Positions 1 to 38,859 of a stretch of 38,859 nt of DNA are shown one piece after another. The position numbers and the translations under genes were made by a program. Source of the stretch: Acetofilamentum sp. (GTDB taxonomy: Bacteria > Bacteroidota > Bacteroidia > Bacteroidales > DYOH01); NCBI GenBank assembly GCA_020720625.1, contig DYOH01000030.1, positions 1 through 38,859 on the forward strand, in the 5' to 3' direction. The notes under the pieces are model-generated. The model was not told the DNA's origin. It saw only the letters and a list, made by a program, of their open reading frames with translations, and did no database searches. The number at the start of each line of letters is the position of its first letter. The stretch's first letter is position 1.

Positions 1-282
1 TCACTATTAACTCTAAGTGCTTATTGCTGTAAATGAAGAATCAATGCATGAAAAATAGCAATATGCGTGAAAAACCTTGCATTGAAGCATCAAATACTTG
101 ATTTAATATTAATTATAAATTTTTCAGCAGACCCTACATTTTAAAGCATGTAAATTCTTTCCTTGAAATCAAATAACAATAGCATTGTTCTCGCTAAATT
201 ATTAGTAACCAAATCTTTAGCAACTAAAATCACAAAGCAAAGCAAAACGCAAAATTTGAATTGAGTAGCTCCATTTTTTGGC
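1..282. other. Left-edge stretch without a gene
   Basis: AT-rich sequence with stops in all frames and no convincing coding region. It lies downstream of the minus-strand Spy operon, and its left neighbour is outside the window. A short inverted repeat (ATCAA/TTGAT) near 89-102 is the only structure I noticed. Confidence 0.5.
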
Positions 283-317
283 ACAAAAAAAGCGGCTACA
301 CATTTCAGTGCAGCCGC
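283..317 (-). terminator. Rho-independent terminator of the ECF sigma/Spy operon
   Basis: Arms at 292-301 and 308-317 form a 10-bp GC-rich stem (one G-T pair) with a 6-base loop. On the minus strand the stem is followed by a run of seven or more T (A-run at 284-291 on plus). It lies just after the Spy-like gene's stop, so it should end the minus-strand operon. Confidence 0.85.
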
Positions 318-341
318 CAAACCAATAAATCAAATTTGCTA

Positions 342-863
342 TTATCTGTTCGGACAATTACCTTTGAAGCCCCCACCATGATGGCCTTTTCCCATACCTC
401 TTCCTCCGGCAGCAGCATGAGCATCAAATTCTGCTCTTTGAGCATCTGTGAGCACTTTTCGAATATCCTGAATGTGCGCTTCTCTCGACTGAGCCATTTT
501 TAATTTAATATCGCCCATATCTTTCACCACCTGATTAATCTGAGCCATATCGGGTTTTGCAGCAGTACGTAAAGTGCCAAGTTTGGCTTCTTTTTCGTTC
601 AGTTCGTTCCGATAGCCTTGTGTTTCTGAAAGATGTTTAGTACGTAAAGCTTCCATTTGCTTTTGTTGGTCATCGCTTAGGTCTAAAAAGGCCAATCTGC
701 ATACTTGGCCAAATCCCATTTCGTTAGGCTCTCCACCACGAAAACCTTGGCCTTGGCCTTGTCCGCGTCCATTTCCGGGTTGAGCAATAGCGGTGCTATA
801 AGCAAAAAACATTAAACCAACAATACTTAAAATAACTTTTGTGAACATGCTAACTTTTCTCAT
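342..863 (-). CDS. Spy/CpxP-like periplasmic LTXXQ-motif protein
   Basis: A 173-residue exported protein. Residues 1-28 are a signal peptide ending in AIAQ, followed by a Gly/Gln-rich linker (29-44). The mature part is predicted all-helical and carries two copies of the LTXXQ-type motif, LSDDQ at 62-66 and LTDAQ at 138-142, which mark the Spy/CpxP/ZraP family of periplasmic chaperones and metal-stress sensors. The C-terminus is rich in Gly and His (GKGHHGGGFKG), which could bind metal; that is inference. It is the last gene of a four-gene minus-strand operon headed by an ECF sigma factor, which suggests that it responds to envelope or metal stress. A second in-frame Met at residue 6 could be the start; either gives a signal peptide. 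Confidence 0.8.
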   Translation of the reverse strand: MRKVSMFTKVILSIVGLMFFAYSTAIAQPGNGRGQGQGQGFRGGEPNEMGFGQVCRLAFLDLSDDQQKQMEALRTKHLSETQGYRNELNEKEAKLGTLRTAAKPDMAQINQVVKDMGDIKLKMAQSREAHIQDIRKVLTDAQRAEFDAHAAAGGRGMGKGHHGGGFKGNCPNR

Positions 864-896
864 TTTTATTAAAATTTAAATTGATAATACTTTATT

Positions 897-1400
897 TTAA
901 TTCATCATTTCTTGCCTTTTTCCCTGATGAGGATTATGTTCATTGTGAAAAATAATTCGGGCGAGCATTTTTTCCATAGCAGGCAACTGTTCCGGAGTAC
1001 AGATACTTCTAAGTTGCTGAATATGTAGAAAATGAGATTTTTCTTGCTCGGCATATATTTTACTCAATTCCATCACCAATGCATTAATTTTTGGTTCGTT
1101 AGTTTCATTATAATCAAGCCTGTATAATTCCTTCTTTAAAGCCATGGTTTGTGTTCTGTAGGTTCTCATTTGCTCAAAATGCTCTTCTTGATGCCTACGA
1201 AATTCGTCTGTTTGTGCTGGGCTAAACCTAAGTTTATTTTGCATATAATGGTTAGCCCTTTCTCTGTAATTGGTTTCCTGCGGCATTTCGGGGCGTGGAG
1301 GTTTATTAATCCACATAAAGGCCAAGGTGGAGATATTAAGAATAACCAGAAGTGCAATAATCCAGGTTTGATAGTTTATTTTATACATAAAATTTTTCAT
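897..1400 (-). CDS. Membrane-anchored Spy/ZraP-like periplasmic sensor protein
   Basis: A 167-residue protein with one N-terminal membrane segment (about residues 13-31, no cleavage site), followed by a charged helical periplasmic domain. LTXXQ-like motifs appear as FSPAQ near residue 60 and CTPEQ near 134, as in heavy-metal-resistance/Spy-like sensors such as CnrX. It lies 16 bp after the probable anti-sigma gene and 33 bp before the soluble Spy-like gene. An anchored sensor plus a soluble relative beside an ECF sigma factor recalls the CnrYXH arrangement, so it may pass a periplasmic signal to the anti-sigma protein. The domain assignment rests on motif and context. Confidence 0.7.
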   Translation of the reverse strand: MKNFMYKINYQTWIIALLVILNISTLAFMWINKPPRPEMPQETNYRERANHYMQNKLRFSPAQTDEFRRHQEEHFEQMRTYRTQTMALKKELYRLDYNETNEPKINALVMELSKIYAEQEKSHFLHIQQLRSICTPEQLPAMEKMLARIIFHNEHNPHQGKRQEMMN

Positions 1401-1416
1401 CAGAATATATCATTTA

Positions 1417-1740
1417 CTAATTTTCGAAAGAATAGGCATACATATTTGTTGCTTCTACAGCATATTGCGTTTCGAGTGTGCTAAGTGCCTCCTCTTCGAG
1501 CAGCCTTTGCTGGCTTTGTACATAGCTAAAAATGCTCACAGCATTAATCACTATAAAAAACAAAGCAGCAGCAAGCTTAACACTTATAAGTCGACCGAAA
1601 TAAATATGCTGCCTTTGCTGTGCATCAATCCTCGCTTTTAACCGAGAATTAAAGTATGGGTTAAGAGCCGGCCTGCTTTGATGTCTATAAGCATCGAGCA
1701 GTTTATCAATTTCATTATCTATATTATTAATTGTTTTCAT
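1417..1740 (-). CDS. Small single-pass membrane protein, probable anti-sigma factor
   Basis: A 107-residue protein with a charged N-terminal cytoplasmic part (1-50), one membrane segment (about 51-73) and a short periplasmic tail. I see no zinc-binding ZAS motif (HxxxCxxC). Position is the main evidence: it directly follows the ECF sigma gene (93 bp gap) and precedes the two Spy-like genes, where small unconserved anti-sigma proteins usually sit. An anti-sigma role is therefore inferred from topology and neighbourhood, not from a recognised domain. Confidence 0.5.
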   Translation of the reverse strand: MKTINNIDNEIDKLLDAYRHQSRPALNPYFNSRLKARIDAQQRQHIYFGRLISVKLAAALFFIVINAVSIFSYVQSQQRLLEEEALSTLETQYAVEATNMYAYSFEN

Positions 1741-1833
1741 TGTTTCTTATTAATTATCAAATATATATCGATGTTTTTACAAAGCTTATTTATCATTTAG
1801 ACGATACACAAAAGAAAAACTTTCGCTAATGTC

Positions 1834-2412
1834 TCACAATTTTCCACTTTCGTAATAATTTTTCAGTAATTCTCTCAATTTAAGTTTACTACGATGCAAC
1901 AAAGCTTCAATGGCAGGCACGCTCATTTGCATAACCTCGGCAATTTCAGCATAACTTAAATCGTCGTAGCGATATAAAACAAAAGCCTTTTGTTGATTAT
2001 CGCTAAGTTTACTAACAGCCCAATGTAATAATTTTGCTCTCTCATCATTCTCAAGTACATCCTGTGGGTCTTTATCAAAGAAATGCGGTGCATTGTCGGC
2101 TTCGTAATTCACTCCAAATACTTTTAAAAGCCCACCAAAACGCCGTTTACGGTTTTTAAACTTAAGTAAATCGAGTGCTTTGTTTGTGGCAATACGATAC
2201 AACCAAGTAGATAGCTTCGATTTTTGGTTAAATCCATTAATCGATTCAAAAACTTCAATAAATACTTCCTGCGTAACATCTTCAGCCTCATCGCTATTCT
2301 GAAGAATGCCGTAGCATGTATGGAATATTTTTTCCTTATACATATCAACCAATTGAAAAAAAGCCAGTTGATTTCCTTCTCTTATATCCTGAATAAGTTT
2401 TATTTCGTCCAT
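1834..2412 (-). CDS. ECF-family RNA polymerase sigma factor (RpoE-like)
   Basis: A 192-residue sigma-70 family protein with only regions 2 and 4. Region 2 is seen in EAEDVTQEVFIEVFESI followed by LSTWLYRIATNKALDLL. Region 4 is seen in LSYAEIAEVMQMSVPAIEAL, the helix-turn-helix that reads the -35 element. The frame is open for 17 more codons upstream, but MDEIKLIQ at 2412 fits the family; the longer form would run into the divergent aat leader. It heads the operon with the membrane protein and two Spy-like proteins, so it probably controls their envelope-stress response and its own synthesis. Confidence 0.88.
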   Translation of the reverse strand: MDEIKLIQDIREGNQLAFFQLVDMYKEKIFHTCYGILQNSDEAEDVTQEVFIEVFESINGFNQKSKLSTWLYRIATNKALDLLKFKNRKRRFGGLLKVFGVNYEADNAPHFFDKDPQDVLENDERAKLLHWAVSKLSDNQQKAFVLYRYDDLSYAEIAEVMQMSVPAIEALLHRSKLKLRELLKNYYESGKL

Positions 2413-2480
2413 TATAATTGCTTTCGTATTTTTAGACGATATTTGATTTGTTTTCTTTCGCAAGTATATATTATTTTTTG

Positions 2481-3176
2481 ATGATGGAGTTTAACGACCT
2501 ATTTTTTCAAGGCGAAAAGATAGCTTTTCCGGAGCAATCTTTCCTTGGCGATGGAGTAATTGCAATAGGTGGCGATTTCTCACCCTACAGACTACTTTTG
2601 GCCTATAGCAATGGTATTTTTCCGTGGCCCGACGATACTATTTATTGGTTTCGCCCCGAAGAACGTATGGTACTATTCCCGGATAAGTATAACACAAGCA
2701 AAAGTTTCAGAAGCTTTTTGAGCAAGCAAATTTTTGAGCTGCGAATTGATACACAATTTAAAACCGTAATGAAAAACTGTGCTACAGTAAAACGAAAAGA
2801 AGAAGGCGGTACATGGATTTGGCCCGAAATGATTGAAGCTTATGGCTATTTGCATCAATTGGGCTTGGCGCATAGTTTCGAATGCTATAAAAACAATCAA
2901 TTGGTTGGCGGATTATATGGAGTTTCGCTCGGAAGGTCGTTTTTTGGGGAATCTATGTTTTCGCTTGTGAGCAATGCATCAAAATTTGCCTTGTATCATT
3001 TGGTACAATTTGCACTCAGAAACACGTTCCAGTTTATTGATATTCAAGTATACAATCCGCATTTTGAACAATTTGGAGCACAAGTAATTTCCGAACATCA
3101 TTTTAGCGAGCTACTCAAAATTAATTTGCAACAAGAATCCTTGCAAGGAAAATGGACAGATTTGTATCACATGTAA
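2481..3176 (+). CDS. aat: Leucyl/phenylalanyl-tRNA-protein transferase
   Basis: A 231-residue cytoplasmic enzyme that moves Leu or Phe from aminoacyl-tRNA to N-terminal Arg or Lys of target proteins, marking them for ClpAP (N-end rule). Family blocks visible: LGDGVIAIGGDFSPYRLLLAY and GIFPWP near the N-terminus, GTWIWPEMIEAY in the middle, and GGLYGVSLGRSFFGESMFS, the strongest signature. The usual HL.SLGA block is altered to PHFEQFGAQVIS. Two adjacent ATGs at 2481 and 2484 give the right N-terminus; the open frame beginning at 2448 adds only an unlikely leader. Transcribed away from the ECF sigma operon, with about 70 bp between the starts. No co-transcribed partner is seen. Confidence 0.93.
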   Translation: MMEFNDLFFQGEKIAFPEQSFLGDGVIAIGGDFSPYRLLLAYSNGIFPWPDDTIYWFRPEERMVLFPDKYNTSKSFRSFLSKQIFELRIDTQFKTVMKNCATVKRKEEGGTWIWPEMIEAYGYLHQLGLAHSFECYKNNQLVGGLYGVSLGRSFFGESMFSLVSNASKFALYHLVQFALRNTFQFIDIQVYNPHFEQFGAQVISEHHFSELLKINLQQESLQGKWTDLYHM

Positions 3177-3201
3177 TAATATTTATGTATTTTTTGTTTA
3201 T

Positions 3202-3423
3202 ATGAATAAATTTGAGCGCATACCCGAACATATTGCAGAAAAAATATTTAAGAAGGCGTTTCAAATAGCGCACTACGAAAATTTAAGCTGTTTTGAGCAA
3301 AAACCATACGAAAGCAGCATAAATTACTACCCCGATTAAAAGAACTTTTTCGACAATGCCTTAAAAAAAAGGAATAATGGCTTTATCAAACAATTGCATA
3401 AAGCCAAAAGCAATAAAAGCTAA
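3202..3423 (+). pseudogene. C-terminal remnant of a PD-(D/E)XK (Rpn-type) transposase/nuclease
   Basis: The reading frame from 3202 gives a stretch beginning MNKFERIPEHIAEKIFKKAF and ending with YESSINYYPD before an in-frame TAA at 3337. The same frame continues after the stop with KNFFDNALKK to 3423. The pattern IPE..EKIF.KAF....NLS..E...YE.S..YY.D.KN..D.A matches the C-terminal half of Rpn/PDDEXK-family transposases, which are common in Bacteroidota. The catalytic nuclease core that should precede it is missing, so this is a truncated relic with a stop. A dispersed repeat lies about 150 bp downstream. Confidence 0.6.
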
Positions 3424-3570
3424 AGGAATTAGTATTCAAAAAAACCAAATTTTCGGTAGCTGCTTCGAAAAGACAAAAAAAATTTGAGAACTTCACACGT
3501 AAGTCTCTTAATAGTTTTTTCGAATTAGGCATTTAGCTAATATCACATACAAAAAAAAAGGAAAACTTAG

Positions 3571-3850
3571 GAATTAATTTATGCAAATATATAATAGCCT
3601 AAAAGCACTATATATTATATAATCAAACACGTAGTGGTGAAATCTTTGTAGAAGATATAATCTCGCGCTAACTCAAAGGTGCGTAGCACCGAAATCTAAA
3701 ACATTATAGCAATTTCGCCACTACGTGGCTTTAAGATGCAAAAAAATCGTAATACTACAAAGATATCGCCGCTAACGCGGCTAAAATCAAGTATATACTT
3801 GAGCAACCATTAATCAAACATTTTATAATCTAAACGCTTAATTCAATAGA
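3571..3850 (+). repeat. Dispersed palindromic repeat, copy 1
   Basis: About 280 bases closely similar to 35779-36071 in the same orientation, with a further inverted fragment at the right edge of the window. It contains a long imperfect inverted repeat (3632-3647 with 3710-3729, ends CACGTAGTGG/CCACTACGTG), a GGTGC-GTA-GCACC hairpin at 3678-3690 and a GCCGC-TAAC-GCGGC hairpin near 3768-3781. It lies between the transposase relic and the serine hydrolase, and has no open frame of note. REP- or MITE-like by structure; the mobilising enzyme is unknown. Confidence 0.75.
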
Positions 3851-3900
3851 TTTTAAAAAAAAAATCCGCCAATTATGATAGTATAAAGATATAAGCAAAT

Positions 3901-3908
3901 TATCTTTG
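3901..3908 (+). promoter_or_regulatory. Candidate -7 box (TATCTTTG) for the serine hydrolase
   Basis: Matches the Bacteroidota -7 consensus TAnnTTTG and lies 38 bases before the ATG of the broken leader at 3947. No good TTTG is seen at the -33 position, so it rests on one element. Confidence 0.4.
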
Positions 3909-3946
3909 TAAGTTCATAACTATTTTATCGCAAAATACACACAAAC

Positions 3947-4096
3947 ATGAAAAAATTAGTTTTATTTACAGGAATGATTCTGGCGCTGCTTGGAATGGCC
4001 TAAGTAGCGATGTTAATCACCGACACAGCTTATCTTATTTCCGGCATAAAAACAACTTACTTACGCGGCCAGACCAGCGTAGATATTTACGACTAG
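3947..4096 (+). pseudogene. Broken signal-peptide/leader region of the serine hydrolase
   Basis: ATG at 3947 opens a typical signal peptide (MKKLVLFTGMILALLGMA), stopped by TAA at 4001. In the same frame the sequence continues (LISGIKTTYLRGQTSVDIYD) to a TAG at 4094 and then runs directly into the hydrolase frame at 4097. The segment between the stops resembles the N-terminal part found in Bacteroidota relatives of this hydrolase family, as far as I can judge from memory. No frameshift is needed: two nonsense codons alone cut the leader from the enzyme. Confidence 0.7.
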
Positions 4097-4099
4097 CAG

Positions 4100-5116
4100 G
4101 TGCAGGCCACCAAAAGCATCAATACAAAAACAGGAAACACTTGGCCATTGCACGAAAACTACAACCAAATAGCACTTTCGGATACATTGCAAAAATACCA
4201 CCAGGCATTTCAATCAACGGATTTTCTGATAATCAAAAACGGCCGGATTTTCAGCCAGAAATATTACCTTGAGTCGCATCGCAATAATATATCGGGCGTT
4301 TGGTCGGTAACCAAAACATATACATCATTGCTGATACTAAAAGCCATAGAAGATGGCCTAATCGAAAGCATCGACGATCCTGTAAGCAAATACTTGCCCG
4401 AATGGAAAGTAGAACAAACTCCACCATTAAGCTTGCGGCATTTGGCAAGTATGTCAAGCGGCCTGTATTGGGAAGAACTTGACCAAAAACCATTTTCCTT
4501 GATTGCAAGACTAAACTTTTACGATAATCTAGAAAAATTTGTCTACAATTATTTATACGCCATTGGCAGTCCGGGCGATAAGCAACACTATGATTCCGGT
4601 GCAACGCAAATATTGGGAATGGTGCTAAAAAAAGTGCTACAAGGAAAAAGCATAACGGCCTATTTGGAAGAAAAATTCTGGATTCCCTTGGAATGCGAAA
4701 ACAATGCGCTGTTTATCATAGACAGCGAAAAACATCAAAACGAAAAAACCTTTGGCGGACTAGTAGCAACAGCACGCGATATTTCTCGTCTCGGTTTGGT
4801 TATCAGCCAAAATGGAATGTTCCAAAACAAGCAAATACTAAATGCCGAGCAAATGAAAATGCTAAGCACCATTCCGTATAACAATAAAACCTACGCTTAT
4901 GGAATCTGGACCGGCGAATATGAGGGTAAACCTTTTTATTACCAATCAGGGCATCGTGGTCAGTTTATAATTTCGTTTCCCGCCGAACAATTAGTTATAA
5001 CCCGACTTGGACACCAGAAACTAAAAAAAGACGATCAGGAAGATGTAAGCAAAGAAACATATTTTTTTATTAAAGAAGCACTTAAAATGATAGAGCAGCA
5101 GGAAAAAGTGATGTAA
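4100..5116 (+). CDS. Serine hydrolase of the beta-lactamase/class C type
   Basis: A 338-residue open frame of the PF00144 family (beta-lactamase, D-aminopeptidase and esterase relatives). Catalytic motifs are present: SVTK (Ser69, Lys72), Tyr164 in YDSGATQ for the Y-x-N/S box, and GHRG at 284-287 in place of the K-T-G box. The rest of the fold looks intact. The frame can only be entered from the GTG at 4100 because two stop codons interrupt the signal peptide upstream (3947-4096). If translated from that GTG the protein would lack an export signal; more likely the gene is a recent pseudogene. The substrate cannot be told from sequence. It stands alone, followed by a terminator-like inverted repeat. 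Confidence 0.75.
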   Translation: MQATKSINTKTGNTWPLHENYNQIALSDTLQKYHQAFQSTDFLIIKNGRIFSQKYYLESHRNNISGVWSVTKTYTSLLILKAIEDGLIESIDDPVSKYLPEWKVEQTPPLSLRHLASMSSGLYWEELDQKPFSLIARLNFYDNLEKFVYNYLYAIGSPGDKQHYDSGATQILGMVLKKVLQGKSITAYLEEKFWIPLECENNALFIIDSEKHQNEKTFGGLVATARDISRLGLVISQNGMFQNKQILNAEQMKMLSTIPYNNKTYAYGIWTGEYEGKPFYYQSGHRGQFIISFPAEQLVITRLGHQKLKKDDQEDVSKETYFFIKEALKMIEQQEKVM

Positions 5117-5185
5117 AAAGCCTATTTGTCGTAGTTTAATAAAAAGTATCAAAAAACAGGACAATTACAAAAAGTAAATACAAAC

Positions 5186-5228
5186 AGCGCTGATTTCAAT
5201 ACTCCATAATAACCAGATCAGCGCTTTT
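5186..5228 (+). terminator. Terminator-like inverted repeat after the serine hydrolase
   Basis: Perfect 9-bp arms AGCGCTGAT (5186-5194) and ATCAGCGCT (5217-5225) with a 22-base loop, followed by only a short T run. It lies about 70 bp after the hydrolase stop. The long loop and short tract lower confidence. Confidence 0.5.
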
Positions 5229-5230
5229 AA

Positions 5231-5587
5231 TAAAATCAAAATCAAATCTGTGCGTATCTTTAAACAAACTCTTCGCAATAAATAATTCCATTACAGCAGT
5301 CAATTTTTAAATTTTGCATAAATATTTTAAAAAAAATGTTATTCATAAGTGATATATCCTTGACTGAATATATTTATCTTATCTTAACTACAACAATCAA
5401 AAAATTCCTATTAGCAGCAATAAACACAGACAATTGGAACGTTTATAGAAATGCAAACGAATAAATCCTGCTTCAAAAAAAAAATGTATTACGCAGAAAA
5501 TCAAAGAATTTAGAAGAATAAAAGATAAAAAGTTCTAAAATATAAAAATAATTGATTAAAATCATATCTAATAAATATATATATAAT
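5231..5587. other. Long intergenic stretch before the ArsR-type gene
   Basis: Very AT-rich, with stops in all frames. I see no gene, RNA or clear repeat here. It may hold decayed sequence, given the broken genes on its left. Confidence 0.5.
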
Positions 5588-5595
5588 TACTTTTG
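5588..5595 (+). promoter_or_regulatory. Candidate -7 box (TACTTTTG) for the ArsR-type gene
   Basis: Fits TAnnTTTG, 21 bases before the ATG at 5617. No TTTG is found at the proper upstream distance; an AT-alternating tract lies there instead. Confidence 0.45.
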
Positions 5596-5616
5596 TAAAC
5601 GGAAATATACAAGATT

Positions 5617-5931
5617 ATGGAAAAAAAGCACATTGATGATTTGAAAATTGAGCAGTTAGAAGCCGCGGCCAACATGCTTAAAGCAATTGCACATCCATTG
5701 CGCATTGCAATTCTTAGTTTTTTGGAAGACGGAAAGCAACTAACCGTAACCGAAATTCACATGAAGTTAGATATCGAGCAATCTACAACATCGCACCATT
5801 TGGGCATCTTAAAAGACAAAGGTGTATTGAATTCTCGCAGAGACGGCAAGAATACTTATTACTCGCTACGACACTCTAGTCTTAGCCATATTATTGAATG
5901 TGTAAGTAGTTGCACAAATTACGATAAATAA
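5617..5931 (+). CDS. ArsR/SmtB-family winged-helix transcriptional regulator
   Basis: A 104-residue DNA-binding protein. The N-terminal helices (AANMLKAIAHPLRIAILSFL, about 17-36) and the winged helix (LTVTEIHMKLDIEQ, then STTSHHLGILKDKGV as recognition helix near 56-70, and a wing RRDGKNTYYSL) are those of ArsR repressors. The classic ELCVCD metal site of the alpha-3 helix is absent. Two cysteines near the C-terminus (Cys95 and Cys99 in ECVSSC) could serve as a redox or metal sensor; that is inference. No efflux or reductase partner follows, as fumC is next, 141 bp downstream and separated by a strong hairpin. Imperfect dyads at 5961-5992 and 6006-6016 (TCGAA-T-TTCGA) are possible operators. 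Confidence 0.85.
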   Translation: MEKKHIDDLKIEQLEAAANMLKAIAHPLRIAILSFLEDGKQLTVTEIHMKLDIEQSTTSHHLGILKDKGVLNSRRDGKNTYYSLRHSSLSHIIECVSSCTNYDK

Positions 5932-6019
5932 GTATTGCTGAAAACATTTTTCTGGCCTTTCTATCAACACATAAATATATGTTGAAGGATAGTCTAAAAA
6001 ATGTGTCGAATTTCGATTG

Positions 6020-6065
6020 AAAAATTAAATTTGTTCCATATTTTTTTTGAACAAATTTAATTTTT
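6020..6065. promoter_or_regulatory. Perfect 17-bp inverted repeat between the arsR-type gene and fumC
   Basis: Arms at 6020-6036 and 6049-6065 are exact reverse complements (core TTAAATTTGTTC/GAACAAATTTAA), with a 12-base loop. The right arm ends in a T-run, so it can act as a terminator for the upstream gene. It also ends only 7 bases before the fumC ATG, so in a transcript covering both it would cover the ribosome-binding region. It could equally be a protein operator. Confidence 0.7.
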
Positions 6066-6072
6066 TAATTAT

Positions 6073-7467
6073 ATGGAATATCGTATAGAACACGACACCA
6101 TGGGCGATGTGAAAGTGCCCGCCGACAAATATTGGGGAGCGCAAACACAGCGTTCGGTTACTAATTTCCCCATCGGAGAACCGTCATCCATGCCCAAAGA
6201 AATAATTGTGGCATTCGGTTACCTAAAAAAAGCAGCCGCTTTAGCCAATTTCGAATTGGGCGTGCTACCTGCCGAAAAAAAGGATTTAATCATAAAAGTA
6301 TGTGATGAAATTATTGAAGGTAAACTATTTGACCAATTTCCTCTGGTAATCTGGCAAACAGGCTCAGGCACACAATCAAACATGAACGTAAATGAAGTTG
6401 TTGCCAACAGAGCACATGTATTGGCTGGAAATAAACTTGGCGAAGGAAAAACATTTATTCACCCAAACGACGACGTAAATAAATCACAATCGTCGAACGA
6501 CACTTTCCCTACAGCCATGCATATTGCAGCCTACAAAATGTTGATGGATGTAACCATTCCTGGAATCGAAAAACTACGCAATACCATTGAGTCCAAATCA
6601 AAAGCCTTTTTGGAAATTGTAAAAATAGGACGTACGCACTGGATGGATGCCACACCGCTAACACTCGGACAAGAGTTTTCGGGCTATGTTGCGCAACTGA
6701 ATTTTGGGCTGAAAGCACTCAAGAATACCTTGCCCCATCTTACAGAAATTGCCTTAGGCGGAACTGCTGTAGGCACCGGCTTAAATACCCCCAAAGGATA
6801 TTCCGAATTGGTGGCCAAAAAAATTGCAGAATTAACAGGCAATCCGTTTATTACAGGTAGTAATAAATTCGAAGGATTGGCCACACACGATGCAATAGTG
6901 GAAAGCTCAGGAGCATTGCGTCAGTTGGCCGTAAGCTTAACCAAAATAGCTAACGATTTACGTGTAATGGCATCAGGCCCCAGAAGCGGAATTGGCGAAT
7001 TATTTATTCCGGAAAACGAGCCAGGCTCATCAATCATGCCAGGTAAAGTAAATCCAACTCAAATTGAGGCCATGACCATGGTTTGTGCGCAAGTTATCGG
7101 AAACGATGTGGCTATAGCTCTTGGTGGTATGCAAGGTCATTTCGAGCTAAATGTATATAAACCCCTCATGATTTCGAACTTTTTGCAATCCGCAAGATTA
7201 TTAGGAGACGCAGCAGTTTCATTTACGGATAATATGGCCATTGGCATAGAGCCAAATCAGGTTCGAATAAAAGAATTAGTAAACAACTCCCTTATGTTGG
7301 TTACAGCCCTTAATACACACATTGGTTACGAAAACGCGGCAAAAATAGCCAAAAAAGCGCATGCCGAGCATACAACTCTCAAAGAAGCCGCAATGTCTTT
7401 AGGCCTTGTTTCTTCCGATGATTTTGATAAATGGGTAGATCCATCAAAAATGATTGGCTCCTTATAG
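6073..7467 (+). CDS. fumC: Fumarate hydratase class II
   Basis: A 464-residue cytoplasmic enzyme of normal family length that interconverts fumarate and L-malate in the citric acid cycle; iron-independent homotetramer. The three conserved regions are present: [14 protein letters not shown] (96-109), [16 protein letters not shown] with catalytic His189, and the signature [10 protein letters not shown] at 318-327 with the active-site serine loop. [14 protein letters not shown] (130-143) gives substrate contacts. These blocks favour fumarase over aspartase. It starts 7 bases after a 17-bp hairpin and is followed by a strong terminator, so it is probably monocistronic. No obvious TAnnTTTG promoter lies just upstream. 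Confidence 0.95.
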
Positions 7468-7488
7468 AAATAATACAGCAATAAGCAT

Positions 7489-7532
7489 AAAAACTATGCC
7501 TCATAAATGAAATGAAGGCATAGTTTTTTTTT
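7489..7532 (+). terminator. Rho-independent terminator of fumC
   Basis: 13-bp perfect arms (7489-7501 and 7516-7528, core ACTATGCC/GGCATAGT) around a 14-base loop, with a T-run through 7532. The remaining sequence to 7807 shows no gene on either strand. Confidence 0.9.
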
Positions 7533-7807
7533 ATCTTCATTGGTCCAAATAAATCAGCGAGTGTCTAATTCACTTTAAAAATTTCCAAAGTGAATCTCCC
7601 TTTTCCAAAGAATTTTCACCCATATAAAAGCAGATAATACAGATAGTATTCAAACAATAATCTAAATGCTTATCGTTTTTTAAAACGCTCATTTAACAAA
7701 CCAGGCATAAAGCTTAATTTGGCTAAATCCGAAAATAGAATATCCGGAAAACTCAGATAAGTCAAGGTTTCCTGCCATTAGATTCAAAAATGTTTATGTA
7801 AATGGGG

Positions 7808-8047
7808 TTAATCCACTTCTTCAAAATCCACATATTCGCCTTTGCCCCTTAATTTATCGTCTTTATCCGCAGGGCTCGACTTGATTGTAGTTTTTCCCGC
7901 CTTTTCTTCATTATAAATATTTTGCTGCTGCTGTTGAATATTTTTCATATATTTACCAATAGCCCTGGGCAAAATAAATCTTACAATCTCTCTCAAAAGA
8001 AATCCTATCAAAAATACGACGAATAAAAACTTTAATAAGAATGCCAT
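7808..8047 (-). CDS. DUF4834-type small membrane protein
   Basis: A 79-residue protein with one N-terminal membrane helix (about 2-19), then a basic segment (LPRAIGKYMKNIQ), a polar Gln-rich linker and an acidic end GEYVDFEEVD. This architecture and the C-terminal motif are typical of DUF4834, a Bacteroidota family of unknown function. The frame is open 15 codons further to 8092, but MAFLLKFLF at 8047 fits the family and lies a suitable distance from a TATTTTTG box. Divergent from the flavoprotein gene at 8257. Confidence 0.7.
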   Translation of the reverse strand: MAFLLKFLFVVFLIGFLLREIVRFILPRAIGKYMKNIQQQQQNIYNEEKAGKTTIKSSPADKDDKLRGKGEYVDFEEVD

Positions 8048-8062
8048 AACAATAAAATTTAT

Positions 8063-8092
8063 CAAAAATACCACAAAAACCGAACAAAACAA
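8063..8092 (-). promoter_or_regulatory. Candidate promoter of the DUF4834 gene
   Basis: On the minus strand, TATTTTTG (8063-8070 on plus as CAAAAATA) with a TTG 19 bases upstream (8090-8092). The -7 box lies 15 bases before the chosen start. Confidence 0.4.
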
Positions 8093-8208
8093 TCAAAACA
8101 AATCATAATTGTTTTGCTCACTGTTGCATCATTATAAGTATAAGGAATGAGAAAACACGTGTGAGAATTATTATAGCCGGTCAAATCGTCAGAATAGAGA
8201 AAAAAATA

Positions 8209-8240
8209 TTGGTATCAAAATTATATTCTTGTTACTTTTG
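8209..8240 (+). promoter_or_regulatory. Candidate promoter of the flavoprotein gene
   Basis: TTG at 8209-8211 and TACTTTTG at 8233-8240 with a 21-base spacer, a good Bacteroidota-type promoter. The -7 box ends 16 bases before the ATG at 8257. Confidence 0.55.
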
Positions 8241-8256
8241 CAGAAAGAAATAAATA

Positions 8257-9747
8257 ATGGAAAAATTCGATTTAGCCGTAATCGGTTCCGGACCTGCGGG
8301 TTTCTCGGCTGCCATGCGTGCCATTGATATAAGCAAACACGTTTGTTTAATAGAAAAAGGCACCATCGGAGGAGCCGGTGTTTTCAACGGCGCATTAACA
8401 TCAAAAACCCTTTGGCAGTTATCGCACGATTATTCAGTTGCGGCAGCCGTTAACAGGGGCTATAGGGCATCGGGCTTGCAAGTAAGTTACGCAGAGGTAA
8501 ACAAAGCTGTCAAATCGGCAGCAAAATCAAAAGTTTATCAAATACTATCACAAATAGAAAGCATATCCAAAGGACATTACGACAATTGCAGTTTGAGTTT
8601 AAAATACGGACATGCACGCTTTATAGACCCACATACACTCGAAATAGAAAGAGATGGAGAAAAAACACGAATTTGGGCCGAAAAAATAATTATTGCCACT
8701 GGCTCTCGTCCCCGACAATACCCTGGAATTGAAGTTGACCATAAACGCATTATTGATTCCGATGATGTAATGGACATGAAAGCTTTTCCCGATAGATTAA
8801 TCATTATAGGATCGGGTATAATTGGAACAGAATACGCCACTATTTTTTCCAATTTTAAACAAACCGAGGTGCATCTTCTCGACCGCCAGCACAGGGTAAT
8901 TCCGTTTGAAGACGATGATGTAAGCGATTTTGTATCAAAAAACCTGGAAGAAAATGGCGTAATTATTCACCATACGGCCAATTTGCGCACCATTAAAAAG
9001 CACGACGATTTTCTAGAGGTAGTGCTCGACTACGAAGACGGACACAGTAAAGTACTCGAAGTGGATGTAGCTTTTATGGCCATTGGACGTATTCCGAATA
9101 CAAACGATCTAGGTCTCGAAAATATTGGTATTTTGCCAAACAAATGGGGGTACTTAGAAATTACAGACCATTGCAAACTAAAAACACACGATTCGCATTT
9201 GGATCATATTTACGTTGCCGGAGATATTTCGGGTGCAACACAACTCTATAGTGTGGCCGAAATTCAAGGACGACATGCCGTGCGAAGTCTATACAACCAA
9301 GAAACACGACCTATAAGTTATTACAACATGCCAACGCTCATGTTTTTTAAACCCGAAGTTGCCGCAGTGGGAATGAACGAAAAACAATTGCAGGCATCCG
9401 AAATTCCCTATAGAAGTGTAAATTACTCTAACGCACTAGTAAACAGAGCCATTGCAATGCGAAATACCAATGGTTTTATCAAAATTCTGATTAGCGACGA
9501 TGGAGACGAGCGTATTTTGGGAATGCGGGCCAGTGGGCCGCAAGCTTCGGCATTTATTGTTTCGGTTGCGCACATGATGAACGAAAAAAACAGTCTCGAC
9601 GAGATACTCAAAACCATACATCCACATCCAAGTCTTACAGAAGGCATTCAGGATTGTTTAAGAGTATTTAAAGGAAAATCCATTTATAAGCCTTATGCAT
9701 TTCCCGATTTAATTAAAACCAAAACCTGGCATCCCAACAATGCTTAA
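8257..9747 (+). CDS. Dihydrolipoamide-dehydrogenase-like FAD/NAD(P) oxidoreductase lacking the redox cysteines
   Basis: A 496-residue member of the pyridine-nucleotide disulfide oxidoreductase fold. FAD site GSGPAG at 10-15, NAD(P) Rossmann motif IGSGIIGTEYA in the middle, second FAD motif YVAGDISG, and the C-terminal dimer domain with HPHPSLTE (His457, Glu462), the position of the usual catalytic His-Glu pair. The N-terminal active site, GGTCLNVGCIPSK in lipoamide dehydrogenases, reads GGAGVFNGALTSK here: both cysteines are replaced (Gly41, Ala46). It therefore cannot do thiol-disulfide chemistry by the standard route. A transhydrogenase (SthA-like) or quinone reductase role is possible but unproven. 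Overlaps the following membrane methyltransferase gene by 8 bp, so the two are probably co-translated. Confidence 0.85.
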   Translation: MEKFDLAVIGSGPAGFSAAMRAIDISKHVCLIEKGTIGGAGVFNGALTSKTLWQLSHDYSVAAAVNRGYRASGLQVSYAEVNKAVKSAAKSKVYQILSQIESISKGHYDNCSLSLKYGHARFIDPHTLEIERDGEKTRIWAEKIIIATGSRPRQYPGIEVDHKRIIDSDDVMDMKAFPDRLIIIGSGIIGTEYATIFSNFKQTEVHLLDRQHRVIPFEDDDVSDFVSKNLEENGVIIHHTANLRTIKKHDDFLEVVLDYEDGHSKVLEVDVAFMAIGRIPNTNDLGLENIGILPNKWGYLEITDHCKLKTHDSHLDHIYVAGDISGATQLYSVAEIQGRHAVRSLYNQETRPISYYNMPTLMFFKPEVAAVGMNEKQLQASEIPYRSVNYSNALVNRAIAMRNTNGFIKILISDDGDERILGMRASGPQASAFIVSVAHMMNEKNSLDEILKTIHPHPSLTEGIQDCLRVFKGKSIYKPYAFPDLIKTKTWHPNNA

Positions 9748-10279
9748 TTATTCATTTAGTGTAACAAACGTATTCTGGTTTGTGCTTATTAACCTAGTAT
9801 TTAGCAGGGGGCTTTTCCTTTTGTTTCCGGAATATGTAAGCAAAAGATTTTCGCCCACTCCAAAGCTTATTCCTTATACAGCACTAAGCAATAGTGCATT
9901 GCTTATATTTTCGCTTTTTACCATCGTGCTACCTGCGCACAATTCTTTTCTAATTCTGGCAACGGGTATAATAATTTTCATTTTAGGGCTGATACTCACA
10001 ATTAGCGGCATTTTTTTCTTTGCCATCAACGAGCCCGACCGAATGGTAAAAACAGGCGTTTATAAATATTTTCGCCATCCGGTATATTTTGGAAATTATA
10101 TACAATTAGCAGGAATAACTATATATTCATTTTCGTTTGAATTGGCACTATTTGCTATCTTACACATTATTTTTCATCATTTTATCATTGTTCAGGAAGA
10201 AAAAGATTTAATCAGATTTTATACAGATTATCGGCCATATAAACAAAATACCCGTAGATTTTTTTTTTCTGATTATTAG
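9740..10279 (+). CDS. Isoprenylcysteine carboxyl methyltransferase (ICMT)/NnrU-like membrane protein
   Basis: A 179-residue protein with about four to five membrane segments and the C-terminal SAM-binding signature of ICMT/PEMT membrane methyltransferases: GVYKYFRHPVYFGNY (106-120), the EE pair at 153-154 and RFYTDYRPYKQNTRRF. Bacterial members methylate largely unknown, often lipid or quinone-like, substrates. The start codon lies within the end of the flavoprotein gene (8-bp overlap). Its stop overlaps the stop of the convergent PepSY-type gene, leaving no room for a terminator. Confidence 0.75.
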   Translation: MLNYSFSVTNVFWFVLINLVFSRGLFLLFPEYVSKRFSPTPKLIPYTALSNSALLIFSLFTIVLPAHNSFLILATGIIIFILGLILTISGIFFFAINEPDRMVKTGVYKYFRHPVYFGNYIQLAGITIYSFSFELALFAILHIIFHHFIIVQEEKDLIRFYTDYRPYKQNTRRFFFSDY

Positions 10280-10830
10280 AAAAAGAGCAACAATAGCAAT
10301 GGAATAAGTATGCCCAATGCCACATAAATACCGCCTCGTCCGATAAATCCTTTATGCCCCCTAACCATTATCAATGCGCTAAGTGCAAAAAAGATTAAAG
10401 CACCTGCAAAAATATCCGAAAACCATTTCCACCAAACATGGGGGTTGTAGTGCAAAAAATTTACCTGATAGAAAAACCATCTCTTTTGAAGCAATTCAAC
10501 CTGAGCACTTCTTTCAGCAATATTAACCGTTACCGACGAACCACCGGCAAGGTATATTTTTAAACGCTCGTTGGGCAGATATGCATAAGTTCTGTAATTC
10601 TCTTCCTGATCTAGCGAATTCAATAATTGAGTAACAAAAACATCAGCCGAATCCTTTAAATTAAAATCCTGCTCAATTTTTTTCTCGAAATAAACGACAG
10701 AATAATTTGGATTCCAGTCTTTTATGTGATTTAATGCGATACCGGAAAATCCATATATTAAACTTATACCAACAAAGAAAAAACCTAAATCACGATGCAA
10801 TAGCCGCACCCATCTTCTTATTTCTTTCAT
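10276..10830 (-). CDS. PepSY-associated transmembrane protein
   Basis: A 184-residue inner-membrane protein. It begins RRWVRLLHRDLGFFFVGISL, the typical first helix of PepSY-associated TM proteins, followed by GFSGIALNHIKDWNP. A periplasmic domain (about 35-130) precedes two C-terminal helices (about 138-158 and 163-183). Related proteins often accompany iron or heme uptake or cytochrome biogenesis. Upstream on the same strand lies an OB-fold lipoprotein, separated by 217 bp and a terminator-like hairpin, so co-transcription is uncertain. Convergent with the methyltransferase gene; the stops overlap. Confidence 0.75.
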   Translation of the reverse strand: MKEIRRWVRLLHRDLGFFFVGISLIYGFSGIALNHIKDWNPNYSVVYFEKKIEQDFNLKDSADVFVTQLLNSLDQEENYRTYAYLPNERLKIYLAGGSSVTVNIAERSAQVELLQKRWFFYQVNFLHYNPHVWWKWFSDIFAGALIFFALSALIMVRGHKGFIGRGGIYVALGILIPLLLLLFF

Positions 10831-10950
10831 TTAAGAATATTTTTACGAATTAATCAGACCATTTCTGAAATAAATGGATACATCCACAAAGTAAAAAATA
10901 TTATTTTTGAGAAAGCGGAAAAAATCTCAAAAATAAAAAACATTAAAAAT

Positions 10951-10976
10951 GCCACTAATTAAAAACAATCAGTGGC
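10951..10976 (-). terminator. Terminator-like hairpin after the OB-fold lipoprotein gene
   Basis: Arms GCCACTAATT (10951-10960) and AATCAGTGGC (10967-10976) pair with one G-T over a 6-base loop. On the minus strand it is followed by ATTTTTAATG. It separates the lipoprotein gene from the PepSY-type gene. Confidence 0.6.
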
Positions 10977-11047
10977 GTATTTATAGAAATAAATGTCTGC
11001 AAACTATTTAAATTGAAAAAAACCAGGACTTCAGAAAAATGCAGTCT

Positions 11048-11557
11048 TTATTTAGAAACAACTTCGTGAGACAGATATTTTAATGAATAAAAGGACAAAT
11101 GGTCTACCCCTGCAGTTTTCATAGAATCTCTATAAAAAGTTACTTTATTTTTGGTAGCTTCAAGTTCGTCTTCAGATTTTTCGCCTTCTTTATGCGAATT
11201 CTGGCAATCTTCTTCCATTTTCAAACAAGTAGATTCATCAATTCTGGTTTCTTCCACCAAGCCAGTAAGAATAATTTCGCTGCCATTTAAGTTTTCATCA
11301 AGTCTTTCGTCAGCATAAGCATGCAAATCGTTGCCTTCGCTCACAAGCAAAAGTTTCTTGCCGCCATGCTTGCACACATGGTCTACGACCCCTGCAATTT
11401 TAACCTGTTTGCCAACCAATTGAGAAGCCTGTGCTTCAAAATCGGCTAGTTTTACAAACACAGCTTCTTCCGTTTTATTACCCTCATCAACCTTATTTTC
11501 AGATTTGCAAGCAACAAAAAAAAGACTGAATAGCACTAAATAAATGAGATTCTTCAT
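11048..11557 (-). CDS. OB-fold-like lipoprotein
   Basis: A 169-residue exported protein. Lipobox FFVAC with Cys17 marks it as a lipoprotein. The middle (LVGKQVKIAGVVDHVCKHGGKK, then EIILTGLVEETRID) has the spacing and hydrophobic pattern of an OB-fold beta barrel, as in CcmE-like and nucleic-acid-binding-like periplasmic domains. Cys and His in HVCKHGG and two more cysteines (STCLKMEEDC) could bind metal or heme or form a disulfide; this is inference. It is the last gene of the minus-strand group with anmK (67-bp gap). Confidence 0.6.
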   Translation of the reverse strand: MKNLIYLVLFSLFFVACKSENKVDEGNKTEEAVFVKLADFEAQASQLVGKQVKIAGVVDHVCKHGGKKLLLVSEGNDLHAYADERLDENLNGSEIILTGLVEETRIDESTCLKMEEDCQNSHKEGEKSEDELEATKNKVTFYRDSMKTAGVDHLSFYSLKYLSHEVVSK

Positions 11558-11624
11558 AGATTAATAAATTTTGATTTTAAGACCCTAAATTAGACTAAAT
11601 TTTTATAATAAACAATAACATTTC

Positions 11625-12683
11625 TCAATATACTACCACAGAGCCACCTGAACTGTTTTTTGTTGCACCGGTTACGCTTTTGAGTGTATTAATACTATTT
11701 TGTAAGCGCAAAGTGCCCAAAAACGCAAATATCAATGCCTCCTTGTATTCAATAATCTCTTTCGGTGGAAGAATAATTTTTAAGCCAGATTTTTGTTGTA
11801 GTAAATCTACAAACCATTTGTTGTATGCGCCACCACCACTAAGCAGCAAGCTGGATTTATTAAAAGTCTTCAATTCTTTTGATAACTGAAAGCTAAAATG
11901 CTCGTAATAAGTCGCAAGTTTATCTTCTGTTTCAATATCAAAAGCGTTTATCAGCGGAAATAATTCCGTTTCGACCCATTCCCTTGCCAAAGATTTTGGT
12001 CCTTTTTGATCGTAGATAGACATTTGGTTAAGTTTGGTGAGCAAATTTGGATCAACATTTCCTGCACGTCCAATACTGCCGGCAAAGTCAAAATCCAAAC
12101 CCAATTCGCGTGAGAGTGCATTAAGTACAAAATTAAATGCGCCGGCATCGCGTGCAATTCGCTCGCCGTAGTGCACCGAATAATTTGCAAATCCGCCCAA
12201 ATTCAAACAAATATCATACTCAGGAAAGAGCAGTTCATCGCCCATTGGAACCAATGGGGCACCTTGCCCCTCTAATGCAGCATCCAAAGCCCGAAAATCG
12301 AATACCGTAGTAATTCCGGTTTTGGCAGCAATTTCAGCGCCACTACCGATTTGCACACTCAATTTTCGATTTGGTTGATGAAAAACGGTATGGCCGTGCG
12401 AAGCAATTAATTGGGGTTTCACAGCGCAATCTTTCAAAAAAACATTTATCTGCTCGCCAATAAACGCACCAAACTCGTTATTCAACAAAGCAAATTCCAA
12501 AGCCGAAAGATGCTGAGCAGTAAACAGTTTTGATTTCCAGGTAGGACAATATGGAACAGTCGCAGCCTTTAGTATCTTAAAACGCCACTGCTCCTGTTCC
12601 TTATAAAAACGGCACAAAGCCAAATCAAGTCCATCGAGCGATGTACCCGACATTATTCCTAATGCGATAGTTTCGTTATACAT
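11625..12683 (-). CDS. anmK: Anhydro-N-acetylmuramic acid kinase
   Basis: A 352-residue sugar kinase of the ASKHA fold. It phosphorylates 1,6-anhydro-MurNAc with ring opening to MurNAc-6-phosphate, in recycling of peptidoglycan. Signatures: GIMSGTSLDGLD at the N-terminus (ATP loop), SHGHTVFHQP, NLGGFANYS, ARDAGAFNFV and SGGGAYNKW. ATG at 12683 puts the phosphate loop at the usual place; the open frame extends 7 codons to a TTG. The S41 protease gene ends 25 bp upstream, so the two are probably co-transcribed. Confidence 0.93.
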   Translation of the reverse strand: MYNETIALGIMSGTSLDGLDLALCRFYKEQEQWRFKILKAATVPYCPTWKSKLFTAQHLSALEFALLNNEFGAFIGEQINVFLKDCAVKPQLIASHGHTVFHQPNRKLSVQIGSGAEIAAKTGITTVFDFRALDAALEGQGAPLVPMGDELLFPEYDICLNLGGFANYSVHYGERIARDAGAFNFVLNALSRELGLDFDFAGSIGRAGNVDPNLLTKLNQMSIYDQKGPKSLAREWVETELFPLINAFDIETEDKLATYYEHFSFQLSKELKTFNKSSLLLSGGGAYNKWFVDLLQQKSGLKIILPPKEIIEYKEALIFAFLGTLRLQNSINTLKSVTGATKNSSGGSVVVY

Positions 12684-12708
12684 GCTTAAAAATAAATAAT
12701 TCAAACAT

Positions 12709-13731
12709 TTACTTCAATAAATTATTATGTTTCGATTGAATATGAAGGATGGCAAATTCAATATAAGTATCTCTATTCGCCAACACATCTTCCTGCAGAA
12801 AATTAATTGCAATGTGCGGCGGAACGCCCATCTCTATATTAAAGCCGTCGGGACTAAATGTTTGGGTAGTAGAAAAACGAGCAATCCATCCGTTTGGCAA
12901 TTCAAAAGATATAGGCAAGCCCCCACCCCCACCTGTTGTATCACCGATAATGGTTACATGTTCAAAATTTTTAAACCGATTGGCTAAATCATTGGCAGCA
13001 CTATAGCATTGCCTATTGGTAAGCAAAACAACAGGTTTTCGGTAATTCACGGCAGTGTCCGCTTCAACCGAAAAAGCAAAAAAATCGCTAAAATCATTGT
13101 GTCCGGGGCCTGTTTTGTATTGTTGCAAAAACACAGTACGATCTTTGTCGGCAAATTTTTTGCAGAGCAAATCCACATTACTCAAATAGCCTCCACCGTT
13201 TCCTCTGATATCAAAAATTAATCCTTTAGTATAGCTAAAGTCTTTAATCAGATAATCTAGTTCATCCTCATCTATAACAGAACCAAAGCTAGCGTAATAT
13301 ATATACGCAACACTGTCAATAACGGTATTATAAAGCGGACCTGTAATTCGGTAGTCATCACCCAGATAATATCTTTCGATGATATTAAAATCGAAGTTAG
13401 CGGGTTTATGGGTATACCATGTCCAATTACGCGAAACATCGAAGGCAGAACTTAAATTTACATGCCCATCTTTAAGCACGAACAACATATCGCTTAACAC
13501 ATCAAACAACTCTTCGTCAGTCATATCCTGTTTTATTCTAGGCAGATTTTGATTGTAAACATCCTGCCAATCGATACTTTTTAAAGTAAAAAATGCATAT
13601 TTTTCGTCTACCTCTTTCCAAAGCGTTTCAAAATTGCTCAAAGGAGTATTTTCGGTTGTGGGCTCAATAAATAAAAACTCACACGAACTAAATAGTAATA
13701 AGCTAAAAATTAATATACTGAAATTCTTCAT
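12709..13731 (-). CDS. S41-family (C-terminal processing/tricorn-like) peptidase lipoprotein
   Basis: A 340-residue lipoprotein. The start is set at MKNFSILIF (13731), giving a signal peptide with lipobox FSSC (Cys17); the open frame runs 46 codons further upstream but overlaps the preceding gene. S41 landmarks: KDGHVNLSS (possible catalytic His90), a beta-rich IRGNGGGYLSNVDLL block, the nucleophile region TNRQCYSAANDLA with Ser244, and GDTTGGGGGLP. No PDZ domain is obvious, as in the tricorn-core branch. It would act in the envelope on unknown peptides. 13 bp after the outer-membrane-like gene. Confidence 0.85.
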   Translation of the reverse strand: MKNFSILIFSLLLFSSCEFLFIEPTTENTPLSNFETLWKEVDEKYAFFTLKSIDWQDVYNQNLPRIKQDMTDEELFDVLSDMLFVLKDGHVNLSSAFDVSRNWTWYTHKPANFDFNIIERYYLGDDYRITGPLYNTVIDSVAYIYYASFGSVIDEDELDYLIKDFSYTKGLIFDIRGNGGGYLSNVDLLCKKFADKDRTVFLQQYKTGPGHNDFSDFFAFSVEADTAVNYRKPVVLLTNRQCYSAANDLANRFKNFEHVTIIGDTTGGGGGLPISFELPNGWIARFSTTQTFSPDGFNIEMGVPPHIAINFLQEDVLANRDTYIEFAILHIQSKHNNLLK

Positions 13732-13744
13732 TTTACGTAAATAT

Positions 13745-14548
13745 TTAAAGATTAAAATAGAGTTTAATACCAGCAGAATGGAAAGCGGCAAATCTTTTGT
13801 TTTCCAAATTAATCTGATGGAATTGCCAATGGTGAAATATTTCCCAGCGGTTATGGTTGTGCATATCATACATCACTATGCTTTCCCATTCTAATGCGGG
13901 TGCACCAATAAACGAAAACAATTTAAAACTCTTTATCACACTTTGAAAAGTATTATCACTGAGCTGGGTGAATCCTATTGGAGCAGGATAAGTATAAGCA
14001 GGTTCGAGCGAAAAACTGAAAACAGAAGTTCTCCATTGATTATGCCACAAGAAAGAATGTTTCAGGAATCTAAAATTGCGGGCAGCAGAGAAAGCAGCAT
14101 CAATGCCGCTTAGCACATCATAACTTAGGGCATTATTCGAAAAACTGCCCTGAACACGAACAAGCACCTTATTGTGCCAAAAACCGCCATACTTAAAATG
14201 CCACTTTCGCCAGGATTTTGATGAATTATACAATAATCCATAATCTGCACGGCCCAAATATACAGAATAAGAGCTACTTATATTATCGCCCAAAGGCATT
14301 GCCATTGCCCCATAATTAGCAATATTGAGCATTTGAGTAAATTTTTGTCCATCCCTGTAAAAGCCAATTTCTAAACCGCCACCAATACCGTAGTAGATTA
14401 AAACAGACTGATTTTGATCCTGTGTACTTAGCCAACCTGCGTTCAAGCCTAAAAACAAAAAATTAGGGTGTCTAACAATGGAGTCAGTTTGGGCTTTCAT
14501 AAAAAGGGGAAAAACAATAAAAAAAACAGGCAAGAATTTTTTTAGCAT
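13745..14548 (-). CDS. Exported beta-rich protein, probably outer-membrane barrel
   Basis: A 267-residue protein with a signal peptide (MLKKFLPVFFIVFPLFMKAQ). The mature part consists of alternating aromatic/hydrophobic strands with Gly turns and ends in GIKLYFNL, a typical aromatic C-terminal strand of barrels. I recognise no named family. The start at 14548 is chosen for the signal peptide; the open frame extends to 14650 across the nadB promoter. First gene of the group with the S41 protease (13-bp gap) and anmK. A TAAATTTG box (minus; 14615-14622 on plus) lies 66 bases upstream. Confidence 0.6.
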   Translation of the reverse strand: MLKKFLPVFFIVFPLFMKAQTDSIVRHPNFLFLGLNAGWLSTQDQNQSVLIYYGIGGGLEIGFYRDGQKFTQMLNIANYGAMAMPLGDNISSSYSVYLGRADYGLLYNSSKSWRKWHFKYGGFWHNKVLVRVQGSFSNNALSYDVLSGIDAAFSAARNFRFLKHSFLWHNQWRTSVFSFSLEPAYTYPAPIGFTQLSDNTFQSVIKSFKLFSFIGAPALEWESIVMYDMHNHNRWEIFHHWQFHQINLENKRFAAFHSAGIKLYFNL

Positions 14549-14623
14549 AGTGGTAAAATTTAAAATATGTTTATAAGAGCAATTTGTTTCTGCAAAAGCT
14601 GCTTTTTGATTCTCCAAATTTAC

Positions 14624-14631
14624 TAACTTTG
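14624..14631 (+). promoter_or_regulatory. Candidate -7 box (TAACTTTG) of nadB
   Basis: Fits TAnnTTTG, 26 bases before the nadB ATG. Two bases to its left, a TAAATTTG box faces the other way (14615-14622), so divergent transcription would start from adjoining sites. No well-spaced TTTG partner was found for either. Confidence 0.4.
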
Positions 14632-14657
14632 TGCAAATAAAATGCCTCAATCAATAT

Positions 14658-16232
14658 ATGGAAATAAAAGTAGATTTTTTGGTGCTCGGCAGTGGTTTGG
14701 CCGGATTAAGTTTTGCCCTAAAAGTTGCCGATAATGCCAAAGTGGCCATAATAAGCAAAAAAAGCTTTAACGAAACCAATACCAGTTATGCGCAAGGGGG
14801 AATAGCCGGTGTAACCTATCAACCGGATAGTTACCAGAAACACATTGAGGATACCTTAATTGCCGGCGATGGACTTTGCGATAAAACGGTAGTGGAATTA
14901 GTGGTTTCGAAAGCGCCCGAACAAATACAAAAACTAATAGAATGGGGAACGCAGTTTGACAAAAAAGCTGATGGCAACTACGATTTAGCCAAAGAGGGCG
15001 GGCACAGCATGCACAGAATACTGCATCATCGCGATAACACAGGCTTTGAAATACAACGCGCCTTATTCGCAAAACTTAAAAAACATCCAAATATTCAAAT
15101 TTACGAAAATCATTTTGCCATTGACTTAATTACCCAACATCACATGGGCATTACTGTAACCCGGCAGGATAAAGACATTGAATGCTACGGAGCTTATGCA
15201 CTGGATGTAGACAGAAATCAGATTGTAAAATTTTTATCAAAAATTACATTTTTGGCCACCGGAGGAATAGGTAATATATATCAAACAACCACTAACCCGA
15301 TTATTTCTACCGGAGATGGAATAGCTATGGTTTACAGGGCAAAGGGAATAGTTGAGAATATGGAGTTTGTACAATTTCATCCCACTGCATTATTCAATCC
15401 GGGCGAACGACCATCCTTTCTGATTACAGAAGCTATACGTGGCTTTGGAGGTATTCTAAAGACACCGGATGGAAAAGAGTTTATGCATAAATACGACAAA
15501 AGAGGTTCGCTAGCCCCTCGCGACATAGTGGCCAGAGCCATAGATACAGAAATGAAACTTCATGGTTTCGAACATGTTTGTATTGATGTTACACAAACCA
15601 ATCACGATGAATTAAAGCAACATTTTCCAAACATTTACGAAAAATGCCTAAGTCTTAGTATTGACATGACCAAAGATTTTATTCCCGTTGTTCCTGCTGC
15701 CCATTATTTATGCGGCGGAATTAAAGTAGATTTAAATAGTTCCACCAGTATTAAACGGCTTTATGCTGCCGGCGAAAGCGCATCTACAGGATTGCATGGC
15801 GCAAACCGACTGGCATCAAACAGTTTACTCGAGGCCATTGTATTTGCAGACATAGCAGCAAATCATTCGTTAAAAGAATTAAATAATTACGAAAACCAAC
15901 CCAAGATTCCGGAATGGAATGATGAGGGTACATCACTTGCCGAAGAAATGGTACTGATAACTCAGGAATTTAAAGAACTGCAAATGATAATGAGCAATTA
16001 TGTAGGCATTGTACGTTCAAATCTACGCCTGAAAAGAGCATTCGACCGATTGGAAATTTTATACAAGGAAACCGAAGAATTATACGAAAAAACAACCATT
16101 AGCCCTCATCTTTGCGAACTACGGAATGCCATAAACATTGGGTACCTCATAATAAAAATGGCCAAGCGCCGTAAAGAGAGCCGAGGTTTGCATTATACGC
16201 TGGATTATCCACAAAAAAATAAAATGCATTAA
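14658..16232 (+). CDS. nadB: L-aspartate oxidase
   Basis: A 524-residue FAD enzyme of the succinate dehydrogenase/fumarate reductase flavoprotein family, oxidising L-aspartate to iminoaspartate for NAD synthesis. FAD site LGSGLAGLSFA at the N-terminus; TSYAQGGIAGV (typical NadB loop); HHRDNTGFEIQRAL with active-site residues; ENMEFVQFHPTAL; RGSLAPRDIVARAID; AAHYLCGGIKVD; ESASTGLHGANRLASNSLLE. The HRDNTG and AHY.CGG blocks favour NadB over SdhA/FrdA. ATG at 14658 is preferred over upstream codons because it puts the FAD loop near the N-terminus. nadA and nadC are not adjacent. Confidence 0.94.
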   Translation: MEIKVDFLVLGSGLAGLSFALKVADNAKVAIISKKSFNETNTSYAQGGIAGVTYQPDSYQKHIEDTLIAGDGLCDKTVVELVVSKAPEQIQKLIEWGTQFDKKADGNYDLAKEGGHSMHRILHHRDNTGFEIQRALFAKLKKHPNIQIYENHFAIDLITQHHMGITVTRQDKDIECYGAYALDVDRNQIVKFLSKITFLATGGIGNIYQTTTNPIISTGDGIAMVYRAKGIVENMEFVQFHPTALFNPGERPSFLITEAIRGFGGILKTPDGKEFMHKYDKRGSLAPRDIVARAIDTEMKLHGFEHVCIDVTQTNHDELKQHFPNIYEKCLSLSIDMTKDFIPVVPAAHYLCGGIKVDLNSSTSIKRLYAAGESASTGLHGANRLASNSLLEAIVFADIAANHSLKELNNYENQPKIPEWNDEGTSLAEEMVLITQEFKELQMIMSNYVGIVRSNLRLKRAFDRLEILYKETEELYEKTTISPHLCELRNAINIGYLIIKMAKRRKESRGLHYTLDYPQKNKMH

Positions 16233-16410
16233 CTTGTATATTAATTTTTTTTAACAAAAATGAAATTCGCAAAAAAAATGAGACAAAACACATAACACTA
16301 TCAGACAGCAACTTACGACATAGAATATGGAAAGTAGAAATATTTGAATCAAAATAAGCGAGATAAAATTTTCGCAAAAAAACTACGTTTAACTGACAGA
16401 TCTTGTTTAC

Positions 16411-17196
16411 ATGAAAAAACTATTTTATTTAGCACTTCTTTTTGCACTTATGAGTATTTCTCTAACTCATAACAAATTAGAAAATTTTAAAAACGATAAT
16501 GTTTTTACCAATGGCGAATATCTGAAATTTGAGGCAGGATATGGCTGGATTGTGGGTGGAGAAGCAGAATTAACGCTCGAAAGTAAAAAATACAGGGGTA
16601 AAGATGTTTATTATGCCAAGGGAAGTGCAAAAACCATTGGTATTGCAGATGCACTATATAAGGTACACGATATATACGAAAGTTATTTCGACCCGCGAAC
16701 AGGCTTACCTGTATACGCTATTGAAGATCAGAAAGAAGGTCCCAGATACCGATATCACATTGAACTGGATTTTATGCACGAGAAAAATCAGGTAAAAACA
16801 TCCAAAAAAGAAAATCCAGATAGTATTCCTTCACGAACATTCGATATTCTATCGGCCTTTTATCAATTGCGCAATGTGATAAACCCAAATATAAAACCCG
16901 GCCAGCAAGTAAAACTACATACTTATTTCCAAGGCAAAAACTGGGATTTGATTGTACGCTTTATTAGATACGAAACCGTAAATTTAAGTTTTGGCAAAGT
17001 TGAATGCTACAAGTTTTTGCCAGTTGTGCAAAAAGGAGATGTTTTTACCGACGAAGACGCCCTTAGTATCTGGGTTTCAAAAGATGATGCCAAAATACCC
17101 GTAAAAGTAGAATTCGACCTGATGGTAGGTTCCTTTAAAGCCCAATTAGTTGATTATAAAGGCTTAAAATATCCAATTAATGTTAAACAAAAATAA
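16411..17196 (+). CDS. DUF3108-domain exported protein
   Basis: A 261-residue protein with an N-terminal signal peptide, then a DUF3108-type domain. Recognisable blocks: FTNGEYLKFEAGYGWIVGGEAEL, AKTIGIADALYKVHDIYESY, PVYAIEDQKEGPRYRYHIEL, and the SRTFDILSAFYQLRN block. It is a beta-rich envelope protein of unknown function, widely found in Gram-negative bacteria, perhaps LolA-like in fold. Only 12 bp separate it from the next lipoprotein gene, so an operon of three exported proteins is likely. Confidence 0.8.
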   Translation: MKKLFYLALLFALMSISLTHNKLENFKNDNVFTNGEYLKFEAGYGWIVGGEAELTLESKKYRGKDVYYAKGSAKTIGIADALYKVHDIYESYFDPRTGLPVYAIEDQKEGPRYRYHIELDFMHEKNQVKTSKKENPDSIPSRTFDILSAFYQLRNVINPNIKPGQQVKLHTYFQGKNWDLIVRFIRYETVNLSFGKVECYKFLPVVQKGDVFTDEDALSIWVSKDDAKIPVKVEFDLMVGSFKAQLVDYKGLKYPINVKQK

Positions 17197-17208
17197 AACT
17201 GAAAAACG

Positions 17209-17814
17209 ATGAAATGGAAAATGTTGCTATTATTTGCCATTATTATGGTATCATTATTTGCCTGCAAGAATAAAGAAAAATTGGTTACCGACCCAATTAA
17301 CCCGGCCGTGGATTCAGTGCAAATCTATCACAATCAAATGGCCATGGTTACAGATTCGCTCAATGCAATAATAAATGGAACCACAGGCTTATCGCTCGAA
17401 GATCAGGAGAAATACCTTCAAAGTCTTACCAAAAGAAACATAAAAGATGTAAATGTGCTCAATTTGATTATCAAAGCAGGCGAGAAAATAAAAGAAATTA
17501 AAGCAGCCAAAGAAGTAAAAGTTAAACCCTTACAAACCACGCTAGAAGACAATTTCGAGAAAATTATGAATGCAGCCAGCTATGCCGAAGCCGATGCCGT
17601 AATAAAAGAAACCCTGGAAAAATTCGAAAATCCGGAGGCACCAGTGCTAATTATTCTTTATCGTCAAGGCGAAGATGTGGATTACGACAAACCTACCAAT
17701 ATTAAAGATTACTTGAATTATCTAAAACTGCAGAAAAAGAGCAATGCCAATATTGACCAAATTTTTCTGAACAGCAACGGAAAAATTAAATCGCTCGATT
17801 TGATGCATAAATAA
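17209..17814 (+). CDS. Lipoprotein of unknown function
   Basis: A 201-residue protein with a lipobox (SLFAC, Cys19) and a mostly helical, Lys/Glu-rich body. I do not recognise the family. Helical pairs such as LNLIIKAGEKIKEIKAAKEV suggest coiled-coil or TPR-like packing. The C-terminal third has a mixed character (APVLIILYRQGEDVDYDKPT). Between DUF3108 (12 bp) and another exported protein (32 bp) on the same strand. Confidence 0.65.
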   Translation: MKWKMLLLFAIIMVSLFACKNKEKLVTDPINPAVDSVQIYHNQMAMVTDSLNAIINGTTGLSLEDQEKYLQSLTKRNIKDVNVLNLIIKAGEKIKEIKAAKEVKVKPLQTTLEDNFEKIMNAASYAEADAVIKETLEKFENPEAPVLIILYRQGEDVDYDKPTNIKDYLNYLKLQKKSNANIDQIFLNSNGKIKSLDLMHK

Positions 17815-17846
17815 TTCGAAATCAATAATTAAAATAAATTTATCAA

Positions 17847-18449
17847 ATGAAAAATTCAAGAAATATCATCATATCGCTCATACTTCTGATGATGAGTTTG
17901 CCCCTTTGGGCACAAACAGAAGCGGTAAAAGTAAATCCGCCCAAATTAACTCCAGAGCGAAAAGCAGCAGTTGATAGTCTGGCATTAGAAAAAGTGCGTG
18001 ATTTAAGCAAATACATTACCATTATCGGCAATAAAGAAACACCATTGTCGGAATCGGCCCGCGCAATAGACCGCGCCAAGGAGCTATTTATGGAAGGCAG
18101 CCAGATTGGCGTATCATCCTTGTCGCGCAACGAAGTAAAGTATTATACCATAGAAAAATATCTCTACAGATTAGCATCCTTAAACTACGACCAGGTTAAT
18201 ATTGATTGGTTTGATATACAATATGTAAGCGATTTGGAATTACAGCCCGACGGCAGATATGTGGGAGTAATTACCATCTACCAAAAATTTGAGGGAGTAA
18301 CCAAAGAGGGTTTGGTATACAAAGATGTTACTAAAAAAGACGTTACTGTATATGTTGAGCGCAAAGAGACACAAATTGCCGGTCGCTTAATCGGTTTTTG
18401 GGATGTTTTGCTCGGCGATATTCGCGTAAAAGAAACTTCTTACAAATAA
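17847..18449 (+). CDS. Exported protein of unknown function
   Basis: A 200-residue protein with a signal peptide ending in WAQ (about residue 22). The mature part has a helical start (LTPERKAAVDSLALEKVRDL) and a beta-rich C-terminal half (YDQVNIDWFDIQYVSDL, then YVGVITIYQKFEGV). I do not recognise the family; the second half may be a small lipocalin- or NTF2-like fold, which is guesswork. Last gene of the DUF3108 group, followed by a terminator. Confidence 0.65.
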   Translation: MKNSRNIIISLILLMMSLPLWAQTEAVKVNPPKLTPERKAAVDSLALEKVRDLSKYITIIGNKETPLSESARAIDRAKELFMEGSQIGVSSLSRNEVKYYTIEKYLYRLASLNYDQVNIDWFDIQYVSDLELQPDGRYVGVITIYQKFEGVTKEGLVYKDVTKKDVTVYVERKETQIAGRLIGFWDVLLGDIRVKETSYK

Positions 18450-18467
18450 TGTTTAAGTTTGTTACAT

Positions 18468-18512
18468 ACGCCGCAAAGTTCGCTTCATTTTGCTGTTCTT
18501 TGTGGCGTTTTT
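18468..18512 (+). terminator. Rho-independent terminator after the three exported-protein genes
   Basis: 11-bp arms ACGCCGCAAAG (18468-18478) and CTTTGTGGCGT (18498-18508) with one G-T pair, followed by TTTTTA. The next 250 bases up to 18763 are AT-rich, with no gene or clear promoter seen. Confidence 0.8.
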
Positions 18513-18763
18513 ATTTAAATCACTCATAATTTTTGGTCAAAATTCCTTTTTAGGGTGATTAAAATAGTACAAACAAAATAATACTTGAAAACACTGTGTT
18601 CCGCAATTGTTTAGGAAGTCGAATGAGACAAAGTCGAAATTGGACTTTATGATAAGTAAAAATAGATATAAATACGCATAAAAAAGAGCAAGTTAGCGAA
18701 AAACTAATCAAAAAATAAAAAACGAACAAGAGCTTGCTTAAGGCGATTTACAAAAAAAATACG

Positions 18764-19588
18764 ATGATGAAAAAATGGAACTTACTAATTATTAGCCTAT
18801 TCATTTCACAATTTCTGGTGAATGCCCAAGGCGGATTAACGCAAAAATCGCTTGAAAAAATGTTTGCAGAAACCAAACAGGTTAGTCAGTTTTTTCGCCG
18901 GTTTAATGCCGAAGAGGATATAAAAGGTCAGATACTTTACGAGAAAGATAAGGATTATAGAAATATCAAACTCCGAAAATCTTATTTCCCGTATTTATTC
19001 GACCAAACTAAATTTAATCATGCAGCGCTAGAAAGCGAATTTCAGAATTATGTAATTACTAACCAACATTTTCTGAGCTTTTATTCGCCCAAATGGATGG
19101 CCCAGGTGCAGGCCGAATTCCTGTACAACGGAAAACCGCAGCAAGTAGAGCTATTTTTCAAAATAGAAATGGAAAACGGAGGCAGTAAATGGGTACTGCA
19201 TCACGTTTACACCGACATTTACCAGCAGCACACAGAATTAACCGACACTCCCGAAATCAGGTTTATTCACCCCAAGAGTCACGAATTAGATTTTATGAAT
19301 CTAGGCAAAGTGTTTACACCCGAAAACAACCCCCGGCAATATACTTATAACGAATTTAAGCCCGATTGGCTATCGATTTTTGTTTACGAATACAATCTTG
19401 GCCAATGGAAATTCAAACAGGTAACCCGCACCTGGTTTCATGTTTGGCAAGTTCCCAATTGGTACTTTACCTTGGAATATATAAACCGCAACGAATTAAA
19501 TTCGGGCTGGATGATAACAAATTTAATTGACATCTCTAAAATACCTGAAAATGAACTGGAATATTATATCGTTACGTCATTGCATTAG
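18764..19588 (+). CDS. Exported protein of unknown function, coupled to the LRR gene
   Basis: A 274-residue protein with a signal peptide (MMKKWNLLIISLFISQFLVNAQ). The mature part is rich in aromatic residues (FFRRFNAEE, YFPYLFDQT, KWVLHHVYTDIYQ, WYFTLEYINRN). I recognise no family. Two in-frame ATGs (18764, 18767) are equivalent; the frame also extends 10 codons upstream from a TTG. Its last 38 bp overlap the start of the leucine-rich-repeat gene, which indicates translational coupling and a shared function, probably in the periplasm or at the surface. Confidence 0.65.
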   Translation: MMKKWNLLIISLFISQFLVNAQGGLTQKSLEKMFAETKQVSQFFRRFNAEEDIKGQILYEKDKDYRNIKLRKSYFPYLFDQTKFNHAALESEFQNYVITNQHFLSFYSPKWMAQVQAEFLYNGKPQQVELFFKIEMENGGSKWVLHHVYTDIYQQHTELTDTPEIRFIHPKSHELDFMNLGKVFTPENNPRQYTYNEFKPDWLSIFVYEYNLGQWKFKQVTRTWFHVWQVPNWYFTLEYINRNELNSGWMITNLIDISKIPENELEYYIVTSLH

Positions 19589-22061
19589 TATAATTGCATT
19601 ATTGTGGAGCTTATCGCTTGCAGCTCAAAATAAAAAAATAAGCGACGACGATTTGCGCGTATTAAAAGGACAGGCGCAACAAATGGTAGGATTTTTTGAA
19701 TACCAGCAAAATATTTTGGGCGACCCCGATGCAAGCCTTCGCGAAAAGCAAATTGTGATAAACGAATCCTACAAAAAATCGTTTTCTGATTCGCTTGTGC
19801 AAATCGAGGACGATCTGGATCCATCGCGCCAATTCTCTATCTTTAAAGATGTGCAGGATTATCTGAAGGATATCGATTTTTTCTTTAAAAAAGCCGAATT
19901 TGCCTACGATATAATCGAAATGAAATATGGCTACAATCAATACGATGTGCTTTATTTTACAGTACTTACCCAACGAAAAATTACAGCAACGGATTTAAAA
20001 AACAAAGCAATAGAAAATTTTCAAAACCGATATTTCGAGCTTAATTACAACGATACAACCCAAGGATTAAAAATTGTAAGCATTTACACCAATTCACCCG
20101 AAGATAAAACCAATTGGCAATCGTGGTGGGGGAATTTGCCCTTGGTTTGGAAAACATTTTTCAAGGAAAAATACAATTTTGGGGATTCGCTCAACGCCGG
20201 CGACATTAAACAGCTCGACAATTTAAGCCAATTGGATATTTCCGGTAGAACGGATATTTCGGATTTGAACCCGGTGATTGATTTTAAAGCACTAAAAAAT
20301 CTAAACTTAAGTGCATCTGGCATAAACGATCTTATGCCGCTTCGTTATCTAAAAAATCTGCAAAGTCTGAATATTTCAAACACCAAAGTAAATGCCATTG
20401 ACGCACTAAAATACAGCTCGGCCCTAAAGGTGCTAAACCTTACAAACTCAAAGGTAAGCTCACTGAATGTACTCGAAAATTTGCAACGCATCGAAGAACT
20501 TTATCTAAGCAACACTCCGGTTAGCGATTTAAGTCTGCTGTCCGATTATAAAAACATCAAAATACTAAATTTATCGGGACTAAAATTAACTAAATTTGAT
20601 TTTTTACAGGACATGCCAAATCTGGTAGAACTAACACTCGATAGTTCTAGCTTTGAAAACACGGCTTTCTTGTACAATCATGCCTTTTTGCAAAAACTGA
20701 GAATGAATAAAACACCCATCAAAAATTTTGCATATCTGACAGATGTAGACAAATTGAGCGAAATCTATTTTGAACACACCCAAATCGAAAAGCTCGATGG
20801 ATTAGAGAAGATGAAGAGTTTGCGCAAAATTTATTGCGACTATAGCAAAGTGAGCAGAGCCGAGGCCCTAAAACTTAGTCAAAAAAGACCCGATGTAGTA
20901 ATTGTTTTCGAATCGCAGGAGTTAGCGCAATGGTGGGCAGCATTAGATGTAAACTGGAAAAACTATTTCAATCGGTTATTTCAGCTGCCAGCCAAACCCG
21001 CCACCGAAGATTTGCATCAGGTAATAAAACAAACGCAAATAAGCATCAAGAATAACAAAAATCTGAACGATTTAAGCCCCTTGGCCATATTTTCGGATTT
21101 AAAAGAGCTAGAAATAAGTAATGCCAAACTGACAAATATTTCTGCTTTAAAAGAACTCAAAGAACTCGAAAAAGTAAGCATCACTTCGGCCGAATTGGCC
21201 TCGGTTGATGTAATACAGCATTTAAACAAGCTAAAATACCTCGATGTTTCGCAAAATCCGATTATGAATTTGTCGCCACTCGACAGCTGCGCATCCTTAG
21301 AGGAAATTCATGCCGAAAAATGCAATCTAAATTCGCTTCCGGATTTACCCAAAGCAAAAAACTTCAGGAATTTATACGCCGATGGAAATCAAATCGCAGA
21401 TTCCACAGTGCAAAAATTCTATGCAAGGCATCCATCGTCGTTGGTAATATACAAAACTGCCTATTTGCAAACCTGGTGGAATGCTTTGGATTTAAACTGG
21501 AAAAAGTTCTTTATCCGACAATTTAACTTAACGGCACAGGCCAATACCGAAGAATTGCATAAACTTATTCGCACAGAAGAAATAAGCCTTAGAAATATTC
21601 AAATAGAAAACCTAAATCCATTAAACGAATTTTTACGATTACAAACACTTGTTTTATCAGATCTGAATCTAAGTAGCCTAGTATCGGTTTCGGGCTTTAA
21701 ATCGCTCGAAAACTTGTCGCTCGTGCGATTAAGTATCCATGATATAAGCCCGGTTTACCAATTACTCAAACTAAAAAAATTAAGCATCAACGAAACCGCA
21801 GTAAGAAAAATAGAATATGAAAAGCTCAGTCAGTTAGAATATCTGGATATTTCGGAAAACAAAATAAAAAATATAAGCGGACTAAAATATTTGCCGGATT
21901 TACAGGAGCTCAATATTTCCAATACACGCGTTTGGAATATTGGGGTAGTAAAAAAGCTGCTAAAGCTAACAGAATTTAAAGCCTATAATAGCTCAGTGCC
22001 ATATTTTTCGATAAAAAAACTAAAAGCAAGCAAACCGAAGTTAAGAATTACATGGTATTAA
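19551..22061 (+). CDS. Exported leucine-rich-repeat protein with three modules
   Basis: An 836-residue protein with a signal peptide (ends SLAAQ, near residue 26), an N-terminal alpha-rich domain (about 30-185), then three units of the same plan. Each opens with a WW...L...WK..F...F.L head (WW at about 192-193, 461-462, 642-643 of this start), runs into SDS22/internalin-like 21-23-residue LRRs (LKNLNLSASGINDLMPLRYL, LQELNISNTRVWNIGV) and closes with a Lys-rich tail ending in V-I-V or L-R-I. Unit 1 has about nine repeats, units 2 and 3 four to six each. LRRs bind protein or peptide ligands; the target is unknown. Starting at ATG 19551 it overlaps the preceding gene by 38 bp; an ATG at 19527 in the same frame is less likely. 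Confidence 0.8.
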   Translation: MNWNIISLRHCISIIALLWSLSLAAQNKKISDDDLRVLKGQAQQMVGFFEYQQNILGDPDASLREKQIVINESYKKSFSDSLVQIEDDLDPSRQFSIFKDVQDYLKDIDFFFKKAEFAYDIIEMKYGYNQYDVLYFTVLTQRKITATDLKNKAIENFQNRYFELNYNDTTQGLKIVSIYTNSPEDKTNWQSWWGNLPLVWKTFFKEKYNFGDSLNAGDIKQLDNLSQLDISGRTDISDLNPVIDFKALKNLNLSASGINDLMPLRYLKNLQSLNISNTKVNAIDALKYSSALKVLNLTNSKVSSLNVLENLQRIEELYLSNTPVSDLSLLSDYKNIKILNLSGLKLTKFDFLQDMPNLVELTLDSSSFENTAFLYNHAFLQKLRMNKTPIKNFAYLTDVDKLSEIYFEHTQIEKLDGLEKMKSLRKIYCDYSKVSRAEALKLSQKRPDVVIVFESQELAQWWAALDVNWKNYFNRLFQLPAKPATEDLHQVIKQTQISIKNNKNLNDLSPLAIFSDLKELEISNAKLTNISALKELKELEKVSITSAELASVDVIQHLNKLKYLDVSQNPIMNLSPLDSCASLEEIHAEKCNLNSLPDLPKAKNFRNLYADGNQIADSTVQKFYARHPSSLVIYKTAYLQTWWNALDLNWKKFFIRQFNLTAQANTEELHKLIRTEEISLRNIQIENLNPLNEFLRLQTLVLSDLNLSSLVSVSGFKSLENLSLVRLSIHDISPVYQLLKLKKLSINETAVRKIEYEKLSQLEYLDISENKIKNISGLKYLPDLQELNISNTRVWNIGVVKKLLKLTEFKAYNSSVPYFSIKKLKASKPKLRITWY

Positions 22062-22138
22062 ATAATTTTATAAAAATTTATGTTTTACAAAATCTTTTTT
22101 TTCTAATTTAGCCATACAATTTCTAAAACACCAATGCA

Positions 22139-22360
22139 ATGAAAAAAGACAGAGACATTGAAAAAAACTACAGCAAAACTGAGTTTGTAGCAAAACTTAG
22201 AAGATTGGCCGATGCCATTGAAAACGATGATCGCTTTGAAATTCAGATTGCAGGAGAGCGCATCTACGTTCCTAAACGGGCAGTATTTAATATCGAACAC
22301 GAGCGCGAGGATGGAATGGAAGAAATCGAATTTCAGATTAAATGGGAAACTGAAAAATAA
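22139..22360 (+). CDS. amphi-Trp domain protein
   Basis: A 73-residue cytoplasmic protein matching the amphi-Trp family (TIGR04354). Features: FVAKLRRLADAIENDDRFEI, then GERIYVPKRAVFNIEHERED and a closing EIEFQIKWE with the conserved Trp. Function is unknown; members are short and occur in many bacteria and archaea. Separate from the LRR gene by 77 bp and from the next unknown gene by 114 bp. Confidence 0.75.
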   Translation: MKKDRDIEKNYSKTEFVAKLRRLADAIENDDRFEIQIAGERIYVPKRAVFNIEHEREDGMEEIEFQIKWETEK

Positions 22361-22474
22361 TTAAACAAATTACGGCTGCCGAACTTATTTTTATGAGAGA
22401 TAAAAACGAATGTGAAATTGCATTCAAAAAAAATTGAATAAAAAAACTCAGTTCAGCAGCCAAATTTTTTTTCT

Positions 22475-22837
22475 ATGAATATTGAAAATAAAGACTATAT
22501 TATTTCGAATTACCTTCATAAAACTTGCTTGTATAAAGAAAGCCGGGAAATTGTGATGGTAAAAGTTCTTACACTAAGCATAAGCGATTGGGGCTTAACA
22601 TTTCTGTTGCAAATGGAAAACGAAATACAAGCCATAGACGAAGACGAATTAATTTATTACAGTAATCCAGAGCAGGTAAATAAGACATTTGAATTCTCCG
22701 GAGCATGGGAAATTTGCTCAATCGAAAAGCACAAAATTCATGTATCCTATGTAAACGGAACGCTCAATTGCAGCGAAAAATCCATGCAATATTTTTTAGA
22801 TCGCGAACCCGACAGATACAAGCTTTGGAGAGATTAA
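22475..22837 (+). CDS. Conserved-looking small protein of unknown function
   Basis: A 120-residue protein without a signal peptide or membrane segment. The order is mixed beta (REIVMVKVLTLSISDWGLTF), acidic middle (AIDEDELIYY), then a beta hairpin and a basic end (DREPDRYKLWRD). I do not recognise it. Its base and codon use resembles the neighbours, which argues that it is real. Lies between the amphi-Trp gene and cheD on the same strand. Confidence 0.55.
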   Translation: MNIENKDYIISNYLHKTCLYKESREIVMVKVLTLSISDWGLTFLLQMENEIQAIDEDELIYYSNPEQVNKTFEFSGAWEICSIEKHKIHVSYVNGTLNCSEKSMQYFLDREPDRYKLWRD

Positions 22838-22921
22838 ACCAGACTTTGCAGAAAGGCCTTTTTCAGAGAAAAATTCTCAAATACACATTTTATCATTATC
22901 TTGGTCTTTAGTTTAAATCAC

Positions 22922-23434
22922 ATGACCAACTTAACCAAAGTATATCTAAAATCGGGCGAAGTCTATGTAAATTCCGCCTCTGTAATCGTATGGACAGTCT
23001 TAGGCTCTTGTGTAGCCGTTGCCTTGCATAGTCCGAGAAAAGGCCTAACGGCAATTTCGCATGCCCAGTTACCTTCTCCATCTCACAAAAAAGATGCATG
23101 CTCGCATAGCTGCCCCAAACCATGTTTTCAGCAGCATGAAGATATTGTATCGGAGATGCGGTTTTTAAGCTGTTCAACCAAATATATGCTCGATGAATTG
23201 CATAAAATGGGAATAGAAAACTCGGAGTTAAAAGCCTATATTTTTGGAGGTTCGTCAATGTTTCAGGTCGAAAAAGATTATTTTTCGGTAGGAAAACGCA
23301 ATGTAGATATGGCCCTAACGATGCTTAAGAATTTTGGAATACCTGTGGTTGAAAAAGACGTATTGGGAAATCAAAGTCGCACCATCAATTTCAATACCTA
23401 TTCGGCCGAGTTCACCATTGAATTAGGAGATTAA
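22922..23434 (+). CDS. cheD: CheD-like chemoreceptor glutamine deamidase
   Basis: A 170-residue CheD-family protein. The catalytic dyad is in place: Cys30 in TVLGSCVAV and His47 in AISHAQLP, with Thr25 nearby. Later blocks ELKAYIFGGSSMF, VGKRNVDMAL and DVLGNQSRTINFNTYSAEF are the standard CheD core. CheD deamidates or deesterifies Gln/Glu on methyl-accepting chemotaxis proteins. After the catalytic His there is a loop with Cys60-x3-Cys64-x3-Cys68 and several His, longer and more Cys-rich than usual. No other che, mcp or motility gene is nearby. The start is set at 22922 (MTNLTKVYLKSGEV) by homology; the frame opens 7 codons earlier. Confidence 0.88.
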   Translation: MTNLTKVYLKSGEVYVNSASVIVWTVLGSCVAVALHSPRKGLTAISHAQLPSPSHKKDACSHSCPKPCFQQHEDIVSEMRFLSCSTKYMLDELHKMGIENSELKAYIFGGSSMFQVEKDYFSVGKRNVDMALTMLKNFGIPVVEKDVLGNQSRTINFNTYSAEFTIELGD

Positions 23435-23454
23435 GCCAAAAAATGGAAAAAAAA

Positions 23455-23481
23455 GCCCGAAATAAAAAATTTATTTCAGGC
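23455..23481. terminator. Bidirectional terminator between cheD and gpmA
   Basis: Arms 23455-23466 and 23470-23481 (GCCCGAAATAAA/TTTATTTCAGGC) pair with one mismatch over a 3-base loop, with A-rich sequence on the left and T-rich on the right. It serves the convergent cheD and gpmA genes. Confidence 0.7.
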
Positions 23482-23510
23482 CTGATTTCTTTTGCAACAT
23501 AGAATAAATG

Positions 23511-24257
23511 CTATTTCGCTTTACCCTGATTAGCAACAGCTTGCATAGCAGCTTTTACCTTCTCTTCATCACCCAAATAATAGCTTTTAATAGGATTTAG
23601 ATTTTCATCGAGTTCGTAAACCAAAGGCATTCCGGTAGGAATGTTCAAAGCCAGAATGTCTTGCTCCGAGACATTATCAAGATACTTTACCAATGCCCTA
23701 AGGCTGTTACCATGTGCAGCCATAATAATTTTTTTTCCTGCCTTTAACTGAGGCACCACATCTTCGAACCAAAAAGGCAAAAAGCGCTCAACAGTATCTT
23801 TTAAACACTCCGTAAGAGGCATATCTTTCTGATCGAGCTTAGCATAAGCTTTATTTTTACCGGGATATCTATCATCATCGGTGGTAAGCGCAGGAGGCGC
23901 AATATCATAACTTCTACGCCAAATGGTAACTTGCTCTTCGCCATGCTCGGCAGCAGTTTCGGCTTTGTTTAAACCTTGCAGCGCACCGTAATGACGTTCG
24001 TTTAAACGCCAGGTTTTTTCAACCGGCAACCAAAGTTGGTCAAGTTCTTCTAAAGCAAAATTTAATGTTTTGATGGCTCTTTTCAGGTAAGAAGTATAGG
24101 CCAAATCGAATTCAAAGCCATTGTCTTTTAATACTTTTCCGGCTTCTTTGGCTTCAGCTACACCCTTTTCCGATAAATCTACATCTGTCCATCCGGTAAA
24201 GCGGTTTTCTTTGTTCCAAACGCTTTCGCCATGACGTAATAATACTAATTTTATCAT
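23511..24257 (-). CDS. gpmA: 2,3-bisphosphoglycerate-dependent phosphoglycerate mutase
   Basis: A 248-residue glycolytic enzyme converting 3-phosphoglycerate to 2-phosphoglycerate. [20 protein letters not shown] has the phospho-accepting His9; [10 protein letters not shown]-type motif reads [38 protein letters not shown] and the late [16 protein letters not shown] (second catalytic His) complete the family set. Length fits the dPGM class. It starts 21 bp after purQ, so the two are likely co-transcribed. Confidence 0.95.
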
Positions 24258-24278
24258 ATTCGATTGTTTATAATAAGT

Positions 24279-24971
24279 TTACTCTTTAAAAAAATCCAGA
24301 ATAGATTGAAAAATGTTTTGTCCGTCGATATTACCCAACTCCGGATCCGAAGCTCTTTCCGGATGAGGCATCATGCCGTAAACATTCTTATTTTTGTTAC
24401 AAACTCCGGCAATGTTTTCGATGGATCCATTAGGATTAGATTCTTGAGAAATTCTGCCGTTCTGATCGCAATAGCGGAACAAAATCTGCTTATTTTCGTG
24501 CAATGAGGCCAGCGTTTGTCCATCTGCAAAATATCTTCCTTCGCCATGTGCAATAGGAATTTTGAGTGGCTTGGTGCAATTAAGGTTTTTTGTAAGTGCA
24601 GTTTCGTTGTTATCAGCTCTAATATACACGTTTTTACATGCAAATTTCTGATGATCGTTGTGAAGTAAAGTTCCGGGCAATAATCCTGCTTCGCAAAGAA
24701 TTTGAAAACCATTGCATACTCCCAAAACAAAACCACCGGCATCGGCAAATTTAATTACTTCGGTCATTATTGGCGAAAACCGGGCCAAAGCACCACTACG
24801 CAAATAATCGCCATAAGAAAAACCACCGGGCAATACAATAGCCTGCACATTTTGCAAATCGGTATCTTTGTGCCATAAGCGAACAACTTCCTGCCCCATG
24901 ATTTCTTCCAGCACATAAATCATGTCTTCGTCGCAGTTTGAGCCGGGAAATATTACTACACCAAATTTCAT
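24279..24971 (-). CDS. purQ: Phosphoribosylformylglycinamidine synthase, glutaminase subunit
   Basis: A 230-residue class I glutamine amidotransferase that feeds ammonia to PurL in step 4 of purine synthesis. Oxyanion loop LPGGFSYGDYLRSGA; nucleophile Cys86 in GVCNGFQIL; His203/Glu205 in MMPHPERA. Separate PurQ means a split PurL/PurQ/PurS system rather than the large fused enzyme, which many Bacteroidota use; purL and purS are not here. A well-spaced promoter lies just upstream. Confidence 0.94.
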   Translation of the reverse strand: MKFGVVIFPGSNCDEDMIYVLEEIMGQEVVRLWHKDTDLQNVQAIVLPGGFSYGDYLRSGALARFSPIMTEVIKFADAGGFVLGVCNGFQILCEAGLLPGTLLHNDHQKFACKNVYIRADNNETALTKNLNCTKPLKIPIAHGEGRYFADGQTLASLHENKQILFRYCDQNGRISQESNPNGSIENIAGVCNKNKNVYGMMPHPERASDPELGNIDGQNIFQSILDFFKE

Positions 24972-24994
24972 TTTTTTGCGAATTAAATTTGTTT

Positions 24995-25025
24995 CAAAAT
25001 TACATTTTTGCCCCTATTTATCAAA
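24995..25025 (-). promoter_or_regulatory. Promoter of purQ-gpmA
   Basis: On the minus strand TTTG (CAAA at 25022-25025 on plus) and TAATTTTG (24995-25002) with a 19-base spacer, an exact match to the Bacteroidota consensus. The box lies 23 bases before the purQ start. Confidence 0.7.
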
Positions 25026-25101
25026 ATAAGATTTTTAGATAAATCTAATTATTGCACTTTACAGAATTGATAAATGATTTATTCGGTTAAAAAAAAAAAA
25101 C

Positions 25102-25109
25102 TATTTTTG
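25102..25109 (+). promoter_or_regulatory. Candidate -7 box (TATTTTTG) of the sulfotransferase-like gene
   Basis: Fits TAnnTTTG, 21 bases before the ATG at 25131, preceded by an A-run. No TTTG at the right distance upstream. Confidence 0.4.
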
Positions 25110-25130
25110 ATGCATAAAAAATTTTCATAG

Positions 25131-25961
25131 ATGAATCAATCCGGTAAATACATTTTTTTTCATGTAGGATTAGGCAAAACCGCCACTACCTACTTACAAT
25201 ACAAAGTATTTCCGTTCTTTAAAAATATTACTTTTATTCACCGAAAGCCAAAATACTTAAAAGTGGCTCAAATAATAGACAGTGGGCAAGATGGCGTTTT
25301 TTTAATATCACGCGAGTTCGACCAGCAATTAGAGAGAGAGGTAAAAAAGTTTGCAGCACATCATCCGCATACAAGAGTCATAATCGTATTCCGACAACAC
25401 GACGGATGGATAGCCTCGCAATACCGCAGGTTTGTAAAAAACGGTCATGCTATTCCATTCCATCAATTTTTTGATGTAAAAGAAGACCAAGGCATGTTTA
25501 AAAAGATAGATCTTGATTTTATGCACAAAATCAGGGTGCTGGAAAAATATTTTTCACAAAAACCGATCGTACTTTTTTACGACGATTTGCGTAAAGATTC
25601 CTTTGCCTTTTTCGATTACATTGCCGCTTGCATAGGAGCTAATTATAATCGGGAGGATATTAGTTTAGAAAAACACCACAGCAGCTACAACGAAAAGCAA
25701 TTAAAAGCCATTTTTGCTGTAAGTAAATGGTTGGATATACGCAAACGAAATCATCACAACAAAATATTTTACCAATTCCGGCGGATTTTTATCAATATCA
25801 TTCGCTATAGTACTTTATACATTGCAAAATATTTGCCCGAAACCTGGATTAATACTCAGCCCTTAATTCATCCGGACGAATTAAAAACAGTGCGCGAATA
25901 CTATACTTCCGATTGGAATGAAGTGGTAAAATACGCTGAGGAAAACAATCCAAAATTATAA
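25131..25961 (+). CDS. Sulfotransferase-like P-loop protein
   Basis: A 276-residue protein with an N-terminal PAPS-binding loop HVGLGKTATTYLQ (11-23) and the 3-prime-phosphate block VIIVFRQHDGWIASQYRRF (Arg and Ser), as in carbohydrate sulfotransferases. The sulfate acceptor is unknown; capsule or surface glycan is plausible from the family. It precedes a sodium:solute symporter by 16 bp and may share its transcript, though a functional link is not evident. Confidence 0.72.
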   Translation: MNQSGKYIFFHVGLGKTATTYLQYKVFPFFKNITFIHRKPKYLKVAQIIDSGQDGVFLISREFDQQLEREVKKFAAHHPHTRVIIVFRQHDGWIASQYRRFVKNGHAIPFHQFFDVKEDQGMFKKIDLDFMHKIRVLEKYFSQKPIVLFYDDLRKDSFAFFDYIAACIGANYNREDISLEKHHSSYNEKQLKAIFAVSKWLDIRKRNHHNKIFYQFRRIFINIIRYSTLYIAKYLPETWINTQPLIHPDELKTVREYYTSDWNEVVKYAEENNPKL

Positions 25962-25977
25962 TCAAAAAAATAAATCC

Positions 25978-27468
25978 ATGAGTCCATTGTTGGCATTTTC
26001 TATCATCGCATCGTATTTTGGCTTACTCATTATAGTTTCGTATTTTACCTCCAAAAAAAGCGATAGCAAAACATTTTTCACTGCCAACAGGCGCTCCCCT
26101 TGGTATCTGGTAGCATTTGGTATGATAGGCGCATCCTTATCGGGAGTTACTTTTATCTCAGTGCCCGGCGATGTGGGAAATACAAAATTCTACTATTTTC
26201 AATTGGTTTTGGGATATTTGGTAGGATATGCCGTTATTGCCTATATTCTGCTGCCGATATACTACAAGCTCAACTTAATATCCATTTACGAATATTTGCG
26301 CCAACGTTTTGGCTTTTGGTCGCACAAAACGGGTGCCGCCTTTTTTATTCTTTCGCGCACCATTGGGGCCTCTTTCCGCTTATTTTTGGTAGCGGCTGTC
26401 TTACAAATTGCCTTTTTTGGCCCACTGAGTATTCCATTTGCTGTTACTGTAGCCATTACTATTATGCTCATCTGGGTGTATACTTTTAAAGCAGGCATAA
26501 AAACAATTGTCTATACAGATACTTTACAAACCGTATTTATGCTTTTGGCTGTGGTTGCAAGCATTTGGCTCATAGCTGCAGAAATGAACTTATCGTTCTC
26601 AGGGATGATAAATTCTTTGCGCGAACATCCGTATACCGAAGTTTTTAACTGGGACTGGAAATCGAAAACCAATTTCTTTAAGCAATTTCTTGCTGGGGCA
26701 TTTATCACCATTGTTATGACAGGCCTTGATCAGGACATGATGCAAAAAAACCTTACGGTAAAGACACTTCGCGATTCACAAAAAAATATGCTATGGTTTA
26801 GCCTGTCCTTACTTCCGGTAAATTTGCTATTTATGTCGCTTGGTGCACTACTTTATATTTATGCCGAATATGTTGGCATTAGTTTCACAGTTTTAGACGG
26901 CAATTTAAAATTTATGTATGCAGGCATCTGGCATGGCCCAGATGAACTATTTCCTGTTTTGGCCATTCATCAGTTAGGCGGATGGGTGGGCATCATTTTT
27001 CTTGTAGGAACAATCGCTGCTGCATTTTCTAGTGCCGATTCGGCTCTTACAGCTCTTACCACATCATTTTCCATCGATTTTTTAAATGTTGATACCGAAA
27101 GTAACTCATTGCGCACATCGCGCACCAAACTATTAGTGCACATTGGTTTTTCGCTGCTTTTGTTTTTGGTCATTATTTTATTCAAAGCCTTAAATAACGA
27201 TACAGTTATAAAATCGGTATTTACTGTGGCCGGATACACTTATGGCCCCTTGCTCGGTTTATTCGCCTTTGGCATATTTACACACCGACAAGTAAAAGAT
27301 AAATGGGTACCACTTGTTGCTGTTTTATCGCCATTAATTACCTATCTCATTGGGCAAAACAGTGTGGCTTGGTTTGGCGGATATAAATTTGGATTCGAAT
27401 TATTGATTCTTAATGGCGCTATTGCGTTTCTGGGTTTATGGAGCATAAGTTTTAAAAAAATAGACTAA
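25978..27468 (+). CDS. Sodium:solute symporter (SSS family)
   Basis: A 496-residue inner-membrane protein with about 13 hydrophobic segments, typical for SSS carriers (PutP, SglT, NanT). Marks: SDSKTFFTANRRSPWYLVAFG near the start, ASLSGVTFISVPG, TIGASFRLFLVAAVLQ, VYTDTLQTVFMLLAVVASIW, and AAFSSADSALTALTTSFSID in the core, with the conserved Ser residues of the sodium site. The solute is not predictable. It begins 16 bp after the sulfotransferase-like gene. The 231 bp after its stop hold no gene. Confidence 0.88.
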   Translation: MSPLLAFSIIASYFGLLIIVSYFTSKKSDSKTFFTANRRSPWYLVAFGMIGASLSGVTFISVPGDVGNTKFYYFQLVLGYLVGYAVIAYILLPIYYKLNLISIYEYLRQRFGFWSHKTGAAFFILSRTIGASFRLFLVAAVLQIAFFGPLSIPFAVTVAITIMLIWVYTFKAGIKTIVYTDTLQTVFMLLAVVASIWLIAAEMNLSFSGMINSLREHPYTEVFNWDWKSKTNFFKQFLAGAFITIVMTGLDQDMMQKNLTVKTLRDSQKNMLWFSLSLLPVNLLFMSLGALLYIYAEYVGISFTVLDGNLKFMYAGIWHGPDELFPVLAIHQLGGWVGIIFLVGTIAAAFSSADSALTALTTSFSIDFLNVDTESNSLRTSRTKLLVHIGFSLLLFLVIILFKALNNDTVIKSVFTVAGYTYGPLLGLFAFGIFTHRQVKDKWVPLVAVLSPLITYLIGQNSVAWFGGYKFGFELLILNGAIAFLGLWSISFKKID

Positions 27469-27699
27469 TATTATTTCATGCCCATTTTTTTAGAACTATT
27501 TTGTAATTAGCAAGATAAAAACATCATTTTCAAAATGCTCATCTCGATAATATCCGTTTAATGTGCATAGACACAGCTTGGGTTAAAAAAGCAACGAATA
27601 TTCATTAGGCAACAAAAATATCGGCGCTAAAATAAATTGTATGCTAAAAAATGATATTGAATTAAATTACCTATCTTTCCAGTAATTTGTAGTGTAAAG

Positions 27700-28360
27700 C
27701 TATAGTTCAAAGGGCTTGTCAAACCTTTTACTATAAGCATTATTTCTTTTTAAGTTACTATTCCAATAGAAATTAGTTAATCCTGTTTTGCTAATCAGTC
27801 TAAATAAAAATCTTCTCAGAATTGACATTCTAAAAGGCCTGCCTAATTTGGCTTGAATCTCCTTAGAGAATGTTTCGTTTTTTGCAAAATACTCACCTAA
27901 ATCAACAAATTTGCTAAATAATTTCTTTGTCATCAAAGGAGGCATAATTTGAATTCCCTCAACACCCCCTTTTATGATCGTACCCAAATATTCACATTTT
28001 AATCTTTGGGTCAATTTTTTTAATACCTTTCAATATAAATTGAGTGTATGGCCTCCGGAAAGCCCGACTGAACAATAAAACCTAATTTTTGGCTTTTGTA
28101 AGTTCTAATTTTACAATGGTTTCAAAGAACTCCTTTACAATTCCGGGCATAGAATCAGTATAGCGCGGAAATATCGGAATAACAATATCTGCTTCCCTGA
28201 AAATCGATTTATGTTCTTCATTCTGATTCCGTTTTGCCAGATAATGTATTGGCACCTGCTCTGTACAAATCTTGTTATATCCGATGAGGAAATAATCAAT
28301 AAGTATTTTCGAATTGCTCTTCTTGTAACGTGGAGAGCCATTAAATATTACAAGTTTCAT
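27700..28360 (-). pseudogene. Frameshifted flavodoxin-like NAD(P)H/FMN reductase gene
   Basis: Three frames must be joined to read one flavodoxin-fold protein. The N-terminus starts at ATG 28360 (MKLVIFNGSPRYKKSNSKIL with the FMN phosphate loop) and stays open to 28082; then GFIVQSGFPEAIHSIYIERY in a second frame to about 28023; then LTQRLKCEYLGTIIKGGVEG in a third frame to 27700, ending NAYSKRFDKPFEL. Two single-base losses near A-rich runs (about 28082-28098 and 28013-28024) explain the shifts. It overlaps the upstream flavodoxin-like gene by 20 bp. Either a decayed gene or base-calling errors in homopolymers. Confidence 0.75.
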
Positions 28361-28892
28361 AAACGATCTCTTCAACTTTATGTTGGTCAATGTATTTTAT
28401 GTATTGCATCTTGCAATGAAAATTTAATGCAAATCGGTCATAAATATCATTAATAATCTTCAAATCTTCACTATCAGTATCAATCTCTTTCTCCAGAAAA
28501 AGTCCAAAATTTGGATAGTTTTTGTATCGCTTTCTGTGGTGATTCTCGCCATTTCTTAATTCAATATATGGATGAAGAAGTACAATAAACCTATCGGTAA
28601 TCTTTTTAAGTGCAGAACTTGTAAAACCGGCTATCAAAGGTGAAGCAAAAATAAAAAAGTCCGAATTAATCACTGATTAAAAAATTTCATCTGCATCATC
28701 ATTTATCGAACATCTTCCGGGAGTTTTCCACCAACAACTCCAGCAACCTGTGCAATAATGCAAATTCATTTTATTTAGTGAAAATAATTGGACATCATTA
28801 TTTAATCCAAATGCATGAGACAATTCTTCAAGAAAGGCAGAAAAATTACTTTTTCCGGTGCTTATGTCGCCATTTAGAATTACAATTTTCAT
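28341..28892 (-). pseudogene. Flavodoxin/iron-sulfur-flavoprotein-like gene with an in-frame stop
   Basis: One frame runs from ATG 28892 (MKIVILNGDISTGKSNFSAF, FMN loop) through a CTGCWSCWWKTPGRCSI cysteine motif of NADPH-dependent FMN reductases, stops at TAA 28679-28677, and resumes at once in the same frame (SVINSDFFIFASPLIAGFTS) to 28341. One nonsense change, for instance CAA to TAA, is enough. A GGAGGAG sequence lies directly before the ATG, unusual in this window. The neighbouring downstream flavodoxin gene is also broken. Confidence 0.7.
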
Positions 28893-29003
28893 CTCCTCCG
28901 TATAATTTTAGATAGTTTGACGAGTGATGCAAGGAAATTTCGCTTCTTATTTCACGCAATACTCCATATAAACCAATTGACTCATAAGGCTCTTGCATAG
29001 TTA

Positions 29004-29035
29004 CAAAGGTAATAAAGTATTGATAAAATAAACAA
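29004..29035 (-). promoter_or_regulatory. Candidate promoter of the flavodoxin-like pair
   Basis: On the minus strand, TTG (CAA at 29033-29035) and TACCTTTG (CAAAGGTA at 29004-29011) with a 21-base spacer. It sits about 110 bases upstream of ATG 28892. The rest of 28893-29206 contains no gene I can support. Confidence 0.45.
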
Positions 29036-29206
29036 TCATTACCAACCAAATTGTAATGGCTATGGATTTTACTTTTACCGAATGCTTAAATAGTATGCTT
29101 CTGGTCTAATGAATATCTTAACTAGCAATTCTTAATGCACTATACTATTTTTTTCTTTAATATCTGAAACATTTATAAGGTCTACACATTTGATGAGAAT
29201 CTACAA

Positions 29207-29950
29207 TCAGCCCACTTCTTCGAGTAATGCAGCAAAATCTAACACCAATCCCGGTAATTGCGAATGCCGGAAAGTTTTAGAAAAGTCGTGAATGCTGTAA
29301 TGCACGCTATGGTCAAAAAGGTAATATTTTTTTCGGTAAGGACAAATAACCAGGCCGATTTCGGTCCCCGATGCCATCCATACCTCGCGCATCTTCTGTA
29401 AATTTACTTTAAGCTGATGCTTTTGAGACACAATTTCGCCACAAAAGCTAGGACTACCCTGAATATAAGTAGATTGATTTAATTTCTCGCGGGTTATTTT
29501 ATCAAAACTCACAAAAGAAAAGTCCGGCGCACGGCGCTGCTTTTCTATATAAGTTTCGCGGTTAATTTCGATATCGAAACGGGCTGTGCCATCATAAATT
29601 CGTCCTTTTTTACTGCTTCGGTTCCAAATAAATAAAATAGCTCCTATGGCCATGCTAAAAGCAGCAATCATTTCGGGTGTGAGCATATTGATAATAATTT
29701 TGCCAGGGAGAATAAATTCGGGTTTTATGTGCTGATTTTCGGCCAGAAAAGCATCAATAAACGAATCGTTCAATTGGAATTGTTGATGTAAATTTATTTC
29801 AAAAAAATCTTTGCTATGAATATCAAAATTTTTTCCACTGAGAAGCAATTTATTTTTTTCTGTATCAAAATGCAGGTGTAGGTTTAATTCTTGCAATTCA
29901 TCAAGAAATAACTTAAGTGATTCAATTTCAGGAATAACAATTTCTATCAT
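29207..29950 (-). CDS. Uma2-type (DUF820, PD-(D/E)XK fold) putative nuclease, copy A
   Basis: A 247-residue protein. The core fits Uma2/DUF820: PGKIIINMLTPEMIAAFSMA, RAPDFSFVSFDKI (the PD aspartate, near 140), GSPSFCGEIVSQKHQLKVNL (Glu of the active site, near 170) and WMASGTEIGLVICPYRKKYY. Uma2 proteins share the restriction-endonuclease fold; activity of most is unproven. The first 60 residues form an extra domain that differs from copy B, while the rest is almost identical. Last gene of the phosphatase-Uma2 operon, 3 bp after copy B. Confidence 0.75.
   Translation of the reverse strand: MIEIVIPEIESLKLFLDELQELNLHLHFDTEKNKLLLSGKNFDIHSKDFFEINLHQQFQLNDSFIDAFLAENQHIKPEFILPGKIIINMLTPEMIAAFSMAIGAILFIWNRSSKKGRIYDGTARFDIEINRETYIEKQRRAPDFSFVSFDKITREKLNQSTYIQGSPSFCGEIVSQKHQLKVNLQKMREVWMASGTEIGLVICPYRKKYYLFDHSVHYSIHDFSKTFRHSQLPGLVLDFAALLEEVG
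29216..29782 (-). repeat. Tandem 567-bp direct repeat, unit A
   Basis: Aligns with 29966-30532 at a fixed offset of 750 bases with no gaps. I count about six differences, at 29243, 29244, 29269, 29732, 29773 and 29774. It covers the C-terminal three-quarters of Uma2 copy A. Outside these limits similarity at DNA level is lost. Confidence 0.9.
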
Positions 29951-29953
29951 CCA

Positions 29954-30709
29954 TTAATCATTAATTTCTTCGAGTAATGCAGCAAAATCTAATTCCAATC
30001 CCGGTAATTGCGAATGCCCGAAAGTTTTAGAAAAGTCGTGAATGCTGTAATGCACGCTATGGTCAAAAAGGTAATATTTTTTTCGGTAAGGACAAATAAC
30101 CAGGCCGATTTCGGTCCCCGATGCCATCCATACCTCGCGCATCTTCTGTAAATTTACTTTAAGCTGATGCTTTTGAGACACAATTTCGCCACAAAAGCTA
30201 GGACTACCCTGAATATAAGTAGATTGATTTAATTTCTCGCGGGTTATTTTATCAAAACTCACAAAAGAAAAGTCCGGCGCACGGCGCTGCTTTTCTATAT
30301 AAGTTTCGCGGTTAATTTCGATATCGAAACGGGCTGTGCCATCATAAATTCGTCCTTTTTTACTGCTTCGGTTCCAAATAAATAAAATAGCTCCTATGGC
30401 CATGCTAAAAGCAGCAATCATTTCGGGTGTGAGCATATTGATAATAATTTTGCCAGGGAGAATAAATTCGGGTTTTATGTGTTGATTTTCGGCCAGAAAA
30501 GCATCAATAAACGAATCGTTCAGGTGGAATTGATTATTTACATGCAAGGTAAAAAAATCCCTGTTTTCCAGAGCAAAGTTTTTGCCGCTAATATACAATG
30601 CCTCTTTAGATGCAATTAAGCGCAAATGCGGATTTTCAGCTTCCAGCACGCCAAATTGTGTCATAAAAATTTGCTGATGCGGCAAAACAATTTCTAATCT
30701 ATTGGTCAT
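29954..30709 (-). CDS. Uma2-type (DUF820, PD-(D/E)XK fold) putative nuclease, copy B
   Basis: A 251-residue paralogue of copy A with the same PD...E core. Residues from about 63 to the end differ at only a few positions (for example G/R before HSQLPG and E/V in PGL.LDFA). The first 62 residues (EIVLPHQQIF, VLEAENPHLRLIASKEALYI) align weakly with those of copy A (shared SGKNF, DFF, LNDSF). It begins 3 bp after the SpoIIE-type phosphatase gene, so the three genes are probably translated from one message. Confidence 0.75.
   Translation of the reverse strand: MTNRLEIVLPHQQIFMTQFGVLEAENPHLRLIASKEALYISGKNFALENRDFFTLHVNNQFHLNDSFIDAFLAENQHIKPEFILPGKIIINMLTPEMIAAFSMAIGAILFIWNRSSKKGRIYDGTARFDIEINRETYIEKQRRAPDFSFVSFDKITREKLNQSTYIQGSPSFCGEIVSQKHQLKVNLQKMREVWMASGTEIGLVICPYRKKYYLFDHSVHYSIHDFSKTFGHSQLPGLELDFAALLEEIND
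29966..30532 (-). repeat. Tandem 567-bp direct repeat, unit B
   Basis: Partner of 29216-29782, covering the C-terminal part of Uma2 copy B. Near-identity of this segment beside diverged N-terminal segments indicates recent homogenisation (gene conversion) or a partial duplication. Confidence 0.9.
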
Positions 30710-30712
30710 TGT

Positions 30713-31954
30713 TTAGTACACTTCTACTCCAAAAATAGTAATATCGTCAAAAAAATCGGTATTTGTTCTTTTTATGTTCAGTTGATGCAACAATTCTTGG
30801 ATAGACGCATCAACCCTATCGGGTGTGCTAAATACATATTCGATAATATTAAGCCTGGTTTCCACCTCGTCGTCGTGTTTAATTTCGATTAAACCATCGG
30901 TATAACAAAGAATTTTGGCTCCCTGACTGCTTGTATTAATTTTTTTAATCCCCACTTTCACATGCGAAATATCTTCGAGCATTCCCAAGCCCATGCAACC
31001 TGTTTTAAGCTGTAATGACTCGCGCGTGGATCGGTTGTATAAAATGGGCGGATTGTGCCCTGCATTCACATATTCGAGTATTTTAGTCTCGTAATTGTAT
31101 TTGGCAACAAAAAAGGTAATAAACTTTTGTCCCTGAGCATTTTTACTAATAATCTTATTCAGACGCTTAATCAGTTTATCTAAAGGCATTTCGGGTGTGA
31201 AAAGGGCATTTAGATTGGCCTGAAAATTAGACATAAGCAAAGCCGCCGAAATTCCTTTGCCCGAAACATCGGCAATACAAAAGCCAATCTCATTTTCATT
31301 AAACTGAATAAAATCGAAATAATCGCCCCCCACTTCTAGGTGAGGCAAATAAAACGAATAAATGAAAAATTTCTCGTTTTGCGGATAAATCGAAGCATCC
31401 GGAATAAGCATAGATTGTATATTGGATGCCAGAATCATCTCTTTTCTAAGGGCTTCTTCTTGGAGACTCTTATGAAACAAGCGTTTATTTTCAATGGCTA
31501 CCATAATAATATTGGTTAGCGTTTGAATAAAATGCAGATGCTTAATAGTAGGGCTAACGCCATCCTGTTCTTCGTCGATATCGCCAATAAGCAGATAAGC
31601 AATGGCTTGCTTATTATGAAAAACCGGAATAATAATATCAAAAGTACGGAAAATTTTTTGCTCTTCGGCCAGTGTAATGGTTATTTCGTTAATTTCGAGC
31701 AAATCCCGGGGAACATCTATGTGTTCAACCGCTTCGTTATCAAAACCCGATTGCAAAATAATTCGCCACTCGTTTTCGTAATTATTAAATATTAAAACTT
31801 TACCAATCTTAAGCTCATCTTTAAGCAGTTTTTCATAACGTGCAAGCAAAATAGGGGTCGACACGTTGGCATTGATGGCCTGTGTAAATTCCAGTAGGGT
31901 ATCTAGTTTAAAATTACATAATTGTAATCTTTTAATGGCTGCCTGCTTTAACAT
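30713..31954 (-). CDS. GAF-SpoIIE/PP2C-type serine phosphatase (RsbU-like)
   Basis: A 413-residue cytoplasmic protein. A GAF-like sensor domain occupies about 20-160, a short helical linker (LFHKSLQEEALRKEMILASN) follows, and a SpoIIE/PP2C phosphatase domain runs from about 180 to the end. Metal-binding motifs are complete: GGDYFDF (209-215), IADVSGKGISAALLMS (227-242), NAGHNPPIL, CYTDGLIEI and DDITIF. Such enzymes dephosphorylate anti-sigma-antagonist (STAS) proteins or other Ser/Thr targets. No STAS or anti-sigma kinase gene is adjacent; instead two Uma2-type genes follow at 3 bp. No transmembrane region. Confidence 0.88.
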   Translation of the reverse strand: MLKQAAIKRLQLCNFKLDTLLEFTQAINANVSTPILLARYEKLLKDELKIGKVLIFNNYENEWRIILQSGFDNEAVEHIDVPRDLLEINEITITLAEEQKIFRTFDIIIPVFHNKQAIAYLLIGDIDEEQDGVSPTIKHLHFIQTLTNIIMVAIENKRLFHKSLQEEALRKEMILASNIQSMLIPDASIYPQNEKFFIYSFYLPHLEVGGDYFDFIQFNENEIGFCIADVSGKGISAALLMSNFQANLNALFTPEMPLDKLIKRLNKIISKNAQGQKFITFFVAKYNYETKILEYVNAGHNPPILYNRSTRESLQLKTGCMGLGMLEDISHVKVGIKKINTSSQGAKILCYTDGLIEIKHDDEVETRLNIIEYVFSTPDRVDASIQELLHQLNIKRTNTDFFDDITIFGVEVY

Positions 31955-32220
31955 TTTTTCTATAGTTTGATGGCATCAAATTACATTTTTAAATGCAATC
32001 TACAAATTTTTTGTTAAAAAAATTATAACAAATAAATTTTCATACTGATTAATAATACTTTAAAAATACTCTTTGGTTTTTAAAAAGCTTCCATGAAATG
32101 TATCATGGAATTTTGTTGCAGAAAACAAAAAGTGAATGCTAAAAAATACCGAATTCATTTTTGCACAGTAAACTTTTTTCAAGGAAAAAGTCTAACTTAG
32201 TGGCTTTAATTCGAGTGTAT

Positions 32221-34182
32221 ATGAAAAAAACGATATTTAGCATCCTTTTTAGTTTAATTCTGGCGCCGCAGTTTGCCCAAACATTTTACTCACCCGATTC
32301 TTCGCTACGTGCAGAAATCAGTACGGGAGATTATCCCGGTTTTGTATTGTACCAGTATCAGCAAAAATTAATCGAAAATACGAGTATTGGCTTAAAGCTT
32401 CAAACTGGCGAAATTCTAGGTAAGAATCCGCAAATTTTGAAAAAAACGTATGCAAGTTATGCAGGCGTAGTTTACCCACCTTATGGACAAGAAAAACAAA
32501 TCGACGATATTTACAATAGCTTAATCCTGGTTTTATCCGACTCACTATCGGTGGAATTTCGTTTGTACAATAATGGGCTTGCCTATAGGTTGAAATATAC
32601 CGGACAAGGAGCAGCAGTGGTAGAAAACGAACTGGCCACATTTCGTTTGCATGCCTCTTCTACCGTATGGAATCCGCAAGTAGAAAGCTTTGCGAATACC
32701 TTCGAGCCACGATATGTGGAAACGCCGCTCAGCCAAATGCCCACAAACGGGCTTTCGTTGTTGCCATTTTTAGCAGAGGCAGATTCAATGCCCTTGCTCA
32801 TGATTTCAGAGGCCGCACAGAGTAATTATCCGGGCATGTACTTAAAAGCAGCGCATGACACACTTAGGGCAGTATTTCCGCCTTATGTTACCAAGGAAAA
32901 CTATAAATGGGCTTACAGACTTAGAATTACCGATTTTGCGCCATTTTCGGGCAAAATTGCTACACAAACAGCACCATACATTGCCAAATTACCGGCTCCG
33001 GCCAATTTACCTTGGCGTGTGATATTGGTTGCCCAAAACGAAATGGATTTATTGTCGAACCGCCTCATCTATTTACTTGGCGACGCTCCCAAAATGGATT
33101 TCAGTTGGGTAAAACCTGGACTTGTGGCCTGGGATTGGTATAACCATTGGGAATTAAGCGGAACATCATTTAAACCGGGCAAAAATACGGCTACCTATAA
33201 GTATTTCGTTGATTTTGCAGCAAAGAACGGTATACCCTACATAAATCTGGACGAAGGATGGAATCACAACAAAAAAGTTTTTAAACTAAACAAAAATATT
33301 GATGTTCACGAAATTCTGCGATATGCCAAAAGTAAAAACGTAGGGGTATTTTTATGGTTTATGTGGGATGGCCTGGAAGAAAATCTCGGAGCCAAACTCG
33401 ATACCTTTTCAGCTTGGGGAGTTGCCGGCTTAAAAGTAGATTTTTTCGACCGCGACGACCAGAAAATGGTTGCTTTTGCCGAAACCTTGGCCCAAGAGGC
33501 AGCCAAGCGAAAACTGATGCTCAATTTGCATGGCATCTGGAAACCTACCGGCATGGAAAGAACTTATCCGAATATTGTAAATCGGGAGGGCATTATTGGG
33601 CTTGAGAACAATAAATTTGGCAACGATGCAACTGCGCGCCACAATGTAAGCTTAGCTTTTACCAGATTTGTTGTGGGAAGTGCTGATTATACTCCGGGAG
33701 CACTTTTCCACGTAAAGCAAGCCAATTACAGCAAAAATTGGACACATCCTACTGCCATGACAACCAGAGCACACCAACTGGCTATGTATGTGGTGTATTA
33801 CGGAGCCTTACAAATGATGCCCGAAGCACCAACAACTTATGAGAAAGAACCCGAAATGCTTGCCCTAATTTCTAAAATGCCAACTGTTTGGGATCAAAGC
33901 ATTCCATTAGATGGCCAGGTAGGCGATTTTGTAGTAATGGCGCGGAGCAAAAATAACAATTGGTATGTAGCCGGTATGACTGACAAAGCCCACAAAATTA
34001 ACCTGAATTTAAGTTTTCTGCCAACAGGAGAATATGAAGCAGAACTTTTTAGTGATGGGTCAAAAACCATTGAAAATCCTGCATTTTACGAAAAAAATGT
34101 GTTTGATGCCAAAAATACCGATAAGCCTGAAATTGTAATGGAAGAAAGTGGTGGATTTTTGCTGGTATTACGAAAGAAATAA
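32221..34182 (+). CDS. Glycoside hydrolase family 97, retaining (alpha-galactosidase-like)
   Basis: A 653-residue exported enzyme: signal peptide (MKKTIFSILFSLILAPQFAQ), N-terminal beta-sandwich (to about 270), (beta/alpha)8 barrel (about 290-560) and a C-terminal sheet domain. WDWYNHWELSG and YINLDEGW are calcium/substrate blocks of GH97. GLKVDFFDRDDQ has Asp407 and GLENNKFG has Glu462; the spacing of 55 equals that of nucleophile Asp415 and acid/base Glu470 as I recall them for Bacteroides BT1871, a retaining alpha-galactosidase. SusB-type inverting enzymes lack the Asp. Start 32221 is chosen for the signal peptide; the open frame begins at 32161. No SusC/SusD pair is adjacent. Confidence 0.9.
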   Translation: MKKTIFSILFSLILAPQFAQTFYSPDSSLRAEISTGDYPGFVLYQYQQKLIENTSIGLKLQTGEILGKNPQILKKTYASYAGVVYPPYGQEKQIDDIYNSLILVLSDSLSVEFRLYNNGLAYRLKYTGQGAAVVENELATFRLHASSTVWNPQVESFANTFEPRYVETPLSQMPTNGLSLLPFLAEADSMPLLMISEAAQSNYPGMYLKAAHDTLRAVFPPYVTKENYKWAYRLRITDFAPFSGKIATQTAPYIAKLPAPANLPWRVILVAQNEMDLLSNRLIYLLGDAPKMDFSWVKPGLVAWDWYNHWELSGTSFKPGKNTATYKYFVDFAAKNGIPYINLDEGWNHNKKVFKLNKNIDVHEILRYAKSKNVGVFLWFMWDGLEENLGAKLDTFSAWGVAGLKVDFFDRDDQKMVAFAETLAQEAAKRKLMLNLHGIWKPTGMERTYPNIVNREGIIGLENNKFGNDATARHNVSLAFTRFVVGSADYTPGALFHVKQANYSKNWTHPTAMTTRAHQLAMYVVYYGALQMMPEAPTTYEKEPEMLALISKMPTVWDQSIPLDGQVGDFVVMARSKNNNWYVAGMTDKAHKINLNLSFLPTGEYEAELFSDGSKTIENPAFYEKNVFDAKNTDKPEIVMEESGGFLLVLRKK

Positions 34183-34249
34183 AGAATTGAATTAAATTGA
34201 CATTTAAACTTTCGCGAACATCTGCGAATAATAATTGGGGCGATTATAT

Positions 34250-34290
34250 AAAAGCAGGGCGATATTTTGCATAGCGTTCCTGCTTTTTTT
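34250..34290 (+). terminator. Rho-independent terminator of the GH97 gene
   Basis: 9-bp arms AAAAGCAGG (34250-34258) and CCTGCTTTT (34279-34287) with a 20-base loop and a T-run to 34290, about 70 bp after the GH97 stop. Confidence 0.75.
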
Positions 34291-34387
34291 ATAAAATCGA
34301 TTAAATGCGTAAGATTTCTCAGCAACGTTCATCACAGAAAAAATTGTGCAATCGAGTAATCATCTCAGCAATAGCAAACTTCCCGGA

Positions 34388-35602
34388 TTAAAATTTATAT
34401 ACCAAATCCAAATAGGGCAATCCTATCGGCACAAGTTCGAAAATATCTTTATTATTGATTAAAGCAATATCAAAAGTAAGTTTTTCTCTCATAATTCTAA
34501 ACCCATAAGTAAAAACATAATAGTACTTATATAATTCGATTTCTTCTCCAGATAGTTTGTATTCCGTTTCGTTATAAGGCACAGCCCAATTTTCAGTAAC
34601 AAGTGCATATTTTTTTCCAGTGCGCAACATGCCATTTAAAGTGATAACCGGATTTCGCGAAGAAAAACTTTCTTCGGCATTATCCCCTATTTGCTGAAAT
34701 CCATAATATCCAATTCCCAGCGTAATATTATTTTCTATATTACCCAATGTTGAAACCCCATAGGCAAGTCCGGCCAAAGCAGGCCCCAGTATAACACCGC
34801 CCATAAAACCCGCACCAAGGTGAAAATATGGCGTAACAGTAAAACCAAATTTTGGGGTTATAAGGGCAAAAGCAGGTATAACAACTAAACCGCCAAAACT
34901 AAAATTATCGGTAATGCCATAATTTAAAGAATTTGCCAGCAAATAGGCATTTTGGTAATATCCATCCCCTTTTTTTAGATTAAACGCAGTAGGAGCAAAA
35001 AAGTAGCGTGTAGCATTGGGATTTGGCATCCAATATGTGCCTTGTTTCAGGTTTTGGTCTTCAATAGGCTTAATGTCGTCAACCAAAGCCAGATAAAGCG
35101 TAATAATGCCCGATGTTTCCGTTTTCAGTTTGATTTCACCAGGAGTAAAACCAGCTAATTCTCCATAGAAAACGTTATTATTCTTCATCTTTAGCTGGTA
35201 TTTTCCCGTTGCGGGAAGCAATTGGTAATCCTTCAAATCTTCGGCCCTCAAATAAAGATTTCCGGCATTACTTTCATAAATTTCGATAAAAAATTTCTCG
35301 TAATTGAGGTACTGCGCAAAAATACGCTCACCGTTTTCAAGTATCCAATACCCCAACTGAAGACTATCTGCTTGCTGAGCAAGATTATCTGCCTTCAAAA
35401 TGCTAATAAAAGCAATCTCACGTCTTAGAACAAAAGTTTGTACCAACGAATTTTTTGCCTTTATATTCAGGTAAACAGTATCTTCTGTAATTCTATTCAC
35501 ATTACCCGAAACAATCATACCATTTTGCATACGAATCGTATCCTGAGCCATAGACTCCGATACGATATTCCAAATCATCAAAAAAATAAAGAGCTTTTTC
35601 AT
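34388..35602 (-). CDS. Exported protein of unknown function, beta-rich
   Basis: A 404-residue protein with a signal peptide ending SMAQ (residue 19). The N-terminal half has Sm-like strand pairs (DTIRMQNGMIVSGNVNRI, then YQLKMKNNNVFYGELAGF), the second half Gly-rich strands (SFGGLVVIPAFAL, ITLGIGYYGFQQIG) ending in DLVYKF, a likely outer-membrane barrel end. I do not recognise a named family. Convergent with the GH97 gene; its promoter was not found. Confidence 0.6.
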   Translation of the reverse strand: MKKLFIFLMIWNIVSESMAQDTIRMQNGMIVSGNVNRITEDTVYLNIKAKNSLVQTFVLRREIAFISILKADNLAQQADSLQLGYWILENGERIFAQYLNYEKFFIEIYESNAGNLYLRAEDLKDYQLLPATGKYQLKMKNNNVFYGELAGFTPGEIKLKTETSGIITLYLALVDDIKPIEDQNLKQGTYWMPNPNATRYFFAPTAFNLKKGDGYYQNAYLLANSLNYGITDNFSFGGLVVIPAFALITPKFGFTVTPYFHLGAGFMGGVILGPALAGLAYGVSTLGNIENNITLGIGYYGFQQIGDNAEESFSSRNPVITLNGMLRTGKKYALVTENWAVPYNETEYKLSGEEIELYKYYYVFTYGFRIMREKLTFDIALINNKDIFELVPIGLPYLDLVYKF

Positions 35603-35778
35603 GGCTTTATGTTTTAGTTTTCAGAAAATTACTAAAAAAAATCCAAAATTCTATTACTCCTTTTAAAAAGCAAAAGAAATATCTATTCAACAGAATATCC
35701 TTTACGGGAAAAAATTCAGACAAATAAATCAATTGAATTAATTATTCAGGTAATAGAGTAAAAAATATACAATTAGAT

Positions 35779-36071
35779 GAATTAATATAAAGCAAATATA
35801 TAATAGCCTATAAGCACTATATACTATATAACTAGCCACTTAGTGGTGAAGTATTAGTAGGAGATAGTATCTTGCGCTAACTCAAATTCCGAAGGTTTTA
35901 CGAAACCTTCGGAAGAAAACTAAAACATTATAGCAATTTCGCCACCTGCGTGGCTTTAAGATGTAAAAAAATCGTAATACTACAAAGATATCGCAGCTAA
36001 CGTGTTCAAAATCAAATATATACTTAAGCAGCCCTAAATCAAACATTTTATAAATAAACGCCTAATCAAAT
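35779..36071 (+). repeat. Dispersed palindromic repeat, copy 2
   Basis: About 293 bases matching copy 1 (3571-3850), same orientation. It shares the start GCAAATATATAATAGCCTA, the middle ACATTATAGCAATTTCGCCA and the end AATCAAACATTTTATAA. In place of copy 1's GGTGC hairpin it has a different, longer one: 12-bp perfect arms at 35887-35898 and 35903-35914 with a TACG loop. Flanking 35603-35778 and 36072-36102 show no gene. Confidence 0.75.
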
Positions 36072-36102
36072 AATTATAATTCAACTACTGTTCAAAAAGC
36101 CC

Positions 36103-36750
36103 TTACTTATTGAACGTGTAATGATAAAGTATACCATCCTGGTCGTCGATAATATAAAAACTATCGCCGCTAATAGCCAAACCTTCCGCTTTGCAAACTT
36201 CCACAGGATATTTTTTTATAAGGATGTTCTCCGGATCATATTGTATAAGCAACTTAGATTCATCGCTCACCATCCAGAGCATATTGGTTTCAGGATGAAA
36301 GCACAAACCGCTAAAATCATCGGCACAATCGAGATAGGCAGTTTTAATGGCCTCGAGATTCTGGTCAAGTTCAACAAGAATAGCCGGCTTTTTCTCATTT
36401 ACCACCCAAAGATGATTGTCTATGGGACTCATACAAATTCCTTCCATACCGCTTTTACCTTTAGGTGCATAAAAGGAAACAGGGTATTTTTTAATAAGCT
36501 TTCCTTGCGGAGAAACATGCACTATTTGATGCTTTTTTTCGTCGCACAGCCAAAAAGATTTATCGCGCCAATCGATGGTAATTCCTTCCAAATCAAATCC
36601 TTCAAAATCGAATGATTTGATTATTTCTCCTTTAAAACTCAATTGATAAATTAGATTTGTTTTATCGCTAACGGTATAGAGAAATTCACCACAGGTGGTA
36701 AGTCCGGAAGGTTCCTTTATCTTGGTCTGCATTTTTTCAATCAATTTCAT
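36103..36750 (-). CDS. SdiA-regulated/YjiK-like beta-propeller protein
   Basis: A 215-residue protein with repeated short beta units (GEFLYTVSDKTNLIYQLSF, KSFWLCDEKKHQIVHVS, NHLWVVNEKKPAILVELD, NMLWMVSDESKLLIQYD), typical of NHL-like propellers of the SdiA-regulated family (PF06977). The blocks SGLTTCGE, LEGITID, GMEGICMS and AEGLAIS give the family's repeated E-G pair. No signal peptide, so probably cytoplasmic. ATG at 36750 is preferred to the in-frame GTG at 36756. Function is unknown. Confidence 0.75.
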   Translation of the reverse strand: MKLIEKMQTKIKEPSGLTTCGEFLYTVSDKTNLIYQLSFKGEIIKSFDFEGFDLEGITIDWRDKSFWLCDEKKHQIVHVSPQGKLIKKYPVSFYAPKGKSGMEGICMSPIDNHLWVVNEKKPAILVELDQNLEAIKTAYLDCADDFSGLCFHPETNMLWMVSDESKLLIQYDPENILIKKYPVEVCKAEGLAISGDSFYIIDDQDGILYHYTFNK

Positions 36751-36840
36751 TGCCACAAATTTATACCCCTAAAAATACAAAAAGATTTCGAAAGTGGCAG
36801 CATATTGAAATTTATCCAATCAAAATAACAAGAAAACGAA

Positions 36841-37323
36841 TTATTTATTTAAAATCGCTTCCACGGCCCTTAATATTTCAGGCGATAAATCAGCAAGTGC
36901 ATTCAATTGCCAATTGAGCTCTACTTGAGCATCCACGCCAGCCATTTTAGCTGCCTTAAGACAATACCTTGCCGCCGCCGCCGCATGATCGGCCATGTGG
37001 GCTGTAGCAACAGTCTGGGCCATGGCACGTGCCATTGCTTTTTCAACCGGATTTTCGATTAACCTGGCAGCAGTATGTGCTTTAAGCGAAGCTTTTATGG
37101 CTAAGCCCGTTGGGAGCGTTCCATTCTCCCAAAGCAGCGACATGTTTAAGGCATTAAGCAAATCAACATTTATTTCGCTGTGGTATAAAAACAATACATG
37201 CTCTACACATTTTCTGGCCCACTTAATTAGTTTACGATGATTCTCCAACGAAAGCGGGCCACCACGGTGCTGTGCGATAAAAACATAGCGTCTTGAAACT
37301 TGCGCCATCTTTTTTAAATCCAT
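36841..37323 (-). CDS. Imm5-like putative immunity protein
   Basis: A 160-residue all-helical protein. RYVFIAQHRGGPLSLENHRKL and KWARKCVEHVLFLYH followed by KAHTAARLIENP and TVATAHMADHAAAAARYCLKA are blocks of the Imm5 family of polymorphic-toxin immunity proteins, as far as I recognise them. Imm5 proteins neutralise a partner toxin made by the same cell or its neighbours. No toxin, Rhs or T6SS gene lies within the window, so the gene is an orphan here. Flanked by intergenic sequences of 90 and 257 bp. Confidence 0.65.
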   Translation of the reverse strand: MDLKKMAQVSRRYVFIAQHRGGPLSLENHRKLIKWARKCVEHVLFLYHSEINVDLLNALNMSLLWENGTLPTGLAIKASLKAHTAARLIENPVEKAMARAMAQTVATAHMADHAAAAARYCLKAAKMAGVDAQVELNWQLNALADLSPEILRAVEAILNK

Positions 37324-37580
37324 ACATAAAAACTAAAAAAATATATAAGCTCAAGCATTTCCATGTATAAAAAATAATAAATTACTAATCAACCCTAACG
37401 CATAAAATCAATAATCTGAATAATCTAATTACATCCATTCAACTTTCATTATTAACCAATTTCATCTTTGTCGCATTCCACTTCCGTAAGAATTGCGCAA
37501 CTCAGTATTTAAAACCATTATCAACCTAAAGTATTCAAATTAACGAAATAGATTATGCTATTCAATAAAAACAATTGGTA

Positions 37581-38540
37581 TTATTCGTTTTCAGCTCTCA
37601 TTTTTTCAATTTGCAAAATATTGTTCTGAATATCCTTCATTATCCACTCTCCCCACCATCCGGCATAAAAGTTAAAAGATGTATTCATAACAAAATGGCT
37701 GTAAAGGTGCAAACGATGGGTCGAATCGTTCAAATGCTCAAGCTCATAAGTCCCATTAAGTACATCAAAATACTTTCCACCAATGAGCACATGCTCATCA
37801 AGCGTTGTTGAAGGAATTTCGTAAGTGTTGGCTTTAATTGAGAATACCATTTTTTTGAGATGCTCATATTCAGTTACTGTTTCATGAAAAACCAATCCAC
37901 CGGTAAAAGAAGCCTCGCGATAAGCCCCTACGCCTTCGTAGTTTAGCACTGCCTTAACAGGCCTCGGAAATCCAAGCAGGCGACTCAAGTAACCTTTATC
38001 ATCTTCTTCGGTGATGTCGTGCACGCGGGTTACATTTTTCCAGATTTTTTCTGCCGGCGCCTGAATATCAATACAAGTATAAGCCCTAAATGTAGCCGGA
38101 ATACTACCTATAGCATGTTCTATGGGCGACGAAAAAAAAGGTATAAGGACCAACAATGAGATATACAATTTGTTTTGCTTTCTTAACTTAAGATAAGCTC
38201 CAATAAGTCCACCAATAGAAGCTGCGATAAGGAATAAGGGCATTACCATTATCCAGCAAGCCCAACCTTCGATTGCAAAAAGAAGCGTGATAACGAAAAA
38301 AGCCATAATCGGTATCCAGGGCATAAGAATTCGATAAGCAATGTTTCTTATGTTTTCGGTCTTTGAAAAGTAAATTGTAAGCGCTCCCACAATAAACGGA
38401 AGCAAAAATAAAAAAGATACCGACATGACAGTAAACAAATCGCTCCATTCGCCAATACCAAAAACACCTCGCAAAGCCAGAGCATACACAGTAGGAATAC
38501 CTCCCACAAGCAAAATATTACGAATATTCAGATTCTTCAT
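37581..38540 (-). CDS. Four-helix membrane protein with C-terminal SRPBCC-type domain
   Basis: A 319-residue protein. The N-terminal third has about four to five membrane segments (LFLLPFIVGALTIYF, ILMPWIPIMAFFVITLLFAI and GWACWIMVMPLFLIAASIGG among them). From about residue 170 a soluble domain follows (IDIQAPAEKIWKNVTRVHDI, ALNYEG-type turn, then beta strands), like the START/polyketide-cyclase (SRPBCC) fold that binds lipids or small hydrophobic ligands. ATG 38540 is chosen; the frame opens earlier at 38591 without a better start. Function unknown. Confidence 0.65.
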   Translation of the reverse strand: MKNLNIRNILLVGGIPTVYALALRGVFGIGEWSDLFTVMSVSFLFLLPFIVGALTIYFSKTENIRNIAYRILMPWIPIMAFFVITLLFAIEGWACWIMVMPLFLIAASIGGLIGAYLKLRKQNKLYISLLVLIPFFSSPIEHAIGSIPATFRAYTCIDIQAPAEKIWKNVTRVHDITEEDDKGYLSRLLGFPRPVKAVLNYEGVGAYREASFTGGLVFHETVTEYEHLKKMVFSIKANTYEIPSTTLDEHVLIGGKYFDVLNGTYELEHLNDSTHRLHLYSHFVMNTSFNFYAGWWGEWIMKDIQNNILQIEKMRAENE

Positions 38541-38833
38541 TCTTTCAAAATTTTTAAAAAACAATATACGCAATTCAAACCATATTATCATCCGTAATTA
38601 TTTATCAGAAAAATAAAAAATATTAAAAAAAACCAAGTTTCATCTGCAAGCCCATCAAAGCATAATTTATAACGATTAATCCACAGGCAAAAATATTTTT
38701 ACTGCAAATGTTTCATTCCTTAAAGTATGCCAGTTATAAGCATTTATACTTTTCAAATGGCTTACGAAGTAGTTGGATGTGCCTTATGCACTCCGTGTGT
38801 CGGGTTTCATGTAGTTTGAAATGGCTAATCGAC
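38541..38833. other. Right-edge stretch without a gene
   Basis: AT-rich sequence, no coding frame I can support. Only the repeat fragment at the very end is recognisable. Confidence 0.5.
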
Positions 38834-38859
38834 GAATTTAGCCGCCTTAGCGGCGATAT
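38834..38859 (-). repeat. Dispersed palindromic repeat, partial inverted copy 3
   Basis: 24 of 26 bases match the reverse complement of copy 1 at 3762-3788, including the GCCGC/GCGGC hairpin with a CTTA loop instead of the TAAC-type loop. It is cut by the window end. Confidence 0.6.

Follow-up and report, generated by a model that had tools for sequence, protein, structure and literature searches.

The window, a 38,859-nucleotide stretch of Acetofilamentum sp. DNA (contig DYOH01000030.1), comes from a draft genome of 3.8 Mb in 143 contigs. Its minus strand carries a SpoIIE-type phosphatase gene followed, after 3 nt, by a Uma2-type gene (B) and, after a further 3 nt, by a second one (A). The phosphatase gene is probably co-transcribed with the Uma2 pair and is a neighbor that lies outside the Uma2 duplication. 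The features of the locus are as follows:

30713-31954, minus strand: SpoIIE-type phosphatase gene, directly upstream of B (Pfam SpoIIE, E 6e-37)
29954-30709, minus strand: Uma2 gene B, 251 aa, first in the tandem pair (ORF; Pfam Uma2, E 1.5e-8; model pLDDT 86)
30533-30709, minus strand: N-terminal extension of B (residues 1 to ~60), diverged, with helices and a beta hairpin predicted (divergence, model)
30362-30430, minus strand: helix alpha-1 of B, residues 94-116, hydrophobic, identical in A (model, alignment, hydropathy)
29966-30532, minus strand: homogenized tract in B (comparison with the tract in A)
29207-29950, minus strand: Uma2 gene A, 247 aa, second in the tandem pair (ORF; Pfam Uma2, E 1.2e-8)
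29783-29950, minus strand: diverged N-terminal extension of A (pS 0.55 and pN 0.40 to B; 36% amino acid identity)
29612-29680, minus strand: helix alpha-1 of A (offset 750 from B; model)
29216-29782, minus strand: homogenized tract in A, the entire canonical Uma2 fold (567 bp, 6 differences to 29966-30532)

A preliminary description of the locus had counted about six differences over 567 bp and taken the first 60 or so codons of the two genes to be diverged homologs. Indeed, at an offset of 750 there are exactly six mismatches between the two tracts (29243, 29244, 29269, 29732, 29773 and 29774 in A), all within 54 bp of a tract end, and the central 462 bp are identical. The first ~57 codons are diverged homologs, with 36% amino acid identity. 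Computed on either side of the break, as had been proposed, pS is 0.55 in the N-terminal part, where silent sites are saturated, vs. 0.04 in the shared part; the corresponding pN values are 0.40 and 0.015. This contrast rules out even divergence of two duplicates and is far beyond chance. Both reading frames are intact, and the 3′ flanks of the two genes are unrelated. It should be noted that the assembler may have exaggerated the inner 462-bp identity, the contig being one of 143 in a draft; assembler inflation is, however, no explanation for the differences at the tract edges or for the two distinct N-termini.

The same-genus relative G001 has a phosphatase with 86% identity to that of the window, and the next gene encodes a transporter, with no Uma2 gene between them; the window counterpart of this transporter lies at 25978-27468, beyond the Uma2 pair. 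A Uma2 gene after the phosphatase is absent from all five relatives compared (G001, G002, G085, G018 and G058), and A and B are therefore probably a lineage-specific gain, the simplest reading being that the pair was acquired in the lineage of the window. G001 does have a related Uma2 gene elsewhere in its genome, cut inside the core by a contig end (L030, at 4150), as would be expected if this genome carried another copy sharing that core. Between the Uma2 pair and the transporter, an apparent remnant of a flavodoxin-like or NADPH-dependent FMN reductase is spread over several ORFs (28082-28892, minus strand), and only the ORF at 28082-28390 gives a Pfam match. No cognate methyltransferase, as in a restriction-modification system, was recognized by eye among the window ORF translations, and the neighbors of the pair include no recognizable defense genes.

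Both proteins score above the curated cut-off of 27 bits for Pfam Uma2 (PF05685), at 35.0 bits for A and 34.8 bits for B. The family is also known as DUF820 or COG4636 (Feder and Bujnicki 2005, PMC551604), with solved structures 1wdj, 3ot2, 6okh and 9y1l. An AlphaFold2 model of B (mean pLDDT 86) consists of an N-terminal extension followed by a complete Uma2 fold; a fold search with it gave Z scores of 16-21 to 1wdj, 9y1l, 6okh and 3ot2, the match to 1wdj having a Z of 20.8 and a deviation of 1.9 A over 144 residues. Searching the sequence of B against solved structures gave no convincing match. Residues D146, E175 and K189 are invariant across the alignment of the subfamily to which A and B belong, and correspond to the PD-EXX-K site of COG4636 (motif in PMC551604). 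The canonical HQ that precedes helix alpha-1 is missing in this subfamily, which reads LTPEMIAAF there in the alignments. Most COG4636 members have the conserved His before alpha-1, but some lineages lack it (PMC551604), and its loss does not therefore exclude A and B from Uma2. The best explanation is that A and B are tandem paralogs of a predicted PD-(D/E)XK nuclease.

In the model, the extension of B has helices within residues 12-25 and strands at 30-33, 38-41 and 52-56, and the edge of the homogenized tract, at about residue 60, falls in the linker preceding a helix at 65-74. The sharp tract edge thus coincides with the predicted boundary between extension and Uma2 fold. Modeled only as part of whole B, the extension found no clear separate match in the fold searches. 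Judged by eye, its helix-hairpin order resembles the start of the canonical fold, and an internal duplication is possible.

Surveys with PF05685 at three taxonomic levels (order, 393 genomes; class, 396; phylum Bacteroidota, 198) recovered many tandem pairs, ruling out a purely local oddity of the window. In most of the tandem pairs examined, codon alignments reveal near-identical codons on either side of a single diverged segment, which starts immediately after the motif PSxxHQ and spans ~20-25 residues in canonical pairs. Pooled over 18 tandem pairings from 14 loci, with the window pair left out, pS and pN are 0.64 and 0.30 in this patch, compared to 0.38 and 0.08 in the flanks, pairs within one array not being independent. 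In the 14 pairs with a clear anchor, the amino acid difference is 0.5-0.6 over the first 20 residues past HQ and mostly <0.2 elsewhere; silent differences are likewise highest in the patch and fall off on both sides. The variable segment corresponds to helix alpha-1 (residues 40-59) of the predicted canonical structure, and its variable positions recur with a helical period (p 0.007), the opposite face being hydrophobic.

Not all tandem pairs follow this pattern. Some canonical pairs are completely identical, and evenly diverged pairs also occur (in G677 and G551). The sole tandem pair found when cyanobacterial plasmids were tried, in Pseudanabaena PCC 7367, is a negative example, its two genes belonging to unrelated subtypes. 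Completely identical pairs in drafts (L026:986-2518, L028:3415-6144, L060:1431-2609 and L061:1434-2621) are either very recent duplications or assembly artefacts; they are in tandem, except in L028, where the copies lie ~1.2 kb apart. At the same L028 locus (2400-6770), Uma2 and other genes are surrounded by interspersed repeats of ~60-150 bp that include a TTATCTC...GAGATAG hairpin. Integron-like cassettes were considered at G058:C192 and rejected; the repeats there look like interspersed promoter or hairpin elements, and no integron was seen by eye. A viral contig (IMGVR_UViG_3300043932_000246; L092, L095) carries two similar Uma2 genes ~22 kb apart, whose alpha-1 helices diverge more than their surroundings.

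The subfamily of A and B is rare among Uma2: an order-wide profile search matched 10 of the 393 genomes, not all of which have the N-terminal extension, and a scan of genome contigs yielded three loci only, on contigs whose lengths agree with genomes already encountered. Here alpha-1 behaves differently. It is the counterpart, in the model, of the variable patch of canonical pairs, and has a mean hydropathy of 1.6 in A and B vs. -0.34 for canonical patches. The alpha-1 of either protein is 95% identical to that of the G001 Uma2 gene, compared to 65% for the core and 26-31% for the extension. Since alpha-1 is hydrophobic and conserved and the extension is not conserved, the segment kept apart in this subfamily is the extension, which may cover alpha-1. 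The preliminary description had suggested looking for the same N-terminal variation at related loci. The other three near-identical subfamily pairs are uniform or nearly so over the whole gene, those at G058:C33 and G058:C192 being identical and the genes at G085:C62 differing only at the very end. The N-terminal form of the kept-apart segment is thus seen in one pair, A and B.

Dispersed Uma2 paralogs of the same genome served as a control for tandem arrangement. Silent differences in patch and flanks are 0.58 and 0.54 for these dispersed pairs, compared to 0.48 and 0.24 for tandem pairs; the stratified z for this contrast is 7.2, with gene-sharing pairs that are not independent, many dispersed pairs from one genome and one completely identical tandem pair included. 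At the amino acid level, the patch is the most variable region among tandem and dispersed pairs alike. Since the silent contrast between patch and flank is confined to the tandem set, flank homogenization with a spared patch goes with tandem proximity.

The strongest evidence in the analysis is a comparison of two species of one genus, G802 (one contig of 3.43 Mb) and G806 (two contigs), which have in common one tandem pair of Uma2 genes and one array of three. Between species, the patch of the pair differs at 3 of 90 nt in gene a and 13 of 84 nt in gene b, vs. 29/84 and 36/84 nt between neighbors. In the C-terminal flank, the differences are 0.048 and 0.088 between neighbors, and 0.109 and 0.061 between orthologs. 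In the array, one patch type is unchanged between species (0/90 nt) and another differs at 3/90; the two genomes arrange these types in a different order. Gene t3, the third of the G806 array, has a C-terminal body that matches G802 t3 (0.071), but its patch belongs to a different type, from which it differs by 0.167, vs. 0.471 from the patch of G802 t3; it appears from these alignments that the patch was moved onto another gene body. Because patches are conserved between species and divergent between neighbors, they are inherited, conserved types and not merely tolerant sequence.

Gene conversion between neighbors is well supported by these comparisons as the process that would have homogenized the Uma2 bodies. 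Neighbors are closer than unlinked paralogs at silent flank sites (0.24 vs. 0.54), as conversion predicts, and paralogs within a species are at least as alike as orthologs in the C-terminal flank of G802 and G806, which are relatives and not the window pair. The preliminary description had proposed conversion of the nuclease core with the N-terminal part kept apart. The first half of this proposal is upheld by the silent contrast, the dispersed control and the G802/G806 comparison; the second does not hold generally, the segment kept apart in most pairs being alpha-1. Its picture of a fixed effector that carries a variable recognition domain would fit A and B.

We propose that conversion between neighboring Uma2 genes homogenizes the nuclease fold, and that conversions erasing the difference in one segment do not persist. 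Selection for that difference is the likeliest cause, since segment types are conserved between species. In ordinary Uma2 proteins this segment would be the face of alpha-1 that is exposed, and in the window subfamily the N-terminal extension; it would most likely be a specificity surface setting what each copy binds, such that a tandem array would offer several specificities on one common nuclease scaffold. For A and B, we give about even chances to the reading that they are putative nucleases with a conversion-homogenized fold and a kept-apart segment, most likely a putative specificity surface. Somewhat more tentatively, tandem Uma2 arrays at large may be specificity arrays, in which a uniform scaffold bears exchangeable, heritable segments carrying recognition or pairing codes. 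Arguing against the main reading are the single pair with the N-terminal form and the existence of tandem pairs that are identical, evenly diverged or of unrelated subtypes.

A rather unlikely alternative is that Uma2 proteins act as homodimers and that the segment is an interface blocking mixed dimers of neighbors, not a surface for an outside ligand. A helix that is hydrophobic and conserved on one face and variable on the other suits a protein interface, chains A and B of 1wdj share 153 interface residue pairs (PMC7582526), and tandem, probably co-transcribed copies are those most in need of such separation; however, the amino acid divergence of alpha-1 is equally high among dispersed paralogs. 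This same breadth of variation, alpha-1 being the most variable amino acid stretch of the family in tandem and dispersed copies alike, would suit a segment that simply tolerates change and whose mismatches block conversion tracts, divergence alone being enough to reduce conversion. We consider this account, which does away with selection for difference, improbable, given how little the segment types change from one species to the other (0/90, 3/90, 3/90 and, in one case, 13/84 nt) when neighbors differ by 0.35-0.43.

Lastly, the window pair might be an assembly artefact or a bare partial duplication, with one core copied or duplicated by the assembler. The 143-contig draft, the 462 bp of exact identity and the several other draft pairs that are completely identical are in keeping with this. 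It is nonetheless very improbable, as there are differences at both edges of the tract, the N-termini and 3′ flanks are distinct, the frames are intact, and the same architecture is found within contigs of 1.5 to 3.4 Mb, including the single contig of G802.

A and B share with the Uma2/DUF820/COG4636 family at large its fold, PD-EXX-K residues, tandem duplication and horizontal spread, but differ from canonical members by their ~60-residue N-terminal extension, the lack of a His before alpha-1 and the hydrophobic nature of that helix. The family is large and often multicopy, making up >2% of the genes of Gloeobacter violaceus, and COG4636 was proposed to be a selfish, recombinogenic nuclease (PMC551604). 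Makarova et al. (2009, PMC2701414) also predicted that Uma2 proteins are solo toxins, encoded in cassettes of paralogs. Like these cassettes, A and B are tandem paralogs with no evident antitoxin gene; the accessible parts of that paper, where toxicity is a prediction, do not describe which part differs between paralogs. The PADLOC candidate defense gene PDC-S03 matches a canonical Uma2 relative at 1.9e-48, unlike A and B, whose matches are weak (E about 1e-3 over about 75 residues).

Tandem duplication of Uma2 was thus already known. The split into body and segment is apparently new; we found no earlier report of it, and no experimental assignment of Uma2 function, in the accessible literature searched, which lay mostly outside subscription journals. 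The comparisons single out one helix face, or a small N-terminal domain, as the part kept different between copies and as the probable determinant of specificity in a large family, and turn the question of Uma2 function into swap experiments with clear predictions. In Type I restriction systems, the HsdS subunit combines a conserved scaffold with exchangeable variable segments, the target-recognition domains. Uma2 pairs would resemble HsdS by analogy, in outline of working only; unlike in HsdS, what varies belongs to the nuclease itself, as a single helix or a small extension.
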